Below, one piece after another: positions 1-64,000 of a stretch of DNA of 64,000 nucleotides. The DNA comes from Jaapia argillacea MUCL 33604. Its lineage: Eukaryota; Basidiomycota; Agaricomycetes; Jaapiales; Jaapiaceae. Under the pieces are notes generated by a model. That model did no database searches, was not told where the DNA came from, and saw only the letters and a program-made list of their open reading frames with translations. The stretch's first letter is position 1; every line of letters begins with the position of its first letter. The stretch lies in NCBI GenBank assembly GCA_000697665.1, contig KL197711.1:368545-432544 (forward strand), given 5' to 3'. The translations under genes were made by a program, and so were the position numbers.

Positions 1-677
1 TGGGGAGCTGGAGCAGAGAGACATCCAATAGATTGAGAAGAGATTGAGGTTAGGTGAGAGACGAGAGAAGATAGGTCTGATTCTGTCCCTGTGGTACTCG
101 TTGCAAGGGCAAAGAGGATGGGATGTCCAGAGAAAGATTTTGGGAGGGTGGAGAGATATGACAGCAACGCAGCCGGCGTCCGCGACAGGATTGTGCTCGT
201 GTGCAGTGCCATGTCAGAGAACGTAACCCGTCAGCGGTTTGATACTGGAACGAGTACGGCGGTTGAGCGCGTAGTTCGCACAGTTGGTGTTGAAACACGC
301 AGCGACTGCCCGAGTAGCTGTCGTCGAGGCTCAGTGAAAAGAGAAGATGACACTTAAAACTTGCTCGAGAATCCGCGGTTTATGTAGTGCATCAGAATGA
401 CGAGCTTGTTGCAAGTAGATCAGGTGGAACAAATACCGAGTGACGAGGTCGTGCGCGAAAGGCTACTTGAGCCCAAAGTTTAGGATGAGAGACGCTGGTA
501 AAGGCCACGCGACTTGACGGCCATCATCAGATCGACTCAAGAAGACACATCAAGAAATCTAAAGAGCAAATACATTCCCAGAAATACAATGCAATGGATC
601 ATAAAAACCGTAATAAATCATGAATTGCGTGAAGCAGCTCAGAATTCTCCAACACCCTATAGGAAAGAATGGGTCAG
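1..677. other. Left-edge intergenic DNA, no gene recognised
   Basis: Short overlapping open frames occur on both strands, but none resembles a known protein and none joins to a neighbour through convincing splice sites. The right part is the 3' flank of the oligopeptide transporter gene that ends at 678. A gene cut off by the window edge cannot be excluded. Confidence 0.5.
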
Positions 678-3600
678 TCAATGGATGCACACTAGAGGAG
701 CATGGTGACGCACTGGGCCAAAGTAACCTTGTTCAGGGATGGCGAGGTTCGCACACCCAAGAGCATCACACCCAGCATAAGGCCTCAAATTACCAGACCA
801 ATTGATGTTGATATTCTGCCATTGTAACGCGCTGAGAGATCGTTAGAGAGCTTTGCTCAGAAGGGGCAAGTGCAAAAGGGGACGTACAAGAACATAACGA
901 TCGCAGAGAGTGCGATAGCACAAGCGAAGGCAGTGGTGGTGATACTGAAATTTCGTAAGCTCCCGCGAATGGGTACAACGGGAAGGACGAACTAGTTGTA
1001 TTTACTCCACCATGGGAGGAACCTTCGCTTGACGTACACGTTGAAGAAGATCGCAACAGGTACGGCAGGCCAGATATTCGAAAGGTTGTAAGGAGCCCTA
1101 CGCAGTAGAGAAATAGAAAGGTTGAGGAAGGAAGTAGTACAACGGCAAAGGATGGGCGGCGCACCAGATCAGACTGCCAGCAAAGAATACGGGCAAATGG
1201 AAACGCTCAAATACTTTGAAGCGCTTGCCGAGGTAAAAGAATATGAACGGCGAAGCTATGAGAGAAGAGGTAGGCATCGTGGTTGTCAGCATGGTATGCA
1301 GTGCCATTGCGGATGGATCGCACCAAAACCAATCAAGAAGCAATAGAGCAGCCCATTGTAGATTGCACCAGCACCGAACATACGCTTGGGACCCAAGGTT
1401 CCCCACAAGACTGAGGCTGTGAAGAAGGTGTTCTGACGTATGTGAAGTCAGTTGCGGTCTCGATGAGGTTATCGACAAGATGTGGGTAACTTACGATACC
1501 AGGGCAAGTAAAGTGGTCAACTTGAAGTGGTGAGCACACATCGGCAATCTGTCAAACGGGTTAATGTCAATCATACATCCGATCTGGAGATGATACTGAC
1601 TCCAGTCATCTGCAAAATCCGACTACATGAGCTTCACAGACTCGACAGGATGGATGGATGGAAAGGGAACAAACCTGGAAGTTCAGGATTCCAACACAGA
1701 CAACTGCGAGAAAGTTGATCAGCGATTGTAGCAAATAGAAAAAATATTTGACCAACACGTCGAGACGGCAGTAGCAACCACTTGCGCCGCAAATGTCACT
1801 CGTTGCGAAAGGTGCATATCTGTACAGATAATTTATCAGATACTTGAAGCCGCGGGGATCGGTGAGGATGAGCTCACAATGGGCCAACTTGAGGTCCTGG
1901 GCGAAGTTCAAAGTATGCGCCCTATGATCGCAGTCAGCACTTGCCGAAGGAAAATGGGTTGGAGAGAACATACGTCGTGACATATCCATATGACTTGAAG
2001 ACTGAAAAATACTTATTATGTCACTGAAGCCGAAAGGGCGTTGTAATGCACTTACAGTTCACTAAGGGAAATCCGCTGTTAGAATCGGCAGTGACACTGC
2101 GTGCGAAATTCACTCACTAGCGGTAGCATTGCCGGGGAACCATAAACCACCAAAGAATTCCGCCAAAACATTGAGGGTGATCTGGACGTTCGTGATGGAC
2201 AAAATGATCCCGATGGGAACGCAGAAGATGGCAGCCAAGAACACCCCGTAGAGCCTATGGAATGTCTCAGAACTCGTCCAATCACCCGTAAACAAGAAAA
2301 GACTCACACAACAGCAGGCGATGTCTGAGTGGGATATGCGCCAACACCTGCTGCGCCCAGACCGATTGCGATGACCAATACGCTACGGTCAAAGGCATAT
2401 CAGCCAATTTCCTTGCGAATTAGGAGGTTCTGACGCACCAAAAGTAGACCCACTCAGGGACTTCTTTATAGGAGCCCATAAGACGGGAGTGGACATCTTT
2501 GTGATTATCTGAAAAGGGCTTTCGCTTCCAGAGGTTGCTGAGACCAAACGCCATTTCATGACGGTGATAGATTATGGCGTGCGCGATTGTCGCGCTGTAG
2601 GTAGCAACTGTCATCATAGCCAAGTGAGTAGGAGCTCGATTGACAAAGATGGCAAACCACTCACAGAATAAACCGTACAGAAGAATGTTACCGGCGGCAA
2701 GGCTGAGTGGGACATCTTTCAGCAAGCAACATCATTGGGGTTCCCGGGACGAGACGTACTAAGCAGGGGAGTATGCCTTGTAACTGGCCTCGTCGAACAA
2801 GGTGTCGGCGTTGACGGCGCGAGAAACATTGTATCGATTACCGGTGTTATCGAAGACACCGTTGGAATTGATCGGAAGGTACCCGGTGTTCCACACATTA
2901 CCATACCAAAGTCCAAGAATAATGGGCAAGGTGGTGAGACCCTAAGAATGGCGACCAGTATTAGTTCCAGGACCTCTCAGATCGGCGTCGGGGATAGACG
3001 TACCCCAAGGAAGACCTATGAATTGATATTAACTGATTAGTGACAAAAGTCCAAAGGCACCCGGTGCGAGACTAACATTGAGCGTGGTCTACGATATGGT
3101 CAGTTGTCAAATAACGGAATTAACTGGTTGATCCGACATACAAAGAATGGGTTGATGAGAGGATCCACCATCACGGTGAGCTGATTCCAGTCGAAGGTGG
3201 GGAAGGGGTTGAGGCCAAGGCCACCAACGCTTCCAGTAACAGCTGCCAAAGCGACGTTCATAGGACTAATCCAGGTAATCCAGTTGAAGTATGATAATGC
3301 TTGGAAGATATAGCTGAGGCTAGGTCAGCTAATGACGGGCCACTTGGGGGGGCAGTACGTACTTGGGGAACCAGAAGTAGCAGAACATAGCGCCGAAGCA
3401 CATCATGAAGTACCTCATCTGGAAAGAAGGTCAGTAACTTGTGGACGTTAGGATTGTGATGCGCTAACCCTAGAAATTCTCCAACCGTTGGCAACATCGT
3501 TTCTGCCCGCATGGAATGCACGCTGAAATAAATTTTCATGAGAATGGATAGCGAATGGGAACATATCGACAAACATTCAGAGCAATGGTCGCCAAGTTAT

Positions 3601-5166
3601 AGGGCCAGATGGCATGTACGGGATAGACGAGGAATCGACGAGTCAATCCAGCGAGGCCGTAACCAATGAAGTTCGTCGATAGTCCGATCAGAACTGAAGA
3701 ATAGAAGTTAGATATCGAAATTGGAGGAGAATGAAAGATAGCAATAGCCAAAGGTATCTTACTTTGGTAGCCTGCCCAAAGGAAGTGGATACCATGTTAG
3801 TCAACCATTCTCATGACAGAGCATCGTCCTGACCAAATTGTCCCGCCCATGGCTATACTCAGAGTCTTTGATCAGGACATCGAAATGGCTGTAGAAAAGA
3901 GTGTACGAACCTGCCCAAAGAATCTGTCGATGTATTGAACCCAAATGACGTAGTTGGTATATGGTGCCGAAAATCCAACGTTTGCCATAATCTTCAAGGG
4001 TTTTGTTAATTGGTCCATGCTCCGGGCACTTATAAATCGACGTACCGTGATGACCATATGTTCTTTTAGGTTGAATGGGCCACTAGATAGGACGCATGAA
4101 TTGCTAGTCCGGGAAAATTCACCTCCAAGGGAGCACGTACGGATTGAGACTCCAGGTATAACCGAAAGTAGTAAATTGGGTGGTCGGCAAAATAAGTTCA
4201 AGTAACTTCCCAAATGGATAGGCTCTGCGATTCGAAGTCCTCTCAGATCCGCTGATCCAGATTAATAAATTACTCACAAGAGCTGTGCAACGTTGGAGCC
4301 GACACCAATACCAGGCTGGCGGATGGAGAAGAACTGATTGATGAAGGCGCTGAAATCATATATTAGGCATGAAGAATATGTGCGAGAAGCATCTCTCACC
4401 CAAGACAAACGTAGATCAGGCCAATGGTCCACGCTCGGAAGGTGCTTGCGGGCATGGAGGGATCGTCATGGTTATCAACCACAGCTCGAACCTCCGGGTA
4501 AGGGGAGTTCTAAAAAGGTGACGATGTCCCAGATGAACAGGTGCTGGAGTAGCGGAAGACACAGAACGCACGATAACCATCATTGCAGCTTCAACCTTGA
4601 GCTCATCGTACAGTTTGGTATACTCGGCAGGATAATTCCTGACCTCGGGGTCGAAGAGATATCGCCTAAATCCGTGCGCTATAAGTCTCCAAACGAATTC
4701 AAGACATTGAGACCTCACTTGGCCTTATGGAGAACATCGGAAGGGAAGTTCTGTTTGATTGACAGTCAGTGGCTGCTTGTGCAAAAATTAACTCAAACCA
4801 ACTGGATCTCGGTTATGCTACACGGTGGAATGAAAAGGTGAGTGCCAATGTTATCCCCCGTCGGAGATGCGCAACTCACTTCCTCTACCATGTTCTCGAT
4901 GACAGTATGAATTTCCTCCGGAGACATCTTGGTCGCAGCCTCCATAGCTTCTTCCACATCGCTGCGGAGAGCATGGAGATCAGCTTCCAGGACTTCGGGT
5001 TGGGTTTCCTTTTGTTTTGCCAGTGATGAGCACAAGAAGATGCATGAGAATAAGAGTGTATACGCACATCATATTGACCACCCTTCTCGTCGATCGACGA
5101 GCCTGAGCCCTTCCTCAGGAGCTCGGCGGGCAAGCTAGAGACGTCCTTTTCATCAAACGTGGACAT
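678..5166 (-). CDS. OPT-family oligopeptide transporter, many exons
   Basis: A proton-coupled importer of small peptides or related ligands, expected in the plasma membrane with about 12-16 membrane segments. The start at 5166 opens a hydrophilic N-terminus (MSTFDEKDVSSLPAELLRKG). Acidic helices follow (EEAMEAATKMSPEEIHTVIENMVEE region), then family signatures in order: YPEVRAVVDN, the stretch around LNPGPFNLKEH, SAPYTNYVIWVQYIDRFFGQ, and STNFIGYGLAGL followed by LVYP-AIWPYNL. The C-terminus reads RRFLPWWSKYNYITT, a membrane helix SAIVMFFALQ, and a tail ending EQGYFG...VCIH at a TGA at 678-680. The last two introns (near 835-900 and 945-980) were checked: frames join exactly and restore the family's KYNY and FFALQ motifs. 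The gene has roughly a dozen or more short introns. I saw no disabling change, but not every junction was verified. The exact substrate is unknown. Confidence 0.85.
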
Positions 5167-7215
5167 GCTGACGGTGCAAGTGCCTCCGACTATGGGGGTA
5201 GCTGAGACGAGACAGCCTAACGTTCGCACAGCGAAGGCTGTAGGCTTTAATATACCCCCTCGAATTACCTACCGATAATTGTTTTTGTTCTTCTCCTCCG
5301 AGATAGTCTCCCTATCTTCTTGAGGTACCAAAGCATAAGAATAGATTACAGAAGAACGAGAAAGAAGCGGCCTCTGGCGCAGAGATACGTCTCATCCATA
5401 TGGTGCATCCACGATAAGGAGACAGTCTCGGAACATCAACAGATGGCTGAAAACACAAGACTGGCCCGAGAATGCTGCCGGACGATGGCGTTCAGTTAGG
5501 CAATCTTTCCGTCAAAAGGTGGGGTTGCATGTCCATGTGGACGCTCTGCGTGATTCCACGTCGATGAACATCGTGGACCAGTCGATAAGAAGACTGAAGA
5601 ACTGAGGAGGAGGAAAATCCAGGAGGAGTAGGATTGCTTCAACGTACTTGCTGCGCACGCAAGCCGTCCTTCTTTCCTTTTTAGGAAACTGTTGTGATTC
5701 AGAACGCATTCACCTCCAACCTGCTGACTTGGGTTTTCTTGTTGGCGTGGAATATGGCTTACTGGTAATCAATGTCCGATGTTTCGCTGACTTCAACTGT
5801 AGGACTTTATCCGACTTCATTCGCTTCCACCACCGGGTGACATGCCACGGCACACTCAAGAAGCTCAGCACAGACTCCCGTTCCCACATGGTGGCAGCGG
5901 ATAGTACATTAGGTGCAGGTCATTCGTTCTTGCGTGCTTGATGCCATCGCTCATCGGTATCGCCAAGCTGACATATCCCGTTCGAACTGTTGATTTCTTT
6001 CCAAAGACCGTCCTAACTTCACAACCCCCACAATCTCCTTTATCTTTTATCTCGACAGCGTGGAACTAACACATCTCACCTCACCTCAGAATCTCATGCC
6101 TCTCAATCGTTTCAGGGATTGTATTTCTCAGCTACCAGTCTCCACCTCTTGGCGGAGACTATGCCCAGCTCTTGAATTATTTTTACTCAAAGATTGAACC
6201 TCTTCCTCGTTCTTCCTTGCGCCTTCCAGTATCGCCGAGGCTATGGCTGATTCCCACATGGGACTGGATCTCGGGCAACAAGGCCAACGATTTTGAAGAC
6301 CGGACGGATGTCACACGACTCGTACGGTCTTGGATTCCCTGCTAAATAGCATTGCGATCGCGATCGTCGTTCACCGACTGTCTCCCATTTGGTATCGGAT
6401 ATCAGATAGATATCTCGTTCGACTTGGAACTCCACTCCCACACAGTCTTGGCTGCCTATTTCCGACCAACTGTACCGTCTCACACTCTATCGTGACCTTG
6501 ACCTTGCTGGTTCCACGGCATGGACCGTTTTGCCGATTTTGATCCGACCTATCTGGCACCTAGGATAGACAGCTTAGAGCTTTCAAATCAGCCCGGAGAT
6601 TGCAAATTTAATATCTCCTGAGTCGTAGGGCCTATCTATCTGATTTTACTGGACGCCATCTGTTTATACCATCGTAACCGTCAAGGACACAATACGGTGG
6701 TTTTCAGGTACGGTTTTCGGCCATCATAGAGACGGACATCATTTTCAAAACTATCTTGTCATGCAGACTCATACTACCTGGTACCTGGGGTTGTTTTTGG
6801 TTCGATCTACGACGGACCTCTCGAAGTGGCACCCGCCAATTATATCGCACGGCGTTCCAGACGATAAGTCGCTGCGTGAGCATGTGGAGCGGAGCGCTGG
6901 TACACGTCTCGCCATTTCTTTGTCCAAGTCTACTCATGTGCTTGCGACAGATCTCATGCATGGGTTGTACTACTACCAGAGTTCGCAGGCCCGCCTCTGT
7001 CCATGCATACAGATCCAAGAGGTACAACAACCACAACCAATGCAGTATCCTACTTGAATGCGGTGCAGAATGAAAATATAGCTAGCGAATGACTAGTGTC
7101 TTGACAGTGAGTGTACATTTAACGATTGATCTAATTTTAAAGGATTCGTAGGGTGTAGTATATGGCAGAAACATCCACTCGAAGCCACATTGACCCCGCC
7201 ATACTCTCCATCATG
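5167..7215. other. Long intergenic stretch, no gene recognised
   Basis: The first 100-300 bases are the promoter side of the OPT gene. The rest, about 1.7 kb, has open frames under 110 codons on both strands with no recognisable domain, no plausible exon chain and no repeat family that I can name. The right end is the 3' flank of the DUF202 gene. Confidence 0.5.
5246..5254 (-). promoter_or_regulatory. Candidate TATA element for the OPT gene
   Basis: Read on the minus strand this is TATATTAAA, about 80 bases before the ATG at 5166, a reasonable place for a fungal TATA box. It is supported only by sequence and spacing. Confidence 0.35.
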
Positions 7216-7978
7216 CTAGTGCACCGCGACTACGAGCACACCGAACACCACGGCAATCAGAGAGAATACGACGGTCGTCATAAAGAGGACGGTCGATCGA
7301 GCAACGGGAAAGTTGCCCTTCGTCAAGGCGTCCTGTGTCCGGAAGTAACGAACCACACCTATCCCAAATATAAGCAATTTCAGGTTCTGTTTTGCCCATA
7401 GAACGCGATTTTCTGGTTCTTGCAATCAGACTCACCTATCATAAGGACGGAAAAGCCAAAGGCGATAACTGCGGCACCCAATGGTTTGGAGACTCTGTGG
7501 ATTATGGAGTTTGCGGATGCACTTGACAATGTGAACAGCTGGACGAGAACTTTGGATACTTCAGGCTTGGAATAGGAGGTAAAAAGACTTCACATCACTT
7601 ACCAACTCCCATAGAACATGTCGTCAAGCTAGTTCTAATGTAGGCAAGAAAGGTCCTCTCCAAAGCCAGATGGTCTCGTGCGACACTTCCCGAGTTTACT
7701 AAAACCATGCTCGGGTTCAGCTTTTGTAAAAGCGGATCCGAAAGGATCCTTTTCAGCCGTCTTCGCTTCGGAGTGACTTTGGCGAGATCGTGATTGCTTT
7801 CGACATTCGTTAGAGACAGCCCGGAGGGTGTTGGATGGAATTCTGCATCATCGCAAATAGGGGGAATATCTTCCAACCGTCGCGAATGCACAGAGTCGAG
7901 GGGTAAATTATCTGGGGTTGGCTGAGCTGCCTGCGATACATCAGAGGGCTGTTTCTCCAATTTTTCTGTGGGCACCAT
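7216..7978 (-). CDS. DUF202-domain small membrane protein
   Basis: Exon 1 (from ATG 7978) encodes a hydrophilic region rich in Ser/Pro and basic residues. It then reaches the DUF202 hallmark ARDHLALERTFLAYIRTSL, which leads into the first membrane helix. Exon 2 gives LFTLSSASANSIIHRVSKPL and a second helix (GAAVIAFGFSVLMIG). The last exon gives VVRYFRTQDALTKGNFP and a third helix ending VFGVLVVAVH, stop at 7216-7218. DUF202 proteins are small three-helix membrane proteins of unknown biochemical role, related to the membrane module of vacuolar polyphosphate (VTC) subunits. The open frame runs upstream to 8053 without another ATG, so MVPTEKLEKQ at 7978 is the best start. It lies tail-to-head with the MFS gene upstream. 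Confidence 0.82.
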
Positions 7979-8391
7979 GATGCTGGGGATGAACAAGGAC
8001 GAAAAGGGGCACCGTCTCGGAACGGTGCTCGAGCCCAGAGGTGGAGCCAACAATTCCGAATGGCAATGGCCATCTCGCCGCGATCGCTGGACTGAATAGG
8101 TATTAGAGTTGCATTCCGAATGATAATGACCACCGTGACTGTCAGTGGTACAAAAATTGGGGTGCAGCGTGTTTCATTAGGTGAAAGATAAGTTGAAAAA
8201 GCGGCAAATGAATGGTCCCGGAAACTGAGAGCGGGGAATGAGGCGCGATGATGTCAATACAGTATTTCGTCTCAGCTCTTCGACATTACATACGTAAGAT
8301 TCACCGACCGTAGACGTGAAAATCTAAGGTACTACTGGGATCTTTTCGAGATGACAACACAGGCTCATATATGGGCCGGCTCGAAGAACCC
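7979..8391. other. Intergenic, promoter side of DUF202 gene
   Basis: About 410 bases between the DUF202 start and the MFS stop, both on minus. It should carry the MFS 3' flank and the DUF202 promoter. No clear TATA box or repeat was seen. Confidence 0.5.
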
Positions 8392-10605
8392 TTACTTCTC
8401 CTTCTCCCTCGTCTCTGCTCGCTCCCGCCATGCGCCTCCTTTCCACCATACCAAGAGAATTAGAAGTTCAGCAACCACCATAAGTCCCGCCCAAAGGGTG
8501 TAGAGCCCTCCATCGCCGATTGAACCCTACACAAATGAGAAAAAAGGAAGAGCCAGTCGAGAACAAGACGCATACCTGGAGGGGCACGGCAACCTCCGTT
8601 GCGATGAAAGCAAACAGTCCTCGGAAACCGCTGTTCGCCGCTACTGCCGTGGATGATCTACCAGTGTTTGCATCGACGATATATGCCAACGTGCTGGAAT
8701 AAATCCATCTAAATGTAGAGAGTAGCATTAATATTAGGTGCGGATAGCCTTGGAAACAAGATGCTTACATGGAGGAGAAACCTGCGAAGAATAGCACAAC
8801 GCAAACTGCAGCAATGTGAATGTGCTCTTCACATATCCATCCGTAGACCACCACAGATATGGGGAGGAAGATCATGGCAATTTTTGTACTCTCAAGCCGC
8901 ATCTGTAAAGCAGAGTGGGTCGGAAAGACGAAATCTGAATGTCAAAAACCAAGCTACCTCTGCGACTCGGACACCATTGTTTTTAGCTACAAGTCGTCTT
9001 AACACCCGATCGGACCAACGGCCACCAAGAAGACTGCCAGCCATAGATCCTAAAAAAGGTTGGTCAACACGAAAGAAAATTCACGGGCATGGTCGTACCT
9101 ATTCCGAATGATAATAGTACCAGACCAATATTCATGGCATTGTACCCATACTCGGACGCTAGCGTTCGAGCACAGGTATAGGATATGGAATAACTGAAGG
9201 CAAAAATGAGCCCTGAGCCAGGATGAGCTTAATACGTGTTTATTAGGCATAAGGACATACCTGAAGCCACGAGGACACAAATGTTGTTGCCTCTTCCGAG
9301 GACGTTGGTCATTGGCGGGATTGGGTTCACCTAAGACATGGCTTGAGTCTAAGACAACTAAGAATCGGTAAAGGTCTACATACGTCCGTGAGGGAGAGCT
9401 TGATCTCTTGAACAGGTGAATCAACGGAAGGGTCCGTTTGATTCTCGAGGTCTTTGGCAGGGGGACCACCGTTTCCATGAACATCCACATGCGGCTTTTC
9501 TGTTGCTACGGGGCTGGAGATGGTAACCTGGCTCGACCTCTTCGAGGAATCTAATGAGGTGACCTGTTCCCTCGTACGTCTTCTCAGTACGAGCTGATAG
9601 GTCAAGCTTCGTTCCCGCCGGAAAGTGTCTTTGAAGAGAAAGACGAAAGATGCCAGATTGATACAACCGAAGATGGTGAGAAACCAAAACTGGCTCGCCA
9701 ATTGAAACCAGCCGTAAGTCCACCACCAATTATTGGACCAAGAGAAGGACCTGTGGGTCAATATCCTGTCAGTCACGTCGACGTATGGCAGAACATTGCA
9801 AAGATTGCTCACCTAAAAGTGGAGCGGCGTAGTAGACGCCCATCATGGTACCTCGCTCCGCAGGTTCATAGATATCTGCGAGGGTTGCAGCCCCAATTGC
9901 GATAACTGCACTCGACCTGGGTTGATTATGTTCGGCGAGATGGAGGAAATAGAGGTGAAGCGGCTTACCCTACTGCCTGCATACAGCGCATCGCAATCAC
10001 GACGGCGATATTCTTTGCAGTTGCGACGCATACACATCCTATTATGTAGAGCAGGATCGACACAGTATAAACGATCTGACCGCCATTTGATCAATCAGTG
10101 AATCTTATGACTCCAGAAAGGTGCTAACCTTGCGCCCTTTGACTTCGCTTACAGCAGACCAGAGTATGGGACCAAGACCTTGAATCAAAATGAACAAGGA
10201 GAGACTCAAACTGATGTCGGAACTCGTTGCGTGGAGTTGATCTTCTATCTCTTGAATAGAAGCTACACAAAAAGTGCGTGTAGTCGCTTGAGTGATAAGG
10301 AAAACGATGCCCAATCCTCGTGCGCACGATTGTAGATATTCGACCCAAGTCCAGCAATCAATGACGCTGCAGCCACTATTGTCAAAACGACTGACTGGTC
10401 GTTGCGACTTCAATAGATAGTCCAAGAAGATAACTAACAGAAGGCTCACCTTGCGAAACCTTGACCAAGCTCTTGGATCGTCCCTGACGGGAGCATGCTC
10501 AATATCGAGAGCACTCGGTGCGGCTGACATCTCCTGGTTGGCGATGTTAGCCTTCAACTCGGACGTTCCGTTCGGAATCGTACTCTGGCCAGCTACTAAA
10601 GCCAT
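8392..10605 (-). CDS. Major facilitator superfamily transporter, DHA1-like
   Basis: A multi-exon membrane transporter. The N-terminus from ATG 10605 is hydrophilic (MALVAGQSTIPNGTSELK), with EHAPVRDDPRAWSRFRKVS before the first helix. An MFS loop signature follows: LSLSLFILIQGLGPILWSAV then SEVKGRK, matching the conserved G-x-x-x-D/E-x-x-G-R-[KR] region between helices 2 and 3. A mid-protein helix (FWFLTIFGCINLASFVFLF) precedes a long charged cytoplasmic loop (KDTFRRERSLTYQLVLRRR and a Ser/Thr-rich part). The second half has IYSSTLAYIVDANTGRSSTA and FRGLFAFIATEVAVPLQ, then a last helix (LYTLWAGLMVVAELLILLVWW) and a basic-acidic tail ending EKEK at a TAA at 8392-8394. The loop motif and layout suggest a drug:proton antiporter (DHA1) type. 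The substrate cannot be read from sequence. Confidence 0.82.
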
Positions 10606-11201
10606 TGCGAGAGAGTCGTTGGGATGAGTCGTAAGAGTCGTTAACGGGACGTAAACGAGCAGAAGTGCGAAGTCTGGGGTGCAAAAGTGTTTGATAGTCC
10701 CCCCATCCTGAGACTTCTTGCCGCGAGTCGGCACGGGAAATGGGAGGGCGAGATGAGTCAATCAGTGAGGTAGGAGTCCAAGAAAAGCGCAACTGACCCT
10801 GCGTCGCCTTGGTTCGGCCGAACGTGGGGTAGATCACAGGGAGGATCCGTGCCGTCTGAGGCAGCAGGGGCGAATCTCATGTGCCGGCTGTGGCTACTTG
10901 TTGTTAACGGATGGTTGTAGCTAGCATGGGGCACCAAGTAGTTGTGTTGGGATGCATACTTACACGCAAGATCAGAGAGACAGTGCGAACGAAGCAAGAA
11001 CGAAGATTTGGTATGCGATCGGCAGCCGGCCCGCAAACCCGGATGGAGACAAACCAATCGCAAGGAGCCTGGAGGTCGGCAACTCATACGACGAGTACCC
11101 TACGAGCGTGTGGCAAATAGGGCGAAGTAGGTACAGAACGAAAAAGAATCATCGAGTGATAGCGCACATGGTGGGCTTCGACTCTCCTAAGGTCGTGTAT
11201 G
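10606..11201. other. Intergenic, MFS promoter and RRP6 3' flank
   Basis: About 600 bases. The antisense open frames here give low-complexity, unrecognised peptides. No element beyond the expected flanking sequence was seen. Confidence 0.5.
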
Positions 11202-14200
11202 TTATCTGAAAGTGTGCGACTGGTTTCCACCTTTCACCTCTCGGAATGCCCTTGGCGGAGCAGGGAAATTACCATAGGCAACTCCACTACCTCCTGCGTT
11301 ATTCGTATCAGTATCTTGGACACTCAAGACAGCCACGAAAACTGACCTTGACCCTTCTGCCGTTGTTTCTTTCGTGACGGCCCCGCACCATCCGTCTGTG
11401 GAGGCGGTGCATCCAAAATATTCGGAATCTCGGAAAAGTCGACAACCTCAACTTCTTGCGGAGCTTCTGTGTCAACAGGTGGTGTATTGTCCTCAGAGTC
11501 GAGGCTCTTTTTCTTATTGGGCTTGTCAGCGCGCTTTCGTTTCTTCTGACGTGCTTGACCGACGACGACTATCGAGTCGTCCGCCATTGCTGTATCTATT
11601 TGTTGTCGTTGAGAAGGCGGAACAAAGGCAACCTCGGCAGGTTGACCAGCCACAGCTGGTTCAAGATGCTCTATCGTAGCCTCCGGAGGTGGTGTAATTA
11701 GAGTCACGGTTGAAGGTAGAACCTTCCGAGTATTGTCAGGAACATGACTAGAGGATGAGGGAAAATTTACCTTGGGGACAGCTGGTGCGATGACGAGTGT
11801 GCTATGTATTCGAGAAAGGATCTCGCTAAATCGGGACCCTACGGACATGGAGCTGGGCGGATTAGCCTAAAGCAAGGTGTTCAGCGAACTGAAAACGGGG
11901 CGGGGAACTTAACTAACCTTCGTCGATGAAACACCAAACAGTGAACTTGTTGGTGCAACGTATGCTACCGTTGATCGGACTGGCGTGTTTGAGGTGGACC
12001 CGAAAAGTGACGACGAGGACGCCTGCACTCTCGACGCCGATGATTGTGCCAACGATGTTGCCCAGATATTTTGACTCGACAATGGTGTATCTTGGAGCAT
12101 TCTAGCTTCAGACATCTGCACGTCAGGCAACAACTCGGCAGAGTTTGCTTGGACTACAGGCAGTGCAGGGGATTCAGATTGCATCGAGTCCTCTTGGAGC
12201 GCATTCCTGACAGCCTCTCTAATCAGCTCCAAAAGTTCCTTTGCTCGCCTCCGAACGATAGGTGGGATAGGTTGGAAGATCGCTAGTAGAGCCGCCATAT
12301 CCGCAGGAGGCCGTTCGGCCAACTGGAAAACATAATGGTTGGATAACACATATCTGAGGAAGCCGGTGGATCAGTCCAATGGGGTGTTTCGGTGAGCCAA
12401 TGCTACGAACCTGATACTCTCATCCTCTTCCCTAGCCACCCTATCCCGCCATCCATGCACGCATTTATACACCTCCCTTTTCATGTTCTCCACTCCCTTC
12501 CCAGTCCCCACATCCCCATCTCTCATCAACGACCCCTTATTCCATTTTCTCGCCAACCCATCCCAACCGCCAGGTCCACTCCCGCCCTCGGCATCATAAA
12601 CCTCACTGTCATATACCCGAAGAGCAGTCTCTTCGGAGCGGTTTAAGACCTCACGTACCATTGCATGTGTGGGGTTAGCTTGGGGTTGGGGCGAGGAGGG
12701 TGAGGGAGTGGATGTAGGAGCTTCGGACTGGGCCCTAGATTGGGCACGGGATTGGGCGCGGTCTAGGAGAGCGTTGCGGAGGTTGTCGTATATGTATAGG
12801 AGGTAGTGGGTGTCTGATCGGGCGTAGAGAAGCATGTCTTCTGGCAGGGGTCTACCAAGAATAAAAAGGTGTAAGGACGACGACAAGGGAACGCCGGAGT
12901 ATCACATCTCATTGATGAAACATACCTGATACGCCAATCGGCCAGCTGGTATCGCTTGTCTGGAGTAAAGTCGCAATACATCTCAAGGAGGTTGGCAAGA
13001 CCGTGCCTGGGGAAATCTTCGAATAAAAACGGAATCAGTGACAAAAATATGGGCGGGGAACAACGGGAGTGTACCTAAGACTTTGGATGCGTGATAGGTG
13101 TCGAAAAGGTTCACGATGTAGATATTGAAGTTCTGTTGTAACCACACAATATCACTTTCCGCTCCGTGGAAGACCTATAAGACATGTCTTGAGCAAAAAC
13201 TAGGAACAAACTAGAAAATACCCACCTTGACAATCTTCGGATCCGTAAACACCTCATTCAGCTCCTCCAACTCCTCCCTCAACACTAACGTATCCACAAT
13301 AAAGTCCTCAACTCTCGTGCTAATTTGCATCAAACACACGAAACCACTGAACGATCGATAACTATGATGTTCCAAGTCGATTGCAATCTCTTTGGATGCC
13401 CGTAGCTTGTCCAACATGGTGGAGAATTCGGATGGGGAGGCTACCCAGGTGTACGGTATGTCCTCAAACGATTTCGGTGAAATGGGGGAAGTAGTGGAGA
13501 ACATCCTCGATGGATATTGAATGTGGGCGATCTCATACCGATAGGGGTGTGTGCTTCTGAGGGTCGTAACCAAGGAATAAGTTAAGGTGGGGTTACGAGG
13601 AGGAATGTGGGACGTTGCACTGACATTATTGGGGTATCCGAATTAGATTCGCTCTCGTCATGGAGATTATAACCCAAAGGAACCTGTGCATTGTATTTAT
13701 GTCGCAACGTAGGTTGCCATACGAAGCCATTCGTATTGTTTGGTTTGGTCTTGAACTGTAACTGTGGCTTCGGAAGGTGGGACGCGTGTTGAAGAACTGG
13801 GTCAAGTCTTCCTCGTAGGGCGTTTGGTTTCTGGGTTGAAATCAACAATGGGGAAAATCAGTAACCACAGCAAGGGAGGCTGGGCCGTTGCAGCATCCGC
13901 TTCCAACAACTAAACTAGCTGTAAAATGAAACTCTCACCTTTTTCTGGGCAGCAGCGGGTTGTGTTGGGTTAATAGCGATGGCAGGGGCTTTGATGCGAC
14001 CCAGGAAATGATCCAGACAAATATCCTAGCGCAAAAGGTCAACATGAAACGTGCAACACGAAAGGAGCGCTCTTACTGCACGTTCAAGCAACTGGTCCAT
14101 AGAATCGACTACAAGACTCTGAAAATTGTCTACCACATCGTCCTGGTCTTCTAACCGTGCCTTCCCCTTGCCTTTCCCATTGGACGCAATGGTGGACACC

Positions 14201-14412
14201 AGATTCAAGAGGGTATTCGTCAGATTGAGTACCTTTGCAGAGCAAGCGTCGATATCTTGAGCAAGACTGGGATCAACAGAACGGTGGAAAGCGATGTCTG
14301 CAGGAAGTATCGCAGCAGATTTTGTTGCTTTCAGAGCAAGCGTCTGTAACTGGGTATTGAACTCATCGAAACCTGCCGACGACAGGGATGTCTGCTTCGA
14401 TGTAGACGCCAT
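11202..14412 (-). CDS. RRP6: Exosome 3'-5' exoribonuclease RRP6 / EXOSC10
   Basis: The nuclear exosome-associated distributive exonuclease, which trims rRNA, snoRNA and other nuclear RNA. From ATG 14412 (good context, CCGGATGG) the order is: PMC2NT domain (about residues 1-120), a linker with [13 protein letters not shown], then the DEDD-Y nuclease. Motif I is [14 protein letters not shown], motif II is [16 protein letters not shown], the loop is [20 protein letters not shown], and motif III is [16 protein letters not shown], so all four acidic residues and the Tyr are present. An HRDC domain follows ([18 protein letters not shown]...[15 protein letters not shown]), then a long lysine-rich tail ([22 protein letters not shown]). 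The last exon reads [16 protein letters not shown]...HTFR, TAA at 11202-11204. An in-frame upstream ATG at 14439 would add nine residues. The catalytic core appears intact. Confidence 0.93.
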
Positions 14413-14851
14413 CCGGTGGCGACTGGTGGGAGTAAACATTCAAGTAGCAGTCAGAGGCTTGAAGGAGAACTTGAGTCTGAGCGCCTCCTCTGAAATCTCC
14501 AAAAAGTTGAGAGAAACAGAAGTGAAACAAATCTTTGACAAATCGCATTTGGCAGTCTCGCCACGTGGAGAATCTGCAGCACGAGACTTCGACGCGACTT
14601 TCGAGCGCTTATTCAATATCATTTACTTGCTCCAGTCTCCAGAGCCTTACATAGGCTCGCTCCGGTTTGCTCCACGCGTTCAGCCCGCAATAAATACATA
14701 GTGCTTGCCCTTCGACCATCGAAAACGACTTCTATTGTAGCTACTGCCATCGTCTATATTAAAATAACTGAAGGTGAGCCAACATCTCCCGACTAGTACT
14801 TGTGTATCAGAATCTTTTATGTTCAACCAAGTATCCATCACCTTATCGAGT
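14413..14851. other. Divergent intergenic region between RRP6 and a pRiA4b-like gene
   Basis: About 440 bases between two divergent starts, so a shared promoter region is likely. No sharp core-promoter motif was seen. Confidence 0.5.
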
Positions 14852-15790
14852 ATGCCTCTTTCAAACGCGACAAACACTTCTGGCGCATTGGTTGTCGCTC
14901 CAAGCACGTCTTCCAAGCGATCGCGAAGTGCGAGGGACGAGAACGAATCCTTCTACGATGATCCCTCCAGCGAGAACGCCAAACCCCAGAAAAAACGATG
15001 CGTCAAGGATGTCAAACCAGACCCTCACACCACCCTCCCAACCCCTACCTCCGAATTCATCCAACTTCGCTTCCAACTCGCCCGTTTCAAAGGCGTATTC
15101 CGTATCGTCCAACTACCCCAAAACTACACCTTCGCCAATCTACACACTTTTATTCAATTTGCTTTTGGTTGGGGTGGAAGTCACGCCCACCAATCATTTG
15201 TTTGGTCCAACGTCGAGATGTACAGCGGAAATTATAAGAAGGGGGAGATAGCGATGTGGGAGGGCTGCTGCACCCCCTGAGGATGTGTTGCCTGTGAAGT
15301 TGTTGTGGTATGAGATGGCCGCGCCCGAGAACGAGCCAGTGTACAAGGTCGTCGCGAGGGGACGAAGTCGGCCTGAACGGAATTATGGGTTCGATGATTA
15401 TGAGATGAAGGAAGATTAGGAATTGACTCTGGGAGATGTTTGGAATATTGAGGAATCGGATAATTGTGTAGGGGGAGAGTGCAGCACCGAGGAGTTGGGG
15501 ATAAACTACGAGTATGATCTCTCTCGTGAGCCACTGTTCATCTTCTGTCCCCATGGATCGAGGTTCTGACATCGCAAATTCCAGCGAGTTGGGATGTCCA
15601 TATCACTTGTGATGAAAGCCCTTTCTACACCACGACCCAACCATCGAATGTACCAATAATTGTTACTGCAAACGGGGCCGTAAGCTATCTCTTCGAATTC
15701 GTTTTCCATTCTCATTGTGACGGACTATACGTGTCCCAGCCTCCCATCGAGGATGGCCTGCCAGAAGAGTTTGTAGGAATGAGAACCTGA
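14852..15790 (+). pseudogene. pRiA4b ORF-3-like (MM3350-like fold) gene, apparently disrupted
   Basis: From MPLSNATNTSG a Ser/Lys-rich leader (SKRSRSARDENESF, KPQKKRCVKD) runs into the domain core FIQLRFQLARFKGVFRIVQ and FANLHTFIQFAFGWGGSHAH, typical of the plasmid pRiA4b Orf3-like family, whose molecular role is unknown. This frame stops at 15280 (GCCTP). Family-like sequence continues one frame away (APPEDVLPVKLLWYEMA...GFDDYEMKED) and then meets a TAG near 15418, directly before ELTLGDVWNIEESD in the same frame. After that come two normal-looking introns and exons: INYEYDLS joined to WDVHITCDESPF, then IIVTANGA joined to PPIEDGLPEEF, stop at 15788-15790. One frame slip and one stop in otherwise conserved sequence suggest a recently broken gene. 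Sequencing or assembly error is the main alternative. I found no intron that would explain either break. Confidence 0.6.
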
Positions 15791-17675
15791 TGTGCCTTTC
15801 ACACCTCCGGTGTCTGATGGATGTTCTTTTATTAGGAAATTGAAGGCAAGAAGAAGACAATAGCTAGTGTCTTCAGGGAGGTGGATGTGTTTGAAAGATA
15901 TTGTCGTGGAGAATTGAGAACCGAAGCTCGCCACCTCGAGCTTGCTGCGTTTTGACCGTCGCCGTCGATCATCGATGGCGGATCGCTGGTCGGTAACAAT
16001 GTACTGAAAGCGTAATGACATTTCATTCTCGGAGGATGTGTACACATGACATCAGTCCAGCGGCTACCTCTCTGCGGCCGCCTTGATATGCTGAGTATGG
16101 TTAGAGAACTAGGGAGGCAGTGTGGAGGTGAGTATACTTGTCATTTGTGATGTAAGATTACCTTACCTAAACCAACCCAGGCCTTGCGATGACTAGCCAG
16201 TAACAACAACGTTATGGAAGATAATCTGCCCAGCTAGACTTGAGACCTATTCGCCCGGTGTTTGCAGGGTCCATTCATCAGGGTACCCAAAGTTTGTTCA
16301 CAATGATGTGAGTCCGTCGGCTAGTAATGCGGCATGCTGTGTGAACATACCACAAGAGCGTCTTGGATTTCTCCCCGGTATGTCGACTGTCGGTAAGCTT
16401 TCTTCAATTTGAAACTTGATTCGCTGGCGATTGGACAACCTCTTTGATAGCGACAGGCTTGAGCAGTGCCCCACGGCACCAGTATCGGTGAAGAGATTGC
16501 CCATTACTTGGCCTGCCTTGCATGCCCATCGTCATCGGGCGAGGCATCTGAACCTCGAGGCTACGAGATTACATCCCGATTACCACCCCCGATAAGATCT
16601 CCGGTAATCCTCGTGTGTGTTATAATTGCTTCCATCCTCGTGCCATGACCACAATAGCGGCTGTATTCTACGCCACCAGGACGAGAGGCCCATATCTTTA
16701 TCTTCCTCAGCCAACCCTCTGCCTCGAATGTCTTGTGTCATCTCATGATGGTTCCAATATTGGGTTCCCCGGTGGTAGCCGTGCCCAAATCAGTTATCTT
16801 TTTCTGTTCTCGAATACGCCACGGATGCTATTCCTTTTCCACAAGGACGTATCCACATCGACTTCATTGGTTGCCTCGGGGAAATTCCTCTCACCGGTGC
16901 TCTAAGCAATCCGTTCATTCTGCCGTCTCGCAGGATGAAACATCATTTGTTTTCCATACTCCGTGACCTCTTTTCCGTGAAGATCAGTCATGCAGAACAA
17001 GGTTCAGTACTACTCGACCTTCGCGGCCTCCATATCGTCATTAAAAGATTCCCGGGTGTTCCTGGGCGCGCTGAACTTTCGACACTAGAACTCCGCGAAT
17101 CTGGGTGTGGTGGGCACTCACATCTGAAGTTGGGCGTGTCTTGGTGGGATTGAACTCTCGCCAACGGTTGTGCGTGCGAGTCTAGGAGAGAGAAAACGAT
17201 GAAGTCATTGGACGGGCGTGGAGTGTGAACACTCCGTTGCCGCTTGCGAGAGAGAATCCCCATTTCTGGATGGAAGATTTGTAGCGAAAATAGAGTTCAT
17301 GACCCGGGAATTTGGCGAAGTATCCGGGAAATTTGATGATTTTACATAATTTCTGTTCTGTTTTCGAGCGGCTGGGCACATCTGGGTGAAGTTCCCACTG
17401 CTGCTCTCAACGCCGTACTTCATCCTCGTCGTTGTCGTCGTTGTCGTCGCCGCCGGTCAATCCGCAGTTCAGCAAAAGGCCCGTGCTCAGGCTACGTGCT
17501 GCATACCCTGGATAATGCAAATCAGAGAGCCCATATTTCACCTCACCCGCTAGTTCCCTCGCTCCACCCATTTGTCGTCACACCCGTCATCTCTTTTCTG
17601 CTCTATCGACTTGCATAGTCCCTGCACACTATTCGACGCCGGCATACTTGTCTCCCCCTCGAGAATAGTCGCGTT
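15791..17675. other. Long intergenic stretch with small simple repeats
   Basis: No gene was recognised in about 1.9 kb. Antisense frames at 15725-16045 and 16298-16504 and plus frames at 16466-17153 have no family resemblance. A degenerate GTC/GTT trinucleotide run lies near 17425-17455. A short imperfect direct repeat (CCGGGAATTT / CCGGGAAATTT) lies near 17305-17335. The right part should hold the promoter of the membrane protein that follows. Confidence 0.5.
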
Positions 17676-19218
17676 ATGTCCCCACATCGGATAGAGCCCT
17701 CGCCTTGGCCTACCCAAACACCGCAGCCCTCCACATCCACATCCGTTTCCACGCGTAAGCGTAGAAGGATTGGTGATCGTCCGGTCAAAGTTGCGAGACA
17801 GGATCAGATTGTAGCTGATCCTCAGGAAGTTGGTGAGTCCTTTGTTGCTGAGGATTGTGGTTTTCACGATGGCCGGAGGTCGCCCGAGTGCCGTAGACTT
17901 CGGGAGGTTCTTCATCCGACCGACATACCTATCCTCCCCTCCCTCTATGCGCTTGTCCCTTCATCCCACTTATACTCCCCCCCCGTATCTCAGCTCAAGC
18001 CAAAATCAATTGTGAATTTTTTTCTGGCAACGACGTCCTTTCGTGCTTTCCGGATAGCCAGACAGTCATCCCACAACACCAATGGGCCAACTTCGTCTGT
18101 ACGTAGACCCGTCTTGTTTTCATCGATGCACACCCTCAATGATCGTACAGGGAATAGCCGCGTTCCTTACTTCACTCAAACAAACTTAGTCGACGTCTTT
18201 CTTTTTCACGGCGATACTCAAGAACAAATATTTCATTGGCCTAATTATACTAATCCGACCGATCGCGCTGGATACGTGTCCGTTCAAGTTAACGACTCTT
18301 GGTGGGGAGATCGGGGTGTCAATTGGAATGGCCAGAATGTGTCCTTCACATATTTTTGGGTGATTACGCGGAGTGATGTCGGCCTGGATGGCTCGCAGAT
18401 ACCCCAGTCAACCTTTACAGCCGTCCGTAAGTTGTTCACGTATTGTTTGCCCAGATTAATCGCTTATCCTGCTTTCAGAAACAACATACGCAGACTCCGT
18501 TGCTTCGTCCATGTCAATAGCATCCGCATCGGCCGCCTCTGCATCCTCCGCGAGCGCACGTGCCTCGACGTCGAGACCACAAAGCTCGAGTGGGTCAGGG
18601 AGCATACAGTCAGGAGCTGGTGCTGGTGCGTTCCCGCACTGGGCCATCGCTGTCATCGTCGTTCTAGGCTTCCTCGCCATCGTTGCCTTTGGCATTCTTA
18701 CCTTCCTAATCATGCGTCGGATGCGGGATCGACGGAGAAATGTATCGCGAAGAGAGTCCGGCAGCTCCGAATCACCCATGATTGTAAATGATCCACCGAA
18801 TCAAGCACCATACACACCGTTGCTTGGGGATGGCGCCACGGCTATGGCAATGGCTGGTGCTGCCCGTCCCGCCTCTCTCCGAGCTCGACCCGCTTCGGTC
18901 GTCCAGCACGACGACGGTGCATCGATTATTTCCCGCGCACAATCCGCAGGCGAGTCGGCGCCATTCTCTGGCGCCGATGCTGCCATCATGGCCGACGCAT
19001 TCCGGAAAGCCTTACGAAAACCAGATTTCGCTGATCGGCCTTTCGAGGAGGGGGAGAGTCCTGATCACCCAGAAGATCAGCCACCACCCCGTACCGATTT
19101 GATTAATAGAGAATTGGCGGAGGAAGGCAGAGACATCAGAAGCGTGAGCTCATCGAGAGGAGTACGGGTCGAAACACTAAGCGATGCCGGTGATACAATA
19201 CAGGACAGTCCTCATTAA
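17676..19218 (+). CDS. Serine-rich single-pass membrane protein with conserved cytoplasmic tail
   Basis: A probable cell-surface protein. The ectodomain exons read KINCEFFSGNDVLSCFPDSQ, then QWANFV spliced to WNSRVPYFTQTNLVDVFLFH, NDSWWGDRGVNWNGQNVSFT and FWVITRSDVGLDG, with N-glycosylation sequons such as NVS. After an intron at about 18427-18479 (FTAV joined to QTTYADSVASS) comes a long Ser/Ala stalk. One membrane helix follows (WAIAVIVVLGFLAIVAFGIL, about 18634-18714), then a basic stop-transfer (MRRMRDRRR) and a cytoplasmic tail of about 170 residues. The tail holds AAIMADAFRKALRKPD and, near the end, SSSRGVRVETLS. Tail motifs and layout fit an Agaricomycete surface-protein family of unknown function. 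The true N-terminus is uncertain: the ATG at 17676 gives a charged leader, not a signal peptide. An intron from about 17832 to 17994 probably precedes the ectodomain, and a better signal-peptide exon was not found. Confidence 0.7.
18961..19029 (+). other. Conserved helical tail motif, single copy
   Basis: Encodes a 23-residue block whose core is AAIMADAFRKALRKPD, preceded by PFSG. It is predicted to form an amphipathic helix with a basic C-terminal half. The same peptide appears three times in tandem in the unrelated protein at 61239-62850. Confidence 0.75.
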
Positions 19219-20171
19219 CCCACCCTGCATTGATTCACGCTGGACTTTTTATTTTTTCCCTTTGCGCGGGCTGTATGCTTCTGGGCTCCGTTGTTTGATT
19301 CGTCCTCATACTTGTAGTTGCATCCCGCCCCACCTTTTTGTGTTTTAACCTTGTTCACATCCTCCCATCCGTAGTATACCTTACATCGCCTTCTCCCTTG
19401 TCCGCCGTGGCCGTCTGCCTTACCTCCGCCTTCATCCTTTTCCCCTTACACAGTACGTACGCTTTTTTCGCGGACTTGTTGTTTATTGCGTTATTCCCCC
19501 GTACTCCACACTTTCCCCTCACCATCTCCAGTTCGTCGCCCTTTTCTTCTCCCACACCTTTGACCTGCCACCTTCACGCACCCCCACCTTCATCTCCGAA
19601 CGTCACTCTACCTAGAACGGCAGATCTATCACGACCACCTTACTTGCCCCCGAAATTCCCGTTGTCTGGCACATGCGAGCTTCTTCCTTGCTCTAACTCA
19701 CCGTGTTGCGCAAGCATGCATGGCGTTCACACTCGTTGATATTTATGTGGCAAACATGTAGAAAGGTCTTGGGAACTTTGGACGATCTTATCATCCGCTT
19801 ATGGTCCCCTTATAATGACGATGTGTATTCGACTGTGTTGAAGGGCAGTTTTTGCCTTCGCGATGGCGGTCTTTGTTGTACTCTCTTCTCAACAGTCGTA
19901 CCACTCGGAACAATCAGTGGCGCAGGGAAAACTGCCCGTGTGTGCTGGCTCACTCAGCCGCTCACGGTGTATCACTCAGAGGCGCATCCCCCGCGTTTGG
20001 AAAGCCTTGAGAAGACAATGTGGTATGGCAGCAAAATTACATCTATCAGTAATACAAATTATATCTGCAGTGAGAACATTGGAGGATGGGTGGTATCACA
20101 CACGGCTCGAGCTCCGATGGTGCGATTCTAGGGTTGTCCTTGATAATGGAGGAAAGCAGGAAAAAGATCCA
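19219..20171. other. Intergenic between convergent genes
   Basis: About 950 bases between two convergent stops (membrane protein and mitochondrial carrier). The plus strand is pyrimidine-rich at 19240-19620, giving a spurious Ser/Pro/Leu-rich frame at 19338-19739. No gene was recognised. Confidence 0.5.
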
Positions 20172-21479
20172 TCAAGGTGGCCTGGCGCGAGCGAGATATC
20201 TCATCAGTAACTCGTACCTATAAAGACAAAAACAAACAATCAGCAAGGCAGACATTAAAGATGAAGTGAAAGTACGCACGTTAACATCGTCACCGCGCTA
20301 TTTGGTACAGTTCGTAAGAGATTGATTGAAAGCCCTTTGTACAATCCACGCCACCCTTCTCTCCTGATGATCTTCTTCGTAACCTGAACAACACCAGAAT
20401 ATGTGCGAGGGCTTTTTGGTGTCCCATCCCCGTTCAAGGCATTGCGGTCAGCTAAGAGACGCCGTTGAGTCTGTAGCCGGGTGCGGACCACTTCGTGAGG
20501 ATACGTCGCTAATGACGCCACCATCTTCGAAGAAGAGGAGCATAGTAAGAAAGTCTGACTGGATAGTTCACCATCGGATCGTCTCCCTGTTCGTATCTGG
20601 TTAGAATTCTACAGCGACTGAATCAGAATAAACTCACGAGCGATGATCTTGAGCTGCTCATAGAGAGGGAATTGAACGGCTACGTGTGTGATGCCTAAAA
20701 GACTGGGAAACAAGCCGCGATAGAAGGCTCGGATGCCTTCTGCGCGATAGATAGTGAGGGCTGCATCGAGGGTGTGGCGATATCTGACTTCTTCACGAGT
20801 CTGGGTCTGTGGGGTAGGATGAGCCGTTCGTACCACGCAACCATCGAAGAAGGATGCGTTCGCACCATGAATCGGGTCTTAATTACCCATAATGGATTGG
20901 TGCAAGCGGTACTCAGAGCTCCTGCACTCATGGCGGACAATATGTGCAACGACCATGAATGTTCGCGCATCGCAGGCTGATAACCCTTGGCATGAGGTGC
21001 GGGGTATATTCTGCCTGTGGACGATCCGTTGGGCTGTTCCCCGAAGCGAGCTTTGATACCATCGTAAACGGCAAAGTAGATCGCCCAAGTGGGAAGATAT
21101 CCTAATATCGTTGGTCCAAGGCCGCGATATAGGCCGCGGATCCCGTCATGCAGTAGAATTGACTTTAGAGTGCCTACAAGAGTAACGTAGCGGCAAAGTC
21201 AGGGAATGATAAGATGTGCGAGTGACCCGGCTTCGAATTTGACAAAACACGCACCGATCACTCCCAAGTATCCCAGTTGCCCTCGAGCTACTCGTTGCGC
21301 CTGAAGCTTTGTTTTGACGACATCGAGAGGACATGTTGCAACACTTGCGACAAGACCACCACCCGCGCCAGCTTTTCAATTTTTAGCACCTGCTCTGTCA
21401 ACAAGGCGATGCGGCCCAAACGCAAAACCCGCTCACCTATCATGCTGTTAGCAGACCATTTGGACCCAGTTGATGGCAT
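20172..21479 (-). CDS. Mitochondrial carrier, NAD+/pyrimidine-nucleotide type (YIA6/RIM2-like)
   Basis: An inner mitochondrial membrane solute carrier with three repeats, each carrying a PX[DE]XX[KR] signature: CPLDVVKTKLQAQ, NPLWVIKTRFM and YPHEVVRTRLQTQ. The start is a short first exon, MPSTGSKWSANSMI (ATG 21479), spliced to AGAGGGLVASVATCPLDVV. Then come GLGPTILGYLPTWAIYFAVY, HILSAMSAGALSTACTNPLW, RGLFPSLLGITHVAVQFPLY and GLSINLLRTVPNSAVTMLTY, with the last exon ending RYLARARPP, TGA at 20172-20174. The GYLPTWAIYF and NPLWVIKTR blocks resemble yeast Ndt1/YIA6 (NAD+) and the folate/pyrimidine-nucleotide branch. Within that branch the exact substrate is a guess. It is divergent from the DUF427 gene across 1.4 kb. 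Confidence 0.88.
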
Positions 21480-22849
21480 TACTCTCTCCCGCAAGCTGCG
21501 GGACGCAGAGAGGGCGGGTTGGGTTCACGGTTGTCCGACGTCGATAATTGTGGTGTTGAGAGATGGAGCAAAATGTGTTCACCGGACCCGTTTGCCGAAT
21601 TTTCGATTCGCGGTGACAGTGGTCGCGGAGTCTTCCGAGGGAATGGCGCACAGCTGACGCAGCCACCTTGCAATCCGTTCGCTCACCACTTTCCGATTCA
21701 TCTGATAAACACCGCGGGGTGGTTTAAGTACTGATTTCATCATGTGAATACAGTGTCTAGACGGATACAGCATATCCAATCCATGTCAGTGGAATCACGG
21801 ACAGGATGGAAATGTGAGGGGGGCGATCACACGACCGTCGAGCATAACAAGTCGGAACACAAGAAGACATGGGGGAATTAGGCGAAGACTCTCGAGTCAG
21901 TAGAAGCAGATGGAGAACTTTCTCCGTCAAATCCGATGGAGATAACAAACCATAGGTGAGGTGGATGCGGGGTAAGCTCATAAACGAAGAGGCTGAGTGA
22001 GGATTATGACAATCGTCAAAATGACCTCCCGGTGAATAGGCTAGCAGGCAGATGACACACAGGGAGACCAACGATCGGCTGGCTAGAAGGCCGAAAGCTT
22101 GGAGGAGACCCGTCTCCGACGGCTTGTGGCCTTGCATGGTAAAGCAGGAAAGCGATACGAGCTGCTGTCGGTCCAAGAGATCTGGCTGCTGTATAGTACA
22201 GGGAATGGGTTCGAATTGACCATGAGGTGGATTCGAGGTCGCCGGGGTATTTGGTGGTCGCGCCGAGCCTTTAGAAATGTGCGGACTATAATCCAGCCAG
22301 CTTGACCATGTGCTAGAACTGCTTGCAGACCTGGGACTTCAAAGTACTTCCTGGGATGTCGACTCCTCGGCTCCGTGCTGAACGGTTGGCTGAGTATCAT
22401 GAGTGGCAGGGTGGGCCCGGTGGGGGGATGCGGACTGTTGGTACACAGAAATGACGAAAAAGTCTGGGAAGTTGGATGCCGCTTCAGGGATAAAGGGAAG
22501 GTTTATCGAACCATGAAGGCAACTCCAAGTGTCAAGACGAGGCGAAGCGGGGTCATTACGTCACCAGTCGCATTCACCGCAACCCAATCGTCTCAGCCAT
22601 GATTCGAGCTGCGCAGGACAGTGCAGGGCATCAGATCTGAAACATCGGACCAAGTATTCTGCTTCCAAATCGCATTCAACAATGATCGTCTGCGAACATG
22701 TGGCTGACTGATGCTGAACAACGTGGCGGTGCATTGTAAGTAGTGGCGAATCCTTGGACAAATCATGATCAACGGTCGAGTTAGTATATAAAGCATCTGT
22801 GGCCAAGGGATCAGTATCATCCACCACTTCGATATCAACCAAATCTACC
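21480..22849. other. Divergent intergenic region, no gene recognised
   Basis: About 1.37 kb between the carrier start and the DUF427 start. Several open frames of up to 140 codons run on the minus strand (21757-22899) without recognisable domains. The right end carries a TATA element for DUF427. Confidence 0.5.
22785..22792 (+). promoter_or_regulatory. TATA element of the DUF427 gene
   Basis: TATATAAA, about 60 bases before the ATG at 22850 and in the right orientation for the downstream gene. Confidence 0.5.
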
Positions 22850-23356
22850 ATGGTCCAAGTCACTTTGAACGGAACTGTCCTCGCCGAGTCTGACAACACT
22901 GTGGTTGTTGAGGGTAACCATTACTTCCCTCCCGACTCTGTCAAGTCTGAACTGTTCTCGAAATCGGATACCAGGTAGGTGCACTTGTCGGCTTCGTTGA
23001 TCCTGAACTGAGGAAGAATAGCACTGTTTGTCCATGGAAGGGGTAAGTCGGTCCAGCCGTTGACCAACGCCATGCATCTTCTGATGTTCGCGAGCAGAAC
23101 TGCGGCTTACTACAATGCCTGTATCGATGGCAAAACTGTCAAGGATATCGCCTGGTAAGTTGAGCGTGCCGATTTTATGGAAAGGTCAGGAAAACTCACC
23201 AAACGGAGCGCCTCTCCTAGGTATTACCCAGAACCTAAGGAGAAAGCCAGTTCCATCAAGGATCACGTCGCGTTCTACAAGGTGGGGTTGTTATTGTTTC
23301 GGCCTTATGTCACCTGCTGATGAAGTGCAAAACAGAACAAAGTAACAATCCAGTAA
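22850..23356 (+). CDS. DUF427 (NTP_transf_9-like fold) small protein
   Basis: A small cytosolic protein of about 95 residues in five exons. Exon 1 reads MVQVTLNGTVLAESDNTVVV and EGNHYFPPDSVKSELFSKSD. Then come STVCPWKG, TAAYYNACIDGKTVKDIAW, YYPEPKEKASSIKDHVAFYK and finally NKVTIQ with TAA at 23354-23356. The signatures HYFPPDSV, CPWKG, AWYYPEPK and DHVAFY match the DUF427 family along its whole length. The family is widespread in bacteria and fungi. Its biochemical function is not established to my knowledge. The exon joins all keep frame, so the gene looks intact. Confidence 0.9.
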
Positions 23357-23633
23357 ACACTGCGCCACTTTGAGAGACGACTTTTTGATGTATGATAGCT
23401 GTAGTGTTGTGAGATACTCGAATGGGTCAAGAGTTCCAGGGTAAATCCACAGAGCTTGAACGAAGTTTGAAGTCAAAATATTCTGTCCACAATGTTGGGG
23501 GCACAACAGTCCGGGGGTTGCCGATGTCGCCTCCACAGCTTGACGCTGCTCAGGTTGCCGGCAAGTTTATACATAGAAAATTATGCTTGACCAACCTCTT
23601 CTCTTCGCGCCCTAACATACAGTACCCTGGAAA

Positions 23634-25988
23634 ATGTCGACCTCCAGGCCAGTTTCCCGACCCTCTGGATCCAATACTCCTGTGGGATATGCGACAAGGT
23701 CATCACAGCCTTCTGGAGAGTCTTCACGAACAGCAAGTCCCGATCCTACAGTCGTAGTTCCATCTGGGTCTGCAAGCACACCACCGACCAAATGGAACGA
23801 GAAGGTCTCCGCATCGAGGAATATTTCGTCCCCTCCTTCAGCTGCACCTTCCTCTTCTTCAGTTCACCAACCAGAAAGACTGTCCGCCCCTAGACGGCCT
23901 CCCCGTTTCTTCGGTCTCGGGGCTGGTATTATCCAGGACATCCACGCCCGCCTCCCTTGGTACTGGAGTGACTGGAAAGACGCTTACAATTATCGAGTCA
24001 TTCCCGCCATCGTCTTGATATTCTTTTCAAAGTCAGTCGTGTACCCATCCACTCTTCCTTCCTTCCAATGATGGCTAAGTTCGACGATCCAGTGTGCTGC
24101 CTGGAATCGCCTTTTCGTTAGATCTCATAGAGACGACGCAGCAATACGGAGTGGCAGAAGTGCTCTTGTCGTCCTTTATGGCCGCGTTTGTGTTTTCGGT
24201 GTTTGGAGCACAACCACTCTGCATCGCAGGCGTCACTGGTGTGGTGGAATGTTATATCTAGCCCTGAACCTGGGTTTCAAGCACCGTTATGCTGATTATC
24301 AGACTTGCAGGACCCATCACTGTCCTTAATCAGACAATATATCGTATCACTCAACGTGGCCCCAACCCGCCCAACTATCTCCACTTTGTTGGCTGGGTTT
24401 ATCTCTGGGGTGCCATATTGCATTGGATCACAGCTGTTCTGAATTGTACGTGCCCTTTAAGGACATTGACGGCCGAAGAATTGACTGCTTGCAGGGTGTA
24501 ATTTCCTGAAATACGTCACACTGTTCTCTTGTGACACCTTTGGCTTCTACGTCTCCTGGGTATACCTACAGTATGGCGTCCAAATCACCACCCGCCAATT
24601 CGAAGCCGCGGACTCTACGACCCCTATTGGCCCTTACGTTGGAATCATCCTCTCCCTTTTGATGGTGGGCTCGTGCTTCCTGTTCCAAACCCTCGCCAAA
24701 ACCAATCTCTTCCATCGTCACGTTCGACGTTTCCTCGCCGACTACGGAATGCCTATATCGTTGGTGGTGTCCTCAGCTCTGGCATATTGGGGAAGGTTCA
24801 ATAACGCCAACCCTACAACGCTTCCAGTTGGAGGTGCATTCCAACCTGCCGGTGGAAGAGCGTGGCTGGTGCCGTTTTGGCAACTTGAGGGAAAGTGGGT
24901 TGGGGTTGCGTTCCCGTTTGGCGTCGTTTTATGGGTGTTGTTCTTCTTCGATCATAACGTTTCGGTGAGCATATATGCTGTGTACTTTTATCCTAGGGTG
25001 CTGAAGAGTCGTTGTAGTCTTTGATAGCCCAAGGTTCACAGTTCCCGCTGCGCAAGCCACCCGGCTTTCATTACGACTTTTTCCTCCTTGGAATCACTAC
25101 CCTCATTGCCGCTCTCCTTGGTCTTCCCGCGCCAAATGGACTCATTCCACAGGCACCCATACATACTACCTCCCTGTTAGTGATGGGTCGGCCATCCAAG
25201 AAGAGCGACGAAGAGGAAATGAATTCAAATGGCCTACCACTTGATCGGAGTGACGTTATTGATCCCGAACCACCTCTTGACCCCTCGCCGTTGAGGCACG
25301 AGGTCCCTGTTGGAGTTGTTGAACAGCGTGTTAGCAATCTGGCTCAAGGGGCATTGTGTTTGGTACTGTTATCTGGTCCCTTCTTGCACCTGCTCAGTTT
25401 GATTCCAAGAGGTATGTGAAGATGTCCAGATCTTGATGACTTTATTCATGACCCCTAATCTTGACATTAGGCGTACTCGCCGGTCTGTTGTAAGTACTTC
25501 TACTTGAGCCCAAGATTTCAACTTTACCAGTATTATCCAGCTGGTATATGGGTGCCGATGCTCTTCTCGGAAACGGGATCACAAACAAGCTTCTCTATCT
25601 TCTTCGAGACTCGGCTCTTGTCCCCAAAGATGAGCCATTGAGGCAAGTTCGCAAGTCTCGGATCCTTCTCTTCGTAGGGGTCCAATTGGTAGGCTTTGGT
25701 GCAACGTTTGCGATCACGCAGACTCTTGGTGAGTCACCTCGAGTCTTTTTCCCGTTATTGGGGTCTCGGCTAATTGGCTTACTAGCGGCGATCGGGTTCC
25801 CAATCCTCATCTTCCTGTTGATTCCCCTCCGCACGCTCCTCGTGCCTCGGTTGCCCTTCACAAGGGATGAGCTGGGGATACTGGATGGCCCCACTGCTTC
25901 GCCATTTGTATGTCTTTCTGCTTAAGTCCTTACAATTGACTGATCTGTTTTGTAGACTATGGAGTCAGTGGGGGGTACGTTGTTGTAG
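23634..25988 (+). CDS. BOR1: Borate exporter BOR1-like (SLC4 anion-exchanger family)
   Basis: A plasma-membrane borate/anion exporter. From ATG 23634 there is a Ser/Pro-rich cytoplasmic leader of about 95 residues, then the SLC4 entry sequence RPPRFFGLGAGIIQDIHARL and PWYWSDWKDAYNYRVIPA. Further SLC4 features follow: IAFSLDLIETTQQYGVAEVL, FSVFGAQPLCIAGVTGP, GPITVLNQTIYRI, TLFSCDTFGFYVSWVYLQYG, FWQLEGKWVGVAFPFG, FFFDHNVSSLIAQGSQFPLR and KPPGFHYDFFLLG. A charged loop (about 25190-25310) precedes the last membrane helices and the tail VPRLPFTRDELGILDGPTAS, ending MESVGGTLL at TAG 25986-25988. FFFDHNVSSL is the conserved core segment. The order and length match fungal Bor1. No break was seen. Confidence 0.92.
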
Positions 25989-26450
25989 ATGCGTTTGGAA
26001 CAAACGTTCTATTCCCCTACGTAGAATTTCACTTGCTTCCTTAGATCTAAGTCTAATCGGAGTGATAAGACGGTTTCAACCGATCTTCTTAACCTTTTCC
26101 CTGATTTCGTCAGCTTTGGGTCCTGCTTTCCGGTTTCAAAACGCGTGGGGTGTCCACGTGCCGCTGAAGCACCATCTGCTCGACTTCCACTAAGTCTTAG
26201 ACGAGATCGTTCTGACAGCTATTGGCACATCCCAGTTTCTTTATCATCAGGGTATCTCCTTATGGCCTCATTCACTCAATCCGGGAATTGGTTGGAATGA
26301 GTGGAGATTCAAAATGTCGAGTCACGGACCGATGGAGGCCACCACTTATACGCTGCGATATGCATGCGCTGTGGACCTCTCTCTACACGAGCTCTTCCTC
26401 ACCCCGATCCTTCAAGTCAGCTGAGGTCGTTTCGTGTCGTCTTTTCCATC
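25989..26450. other. Intergenic, BOR1 3' flank and phosphatase promoter
   Basis: About 460 bases between two plus-strand genes. No convincing core-promoter motif or repeat was seen. Confidence 0.5.
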
Positions 26451-28391
26451 ATGTCGAGTGATAGCACTGTTCTTGGTGTCGTCCTGCTCATCCGTCATGG
26501 CGATCGTCAAGGTTTCTATCAAGATCCAAAGACCTATACACCCTCTGCAACTTCAATCACGCCCTTGGGGAATGTACGACAATCTGAATCGCTGCGGTTA
26601 TACTTCAACTCATGCTGACTCTTTTTTTACAGGTACAAGAATACCAGCTTGCCCAACTTCTTCGATCACTTTACTTGAATGCTTCTTCTCCGTCATACAT
26701 TCAAGGGATAAGCACTGGGCTCTTCAATCAGAATCAGGTGCAAGTACGAGCTGATGCTGGAGGAGAGGGAGGAGTCATCTTCGACTCGACTGTTTCTGTG
26801 GTCCAAGGTCTCTGGCCCCCGACTCCTGCATCAAACACCACATTGGCCAATGGAACTACTATTGTGGGACCTCTTGGAGGGTATCAAGTAAGTGAGATTC
26901 GAAATACTCTCGGCTTTTGGACCTCCCAATTGGCGAGGTTGATCATTTCATCATGTGCATAGTATGTACCAAGTAAGTTGGTCTCCTGGTTCTTGTGGCT
27001 GCTCTGTTGCTCAATATTTTCCCCAGTTGAATCTGTTGAACCTAACGAAGATGTGTCGTTGGAGGGTTGGACTAACTGTAACGTATGGCGCTTTTTGAAA
27101 TGGGAATTGCATCCATTTTGACCCATGAAATTCCACAGACCTTCAATAACGCTACGAACCGATTCTACGCATCACCCGAGTTCCAACAGATGCAAGCCAG
27201 TAGTGCTGCGTTCTTGAGCGAACTGCCTCAATACTTAGACGGCAGACCCGTCACACTCTCGAATATGGTACGTCTCCGTTCCCTTCACTCATCCATAATT
27301 GCCGACATGTTAGCGTGGGATCATCAGTGGAATGTAAGCCTCGAAGCGTCCCTCTTGCGGAAAAAAGTAACTGAGGCGTTCGGATGGTCAGATATTCGAT
27401 TTCATGAACGTAAACTCCATCCACAATGCCACTTTCTTCAATACACTCCCACCGACCTTCTTAGCTCAAGCCCGCGCATTGGCGAACTTCCACGAATATG
27501 GTGTCTTCACATCACCGCAACTGCAGGGGATTGGCAACAGTGTGTTCCCTACTCGAGTCTATCAAAAACCGCGTGTAACAATGTTTTTCACCGTCGTTCT
27601 AGTCGCCGGCCAAACCATTTTGCCGTCCATCTTGAACGGATTGCATAACATCCAGAACTCATCCAATCCGATCAAGTTTGTGTATGAAGCTATTTCATAT
27701 AAGCCATTCTTATCCCTATTCAACATGACGGGAGTTGCTGCAGCTCATCCTGAGCTGGCAGGAATTGGTGAGTGATACCGGACTCTGTCAAACGAGGATC
27801 CTTGATCTGATACCCTTTCAAATAGTTGAATACGCTGCAGCTGTCGCCCTTGAAGTGCGACAGCCTGTGAATGGCGGAGCACTCACCCTTCGATTCAACT
27901 TCAAGAACGGCACGGATGCTGACTTCGTGACCTATGACCTTCTGGGTGGCAACGGTGACATTCCCTTGAACCAGTTTATCTCCACAATGAGCGTGAGTCG
28001 AATCCCTTTATCATTGGTTATTCTATTCTCATCCCTTGACCTTCAGCCCGTTTCCATCAACACCACCGAACAGTGGTGCGCTGTATGCGCCAACACCGTA
28101 GACAGAGGTTGCGCTGCGTATGTAGTCGCAACGCCAATGGCCCAAGTTTCGCACCAGGGGATCAGTCCTGTTGGGGCTGGATTTTTAGGAGCTGGAATTA
28201 CCCTCGCAGTCGCCCTGGCGATGATCGCAGTTCTCGCTTTCTTGGGTCTCATTGCTTTTGGCCGAAGGGGGAAGGGGCTATCAAGGAATGTCATGCTTGA
28301 GAGACGGAGCTCGGAGGTGAGCGGCATTCGTCCTCGGTCCACTCTCCACATCTGACCATCTCTGCAGGGAGGCTCTGTGGAAAAGGCGTAA
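26451..28391 (+). CDS. Histidine-acid-phosphatase-like membrane-anchored protein
   Basis: A member of the histidine phosphatase (phosphoglycerate-mutase-like) superfamily. From ATG 26451 the catalytic entry is VVLLIRHGDRQGFY (Arg15-His16-Gly17). Then follow LGNVQEYQLAQLLRSLYLNA, GLFNQNQVQVRADAGGEGGV, EPNEDVSLEGWTNC, FEMGIASILTHEIPQTFNNA, MNVNSIHNATFFNTLP and VAGQTILPSILNGLHNIQ. The tail has VCANTVDRGCAAYV, a single membrane helix (about 28180-28260) and a short basic end, NVMLERRSSE joined to GGSVEKA, TAA at 28389-28391. The position where the family normally shows a catalytic His-Asp pair reads SYKPFLSLFNMTG. The protein has at least eight exons. With one C-terminal helix it is probably anchored with the enzyme domain outside the cytosol, though no classical N-terminal signal is visible. 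Confidence 0.82.
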
Positions 28392-29341
28392 CAAGTTGGA
28401 GGGGGTATGCGTAGTTTACTGTAATTTTCTCCTCGTCGGATGGATTGTGTTCAATCAGGACTGATGTTTATCTCGGTGTCCAGTATCTGAACACTGATCC
28501 CGCTGCAATTCGGACAATATGACGGGGATAAGTGCGAAGGACTGAACGAGTCGACGTCCGCATTCCGTTCACCTCGCTCTCGCAGTGCCCTTCCTGCGTG
28601 TGGCGTTCCTAAGGAATGGAAGTTGCAGGGTCATACGTCATCGCGTCCATCGGCGTTGATGCGAAGACTCGTTACCGCACCGAAGTCTTCCTTTTGGTCT
28701 TCTCGACATATTGTGTCAGTCCTTTGTCCACTTCTTTCAATTTTCACCGCTAGCCTGCGGCTCTTGCTTCTTCAATGAATCTTTATCCCGCCTCGTCATC
28801 CAAAATATTGATTGTCTGCTTCTCCGCAGGTTATGTGCTTCTCGGAACCGCCGGCAGAGCGGCGATGGTCTGTGATGGTGCAACCTAAAACTCGAAGAAT
28901 CCGTTTCACGGTCGTGCAGAAGTGTCAATACCAGAATGTGGGGTCGTATGCACACCCCATGGACAAAGTGACGTCAAAATCCCAGCTGTTGCCAGGTGGC
29001 CGTGATTTCTATCTCCGAGTCCTGCATCGATTCGACGGCCAATGGCCGCATTTTGGCTAGGAAGACTTCTGTGCGCAACGAATGACCTCGTCAAGTTCCG
29101 TGGTCTAGCACGCCGTCGTGGGCGGCACATTCACTCCCCCCCACAGAACCTCGTTAGTTTGTTTCACGTCCACGCCCTTTCCGGTGGGCATCCTTGCCGT
29201 CGCCAACTCATCGCCGTGTGCACGGACCTCACCCTCGATATAAATACGACAGTTGCTGGGGTCGTAAAGTCATCATCCAATTTCTTCAGCCTTTTAAATC
29301 AACTCGCACTCAACCCCTCTCTCGTTACACACTCTCTCATC
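28392..29341. other. Hydrophobin upstream region
   Basis: About 950 bases. The frame at 29042-29340 upstream of the hydrophobin ATG is not a family-like extension. A TATA box lies at 29239-29246. Nothing else was recognised. Confidence 0.5.
29239..29246 (+). promoter_or_regulatory. TATA box of the hydrophobin gene
   Basis: A consensus TATAAATA sits 96-103 bases before the ATG at 29342. Strong TATA boxes are usual for highly expressed secreted proteins such as hydrophobins. Confidence 0.6.
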
Positions 29342-29786
29342 ATGTTCGCCAAACTCACCAAGTTCGTTGCTGTTGCATCGATTGCATCCCTTGCGGCCGC
29401 CTCCCCTGTCCCTGCCACCGCCGACGGTCAATATAACACTGGAGCTATGCAGTGCTGCAACAGCGTTGAGCAGGCGAACTCGCCTGCTGCTTCAAACCTT
29501 CTCGGGCTTTTGGGCATTGAGGTCCAAGATGCCACTGCGATGGTTGGCTTCAGCTGTAGCCCCATCGATGTTATCGGGGTTGCGAACGGCAACTCATGGT
29601 TCGATATTTCTCTTTTGTTTTTGTTTAGCCGAGTCGGTGCTGACTTTGCTGCTCATCAGCTCCGCCTCACCCGTCTGCTGCCAAGATAACTCTCATGGTA
29701 AGTATTCTATTTGCGCTGCATGCCTCGTACTGATCGTCCTTGTAGGAACTCTTGTGTCCATGGGATGTGTTCCTATCACCCTTTAG
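29342..29786 (+). CDS. Class I hydrophobin with the first cysteine replaced
   Basis: A small secreted surface-active protein that coats hyphae. The signal peptide is MFAKLTKFVAVASIASLAAA (cleavage likely just after). The mature start is GQYNTGAMQCCNSVEQ, then LLGLLGIEVQDATAMVGFSC. Exon 1 ends at NGNS and is spliced (intron about 29599-29668) to CSASPVCCQDNSHG, then to GTLVSMGCVPITL, TAG at 29784-29786. Spacing and motifs are those of class I hydrophobins (C-CC-C-C-CC-C). The first Cys of the family's QCNTG block is Tyr here (TAT at 29432-29434), leaving seven cysteines. The reading frame is otherwise intact and the promoter has a good TATA box. Confidence 0.9.
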
Positions 29787-30205
29787 TCAATCGACCATGC
29801 TGTCGACGGTAAGTGCTCATAACGGTGTTCTACTTTTTTATTCTGTTGCTCAACAGTGTCCTTCCAGCCTCGCGACCTAGTAGGAGGAGCTTGGGATCAT
29901 GTATCAGAGGATGGATTGCATTATTGTTAGGCGTTGTTGCAGAAACCAGTCGCTCGTTTAGTCGTTTCATTAGAATACACAACTTGCTAATTCAATTACT
30001 CATTATCATCATTGCCTGGAGTTGAGTAACTGAATAGGGTTAGGGTTACCTTGGATCGCTTTTGTTATAACTTGGTAGGACCAACAAACGCGAGCAATTC
30101 ATAGATGTACAATTGAACGATATAGATACACACAAGAGATAAAGCTGTCCGTATAGCGATGCAATCATAAGGGCCATTGGGCGTAAATTGGTGAATTCCA
30201 GGTCA
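29787..30205. other. Intergenic between convergent genes
   Basis: About 420 AT-rich bases between the convergent hydrophobin and IWR1 stops. It includes polyadenylation-like AT-rich sequence but no gene. Confidence 0.5.
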
Positions 30206-31530
30206 CTATCTCCATCGACTCCATTCATCGTCACTACCATTAGGCTGATCCTCTGCTCTGAGCTCCTCGTAGTCGGAGTCTTCGTGGAATTCATCTAGGT
30301 TGGAGTCGAGTTGACAATGTATCGAGGACTGAAGTGAACGTAGACTCACCACTTCCATCACTCTCCGACACAGCATCCTCCTCCTCAGGGTAATCATTCT
30401 TGTAGTAATCCTCCGCTGTTCAAGGTCACAGATGTCAGAAGGTTAGGAGGTGAGTGGTAAAGAGAAAGTCGAAACCATTAGAGTCTTCGTCATCCTCGTC
30501 TTCTGGCTCAGAGTCGGTGTCAGAGGCATAAGGATCGTTTAGCGAAGGAGGCAAGCCAGTCCTGCAAGCCCAGTAGTTTGTAAGCTCGACCAAAATGAAA
30601 TGATGGAGAGACGCCTACAAAGTACCAAAGTTCGCTATCTGGTTCCATTCACTGAGGGACGCCGGTCGGTGATAGAAGATGTCCCAAACGTATTCGTCCT
30701 CTTGAGATTGCGAAGTCGACCCAACAGGGGGTGTGGTGGGTATGGTAATATCATTAACTTGATGGAAACTTGATAAATCACCGTGCACGAGTAGAAAGTT
30801 GTGAAGAGAGCGCAAACCTCTGAGGTAATCCTGAAGCATAGGCAAGAACTTCTCCATTTCTGTGTCCATTGCCTCCGCAGCGGAAGGCTCCGGGACTGAT
30901 GGAACGGCATCATACATGGTGACATTGACGGAAGGTTTTCGCAGGTCTTTTGCGGATATCACTTTCGGCCTAGGCGCGGCCAAGTTCAAGGAGAAGAAAT
31001 ATAGTGGAAGGCGGCAATCCTTACGGAGCTGTGGGGTATCTTGGTTTCTTTACTTCATCTTCTTCTTTAGGAACAATCGTATATCGCTGGTTGCTCTGTT
31101 GACGGGGTAGCGCGAGGGGCGCGGATGGTGCAGATGTCGGAGCAGCAGCTTCAGGGAGCGAGATCTCGGCCTTTTTGGCCTGTTCCCGAGCTGCTGCCGC
31201 GATCCGTTCCTGCGGTGCGAAAAGATTCAAGAAGCATAAGTTTGGGATATCAGGCGAAGAAGTGGCACTCACATGAAGGTCCTTCGTCCGCTTAGCATCG
31301 TCCCAAGCATCTCCCTCGACCGTCTCAGCAAATTGAAAGACATCCAGGCCTCCTTTAGACTTCTTTCTTCGAACTTTAGATTCAAAAACTGGGAAAGGGT
31401 TTGAAGATCATCAACCAATCTGAGCAGAGGGAATCGTACCAAGAGCGTCAAGTGGTTCGTCGGTACGTTTGCGCTTGACACGCAGGATGGTGCATGGCTG
31501 AGGGATTTCAGAGGGTTGGTCAATATCCAT
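30206..31530 (-). CDS. IWR1: IWR1, RNA polymerase II nuclear-import factor
   Basis: An adaptor that binds assembled RNA polymerase II and directs it into the nucleus. The N-terminus is MDIDQPSEIPQPCTILRVKR with KRTDEPLDAL, the family's opening motif ILR[IV]KRKR-DEPLDAL. It is spliced to VFESKVRRKKSKGGLDVFQF, then ERIAAAAREQAKKAEISLPE and a charged middle. The Iwr1 core is EDEYVWDIFYHRPASLSEWN. Acidic exons follow: YASDTDSEPEDEDDEDSN, then AEDYYKNDYPEEEDAVSESD, then EFHEDSDYEELRAEDQPNGS, ending WSRWR, TAG at 30206-30208. The Y-V-W-D-[IV]-[FY]-Y and DYPEEED motifs are diagnostic. Seven or eight exons. Confidence 0.9.
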
Positions 31531-31832
31531 CCTATATAGCGCTACCACTCGAAAACTCCGAGTGTTCCAGCTTCAAGTCCCGGGCTAACCTTGCGGCGGG
31601 CCGGGAGCCTCAACATTCACACGGCCCACCACGATCACAACACGAGTTACAGCCGTCACGCGTCACGTTGTAGCAACAACACAAATATTCTCCATAGGTC
31701 CGAACAGTGTAGAGTTACGCTCTGGTATATATGAGAATCCTACATTCCACACAATTCAGCCCCTACATTCCATCACGGGACGTGCGAGAATGAGTAACAA
31801 CTGTGTTGCGTTTCAACCTCCCTTTCCAAGTA
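31531..31832. other. Short intergenic region
   Basis: About 300 bases between the IWR1 start and the DUF6535 stop. It should hold the IWR1 promoter. Nothing distinctive was seen. Confidence 0.5.
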
Positions 31833-34102
31833 CTAATCACCGCCACCAGCGTCCCCTGCGCTGCGAAAGATTACTTCGCAAGTGTCTTGAGACCGCGGCG
31901 TAACACGGCTGGAAGATCCGCCATACCCGCCCGAACTATAAGAAGGATATGTAGTCGTTCGGGCGGGAGGCGGTCGAGCGGGTGGCGGCGGGTTACGACG
32001 GGGTGAAGGAATGACCGGAGTATGTGGCAGCCTGAAGTGGTCCAGTATTCGAATTCGATCGCTCTCGTCGTCGTCGGAAAGTTGGCTTGGCCTTGGACTG
32101 GATGAATTCGAGTTCAGAACAGGTGCGGGACTCCCAGACCGTTCCCAGTTCAGGTGGTTCAGCAAACGGACGAGTTCGCTAGGAACGTCCATAGAAGGAA
32201 TTTGAGTCAATATGAACAACGGCCTGAACAGCGGCATGGACGGTGCGATCGCACTTATTGGAACATCTCCGCGCAAATTCAATACAGCCACTACGTGTTC
32301 CAGCATAGTACGCAATTTCTGAACGAGATCTTGTGGGGTAGAAAGTCGACCCATGGCTCGAGCTTTCGCAACGACGCAAACCGCCGTCCAGCTTGCAAAT
32401 AAAAACGCTTGTTGGGTGGTGGTTGATGTCGAGGGAGATGGCGTAATGCCCTCAGTGTAAATGTTGATGGCGAACGCAATAAGCCGGGTGGTATGTTCTG
32501 GAAACATCCCGGTGAACATACAATCCAACCGAATCGGAGAAAATCGTTTGAAACCTCACCTCGCTCTGCAAAGTAATGCTCGGAACCTGAACAGAAGTCA
32601 AAGAGTGACGATGATAGCCGACCAGGTAAACGGTTATCAAAGGTAGATAATCTTCCCGGGTTATCGAGGAGCTTGATCAAGACTTCGCTGTAATCACCTC
32701 GTAGGGAGATACTGAGATTCTTCATAGGTACATCTCCCAACGCCCTGAGGATGTGATGCAAGATGCAGAGGACATCGGAAATCTGCGGATCTAGGTGAGA
32801 ATGTGAAGTGATGGGTAGTGGTCCGTCGATGTATTTGTCCACGAAAGCGCTGAGGACGCTAAGCCAGAGTTTGAATTCCTTTTGAAGATGGACTTTGCCC
32901 TTGGCAGAAAGATAATCTTTCCACCCAGCTAATCTGTCATCATCGGGATTCTCGTCGACTCGCAACAACCGGACGAACTCCACATCATCCAGTTGCATGC
33001 TTCGAGCCATCAAGCGCAGCATGACATCGACCTGTAACCCGGTGTCGAGGTCGTCAAGACAAGAGGTGACTAACTGAATCCTCTCATCGTCGCTCGAGTC
33101 GTGCATCAATGAGACAAGAGCGTGATGATGCCATCTCCCCAAGTCCTTGGATCCAGGAATGTGAATATCCTCTTTTATCTTGTCGAAATCGCGCTTGGTC
33201 CATGAGTCGTGTAATGGACCGATGGGAGGTGGTTTGATCAGGGGATCATCCTCGACGAAGGCGTAAATCAGGACAAGATATCTGTAGATGGATCGAAGAA
33301 AGTTTGGGATCTGGACAAACATCCAGGCGAGGGGAGATTTGTACGGACAATCCTCGTAGAAAGCAGGAAGAATGGATGTTCCGATGATGAGTAGGATCGC
33401 CAGCACGACAACGCTTGTGATGATAGCGTAGATAGTATCATCCAGGGTAGAAAGCAGAATAAGTAATCCCGCGAAGAAGAGGACGAGGGACAGCTGCAAT
33501 AGTAAGGAAAGCGCTCGAACGAAGAGCAGTACTTTCCAGATGATGACTCCTCGGAAATGGCGCTCTCGGAGACAAACGCGTTCGCGTAAAGTCATACGGG
33601 CGCGGACTGGGTAGTGGCGAGTCCACTGTTTGATGAGGATGCCAAACAGAGCAGACGTGAGCGATAGGACGAGACTCATGAACCATAGCGCGTTGACACG
33701 GATCACAGTCTTCGGAGGTCCAGGGGAAGGTGCAAGCGATGGCGAGGATGGGGATGGTGTCTTGAGGTCCTTGTAGGTATCGACAAGAAACGCCGTGAGG
33801 ACAGCAGAGAAAAGACCCGCCTGCCATTCGCGTTGAGCAACATGAAACAAGAACATTCGGAAGAAACTCACAAAAACCAACAGAGTATCAATCTCATTTG
33901 TCCAACCAGCAATCATCTGTTCGTCCTCCTCTTTCAGGATTTGGTCAACCTTCTGCCACGAAGGTGAGAGACTACACTTCTCCCCAACATCGCATCCTTC
34001 GGTCTATTTTGGAAAGGGCTAGGTCAAACTCATCGGAAAGCGAGGAGGTCGAAAATCACTCACTTCGTCTTCGTCTTGTATGTACCGATTCTGGGATGGC
34101 AT
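31833..34102 (-). CDS. DUF6535-domain membrane protein
   Basis: A member of a family greatly expanded in Agaricomycetes, function unknown. The probable first exon is MPSQNRYIQDEDE (ATG 34102), spliced to KVDQILKEEDEQMIAGWTNE, which opens the DUF6535 domain. A second intron (about 33847-33900) joins IDTLLVF to AGLFSAVLTAFLVDTYKDL. Membrane segments follow: VNALWFMSLVLSLTSALFGI then LIKQWTRHY, a basic loop, and two strongly hydrophobic helices (about 33380-33500). A long soluble part of about 550 residues comes next, interrupted by an intron near 32500-32560 (HYFAER joined to EHTTRLIAFAINIYTEGI). The end is proline- and serine-rich with PSPRRNPPPPARPPP, finishing GDAGGGD, TAG at 31833-31835. 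The start exon is the least certain part. Confidence 0.8.
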
Positions 34103-34388
34103 CGGGATTATGGCACCTGCGCGTGCCAACGCGAGTTTCAGCAGTAGTGGCCGGACTCGAAGGATAATGTGAGACGAGAGAGAAGGCCTCGCTGTGTAGC
34201 CGGTGCCATTCCTTGGGCTCTAATTACGAACGATGTGAAGGGGAAGAGCCGGTACAGCAAGGGTTGGGTAGCTTGGCGGTTCCTCGACTAGGAAGTGTTT
34301 GGAACCTCTGAACAATTCTCAAGTCACCATTTGGGCAGCGGAGTTGAGAAACAGAGAGCACATGAGCAGCCATGGATAAGGCCCTGTT

Positions 34389-34434
34389 TTGGGCCCTGTC
34401 CCAAAGTTGAAGTATTGACAGCGCCAGGGCCCAA
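34389..34434. repeat. Short inverted repeat, TTGGGCCCTG arms
   Basis: Arms TTGGGCCCTG (34389-34398) and CAGGGCCCAA (34425-34434) are perfect complements around a 26-base loop. No adjacent gene end makes it an obvious terminator. Confidence 0.45.
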
Positions 34435-34508
34435 GACTCAGAGCAAATGCACAGCTCCTGGGCCGGAGATGAGCGAGAGGAGATCAGCTCAACGGCCAAC
34501 ATTAATGC

Positions 34509-34522
34509 ATATATATATATAT
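34509..34522. repeat. (AT)7 microsatellite
   Basis: A plain dinucleotide run of 14 bases. Confidence 0.8.
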
Positions 34523-34754
34523 GACATAGTACAGTACAACAGCTAGTACAACACGTATTCAATGAGTGTCGACAGCTGACAATCATACAGTATTTACAGC
34601 TAGAGCCCTCAGGACTTCCCAAGCAACCATAGTCGACGACCACGGTCCACGCACAACTTCAGAGCTCGAGGGATGATGGGGACATCGCGGCCAGTCGGAC
34701 GGACGACGTAAGTAATACTCGGTCATATCCTCCCCGCCCTCAGGATGCCTACTA

Positions 34755-35988
34755 GGCATCCTAAATAAATAAAGGTCTACGAGAAGACACAGCGACAACT
34801 TCCACGTCAGAGTATCGGAGGCATATATACCAGGAGCACTCACCACCGGCGGAAAACTTACAATCTACCTAAAATCCTGACAGCAGAACTCCTGATCGTT
34901 CTACCGCCAGCTTCGATCCCGACACCCTCTGGTAAAGGATCACCATCACCAGTCGCAAGGTCAACCAAGACCTTGGAGAGCACCCCGGTCGGCGAAACTT
35001 GGCTAGGCATCAACGCTCTGGCAAGGGGCACAACGGTACGTTCTAGAATTCCCATTCCTATGGAGCGTGGACGATGGAGGGTAGTGCCTGATGGATCAAC
35101 GAAACCTGGCCTTACATTGAATACTCGGAGGGCGCCGAAACCTGGTGTCGATGGGAGGGCGAGAAGGGCTGCTTCAGCGCGACCTTTGATCTTGCCGAAC
35201 AGGGTGAAGGTCCTTTCGGTGGGATCGGCACTACGAGACCGTGGTAAAGATGGATGTACGTTTGCGGATCGGGGGCAAGACTTACCCCTCGCCTGAGATG
35301 TAGATGAAGTTGAACTTTCCGGTTTCAGAGAGAGATGAGAATGCCTTGGCAGCTGCTAGTGGGTAGTCGTAGGTGATGCGAATGTATTGGCTGCGATTGC
35401 GATAAGCAATGGTATAAAGAGGTAGCGTGTCCAATGCGCCGGCGCTCACTCTTTCTTCACTTCAGTCTGGCTGATACCTTGTGCCCATATACAAGACTCA
35501 GCGCCTTTCAACAACTTTGTCACATCATCAGGATAGGATTCATAATCCGTATGGACAATGATTTTCGCTTTCTTGGTATCGAAGTTATCGCCAGAGGGAA
35601 GAGTGAATTGCCGGCGCGAAAGGATAGATAGCTGGCCATGGGTGACCTTAGGGGACGCAAGACAGTGGTGAAGAGCGGCTCCCCCAACGAGTCCAGTAGC
35701 TCCAGTCAGGATAACGTGCATTTCTGAGAAGTGAAGTAGTGATGAGGGGATTTGTTCGTTGGGACTTGATGCTCAGACGAGTTCTGAACTTCTTGATATA
35801 CATGAATTGCAACGACGCTTCTCCGCAGCGTCGCAGTCATCGACATAAGCTCCGGGTTTTTCGGAAATTGAGTGGAGGCAATACGAGTACATCCTTACTC
35901 CCACTGCTGGCATCAAGCATAAGCATTATCGGCAAGCTCGTAAGTGAAGGTGTGGAAGGAATTCTGGACTACCAGTCTGCAATGTTAA
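34755..35988. repeat. Tandem segmental duplication, copy 1
   Basis: A direct repeat with 36715-37957 (offset about 1.96 kb). It covers one whole Rossmann-fold gene plus its 3' flank (AAATAAATA...TCTAC) and about 270 bases of promoter (GCATTATCGGCAAGCT and AAGTGAAGGTGTGGAA are shared). By eye the coding parts are highly similar and the flanks less so. I did not compute an identity. Confidence 0.85.
34858..35721 (-). CDS. NAD(P)-binding Rossmann-fold protein, copy 1
   Basis: An atypical short-chain dehydrogenase / epimerase-like protein of about 240 residues. MHVILTGATGLVGGAALHHC carries the GxxGxxG dinucleotide motif at residues 7-13. Then come KKAKIIVHTDYESYPDDVTK and CIWAQGISQTEVKKE, an exon with YIRITYDYPLAAAKAF and NFIYISGEG, and ADPTERTFTLFGKIKGRAEA with GALRVFNVRPGFVD. 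The end is EAGGRTIRSSAVRILGRL, TAA at 34858-34860. The YISGEGADPTE...FGKIKGRAE block places it near fungal Rossmann proteins of the FMP52/HTATIP2 type. Catalysis is unproven, since the classical YxxxK is not evident. It has three exons, no break was seen, and it is nearly identical in layout to the neighbour at 36819-37677. Confidence 0.82.
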
Positions 35989-36818
35989 GAGAGATATTTT
36001 GAAAGCGAGATATTTTGAACCCGGAAAAATATTCAACTTCAGAACTCTCCCACGCCTCTCCTTCTCACCCGTACTCTTGCACTCTGTAACTTCAGCTCCA
36101 GAGAAGGGAGCAGGTCGATTGTGCAAATGGATAGGTAGGACACAATACAACAGTCCTGGACGACAGAATTCATCGTGTTGGCTGAGTGGAGGAGAGGGGT
36201 ATATTAAGACGAACATGATATATACATGTGGGACAATGGTGAATACACTTGTTAGATAGAATACTACGGACAAGATTTCATCTTTAGCTTGGATGTTCAA
36301 ATATCCCTCCTTTTTACTCAAAATTCCACCAGACGGCCGCAGGGCATGGTCGGTGTCCACCGCCCATAGACAGCGTCAGAGCTTGAGGCTACCGAGATCA
36401 TGAAGGATTAATTTGCAAGAATTGAACCCTAACCTATCAGCAGTTCTATATCTCCACCGCCATCCGCATGCAAAGGGAGGGGTATGCAAGAAGAGCCACG
36501 GAAAATTGAGTAAATACTGGGCACCACCTTGAGGTCGTACCTCTGAGTCGGCATGCAGGAGTAAACCTCAAAGCCGCTCACTCACATGTCGAATATGCTG
36601 AATCGTGTTGAGTATGTAGGTGGGGCAGAGTAGGGAGACTAGGTACTCGAATAGATGTTTGACCGAGTTAAGCGCCCATGGGCGTTCAACCACAAAGTTG
36701 ACGTGTGAAGTACAGGTATCCCAAATAAATATAGATCTACAATGAAAACGTAGTGACTACTTCCACATTAGTTTATTGAAGGCATGTATACCAAGAGCAC
36801 TCACCACTGGCGGAAAAC
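35722..36818. other. Spacer between the two duplicated genes
   Basis: The first 270 bases are the duplicated promoter of copy 1. About 36000-36700 is unique spacer with no recognised gene. The last 100 bases belong to copy 2. Confidence 0.55.
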
Positions 36819-37957
36819 CTACAATCCACTCAAAATCCTGACAGCAGAGCTCCTGATTGTCCTACCACCAGATTCGATCCCGACACCTTCTGGTAAAGGA
36901 TTGCCATCACCAGTCGCAAGGTCGACCAAGACCTTGGAGAGCTCCCCGGTCGGCGAGACTTGGCTGGGCATAAACGTTTTGAGAACAGGGCCAACGGTGC
37001 ATTCCAGAATTTTCATTCCTGTGGAGCGTGGGCGATGGTGGGTCGAGTCTGACTGATCAACGTATCCTGGTCTTACATTGAAGACTCGAAGGGCGCTGAA
37101 ACCTAGTGTCGATGGGAGGGCGAGGAGGGCTGCTTCAGCGCGACCTTTGATCTTGCCGAACAGGGTGAAGGTCTTTTCGGTGGGATCGGCACTAAGTGAC
37201 CATGTTAAATGTGGATTTATGGATAACGATCTGAGGCAAAACTTACCCCTCGCCTGAGACGTAGACAAAGTTGAACTTTCCGGTGTCAGAGAGAGATGAG
37301 AATGCCTTGGCGGCTGCAAGTGGATAGTCGTAGGTGATACGGATGTATTCGCTAGGAAAGCGATAAGGAATGGGACCAAGAGTATAGTGGGAACAAGGTG
37401 ATTGTACTCACTCTTTCTTCACATCATTCTGACTGACACCTTGTGCCCATATACAACCCTCAGCGCCTTTCAACAACTTTGTCACATCATCAGGATAGGA
37501 ATCATAATCCGTATGGACGATGATTTTGGCTTTCTTGGTATCGAGGTTATCGCCAGTGGGAAGAGTGAATTGCCGACGCGAAAGGATAGATAGCTGGGTG
37601 ATCTTGGGGGACGCGAGACAGTGGTGGAGGGCGGCTCCACCAACGAGTCCAGTAGCTCCAGTCAAGATAACGTGCATTGCTGAGAAGTGAGGTAGTGGTG
37701 AAGGGATTTGTACGTTGGGACTCAGCGTTCAAACGGGCTCTAGATATACAACGCTGGGGAGCTCTGGGGAGACGCGTCGTCGCGGCCATCGACATGAGCT
37801 CCGGGATTTCCGGGAATTAACAGGAGGCGATACGAGTGCCAGTGCATCCTTATTCCCGCCGCCATATATGCCATCGAACATACGCATTATCGGCAAGCTT
37901 GTAAGTGAAGGTGTGGAAACAGAAGTGGACTGCCAGCTACGAATCTGCGATGTTCAA
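36715..37957. repeat. Tandem segmental duplication, copy 2
   Basis: The partner of 34755-35988 in the same orientation. It carries the second Rossmann gene and the matching promoter block up to about 37957. Confidence 0.85.
36819..37677 (-). CDS. NAD(P)-binding Rossmann-fold protein, copy 2
   Basis: Paralogue of 34858-35721 with the same three-exon structure. It has MHVILTGATGLVGGAALHHC, KIIVHTDYDSYPDDVTKLLK, CIWAQGVSQNDVKKE, IRITYDYPLAAAKAFSSLSD, NFVYVSGEG, ADPTEKTFTLFGKIKGRAEA and FSALRVFNVRPGYVDQSD, ending IESGGRTIRSSAVRILSGL, TAG at 36819-36821. Most differences from copy 1 are conservative. They include a two-residue loss after ASPK and a changed stretch near the C-terminal third (ILECTVGPVLKTFMP against ILERTVVPLARALMP). 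Both frames are open, so both copies may work. It is divergent from the caspase-like gene across 650 bases. Confidence 0.82.
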
Positions 37958-38326
37958 GTCGAATATTCCAATTCCGGCTCCCACGCGCGCCTCTCGTACT
38001 GATGCTCCCTCCTCTGGACTTATAAACTCCTGCTAATGGACTGCCACTTGATCACTCCATTGAGGTGGGACTAATGGCCATGGAACACCGCCTTAAATAA
38101 AGGAAAGTTTGCTTGTCAATAGGCCGTTTCTGGAACAAGTGATAGCTCCTGCCTGGACCTTCGCTCAGCACGCAAACGCCGGGGAAGGTAAGCACAGCGT
38201 TCGTTGTCCGGTGGTGGATCGACTTGGAATCGCACCACCACCAGCGACTCGTACCCATAACGTCGATCACATACAGGTACTACTCCCATCCGTTATGCTT
38301 CGTCGAAACTCGCAAGCTGATATGCC
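37678..38326. other. Divergent intergenic region
   Basis: About 650 bases between Rossmann copy 2 and the caspase-like gene. The left 280 bases are duplicated promoter sequence; the rest is unique. No core motif was recognised. Confidence 0.5.
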
Positions 38327-40528
38327 ATGACTTTGAATCTCGAGGTTCCAAATAACAAAGGGATGATCCAACTCTGGGCTCTCATTGTCGGCGTCGGAAC
38401 GTACAGCACCCACTCCGATTGTGATCTCGTCGGGCCCACAAAAGATGTCGACAAGGTTCATAAATACCTACGAGAAAAGATGAACGTACCTTCCAGCAAT
38501 ATTCGCGTTTTGAAGGATGAGCAAGCCAATAGAGAGGAAATTATCTCCTCATTCTCTAGCCATCTCATCTCAAACGAGTTGATCAAATGGGGAGATGCAA
38601 TCCTATTCCATTTTTCGGGACATGGAAGTCGGGCAAAGGCACCCAAGAACTGGCCGGTCGTAGAGGAGGAACGCGATGCTGATGATGATGGAGGAGAGGA
38701 TGGCGATAGTGAGGCGCGAAGGATGTTGGAGATCATCCTGCCCCACGATGAAGGAGAACAAATTATCGGATCCGATCGCAAAGTATGCGGTATCCCAGAT
38801 CGCACATTAGGGGTATTGCTGAACAAGGCTGCAAGAGCTCACGGACACAACATCACCGTCGTCTTGGATTGTTGTCATAGCGGACACGGAACTCGACTGC
38901 CCAACGATGACCATGGGCTGGTCGACGGGGAGGAATATCGAATCCGCGGTATCGACCCATCCAAAGTAGCGCCACTCTGGGAGGGTGTTGATTACGCGAT
39001 CCTGAACGACAACGCTGAGGAGGCAGGGGACGGAGGATCCGGACGCATACACCCTTCAGATTTGCCTGCATCCCTCCGAACTGCCTTCACGGGGTCTTCA
39101 GCCAAATCCCATATTTTGATGGCTGCGTGTAGTCAGAAAGAGGAAGCATTGGACTGCAGGGGAGGAGGGCTGTTTACGACATACTGGTTGAAGGCCCTTT
39201 GCGACCCCGACCTTCATCCTCGTTCGTATGCCGAGATGATGAAGTACATCAAAGCGGCATTCGAACGCCTAGCTGCCAGAAACCCCGATACGAAGGTCAA
39301 AGATCAACATCCGAGGTGCGAAGGAACCTCCTGCGACCGTCTCGCATTTGAAGAGACTGCCGTCGACAAGCGCTTATTTACCGCGAGGGTGGTCGACAAT
39401 GGAGGTCTGTGCGCCATTGATGCAGGCGAGCTCCACGGGATTCGAAGTGATACGGTGTTCGAGCTGTTTGACCTGAAGAGTGGATCACAGGCACGTCGCG
39501 AGCTAGGATCTGCCACAGCCACTGAAGTGTTCCCCATCGCTTGCATTGCAAGACCACTGAACTCTTTGGAGGTCAGCCAGACCCACATATACGCCCTCGT
39601 TTCACGGTGGCCGTACTCCCTAAGGTTCGCAGTCAGGAACACACAAGCCAATTCCACGCTCGCACAGGGTCTCTATGGGTCTCTAGAGCGTCGAATCCAG
39701 ATGGAAGCAGATGGTGGGTCATACCATAAAGAGCGAGTGGAAGACGCAAACGAAGCGGACCTTGTGCTGGAAGTCGGCAACCGGGGAGTCAGCCTTCAGC
39801 GACGCGATCAGTATATGCGTGGCCTTGCCACCCGCATGCCTCTCGTCGAATCAAAATACGTAGATGAGTACTTTCCGGAGATCTTGGACGACTTTGCAAG
39901 ATTCAATTATTATCTGGGACATCACAATCCGGTAGAGCCTTTTGCTTCCCAAGTGCAGGTCGAGCTTCACCTATTAGAGGAAGATTCGGATTGCGATTTC
40001 TTTGGAGATAGTAAGCTGGTCGAGCCGATGAAGTTGGGGAAAGAGATCGTTTTCCAAAACCGTGAAGCAACAGTCGTTCACTCCACAAGTAACGGGTATG
40101 CCTTCGTCCTTCGCATGGACGGAGCAGCTCCAGCGCCACTTTATCCTCACCTCACCTATTTTGAACCCGGGACGTACCAGATCGAAAATTGGTATTCGCC
40201 ATTTGAAGTTGACAAACCAACGCTTCATCCGGGAACGTCTCTTCAAATCGGAGGTAGCCCGGAATCCGAAAGACCTTTCACATTCACCGTTCGGGAGTGC
40301 ATCAATGAAGACCTCGACACTGTGTTTATAAAAGTCTGGTTACTTAGCTCACCAACACAGATGGACTTTCTGGACCAAGATCCTGTGATCGGCTTTGACG
40401 AGTATGGACGCCAGATTGAAAGAAGGAGAGGCGAAAGGTCTGCATCTTCCGACGAGTGGAGCCCTTCGGAGAATCGAGGTGGTTGGGACAGCATCACGCT
40501 CAAAATTACTGTGATCGGTCGGAACTGA
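38327..40528 (+). CDS. Caspase-like (peptidase C14) protein with large unknown C-terminal region
   Basis: A single-exon 733-residue protein; the ATG at 38327 has good context (GCCATGA). The caspase p20 fold starts at once: IQLWALIVGVGTYSTHSDCD, PTKDVDKVHKYLREKM, then the histidine motif AILFHFSGHGS (His99) and the cysteine motif NITVVLDCCHSGHGTR (Cys183). Both catalytic residues are present. An acidic insert (EEERDADDDGGEDGDSEARR, about 113-132) separates them. A p10-like part follows (SHILMAACSQKEEALDCRGG, LFTTYWLKALCD). Residues about 345-733 match nothing I recognise. They contain FTARVVDNGGLCAIDAGELH, TLAQGLYGSLERRIQMEADG and a charged tail. DCCHSG is the metacaspase/caspase-like form; basic-residue specificity cannot be inferred. 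It lies tail-to-tail with a TPR-CHAT gene (179 bases between stops). Likely a regulated protease, perhaps in cell death. Confidence 0.88.
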   Translation: MTLNLEVPNNKGMIQLWALIVGVGTYSTHSDCDLVGPTKDVDKVHKYLREKMNVPSSNIRVLKDEQANREEIISSFSSHLISNELIKWGDAILFHFSGHGSRAKAPKNWPVVEEERDADDDGGEDGDSEARRMLEIILPHDEGEQIIGSDRKVCGIPDRTLGVLLNKAARAHGHNITVVLDCCHSGHGTRLPNDDHGLVDGEEYRIRGIDPSKVAPLWEGVDYAILNDNAEEAGDGGSGRIHPSDLPASLRTAFTGSSAKSHILMAACSQKEEALDCRGGGLFTTYWLKALCDPDLHPRSYAEMMKYIKAAFERLAARNPDTKVKDQHPRCEGTSCDRLAFEETAVDKRLFTARVVDNGGLCAIDAGELHGIRSDTVFELFDLKSGSQARRELGSATATEVFPIACIARPLNSLEVSQTHIYALVSRWPYSLRFAVRNTQANSTLAQGLYGSLERRIQMEADGGSYHKERVEDANEADLVLEVGNRGVSLQRRDQYMRGLATRMPLVESKYVDEYFPEILDDFARFNYYLGHHNPVEPFASQVQVELHLLEEDSDCDFFGDSKLVEPMKLGKEIVFQNREATVVHSTSNGYAFVLRMDGAAPAPLYPHLTYFEPGTYQIENWYSPFEVDKPTLHPGTSLQIGGSPESERPFTFTVRECINEDLDTVFIKVWLLSSPTQMDFLDQDPVIGFDEYGRQIERRRGERSASSDEWSPSENRGGWDSITLKITVIGRN

Positions 40529-40707
40529 GTTGGGAGGAACTCCAGGTGATGGAGGTACCACTTAGGCTTATTTCTTCTTTGGTGATTGGTAATCATCTGC
40601 AGATAGGTTTATCAAACGCACCACACTCAAAGTTAGTTTATGATATGTCAGGACAATGTGAGCATCAAGGGATATGAGTACAATGAGGCAAGAAATACAG
40701 ACTCAAG

Positions 40708-43700
40708 CTAGATACCAATGTGAATGTACGTCGCCCACCGTTCTGGTGGGACTCCCCGCTCACGCAGCAGCTGAATAGCGGAGTCGAGAGCAAAGGGGAT
40801 AACATTCGGATCGAGTGTTTCCCCTTTGAAGAGCTCATCATAGATCATTTGCGCCACCAGAGGACCATCGTTATCCCACATCGACCTATCGAAAATGTTT
40901 CCCACATGAGTATACAACATCGGAATTGTACTGAGGCACATACCACATTGTGCCCACAACACTTTTAAAGCCACTGAAGAGCATTGTCGCTGCCAGATGT
41001 ACAGTTTGATCTGGCTGCAATTGGTCACCCTTCGCCGTCTCACAGGCACTCAGAAAGGAGAAGAACGGATGGCGCAGCTGCATCTTCATCATTTCCGATA
41101 CAGTTAGCTTCCCACCCTGCAGTAAGAAACCGCTTTCGAGAGGGTCCTTCAAGTCTTGTTGCCCATGGCAGGCAAGATGAAGGATCGATACGTCGAAATT
41201 CTCGAGTTGGTTAACAACAGTTTGCTTGCTCGGTCGCACGTATACCTGAGCCCGGTCGGCTTCACAGTCATTGAGCATGTCCCGGTTTGTATGACTTTGT
41301 ACAATGGTCGCAACTTGTGAGATCTCCGCCACCGCATTTTTGAGTTCCGGACGAACTCCGGGCTCTGCAACGAGCAGCAATCTTGCGTCTTGGCGCCGAA
41401 TGATCTTCATTGTTTTTCGGGCGGTAATCAAGGCTTCCAGGGTTGGAGAATATGACGAGACGACGTATTCAGAACAGTATTCCGGGTTCCCACTATCATA
41501 TATGCCGGCTGCATGGAGGGGGAGAAAGGTGAAGGGGCCAGTTGGGCACCACCAGAGTCGCGGTCGTTTCTTTCCACCAGAAGCCTGACAGGAGATAATT
41601 AGCAAATAGCTCACCGAAATCTTCCAAAGATTTAACTCCGCACCTGGATATTCAATCCACGTAAGACGGGCTTGACCACTCTACGCCATAATTCCTCCAG
41701 GAATAGCTTGGCCGTTGGCTTTCTCGGCCCAGCAGGCCGCTGTATTTCCGCCTCTGGCTCATCATCTTGAAGTCTCATTTTCAAGTCCTTCAGCCCGCGG
41801 CCCAGATTTTCCACTCCGTGTAAACTGAGGGTCGAGAGACATATGGTCTTGATCCCGTCAGTGGGGGTTATCGTGATTGCATGGCACATGTCTCTATTCC
41901 CAACAAGGACAACCACCGGCCCTTCTCCAGAAACCTGTTTAAGGTGGTCGAATGGCTGTTTGGTAAGGAAGCGGTCAAACCCTAGCTGTCGAGCTCGTTC
42001 AATGTGAGACTCCAGCTCGACATTCAGACGGCGCCTCCGAGCTGCGTCCTGCTCTCTATATTTTGCGGGGAGAGATGGGGAGCTGATGGAGTTATCCAAG
42101 GTATAGCTATCGAGTTCCAGTTGACGCCCCAAAGTCTTGATTTTCTTAGATAAATCCTCAGGGAGTTCATCGACTGGTGCTCGGAGACGAAGCGCTTGGC
42201 TCCAGAAAACGGCACGACCTTCTTCTATCATTTCAATGGCGGTCGACGCTTTGCCAAGAGCGATTGCGTGCATTGCACCGTCATTTGCTAAACGCTCCGA
42301 TCTTCTCAATGCCTTCAGCCGCGAACCAATGTTGAGCCCAAAATGTGCCACGCGAGGGAGCAGGCTAATGGACACATTATAAGCCTCAAGTAATGCAAGG
42401 TGCTCTTCGCTGTTGAAAGGGGCGATGCGTTCAGCTCGAGTGAACAGGTCAACTGCGGCAATTAAACGGAGTCGGGAACTTCTGGCATTATCGAGTATTG
42501 TTGCAAGAAATGATTCGATGGCCGGCCGAAAAGAACTCCGATCAGAGGACATCTCCACTTTCTTCAAAAGCAACCGTGTGGTAGTCTCCTGATAGGCTGA
42601 TCTGTCCGCTGAACCTTCTTTAGTCTGTTTCAGGACCTGGGACATCAAAATAAGAGCCTTTTCTAAATCTTCCTGGCTACCTGATTCCTCGGCGAAGTGG
42701 TGAAGTAGAATAGCTTTGTCGTGCAGATATGCTGGGCGGTCGAAGTGGTTATCGGGAAGGATCCGAAGGGCGTCATTCAGAATATCCGAGCTTCGCTTCA
42801 GATCTTCCGAATCATGAGATTGCTCGAAGCGCGCAAGATAGCTCGAGGAGAGCGTTTTGAGGCCCGCGGCACGGTCTGGATTCCCGTCAGAAAACGCTTC
42901 TTGAGCGCTTGTGAGTAGTTCAATGGCTCTGTCCAAGTTGGCGCTACTCAAGGAGGTGACGGGAAGAGCTAGATAAGTCGATGCCAAGTTGTGCAATGCC
43001 AGCACGCGTTCGGGATCTCCTTTCCGGTAGATCTGAATCGAACTCTCCCCGAGGTTAATGGCTTCTGTCATATTTTGGATCTCGCCTAGAAGTTGGTATC
43101 TCCCATGCAGAGCCGTGGCAAGATTATTCAATGCCCATGGTCGAAGTCGATGACCAAGCGGACACAGGTCCAGGGCCTCGCGGTAGAGGTTCAAACTATC
43201 CTCCTCGTCGTTCATAGACCCGTATTCGAAGGCCTTACTATGGAGAGCACCAGCAAGGTTGGCCAGTGAGAATGGCCGATCAGGGTGACCAGCGGGGCGA
43301 GTCGTTAGTACTTGGGTATGAAGTGCAATTGCACTTGTTAGGTCGTCCGACATTCCTAAGCGCACAAACCTATTCCATCGAGCAGTCGCCAGGCCAGAGA
43401 GGGTAGAAGAGTGGAGGTCGGTTCCGACAGTATGGATGGACAACGCATCATTGTAATGCTTAATGCTGTCCTCGAGGTCTTCCAGCATTCCGGCATGGTG
43501 ATAACGCTCAAAAAGTGCCGCCGCGACATTGTACAATAGCACTCCCTGATAGACACTCGATGCCTGAGGGTGAACGTCTGATTTCAACCCATAAATTTTC
43601 GTGTACTCCGCAACCGCCCTAAAGATATCTTCTTCTCCACCATACGTTTGGTACCGGATGAGATGTGCATGTGCTCGACGCTTGGAGAACGCAGTGCGTT

Positions 43701-45686
43701 GGCGAGAATTGTATGGAGCCAGCTCGATGGCTTTGTCGAGGAGTTTGATGCCTTCGTCTACGTCTATCCTCTGGCGAGAAATTTCGAAACGAGCAACCAA
43801 GAACCATCCAAGATGACCAAACGAAGGTGTGTAATCGAGGGACACGGCTTCCCGTTCAAGTGTGATTGCGGACTCGAGATCATCCTGGTCCTTTGATCTC
43901 CCATCGTAGCGGTCCCAAAGTGCCCTGGCATAACTACAAAGGCAGCTTGCACGGGAGCGGTGGCCTCCTTCACACAGATCTAATGCCTCCCTAGCGAGCC
44001 TAACACCTTCATCAATGTCATCATCATCCCTCGTCTCCTTCCACCTGCTGCACAAACTCTCACTGAGGTTGATGAGAACGCGAACTCGAACAGGATCCTT
44101 TGCCGACGACAAGGATAGAGCTTCCCGATACTCGGCAATGGCATTGGTGATGTCGTCCAATTGACCGAGTTGCTCATAACGCTGGAGCAAATCAGTGGCA
44201 TGGTCGTATAGCAATGGAACTCGATCTGGAGACGCCTTAGATCTGAGAAGTTCACTGCTTAATGTGACAGCCTCGTCGAGGTCGCTGACCTGGGCTGATC
44301 GCTGGGCGGCTTCAGCAACCGATTCGTGAAGTAGCCGTAGGACTGCGAAACGGGAGTGGTGGCCGACTGGGAAGTGCTCGAGAGCCGCCCTTCGCAGTTT
44401 TATGACTCGTCGTAAATCTTCGTTTTGCGGGGTTACAATATTGGTGAAGCGGAGCCAAAGTGAGGAGGCAAGGCCAAGGAGAAGGGAGTAGCTAGGTGAT
44501 TGTGATGGTGGGTAGCACTCCAGAGCTCTCTCGTAAATTGAAATGGCCTCCTGTAGGTCCCTTGCGGGCGGGGGTGAGTTACTCTTGGACTGTGTTTCGC
44601 TGTATCGGAGGTATAAGGAGTCTGCCAGGTTTGAAAGGGAATCGACGTGGTCTGGGTCGCCCTTGGGACGCAAACGAAGTGCTTCGCGGCGAAAATGGAT
44701 ACAATCGTCAAGATATGACAGCTGTGGCGATAGGGAATAAAGGTCGAAATTGGCGTTTCCGAGGCTATGGAGGGAAAGAACGCGCAATGGATCACCATCA
44801 GGTGCCATTCTGATAGTCTCTTTGAACCATTTCACAGCGTCCACCAGGTGCTCTTTGCGACCCGTCTTAAAGAACTGAGCAAGCCTGGCATCCGCCAAGC
44901 CGTAAACAGCTTGCGGCCGAATGGGGTCTGTCTCTGGACAAATTTTGACAGCCTGTACGCTCCACTCGATGGCGTTTGTCAGATCTTTTAAGTGGCCCAA
45001 CATCCCATAACGAATAATGTATAACGCCGCCAGGTTTGTCTGGCGTTGTAGACGGTCGGGATCATCGAGTGGGCTGCTGATCGCGGCGGTCTCGAAAGCC
45101 ATTAGACAGCAAGCGAGATCATCGAGATGTTTGGTTTGTGAGAAATGGTCGTAGAGATTTTCTCCAAGAATTTGTGCGATTATGTGAGCGTTCTGATCGC
45201 CTCGTGGTATAGATTGCAAGATTTGTTGAAAGTAGCTGATGTCAACGGGTGGCCCGGAATCAATCATGTCGCGGAGACGGTCTGGGCAGACTAATTCGCC
45301 ATCTCTCGAAAGTGAAACACGGATAGCTAGCATATACGCGCACGTTAGAACCTTGTCAATCCGATCGATTCTGCCGGTATATGCAGAGTGGACGCACCAT
45401 CGTCAGGAGGTAACCTTGCCTGGGATACGTTGCCTTCCCTTGTAGCTTGTGCGCTTGACGTAATACTGCCCTCGGCACAGGAGACTGGGTCTAATGTGAA
45501 TCATAGTAAGTAACGGGATCCATCCCAAATCAGTTGGGACACACCTGAGGGCTCTGACGCGCTCGACGAGATGGTCTCCTCCTCTTGCCTCTTGCCTTCG
45601 TTGCCCTCCGATCGTTGTCCATCAGTTGGTGGGGGCGTCTCATCCAGCGGAATGGAGACGGTGTGAATAAAGGTAGCTTTTTGCAT
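40708..45686 (-). CDS. TPR repeat protein with C-terminal CHAT protease domain
   Basis: About 1,580 residues in five exons. Exon 1 starts MQKATFIHTVSIPLDETPPP (ATG 45686), a Ser/Glu-rich leader. Exon 2 reads DPVSCAEGSITSSAQATREG to QARLPPDD. An intron (GTGCGT...CTAAC...TAG) joins it to AIRVSLSRDGELVCPDRLRD. The giant exon 3 carries some 20 TPR-like units of the tetratricopeptide/FxxR type (YGMLGHLKDLTNAIEW, SLHSLGNANFDLYSLSPQLS and so on), then a linker with EEGRAVFWSQALRLR. Exon 4 is the CHAT domain: RLWWCPTGPFTFLPLHAAG, the histidine motif LHLACHG and the cysteine motif FFSFLSACETAKGD, then VVGTMW spliced to SMWDNDGPLVAQ, ending WATYIHIGI, TAG at 40708-40710. CHAT is a caspase-clan protease, and both dyad residues are present. 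The TPRs probably sense a ligand or partner. The start at 45333 was rejected because it lies inside an intron. Confidence 0.9.
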
Positions 45687-46430
45687 ATCTTTAAAGGAGC
45701 CTCTGCTCAGCGCTCCATGCTGCAATCGGTACCAATGAGTGGGCGTACTAGGCGTACGTTCAGTTCTGGGTCATCTCCTGCACCAATAGTCGGGGAGGTA
45801 TGGATACTGTTGAAGGGTGGACGAAAGCAGCACCGTACCGCCACCCTGCCGCCACAGCAAGGTTTCCAAGTTGCTGCCATGCTGGGTCGGTCCGGGGTTA
45901 AGCTCGGTTGGGCGTGGATGAACTTACATCTGGGCGAAAGGGAGACACAGCCCTTCGTTGTCCAAGTCAGATGAATAGGCCAATCAAATTTGACACGGAC
46001 ATGATCCAAATAAACGTCGAGAACAACTGAACGAGTCTGAGTGGTTGGAGTTCAAGTGGTACGGTCGACGGAGCCGTGAGATTATTGACTTGGTGGGTTC
46101 TTGGCCTGAACTTGTCCGACAACCTGCGCTTTCAATCTACTCCTCCTGTAATTGTAGCGACCACCTTGTGCTGTCTCACCTCTACGATCTTGTTGGTGTC
46201 AGCGAATCACCTGCCACATTCACGCGAAACTTCCCCTCGGTTTCTGTTTCGATTTGATCGGCCTCAGGCTCAGTCACCCAGGGAGAGTCACCAGGAGTCA
46301 TCCATATCTCAGTACTATCCATACTGAAGAGGTGCGGTGATCGCGCTCATATCCACGCTGCGCCAACGTCAAGTTCACTCTTGAGCCCACTGGTCCGCTT
46401 TGAAACTCGACGCTGAGCCATCACGTTCTC
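45687..46430. other. Divergent intergenic region between TPR-CHAT and PRP2
   Basis: About 740 bases between two divergent starts. It holds open frames of up to 100 codons without family resemblance. Both promoters should lie here, but no clear TATA box was seen. Confidence 0.5.
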
Positions 46431-50345
<3,915 letters not shown>

Positions 50346-51270
50346 ACCTACTTGGTTTTCTTGTATACACTGTCTCCTTTGTCGCTTTGCGCAATCTTCT
50401 GCTTGGAACGTCGCGCTCCACGGCGGTCTGGACGCGTTTCGACCACGAATTATATCTCCGCCAGCAAGAATACTGAGACCTACGAATTCGAAGTCTTGTC
50501 TACGCAAGCTGGGAATGACTCCTGGGTAACTTATGGATGCCTATGGATGCCTATCTCGACAAAGTGAGGCAACAAGGTTATTTGATGACGGTACTGCTTT
50601 CTTCCCGTCATGGTTTGGTTCCGAGACCCACGGAAGGATCTGGGAGTGAGACTGCAAGGCCCGAACGACGGATTCATGCAGTTGACCTTTGGTACCATAG
50701 CTAGCTGGTCAATGAACAGGAGAGACGCACTACTCACAGACTGAGGGATGTGTGCAACCCACGAATAGATACCATGGCCACACCCTTCGAGAATAACAAG
50801 GGTTCGTCAATCACAGCGTTGAACGTGTCATCTCTCTGCACAACCTGTCGGAATCGTCTGTAACTATGTGTGGTTTCACCGTCGTGCAAACAATTGAACT
50901 GACTTGGTTATTGTTGCTACTGGCTGCATCCAACCGTAAATTCCATTGACAAGAGTTGAACGTTGAACATTCATAGCGTGATGAGACTGTCAAATCTCTG
51001 CCGCACACGGCTGCGGGAGTCAATTATACGTGTGATTCGTCCAGTATGCACACATTGTGTCCATATGTTGCTCCTGGATTCATGCACCGTAGATGCCATT
51101 GACAAAGGGGGGTGGAAGATAGAATCAACGCCCTCAAAAAGGAAATACAGAGTATGAACTTCCGGTCACGGTTCTCGGTGGTTCATAGTCACAGCGACAG
51201 GCTGTCTGCTGTCTACAGGAATTACGGTTAGGACCGCAACGTATGCCAATACCGTAACCGAATGCTAGGT
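50346..51270. other. Intergenic between convergent genes
   Basis: About 920 bases between the PRP2 stop and the DUF7918 stop. No gene was recognised. The minus-strand frames at 50205-50507 are antisense to the PRP2 end. Confidence 0.5.
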
Positions 51271-52585
51271 CTAATCGCGGCGAATGGGCAGATGTTGATG
51301 AGAGAAGGCGATCAATAGGAAGAAAGCAAATATGAGGACTCCAAAACCGAACAGTGCTCCTACGACCGTATACTTGATGATGGAAACCGTGGCTTCGGGC
51401 GCTCCCTGATTCAAAATGTTCTGGTCAACAAGCTCGTCCTCGTTTGTGCTGAGATACTCCAGACTAGGGGGCCGTTCTCTCCTGTGGTGGAGCCTATGTT
51501 CGCCTGTGGTATTTGAAGGTAAACGCGCCGGACCAGCAAGGGGGAAGCTGTTCGTGCGTCCCTCGTTGGTATCGAGACATTAATTGCTAGTAGATGAGAC
51601 TTACTCATCGACTTCTGACGGCGGTGGGGTGAGACTACTCAAGGATGAATCGCTGTCGCTGTCTTTCCCGGTATACTCCAGCGCCGGTAAGACGATTCTA
51701 GAGGCAGTTGCTATCTTTTTTTCTATCAGAATCTCTTCAATTAAAGTCAGATTCGACTTCTCGACACCACCAGCAAACCAGACACCAGACAGACGCACCG
51801 AGAGGTTTGAAGTTGAAAATAAAGGTGACAACTGGTTTTCGGCGGTGCTTCGGGGTGATGAACTTCGGTGTCCGCGTATGAAGAATCTCCTCGCTAAACC
51901 TACAAAATTATCCCAAACATTGTCAGCATGATCTTCGTTGCAGAATCATAGGTGGATGTCATACTGTATGCCAGAAGCCGAGCCTGCTACCCCATTCTTG
52001 ACGTTAACGGCGGTGAGAGAGGGGGGAGCCTTCTCATTCACTCCAAATATTTGGAGCTTTATTATTCCAGACGTTGGCGCCGGGTCTGTCTCTCAGCTGT
52101 AAGAAGGATTACGTTAGTGAGTGTAACAATACCGATAGTCAAGGCAGAAAAAGAACGGAGGAAATGCAGACCTGTAGTATTCAAAGGCGCGAATTTGAGG
52201 AGTCGACGGGTTGTCGTCGACGTCGATATGCCGGAGATCTCAACCTCACGATGGGTAGCACGCTTGAGCAGTTGCCCTTCACCAAGAATATTTCCTTCGC
52301 GTGAGGTTACCTTTCCGTACACGGTGTCGTGACTACCGAGATCCTTCCAAATAATCGAGAATTTCTACAAATAATGGAACCATGATGTTTGTGCTATCAG
52401 TCAACGGCGAACAAGCCTTGGGTCAAGTGAGAAAACGCACTCACTTTCCCCGGTGCAGATGGGACCCAGCATTGAGCTTCATCCGAGTTCCCTTCACCGT
52501 CATCCGCATCAGACGGTTTGAGGGGGTATTCTACGAGGGACCATCCCTCGACCTGGATGCAAGCCTCGAAACCGTTTAAAATCAT
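51271..52585 (-). CDS. DUF7918-domain protein with C-terminal membrane helix
   Basis: The opening MILNGFEACIQVEGWSLVEY (ATG 52585), CWVPSAPGK and the spliced NFSIIWKDLGSHDTVYGKV match the DUF7918 family (typical form: L-N-G-x-EA-W-I-x-V-D-G-x-x-L-x-EY, CW-I/V-PS-E/APGK-x-F-x-I-x-W-K-D). Next come LGEGQLLKRATHREVEISGI and a region with LTLIEEILIEKKIATASRIV (a probable helix), then a Ser/Asp-rich segment (DSDSDSSLSSLTPPPSEVDE). The last exon in my reading gives LVDQNILNQGAPEATVSIIK, one hydrophobic helix (VVGALFGFGVLIFAFFLLIA) and a short basic end, QHLPIRRD, TAG at 51271-51273. DUF7918 is a basidiomycete family of unknown function. The final exon's linkage rests on my own splice reading. Confidence 0.68.
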
Positions 52586-52925
52586 GGCCGGTGACGATGG
52601 TTTCCCAAGGGAGTCGTTAGAGCTGAAGATGGGTCCCGCGGGGTCGTGCTACAGTAATCGCGAGAAACGTGATTTCTAACGCCCAAATACTTAACCTCCC
52701 ATCACTTTCGTGAAACAGGATCTTCTAAAATCAGTAAAGCAAAGCATACTACGTTGTAGGTGTGCATAGAATCACATCGACGTCAATATATGCGCCACTG
52801 GCATGGATACATGCGCACATGCGCCGGTGATATCGACATAGTTGTAGGAAACGTGATACAAAAGAGGGTACGCAAAACCCAGAAAAACGTCTCGAGTCTC
52901 GAAGTTATGAGTTTGAATCTGCAAA
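52586..52925. other. Short intergenic region
   Basis: About 340 bases between the DUF7918 start and the CitE-like stop, both on minus. Nothing distinctive was seen. Confidence 0.5.
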
Positions 52926-54742
52926 TCAACCAAGTACAGGGATCTCGAGGCCAGCAGCTTTAGCAGCTCGAATAGTATTCTCAGCCTAATCACCACGCCA
53001 AACGCAAAAAAAAATTGAAAACAAGTCAATATCCAGATTACGATGCCCGGCCCCTCGAAAGACGTATCAAGAAAGAGCTGCAAAACCACAACCACACCCA
53101 TCTCGAAGATCGAGGGGAAAGAAATATAAGAACGAGAGCTAATCAAAGCACACGTACCTGAAGGACCATCGGAGCGTCAATCATCTCCTTCCCTCCGTCA
53201 TTCGCTCCGTCGAGGTCAAGCCCGAAAGCACCTTTTTGGGAGGCGTGGGCTAGGGACATTTGGTGGAGAATTTTTGCCGCTCGGAGGATTTCTATTCGAG
53301 AGGGTAGCGGTAAGGAAACGGGAGACCAGTGGATGTGGGGGGATGATGACGAACCTTTCGCCGTAGGTACGTAGGTAGACTGAATGATGTCCACTTGGGT
53401 TGGATGTATTGCTTGCTAAAAGGGTTCAACGTGGTCAGAATCAGGGGCGTGATCAGAGTAAGGAAATAAATGGGTGAAAGCGTGGGTACCTTGCCATTAA
53501 ACCCTAGCCTCCTACCATCTTCACATTCTTCCTTGAGGTAGTCTAGGTCTTTGTAGTTCACACAAACCTGGGCGCATCAGCCATGAGAATGGGCACAAAA
53601 AACCTGTTAGAGGATGGCATTACTCACCATATCGATGGCTTCCAACCCGAAAGCTTTGGCAGCGATGACTATGCGAGAACGGGCGTAGAGCAGCTCGAGG
53701 CGGGAGGGTGTTCGGATGATTGAGGTGTCGGCACAATCTGTATATTCGTGTTAAGTATGAGAATGAATTTAATGAGGGTTGTTCATGGTGTGGTCCATGA
53801 AAAGCGGAAGATTGGAATGACGAGGGAGGGGACGTACAATCCTCAGCGGCGAACTACTCCAAAAGCAATTAGCTCCAGCCTTTCCAAAACTGAACTAATC
53901 TCCCAAAAAAGACAGAGAGACATACCAGCAAAGCACTGAGCTTCCCTCCCTCCACATCCCCATACTCCGATTTCCAGCTGGCAATCTCACCCACACTCCA
54001 TAAACCTCTTGCACTCTCGATACTAGCAATGATATCGAGTGGTTGGGATCGTTTGGGTAAGGATTCGGGGGAGAGGTGGGAAGCAGAGTAGATTTCACGG
54101 GAAACGTGGTGGAGGTCCCGCGGGGAGTGGATCTTGGGGAGGAGGAGGGTGCGGATGGATGGGAGGCGGAGCTGTTATCATGTTGATGAGAGGGGGAAGG
54201 AAGTGTTGAAATGACGGGACGTACCGCTTGAGCAATGTCCCTCTTGAAGAAGGGCGTGTTGATGCCGTTCAGTCGAACTGCCAACCTCTCGGGTCTTGGG
54301 AGTCTCTCCTCCGAGGTTGCCTACATTGGTCATCCGCATCATTCCCAAGGTGAGATGCGTTGTGAGATGTAGAACGGAGTATCGTACGTTGATAAATGGA
54401 CCTAATCGCTCCCTTGCACCCGACTTATCCTTCTCAGACGGCGGGACGCTGTCCTCCAGGTCGTAGATGATCACATCGGACTTGTTATCCAGTGACTTCT
54501 GGAGCATCTTCTCGGACGAAGAGGGAACTATTCATTGACATGAAGGCTCAGCTTGAGAAACCTGACGCCACGGTGAAACTGGCAGTGGACAGACCATAGA
54601 GATAGGAACGGCGGAGTAGAGCATCTGGTTTGGCGGGGGATTGAAGGGAGAGGAAACGACGAGGACGCGATGATATATTGGTCGCCGCCTTCCGAGCGAG
54701 AGGCGAGGGCGACAGCAGTGCCATCCGAGCAATGATCGACAT
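52926..54742 (-). CDS. Mitochondrial citrate-lyase beta-like (HpcH/HpaI aldolase family)
   Basis: A CoA-ester lyase/thioesterase of the CitE/CLYBL type. From ATG 54742 the N-terminus MSIIARMALLSPSPLARKAA with SSRPRRFL is basic and Ser-rich, as expected for mitochondrial import. The exon 1-2 join yields LLRRSYLYVPSSSEKMLQKS. Then come SDVIIYDLEDSVPPSEKDKS (Mg-binding acidic region), RLAVRLNGINTPFF, RTLLLPKIHSPRDL, DIIASIESARGLWSVGEIA, FAAEDYCADTSIIRTPSRLE, FGLEAIDMVCVNYKDLDYLK, GFNGKQAIHPTQVDIIQSTY and finally AENTIRAAKAAGLEIPVLG, TGA at 52926-52928. These are the family's active-site blocks in order. Substrate (citramalyl-CoA or malyl-CoA) is inferred from CLYBL. A Ser/Pro-rich insert follows QSTYVPTAK. 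The protein has at least eight exons. Confidence 0.9.
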
Positions 54743-55209
54743 TCGAGTCGCGACTTGCGAGAATGATCCTGAGAGCGTTACGGAGGCCCATCCAAGTTTC
54801 TGCATCTTTCCGCATACCGAACTTTTCTCTCTATTATTTCTCCCAGCTCATCCTCCGTCACGCCAATATCTCCTCCAGGATGCTAACATGATATATACCA
54901 GGTACAATCTGCAATATGTACTACCAGGAGGCCAATTTGCGTGATTTGCGCCCCGAATTTGCATCGACATGTCCACCACTTGCATTGTCTACCAGGCGTA
55001 TCCCTGCAGGAATCAGGATGCGAGGGTGCAATTTCATCCACAAGGTCTCATCGTTTTCATTCCCTGCAGCTTTCCTGCAAAGACTGTGACTTGATGCCGC
55101 GTTCACAACTGTTCAAGGTGGTCACAACACCGCTTCTAGTCGCGAATGAACCCTTGTGGCCTCGAGGTTTGGGCGGTTCAACGCCTCTTTCTTGTCTACC
55201 GTCAACGTC
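54743..55209. other. Divergent intergenic region
   Basis: About 470 bases between the CitE-like and GTPase-lectin starts, so a shared promoter region is likely. No clear motif was seen. Confidence 0.5.
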
Positions 55210-57844
55210 ATGAAAATACCTACTAGCTCTGCTAACAATGTTCAATCCGACTCCCTTATTGCGTGAGTGCTTCCATCATCCAATCTCGTTTCTCATGTGG
55301 AATGAGCCCTATACAGCATCATGGGCTCCAAGGGCGCCGGCAAGTCCTCGGTGAGAAACCCCTCATTTTTTGTTTCACTGGACTTTGACTCAACTCCAAC
55401 CCGGGCCATAGTTTATCGATGTTGCCATGAAACATCTGGGCCACATTGACACCCTGAAAGCGGTGGCTCTCATAGAGTCTCCTGGCTGCAATGATTGCAG
55501 CGCCACTCGAGATGCCTCGCACTGGGACGCAGAGATATCGAAGATGGTCTTGCAACTCATGGATTGCAGCCTCTCTGGTATCATCTACCTCCACGATATC
55601 AGCCACCCCAAGATCCCCACACCCTCTCCGAAGATCTTGGCGGCGTTTCGCAAGTTATGTGCTTCCGGAGTCCCATGGGCGACAAACGTCGTCGTCGTCA
55701 CCACCTTTTGGGATAGGCTACCGGCCGGCGAGTTCAACAAGGGCTTGGCGAAAGAAGCCGAGCTCAAGAACGAAGACGGGTTCCTTCACGAACTCTTCGT
55801 AAATGGCGCCCGATTCCTTCGACACGCCCATCAGAGCGATCGGCTTCCTATCGAAAATACTTTGTTTTCCTCCCCTCCTTCCATCGTCCTCGAACTCTTA
55901 GCTTCCCCCCCAGCGTCATCCTCCTCGGCGAAGGATCCTCAAGGTATCGAAAGAATATACGTTTCAGAGGCAACTTTCGCCGCAGAGCTCGAGCGGTTGA
56001 AGACTCAGCATACCCTGGACCTACAACAACTGAAGGAGGAGATGACGACTCTTCGAGAGACTCTGAGGGTTGATCGTGATAATGCACAGGCCGAGGGTTT
56101 CCAAAAGCTGAAGGAAGAGACGGCTACACATCGGGAGACTTTGAGAGTGGAACGTGAAGAAGCAAGGGCGCAGGATTCCCAAACGCTGAAGGACGAGATG
56201 GTCACAATTCAGGAGAAGTTGAGAGCCGAAATGGATGAAGCAAAGGCCCAACATATGCAAGCTCTGAAGGAAGAGATGGCCACAGTTCGGGAGAAGTTGA
56301 GAAACGAAACGGATGAAGCAAAGACCCAGCGTATGCAAGCTCTGAAGGAAGAGATGTCCACAGTTCGGGAGAAGCTGAGAGACGATATGGATGAAGGAAA
56401 GGCTCAGGATATGCAAGCCCTGAAGGAAGAGATGGCTACAGTTCTGGAGAAGTTGAGAGACGAGATAAAAGCGGCAAACGCCCAGGACATGCAAGTATTG
56501 AAGGAAGAGATCGCTGCTCTTCGGGAGACTCCGACAGCTGAACGAGATGAAGCACAGGCCGAGCCGCGTGCATTCAAGAAGCTTCATGCTAAGAAAAATC
56601 CCCACGTATCGCTGAAAGCCACGGTGAAATCCTCTCCTAGTCCGACGTCAGTCAGCGAGAATCATGCTCCTCCGAGTCCTCGCGTACCATTCGCAGTTGT
56701 CTCCTGGGGTGATCGGCATTCTCGCGTCTATTTCCAGGACGAAGAGGGTTGGATACGGGAGGCTTGGTGCGAAGACGGGGAATGGAGCACCGAGGATGCC
56801 GGGTATGTTCGCGAAAAGTGTGAAGAAAGGATCTTTTGTGAGACTATTGTTAAGTTGAACACTCCTCTGGCTGCGGTGAGCTGGGATAATGGAAACGAGG
56901 TAAGCCTTATTATTAATTTCCTTCCCATATGACCATCAACCATCCTTGCGTTGCTTACTGATTGCCTACTTAGATTCGAGTTTACTATTTGTCCATCACA
57001 AACACCTTGAGAGAGTATCGTTGGTCTTCCAAATCAGGGTCTACGTGGTCCAGGAGCTGCTTGGACAGTGTGGGCGTCCGGGTTGAGGCGGATTCTGGAA
57101 TTGCCGCCATACACTCGCCTCACGACAACAAGATTCATCTTTATTGCCAGTTAGGTACATATCATCCAACCCCTGCTAATGTGCACACCTGATAAAATAT
57201 TGACTCGAACTTAGGTTGGGGTTCTCCTGTCATCGAGGAATTATGTCTGGATACAACACCATCAAAGGGATGTAAATTTCCGTGTCCTGACTGGACTCGG
57301 GGACATACACTTCCTATGGCATGCAAGGGTTCCAGTATAGCGGCTGTTTATTGGGGTGGAGACCAAAGCTGCATGCGCGTTTACTACCAAGATACCGAGT
57401 TGAACCTTCGTGAGCACTGTTGGGACCAGAGTATCGGATGGTATGCAGGTTGGTTATCCTTATCTTTATCTTCCAAGTGGAACCAGACGTCTGACCTCGT
57501 AGCGTCAATTTGCAGGCGCGTTCGATGTCGGGAAGGTTCTTGCAAGCACTTCAATCGTGGCTGTGGTGTGGGGCTGTGAAGAGGTTCCGCTCCGTGTCTA
57601 CTGGCAGGCGGAATCCATGCGTCTGTTTCGAAGCCAGTATGTAGTTGGATCAGGATGGGTCACCGTCTCTTTGGAAACGGGGGCCGAGGGTGGCAAGTGT
57701 CCCTTGCCATTGTCCGTGGTGAAAGGCAGCGAGACACGGATCTACTTTCAGCGAGGGGACGGCTCTTTGGTTGTAATGCGCTCGACTGATGGTGTTCAGT
57801 GGCGGAAGGATGCCATCGTGACAATGTCCCAGCGGTCGGCATGA
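55210..57844 (+). CDS. P-loop GTPase-like domain, coiled-coil repeats and AAL-type lectin propeller in one protein
   Basis: About 750 residues, six exons. Exon 1: MKIPTSSANNVQSDSLI (ATG 55210). Exon 2 (55317-55350) holds the P-loop IMGSKGAGKSS. Exon 3 continues FIDVAMKHLGHIDTLKAVAL, IESPGCND (G3-like), GIIYLHDISHPKIPTPSP, FRKLCASG and VVVVTTFWDRL (G4-like), a layout seen in fungal AIG1/septin-like GTPases. Next come seven 26-residue coiled-coil repeats (56021-56566; unit MQALKEEMATVREKLR plus ten), then a basic Ser/Pro linker. The C-terminal part has six repeats of the fucose-lectin (AAL) blade: AVVSWGDRHSRVYFQDEEGW, AAVSWDNGNE/IRVYYLS, IAAIHSPHDNKIHLYCQL, IAAVYWGGDQSCMRVYYQD, VAVVWGCEEVPLRVYWQ and LSVVKGSETRIYFQRGDGS. 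It ends VTMSQRSA, TGA at 57842-57844. No signal peptide is visible, so it is probably cytosolic. Confidence 0.85.
56021..56566 (+). repeat. Seven tandem 78-bp units encoding 26-residue coiled-coil repeats
   Basis: Units start at 56021, 56099, 56177, 56255, 56333, 56411 and 56489, an exact 78-base period. The middle three are the most alike (ATGCAAGCTCTGAAGGAAGA opening). The outer ones have diverged, as expected if the array grew by internal unit duplication. Confidence 0.85.
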
Positions 57845-57996
57845 TGCATCCGCGAAGGAACGTATTGCTGTACTTTATCCATGTAACAATTTGTCGTGGA
57901 CCCAAGTTCTCTACTAAGCCGCGAGTGGTCCTCGAAAACTGACAGGGTGTAATCAAGAACGGCCATAACTACAGATTCGCATCGAGCAGGCGTAAT

Positions 57997-60870
57997 TTAT
58001 GACCGTCCTATCATACCCGTCCAATCAAATCTATCATACTTCCTCTTGAATTCGGCCACACGCTCTTTGTTCCGCTTGAGGTCAACCTTCTTGGGATGTC
58101 GCCATCGTCGAGGCTCTAGTTCCAACAAGTTTCCGATGATCTCTCCGGCGAAATACCTAATCACGCATAAACCCTGGTTAACTACGAGCACAGGCTGGAG
58201 GAATTGGAAGAAGGCATCACATACCGGGGAAACTCGCCACCGCCCTTCGCCCCTTCATCGATGCCACCCTCCTCATCACCTTCGTCAGCTACCTCCCCTG
58301 TCCCCTCAATGACATGCCCATACCCCTTCTCACCCTTGTAGTCAAATTGAACCATGAAGTAAGGGAGGTTAGGAACCATCGCTCGCCGGAACCCGCCAGG
58401 CCGCGCAGAAAAGTCTATCAACTTCCTGTGTTGTGACCACTCGGTCTCTGATGTGAGAATCGATTCCTGCAATAAAAAATGTGAATACAGGGGAATTTGG
58501 GGAAGGGGGAACTTACCCGGAAGTAGGCTGGGACTTCCTCGAATTGCTCCCAAGGCACGGGTATACATTCGATGAAGGTGTGATTCTGCTTCTTGAACGA
58601 GAGAACTGTCTCGAAAAAGACGACTCCTTCATCCTCCTCCGCGAACATCTTCATTAAACACTTCATGAAATTCTGAGGAAGCGAAAATCGTAGATCTATT
58701 TAGACGCAAGGAAGACAGCGAATCAGGGATACGTCACGCACCCGAACTTCGTCCCAAACATCGTCATCTCCCTCCAGCATGGCGAGGTGATGCTGAATGG
58801 GTACGATAAGACAATGTCCATCAACCAATTCGTTGTTCACCGTCCGCGAGAGGTACACTCGGGTGCCCATCGAGACAATAGGTGCTTTGGGCGGGGAATC
58901 GTCTTCACCAAAACAGAACGGACATGTAGCGAGGGCGGTTTGCGTGCGTTTGTAATCTGATGTGAAGGGTTATGTGAGCAGGGGTAGCTAAGGAGAAGGG
59001 ACGATTGACTTGCCATTGATGGCAAACTGCCTCTTCATAGCGTCTGACCTCATCTTCTGACGAGCCAGCTTCTCAGAGTTGTCATCGATGTAATCGAGGT
59101 CATTCTGGTTCCAGAGTTAGCGAATACACCTCAGCGAAGGAAGGGGAGTGGGATCTCACCACAAACCCTGCATCCGTAGCAATAGCTCGAGCAAACTGCG
59201 CGTCCATATCTTTCTGATCGGAAGACCCGGCGCCAAACCTTTCTTGTCTCAGCATATCTCCCAGGGTAAGCGTGTCGTCGTCTGCATTGATACGAACAAG
59301 GTCCCCAGTCTTGGGATCACGAGTCTCAATCTAATGGATAGATATTAGAAATAGTTAAGCAGGATCAGAGGAAGTATCTGTCACACCTTTTCCTTTTTGC
59401 GTCTGTTGCCCGGAGGTGGTGCGTGGTCGTCTTTACCAGATCCGACATCATACAGCCGACCACGCCCATCCAAGCTCGGTAAGACCTCAACTTTCGTCCT
59501 AACACCTCCCTCTCCACTGCTACCTTGAGACTTCTTCAGTTCCTCCTCGTACTCACGCTCCAAGTCCGCAGCGTCCGTTGATTGCATCAACTTTGCGCGG
59601 AGGACTTTTGCTTGGAGGCGATTGAGTGAGGAGGGTGAGAGTGCACGAGATGTATTGGAGGAAGCGGGGAGGTTGACGGGCGGAGTCATCACGGACGGAA
59701 TTGGAGTGTGTGATTGCGCGAGAGGAGTGCCTATGCCTCCTTGGTCGACTAGCCGACGTCGATTACCTCCACCGAGAGGACCAGCACCCGTGGCTGGAGA
59801 GGGGGTCGAAGGAGTAGCACCAGGTCGACGAAAAGAGGAACTGCGGCTGGACGAAGCGCTCCCACCGAAATCGTTGAACATAAACCCTTTCGCTCCCCCT
59901 CCACCGTCTTGATCCCTCCCCTTTCCTTTCCATTCCCCAGTCCGACCACGCTCTGCTTTCCTCTCCTCCCGTTCGTCAAGAATCCGTCTCTCCTCCTTTG
60001 CCTGCTCAAAGGCTTCCAAGGAACCAAATCGTTCGATAGCAACTTCCTCCAACGGTTTGTTTTCGTCTTGAGCAGTTTCGTAGACTCGACGGAGTTTCAT
60101 CATGCGCCATTGGGAGCCTGGTCCACCTGGAGTGGTTGTTTTTGGAGTGGATTGTTCTGGTAATTTGATACCTCGCAGGTCGGGGTTGATCTCGCGTGAA
60201 CTAACCTTTGGCTGCAATAACTTAGAAAAGTACAGAAGTGTTTGAAAGCATTTTCGTACCTTTTCTGGATCGACACGGTCTGGGGGAGGTTTCTTCTTCC
60301 TTTCTGTCCCCATATTTGAGAAGAAGTCGATCCCACCGTCCAGCCTGCGCTCGTTTTGGGGAGCATCTCCATAATCCTCTGTCAGAGAATCATCGTTCAT
60401 GTGCAGCCTTGGTCCAGACGATACAGTAGACCCAGTGGGGACGCCCGCTGGCATGAGCATCCACTCATCGCGAGATAGCCGGGTTTCGGTTGCATGGGAC
60501 GGGGGCAGGGGAGGATCTGAAGGGCCCACTGTAGAGCGAGACGTCAACTTGAGTGATTCTGCAGTTGGAATGTCGGTAGCCAGAGGCTGGGGACACAATA
60601 TGAGCCGGAAACTGACCACGGCGGGAAGGAACATACCTTATCACCTTCCATGTCGATATTCTTCTCTACCCACATGTCGTCGTCTGGATCATCGTCCACT
60701 ATCCTGAGTTTGGCTTGACCGCCATCCTTGTATGTGTCCTTTTCTCTGCGTTTCCTTCGTTTCTTGTCTGTATCGTCTTCGTGTCTGTGTCGTTTCTTGC
60801 TCTTGTGGTCACGATCTTTTTCGTGCGATCGTTTGTGCTTTGAGGATGCTCCTTCGTAGTCGCGTCCCAT
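57997..60870 (-). CDS. CWF19: CWF19-like splicing factor (CWC19L2 / Cwf19)
   Basis: Linked to the spliceosome and lariat intron release. From ATG 60870: MGRDYEGASSKHKRSHEKDR and a Lys/Arg/His-rich region, DPDDDMWVEKNID, then ETRLSRDEWMLMPAGVP and PPDRVDPEKVR. Next comes the middle helical part (SQWRMMKLRRVYETAQDENK, ERFGSLEAFEQAKEERRILD, SLNRLQAKVLRAKLMQSTDA). The CwfJ_C_1 domain follows: ETRDPKTGDLVRI, DDTLTLGDMLRQERFG, CPFCFGEDD, TRVYLSRTVNNELVDGHCLI then VPIQHH (HIT-like motif). The CwfJ_C_2 domain has FMVQFDYKGEKGYGHVIEG and EIIGNLLELEPRRWRHPKKV. It ends RYDRFDWTGMIGRS-like, TAA at 57997-57999. The order and both C-terminal domains identify Cwf19. The frame is intact across at least seven introns. 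Confidence 0.92.
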
Positions 60871-61238
60871 GGCAAGATGCAACGCGAGGCTGGGTACCAG
60901 ATTCAAGAACGGACTCAGCACGACCCGTTCAGTTCAAGGTGAGGAAGTGGTGTCGTCACTTGCTCACGATAATATGAATTTCAGTCACTTAGAATCCGTC
61001 TCAGGGTTGAAGTCGAAACATCTGGTTGATACATAAGTTATACTGTGGGACTGACACGAGATTCAATATGGTACAGTCTTGTTAGTCCAATGCTGAATGG
61101 AATGTGAGACTCGGAAGATACACTAAGCTCCGCATAACTCGACTGGGAACAAGCCCAGGGAGCCTTTCAAAGAAACCTCAGGGGACACGGGATATGGGAT
61201 TGTGAACGAAGGTCCAATGTTCGGGTAGAATTCTCCAG
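60871..61238. other. Short intergenic region
   Basis: About 370 bases between the CWF19 start and the stop of the next minus-strand gene. It should hold the CWF19 promoter. No motif stood out. Confidence 0.5.
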
Positions 61239-62850
61239 TCAAGATGGGAGACCAGAGCACTCGAAATCGTGCCGCGTTTGTTCGTCAAGGTCATCGGAGG
61301 AAACAGACCATTTACGGGAGTGAAAGGGTGAGCTGGGTGAGCCGGGTGACGACAGCGACTCCACCCGAACACTTCTCCCAATGACATCAGGTAGGAAGGC
61401 TGCACCCGCGCTGAGCGTTTGACCACCACTGGGCGATTTTGGACTCTCCACTTCAGTCGCATCGAAATCCGACTTTCGCAAGACCTTCCGAAACGCTTCG
61501 GCTATCGCAGCGTCAGCACCTGAAAATGGAGGCTCCTCTTCATCGTCACTGGACGGTGTTGGACTCTCCGGTAAAGAGGCGACGTAATCGGGCTTTCGCA
61601 AGGCTTTCCGAAACGCTTCGGCCATAATCGCAGCGTCAGCACCTGAAAATGGACGTGCCTCCCCATCATCACTGCGCCATATTGGACTCTCCGCTAAAGG
61701 GGCGACGGAATCGGGCTTTCGCAAGGCTTTCCGAAACGCGTCGGCCATGGTCGCAGCGCCAGCACCTGAAAATGGACGCTCCTCTTTAGATGTCAAAGTA
61801 AATGTGCCTTGAAATCGGTGTGGCTCTCTAGAACCAAGGCCATACGTTTTCTCGGGGCGGTCCGCAACCACCATGACACTTCCCCGGGCTTGGGAGGTGG
61901 CTTGCGAAAGATCGATGGCATAAGAAAGCTCCAATTTATCCTCGGATCGCCACGCACGTTCGACGCGATACTTGACGGACATGTCTGGAGAAGCAAGTCG
62001 GAAGTCAGCTAAAAAGCAGCGGCAGTGAAAACGAAAACGAACCTGAGGCGTTGGTGACAGTGTCCGCAAGACTTGGGTGGAGAGAGGTCCAAAACAGTTT
62101 CCAAGCAAAGTCCGATGCCTCCATCTCCGCCCGCAAAGAGTACACCTCTTTCTTCGACGAAACGACATGGTGGAAGGCGGATTCGATCAAAACAGAGACC
62201 ATCTCTAACTCCTTCTTCGCCGACGCCACTGGCTCGCCATAAAGGCGCTTCAGGCCAGACAAATGACCCTCGTGGAGCCTTTGGGCGAATTGGGTGGGAT
62301 CCAAGCCATGGCTACCGCCTGCCACAATATCCTCCATTTCAACACGGAAGTACAAGAACTGTTTCTCGGCACAGGTAGCGAGATTGCTCCATATACACCC
62401 CGCAAACCACCAACAGTTGAAGGTGTAAACATTGTAGAACTTGGCGGTGCCCATGATGAGTTCGAGAAGTGCGGCCAAATACGAAAGCCGAACGACAGAG
62501 GGTGGAAAGCGCAGAGTGGCGAGGACTTGGTCGCCTTTCTTCACCAAGGTATCCGGTGATTGCGAAATGGTAACGGTATCTTTGCACTTGTCACGATAAT
62601 TTGGACCGACAAGTGACGCCCACGACCCTGCGTCCCGCTCAAGGCGCAAGGCAGCTCCGTCCAACCCAACGATGAGGTATTCGTGAGCGGGTCGACCTGG
62701 CGTCTTTCCCCATGCCATATGTAATATAGACATGCAATCAGCGCCGTCTGCCAATGCATCAGGCGACGTTGCCCAATTCACGAACTGCTTCACAGGGATT
62801 TGCCCCCGAATTTTCCGAGCAGAAGGAAGTTTGGAGATCGAGTTGTCCAT
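61239..62850 (-). CDS. Unknown protein: possible permuted papain-like core plus three-fold repeated tail
   Basis: About 515 residues in two exons. Exon 1 from ATG 62850 (MDNSISKLPSARKIRGQIPV) reads HMAWGKTPGRPAHEYLIVGL with a conserved-looking His56, VTISQSPDTLVKKGDQVLAT, then KFYNVYTFNCWWFAGCIWSN with Cys146 in front of a hydrophobic helix. The order His-then-Cys, with the Cys in an N-C-W-W-F-A helix start, recalls permuted NlpC/P60, LRAT and PPPDE folds; this is a structural guess. A helical region with EASDFAWKLFWTSLHPSLAD follows. An intron (about 61983-62042) joins VTNAS to DMSVKYRVERAWRSEDKLEL, a beta-rich segment. The tail then has three 41-residue repeats (61464-61775) and GRSVRVESLSSPG, TGA at 61239-61241. 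No signal or membrane segment is clear. The tail motifs recur in the membrane protein at 17676-19218. Confidence 0.75.
61464..61775 (-). repeat. Three tandem 123-bp units encoding the AFRKALRKPD motif
   Basis: Units begin at 61775, 61652 and 61529 on the minus strand, an exact 123-base (41-residue) period. Each opens PFSGA[DG]AA and continues A[ED]AFRK[AV]LRK. The third copy lacks one residue (AAIAEAF in place of AAIMAEAF). The linkers (AESPIWRSDDGE, ESPTPSSDDEEE) have diverged more than the motif. Confidence 0.88.
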
Positions 62851-63443
62851 GATAAACGAGAACGGTACTATTGGGCCTTAGGCTTGGTCAGCGAATTAAA
62901 CCAAGGAGAGTGAATATCGAGTCAACGAACCGCGATGGTGTCAAGATGAGGTTGAGAACCTATAAGTAGAACCAGTTCCCACAAGGTTGAAGGACGAGGC
63001 GGCGCAGGCAGGGCGCTTGGAAGGGAGGGGGATAATCCAAATCCATCCCTTGCTCCCGATTGCTGTTGATGTGGTGGCAAACCTCCTAGTGGCAGGGCCA
63101 TGCTCGACAGATGAAACCATGCCGTTTGGGTAGACTTGGAACGGCGTCTCTTATACGAAAGTTGATTGCAAGCAATTCTTTCATACGGCATTCTGTGAAG
63201 CGGTCGAGAGTCTGAGCGTTGCGATGAGTTTCTGCGAGAGGGAGTCCAGACCAGCGACTCGACGACCTTCACCTGCAGCTGTGATTGTTGAAATATTCGC
63301 AAGGGACTTCGACAAGGCTGATCGGCACCAAGGAAACGAGAACGCAGGGTATGTTTACTACAGCTTGGGAGGGTGCAACAACGATGAAAACAAACCCCAC
63401 AGTAGAAAATAAGCGTAGTAGATCATCCAAAAGAGCCATCACA
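62851..63443. other. Intergenic, promoter side of the papain-like gene
   Basis: About 590 bases. A minus-strand frame (62922-63302) contains a Pro/Ser-rich peptide with no family match and was not called. The right end is the POLA2 3' flank. Confidence 0.5.
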
Positions 63444-64000
63444 CTAGCTCGATAACCTCTCTAGGTCAACCTTGATCCTCTCCCGAACGGTCCCCTCTGT
63501 GTGGCCGGCAAACGATAAGGTAGCATATATTCCTTTCGTCAAGAACGACGGGTTGATAGCAACGGTGTTATCAACAGTCTACGGGCGACAAAACGTATCA
63601 GACGGGTTCAGAACAAGAGTAATCAATATCCTCACCTTGGCGAAATGTTTCAGTCTGCTGGGAATTACCAGCACGTCAGGTGCATCTGGTTCGTCCTCTT
63701 CGCCACCCAGGAACAGTCCTTCAGAGTGGGAGATGTCAAGGTTAACTTCGTGCGACAACTCCAGGGGTGAGGGGAATATGGGGTAGAAGCTGTCGTCAAG
63801 ATGGTCTCAGTATATCCGACCACGAGAGGAATAGCCTTTGAACACACATACCTTCGTTGCTGTAACAAATGTCGACATGTGTTTACCATTGAATCATTGT
63901 TCACTGAATCATCCACCGAAACAACGGGTTCCACTTCCTCTGGTACACGCTTGAAGAATTCCTCCTTTCGTAGATGGAAGAGCACATCTATGCTGCTCAC
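63444..64000 (-). CDS. POLA2: DNA polymerase alpha subunit B, C-terminal part (cut by window edge)
   Basis: The accessory subunit of the primase-polymerase alpha complex; only its C-terminus lies in the window. Exon pieces read SSIDVLFHLRKEEFFKRV and NNDSMVNTCRHLLQQR, spliced (intron about 63790-63850) to SFYPIFPSPLELSHEVNLDI, then SEGLFLGGEEDEPDAPDVLV and IPSRLKHFAK. An intron (about 63577-63638) joins this to VDNTVAINPSFLTKGIYATL, ending IKVDLERLSS, TAG at 63444-63446. The blocks CRH-LQQRSFYPIFP, PDVLVIPSRLKHF and [VI]NPSFL-KG are diagnostic of the Pol12/POLA2 phosphoesterase domain. The 5' part continues beyond base 64000. Confidence 0.9.

What the first reader, a model, noticed from the sequence alone, without database searches (positions are those of the whole stretch)
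55210..57844. GTPase-like domain fused through a coiled coil to a six-bladed fucose-type lectin
One reading frame joins a P-loop domain (GSKGAGKSS), seven 26-residue coiled-coil units and six lectin blades with the RVYYQD signature of AAL-type fucose lectins. No signal peptide is seen, so the lectin would face the cytosol or be released on lysis. An NTPase plus oligomerisation rod plus glycan reader looks like a sensor that assembles on ligand binding, comparable in logic to GIMAP, dynamin-like or NLR defence proteins. I do not know of a described system with this domain order.
Basis: partly seen in the sequence, partly recalled or inferred. Interest (0 to 1): 0.8.

Follow-up and report, generated by a model that had tools for sequence, protein, structure and literature searches.

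The report
Fungal lectin fused to degenerate GTPase
A fungal gene joins a damaged relative of immune-type GTPases, a long coiled coil and a fucose-lectin domain into one protein that probably stays inside the cell and may help it recognise foreign or damaged sugar-coated material; plants have a protein of similar design, so the idea is not new, but this fungal combination seems undescribed.

Summary
Six exons (55210-57844) give one 772-aa protein. Most of a P-loop domain, a rod of seven 26-residue units and the first blade of a six-bladed AAL-type lectin lie in a single open 496-codon exon, so the fusion does not rest on splicing. The N-terminal domain belongs to an expanded AIG1/GIMAP-like GTPase family of the same genome (22 other places found), shown by an own-family profile and shared introns. 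It is degenerate: G1 is intact, the switch I/G2 stretch is missing, G3 reads ESPG. Most relatives run on into a helix-like tail, some with a hydrophobic end; here a lectin stands there. The lectin is the only PF07938 place found in the genome and keeps the fucose-binding core at two (1 and 4) of six sites. Best reading: a cytosolic, multimeric glycan receptor or adaptor with a pseudo-GTPase head. Main rival: a stored anti-feeder lectin. The logic is described in plants (AtPP2-A3: AIG1 G domain plus Nictaba lectin), and AIG1-Hint fusions in Glomeromycotina; I found no fungal GTPase-lectin case in ten literature searches. Other fungi could not be searched; no expression or binding data. New variant of a known kind.

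The parts
55210..57844 (+). whole gene, ATG to stop, six exons, 772 aa
   Evidence: spliced translation in one frame, five GT-AG introns of 54-74 bp
55210..55262 (+). exon 1, MKIPTSSANNVQSDSLI plus two bases of the next codon; no clear hydrophobic leader
   Evidence: the exon end ATTGC|GT has a counterpart AT[TCA]GC|GT within 150 bases upstream of the modelled start in 18 of 22 paralogues
55317..55350 (+). exon 2, IMGSKGAGKSS: G1 P-loop (GSKGAGKSS at 55324-55350)
   Evidence: an intron right after the P-loop also in 21 of 22 paralogue models
55412..55894 (+). rest of AIG1/GIMAP-like G domain (about residues 30-190); switch I/G2 stretch missing; approximate end
   Evidence: own-family HMM E 7e-23 for the protein; alignment A1
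55475..55486 (+). G3 position, ESPG in place of D-x-P-G
   Evidence: 20 of 22 paralogue models have D-x-P-G here
55700..55714 (+). G4 position, TTFWD (family TTMWD and variants)
56024..56569 (+). seven 26-residue coiled-coil units (residues 234-415), a 78-bp tandem repeat
   Evidence: AF2 of exon 3 alone predicts one helix over residues 215-397, pLDDT 78-93 in its middle and lower at both ends
56570..56692 (+). linker rich in Ser/Pro (residues 416-456), approximate
   Evidence: sequence; low pLDDT; no in-frame Met after residue 389 up to blade 1
56693..56899 (+). lectin blade 1 and part of blade 2 (end of exon 3); Arg467, Glu479 of site 1
   Evidence: Foldseek of the exon-3 model places blade 1 on AAL 6gke, 36 columns, prob 0.94 but E 0.25
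56974..57154 (+). exon 4, lectin blades 2-3
57215..57448 (+). exon 5, lectin blades 3-4; Arg640, Glu652 of site 4
57516..57844 (+). exon 6, lectin blades 5-6, C-terminus MSQRSA, no hydrophobic tail

Best explanation
A cytosolic glycan-binding receptor or adaptor built from an AIG1/GIMAP-like GTPase. Shown by sequence: one open frame; a family-derived G domain with intact G1 but no switch I/G2 and an altered G3; a long predicted helix of tandem units; a six-bladed AAL-type lectin with the fucose-binding core kept at two sites; no clear hydrophobic leader or tail. Inferred: the helix is a coiled coil that multimerises the protein so that few sites per chain become a multivalent reader; the lectin binds fucosylated glycans that reach the cytosol only when a compartment or cell is breached or a foreign cell is present; the G domain no longer cycles GTP but serves as a docking surface, possibly pairing with intact, membrane-anchored paralogues and so bringing them to the glycan-marked target.
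For: Family membership of the G domain; four paralogues scanned are MMR_HSR1, two of them AIG1, by Pfam, and the family profile, which includes the window domain, finds EngA/Der, GIMAP, septin and Toc34 chains. 18 of 22 paralogue tails run 100 residues or more to the first stop and look mostly helical and charged by eye; of nine measured, four end in a stretch with a Kyte-Doolittle mean of 1.1 to 2.0; the lectin takes that place here. Lectin fold and two site cores; long helix. Precedents, passages only: AtPP2-A3 AIG1-lectin linked to nematode susceptibility (PMC10329053); het-B, where a C-terminal lectin fold sets recognition by an intracellular fungal incompatibility protein (PMC10890737); a fungal gene named Aig1 induced when genetically different isolates of Rhizophagus meet (PMC7490403), in a group with AIG1-Hint proteins (PMC8778642).
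Against: No expression, binding, localisation or interaction data. No second species, so conservation of the architecture is untested. Four of six sugar sites lack part of the core. The G domain sits on a long branch (1.96), which fits decay as well as a new role. The anchor idea is weak: five of nine measured tails have a mean of only 0.5 to 0.9, no clear excess over the window's own N-terminus (0.88), and anchoring was not tested. AtPP2-A3 overexpression raised, not lowered, susceptibility. AAL is better documented as an anti-feeder protein (PMC6272156, passages).
Confidence: 0.42

Rival explanations
1. A stored anti-predator chimerolectin: made without signal peptide, kept in the cytosol, eaten by a nematode, insect or mite, and binding fucosylated gut glycans; coil and G domain only add valence, stability or bulk.
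For: AAL is listed as active on nematodes, insects and amoebae, and fruiting-body lectins are described as cytosolic without signal sequence, stored for feeder defence (PMC6272156, passages); AFL of Aspergillus has no predicted signal peptide (PMC3858362, passages); this protein shows no clear leader; CCTX2 shows that large fungal chimerolectins exist (PMC13324453, passages).
Against: A G domain with intact P-loop has no obvious job in a gut; hololectins are described as small, highly soluble and stable, this protein is 772 aa with a rod of about 180 residues; only two site cores are kept.
Confidence: 0.28
2. A relic or private fusion: a decaying GTPase copy captured a lectin gene and the product has little or no role.
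For: Missing switch I/G2 and altered G3, long branch, incomplete lectin sites, a single such gene found in the genome; other members also decay (L010 lacks G2, L018 lacks G2 and G3, L020 has a stop).
Against: 772 codons open with five intact introns, P-loop intact, two site cores kept with their Arg, Glu and aromatic residues.
Confidence: 0.18
3. Two adjacent genes, GTPase and lectin, wrongly joined.
For: None found; RNA-seq was not available.
Against: Most of the G domain, the coil and blade 1 share one 496-codon exon without stop; no in-frame Met between residue 389, inside the coil, and blade 1.
Confidence: 0.03
4. A structural or trafficking protein: the lectin fold binds a protein rather than sugar, as suggested for the lectin fold of het-B BH1, and the coil acts as a tether.
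For: In het-B the lectin-fold domain determines specificity towards a PII-like protein (PMC10890737, passages); four of six sugar sites here lack part of the core.
Against: Two sites keep Arg, Glu, a stacking aromatic and flanking Trp residues.
Confidence: 0.09

Closest known systems
Arabidopsis AtPP2-A3 (AIG1-type G domain + Nictaba/PP2 lectin)
   Same: N-terminal AIG1-type G domain joined to a lectin; no signal peptide or transmembrane region in the Arabidopsis PP2-like proteins; linked to plant immunity (PMC10329053; PMC5485960; passages)
   Different: Plant; Nictaba instead of AAL propeller; no rod of tandem 26-residue units is mentioned in the passages read; state of its G motifs not compared here
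Aleuria aurantia lectin AAL (PF07938; 1ofz)
   Same: 97 identities in 283 aligned positions (34%), same six-blade motif, cores of sites 1 and 4 conserved
   Different: AAL is a lectin alone with five fucose sites; here two site cores and two added N-terminal parts
AIG1/GIMAP GTPases and the paralogous family of this genome
   Same: G1, G4 region, family descent, helix-like tail after the G domain, intron after the P-loop
   Different: Switch I/G2 absent, G3 altered, the family's next intron absent, lectin at the C-terminus
AIG1-Hint proteins of Glomeromycotina (Rhizophagus)
   Same: fungal AIG1 G domain carrying a further domain; a gene named Aig1 is induced when different isolates coexist (PMC7490403; PMC8778642; passages)
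   Different: Hint domain, no lectin
Podospora het-B BH (HET + lectin-fold protein)
   Same: fungal intracellular protein whose C-terminal lectin fold determines recognition (PMC10890737, passages)
   Different: HET domain, FB-lectin-like fold, no G domain
Fungal chimerolectins (MOA, LSL, CCTX2)
   Same: lectin fused to another domain, fungal defence (PMC6272156; PMC13324453; passages)
   Different: beta-trefoil lectins with protease, pore-forming or unknown effector domains
Rice GTPase/jacalin proteins
   Same: GTPase joined to a lectin (PMC5485960, passages)
   Different: jacalin domain; GTPase type not examined

Membership tests
AAL-type fungal fucose lectin (PF07938) | profile match over curated cut-off across the blades | tested here: met
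   107.3 bits against 25.3, residues 464-745, profile 14-274 of 299
AAL-type fungal fucose lectin (PF07938) | fucose sites with Arg, Glu, stacking Trp/Tyr and Trp | tested here: met
   core kept at sites 1 and 4 only; of the residues listed in PMC5726637 5 of 8 are identical at site 1 and 7 of 12 at site 4; site 2 keeps R527/E539 but no aligned stacking aromatic (4 of 10); site 3 lacks Arg; site 5 has Arg for Glu and Ser for the stacking Trp; blade 6 lacks Glu by eye; alignment around blade 3 is uncertain
AAL-type fungal fucose lectin (PF07938) | binds fucose | not testable with these tools
   needs a glycan array
AIG1/GIMAP-like GTPase | homology to the family | tested here: met
   own-family HMM E 7e-23; shared intron after the P-loop
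AIG1/GIMAP-like GTPase | Pfam AIG1 or MMR_HSR1 over cut-off for this protein itself | tested here: not met
   no GTPase family over cut-off; best P-loop match AAA_29 at 13.7 bits in the whole protein, 15.6 with the domain alone, against 27
AIG1/GIMAP-like GTPase | G1 GxxxxGK[ST] | tested here: met
   GSKGAGKS
AIG1/GIMAP-like GTPase | G2 Thr in switch I | tested here: not met
   stretch absent; 20 of 22 paralogue models have Thr
AIG1/GIMAP-like GTPase | G3 DxxG | tested here: not met
   ESPG; 20 of 22 paralogue models have D-x-P-G
AIG1/GIMAP-like GTPase | GTP binding and hydrolysis | not testable with these tools
   needs biochemistry
Fungal NLR / STAND NTPase | NACHT or NB-ARC domain | tested here: not met
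   no such Pfam match listed at E up to 1
Fungal NLR / STAND NTPase | C-terminal WD40, TPR or ANK repeats | tested here: not met
   no such match; the C-terminus is a lectin propeller
Fungal anti-feeder lectin | no signal peptide | tested here: inconclusive
   no clear hydrophobic leader by Kyte-Doolittle; no predictor run
Fungal anti-feeder lectin | toxicity to nematodes or insects | not testable with these tools
   needs feeding assay
AIG1 G domain + lectin fusion (AtPP2-A3 type) | same order, G domain then lectin | tested here: met
   order here; in the plant proteins such domains are said to lie in the N-terminal region (PMC10329053)
AIG1 G domain + lectin fusion (AtPP2-A3 type) | homologous lectin domain | not tested
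   sequences not compared here; that PP2 and AAL are different folds is recalled

The most novel reading that the evidence does not exclude
A fungal intracellular glycan receptor of GIMAP type: a pseudo-GTPase-lectin that reads fucose exposed in the cytosol and recruits intact membrane-anchored GIMAP-like paralogues to the marked membrane or intruder, a design reached independently in plants (AIG1-Nictaba) with another lectin fold.
Probability: 0.18. Interest if true: 0.75.

Novelty: new variant of a known kind. Interest (0 to 1): 0.45.

Why it matters
If the receptor reading is right, fungi and plants would both have joined an AIG1-type G domain to a cytosolic lectin, which suggests that glycan reading by GTPase-lectin chimeras is a recurring answer to intracellular surveillance. 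It would also give a handle on the role of AIG1-like families in fungi; in the papers searched I saw only expression and family-survey data on them (PMC7490403, PMC8778642; passages). The degenerate G domain makes a clear prediction: nucleotide binding at most, no hydrolysis, and partnership with active paralogues.

Tried and rejected
Considered and rejected: NLR/STAND membership (no NACHT/NB-ARC); two separate genes (one exon); the alternative donor eight bases upstream for intron 5 (breaks the frame); dynamin membership (Dynamin_N under its cut-off in four of four paralogues, and 13.6 bits against 27 in the window domain).

Led nowhere: the prokaryotic genome collection held no relative of the lectin (0 of 11 pattern matches confirmed). 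Phmmer of the G domain alone against the PDB gave four chance-level matches, E 1.3 and above. AlphaFold2 on exon 3 without an alignment gave a poor model (mean pLDDT 59.3, pTM 0.26); only the helix is confident, and its Foldseek search had no match at E 0.001 or better, so it says nothing about the G domain. The tree does not resolve where the window copy sits in the family. All ten literature searches brought no paper that, in what I saw, describes a fungal GTPase-AAL fusion. Of the fifteen papers opened I saw passages, and of one (PMC10481521) also two sections, never a whole paper; three of them (PMC3192844, PMC12881547, PMC4986451) had nothing on this fusion in the passages shown. The library lacks most subscription journals.

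Limits: other fungi could not be searched, so whether the fusion is shared is unknown. Own-genome searches score best candidates only, so 22 paralogue places is a lower bound and 'only lectin' means the only one found. Paralogue tails were read to the first stop without looking for further introns, and no coiled-coil predictor was run. The own-family HMM was built from all 22 paralogue rows, including odd ones (L018, L021). The AIG1 Pfam model also matched 12 of 14 control genomes (8 over cut-off), so it is not specific to immune-type GTPases.

Full report
Observation. The gene starts at ATG 55210 and ends at the stop 57842-57844 on the + strand. Exons are 55210-55262, 55317-55350, 55412-56899, 56974-57154, 57215-57448 and 57516-57844; the five introns are 54-74 bp with GT-AG ends. 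The product has 772 residues. Most of the P-loop domain, the rod and the first lectin blade lie in exon 3, open for 496 codons. There is no in-frame methionine between residue 389, inside the rod, and the first blade. The fusion of these parts therefore does not depend on predicted splicing, though transcripts were not available.

The lectin. PF07938 matches residues 464-745 with E 1.3e-30, 107.3 bits against a cut-off of 25.3. Aleuria aurantia lectin (1ofz) is the best solved relative, E 5.4e-25, with 97 identities in 283 aligned positions. I mapped the five fucose sites listed for AAL in PMC5726637 (passages) through that alignment. Site 1 keeps W461, R467, E479 and W550, with W542 for the stacking Tyr92 (5 of 8 listed residues identical). 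Site 4 keeps R640, E652, the stacking Y705 and W711 (7 of 12 identical; W632 stands for Ile173). Site 2 keeps W520, R527, E539 and W612 but no stacking aromatic is aligned (4 of 10). Site 3 lacks the Arg. Site 5 has R702 for the Glu and S753 for the stacking Trp. Blade 6, without a site in AAL, lacks the Glu by eye. The alignment around blade 3 is uncertain. In the own genome (43.7 Mb, 95 contigs) this is the only place found with a PF07938 match, and a search with the lectin protein found only this gene; both score best candidates only.

The N-terminal domain. Alone it reaches no Pfam cut-off. In the own genome its protein search gives 23 places at E up to 0.001, the gene itself and 22 others, 16 of the 22 on contig C28 between 154 and 332 kb. 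I modelled the 22 with a small spliced-alignment script. In 21 of 22 models an intron follows the P-loop and a second precedes the 'Y...L(A/S)G' stretch; the remaining model (L021) starts after the P-loop, though a P-loop exon is visible in that locus. The window gene shares the intron after the P-loop and lacks the second. Its exon-1 end, ATTGC|GT, has a counterpart AT[TCA]GC|GT upstream of the modelled start in 18 of 22, so the intron before the P-loop is probably shared too. An HMM of the 22 rows scores the window protein at E 7e-23; the best of 200 shuffles had 2.2. Four paralogues were scanned with Pfam: four exceed the MMR_HSR1 cut-off and two exceed AIG1's. A profile of 10 paralogues plus the window domain finds EngA/Der first, then GIMAP7, GIMAP4, septins and Toc34 among solved chains. 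So the domain descends from an AIG1/GIMAP-like GTPase family.

Degeneration. G1 is intact (GSKGAGKS). The stretch with switch I and the G2 Thr is absent; intron 2 has only 61 bp. G3 reads ESPG. The G4 region reads TTFWD. Among the 22 paralogue models 19 show GxxGxGK[ST] in the script output (L024 and L021 have it by eye; L025 has Arg for Lys), 20 have the G2 Thr (not L010, L018) and 20 have D-x-P-G (not L018, L024). Loss of the G2 Thr and the G3 Asp normally abolishes a GTP switch (general knowledge), so I call the domain a pseudo-GTPase; this is inference. On a tree of the 23 rows the window copy has a branch of 1.96, shorter than those of L018 and L015, and its place is unresolved.

The rod. 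Seven 26-residue units, residues 234-415, mean pairwise identity 55%, arise from a 78-bp tandem repeat. The hydrophobic periodicity peaks at 3.70 residues, close to 26/7. AlphaFold2 on exon 3 alone predicts one helix over residues 215-397; the rest of the model is poor.

Domain swap. Paralogue tails were read to the first stop; 18 of 22 have 100 residues or more and look mostly charged and helical by eye. Nine were measured for hydrophobicity near the C-terminus: 2.0 in L006, 1.8 in L009, 1.4 in L008, 1.1 in L011, and 0.5 to 0.9 in the other five; the window's own N-terminal maximum is 0.88 and its C-terminal one 0.10. So a membrane anchor is plausible for a few members only. The simplest anatomy is that the lectin sits where the family has its C-terminal tail. 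Further AIG1-type places lie on C7, C3 and elsewhere (21 places, 17 over cut-off; 15 of the 21 read).

Mechanism. I favour a cytosolic, coil-multimerised fucose reader with a pseudo-GTPase docking head (0.42). Two site cores and the rod suggest avidity from multimers. Precedents, seen as passages: AtPP2-A3 in Arabidopsis, whose changed expression alters nematode susceptibility, overexpression raising it (PMC10329053); het-B in Podospora, where a lectin fold sets recognition specificity (PMC10890737); and AIG1 genes of Rhizophagus, of which one is induced when different isolates coexist (PMC7490403; PMC8778642). The strongest rival is a stored anti-feeder chimerolectin (0.28), since AAL is documented in that role (PMC6272156). 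A relic (0.18) cannot be excluded without orthologues.

Novelty. AIG1-lectin fusions are known in plants, and GTPase/jacalin in rice (PMC5485960, passages). Fungal lectin surveys (PMC8227253, PMC10481521; passages and two sections) and a chimerolectin review (PMC12355970, passages) mention no such fungal protein in the parts seen. I file it as a new variant of a known kind.

Noticed in passing
38321-40528 +: 735-aa open frame with a caspase-like Peptidase_C14 domain (PF00656, E 7.6e-13), about 15 kb from the lectin gene.
   Followed up: partly
40886-45402 -: TPR repeats (41632-45402) followed by a CHAT domain (40886-41680, PF12770 E 1.3e-26), apparently one TPR-CHAT gene with an intron, beside the caspase-like gene.
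   Followed up: partly
32291-34003 -: DUF6535 protein (PF20153, E 2.1e-40).
   Followed up: no
61466-61784: 123-bp tandem repeat, 2.6 copies, inside open frame 61239-62186 -; its PFSGADAAIMA-AFRKALRKPD unit also appears once in frame 18460-19218 +.
   Followed up: no
56024-56569: The repeat unit is 26 residues, not a whole number of heptads; a hydrophobic period of 3.70 would fit a nearly straight or right-handed coil.
   Followed up: partly
L004-L025 (contig C28 154-332 kb and others): Cluster of AIG1-like GTPases; one member (L020) has an in-frame stop, L018 is degenerate at G2 and G3, L010 lacks G2.
   Followed up: partly
L060-L066: Further AIG1-type genes on contigs C7, C3, C18 and C20; two of the 15 read have long Ser/Pro-rich C-terminal extensions of unknown role.
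   Followed up: no
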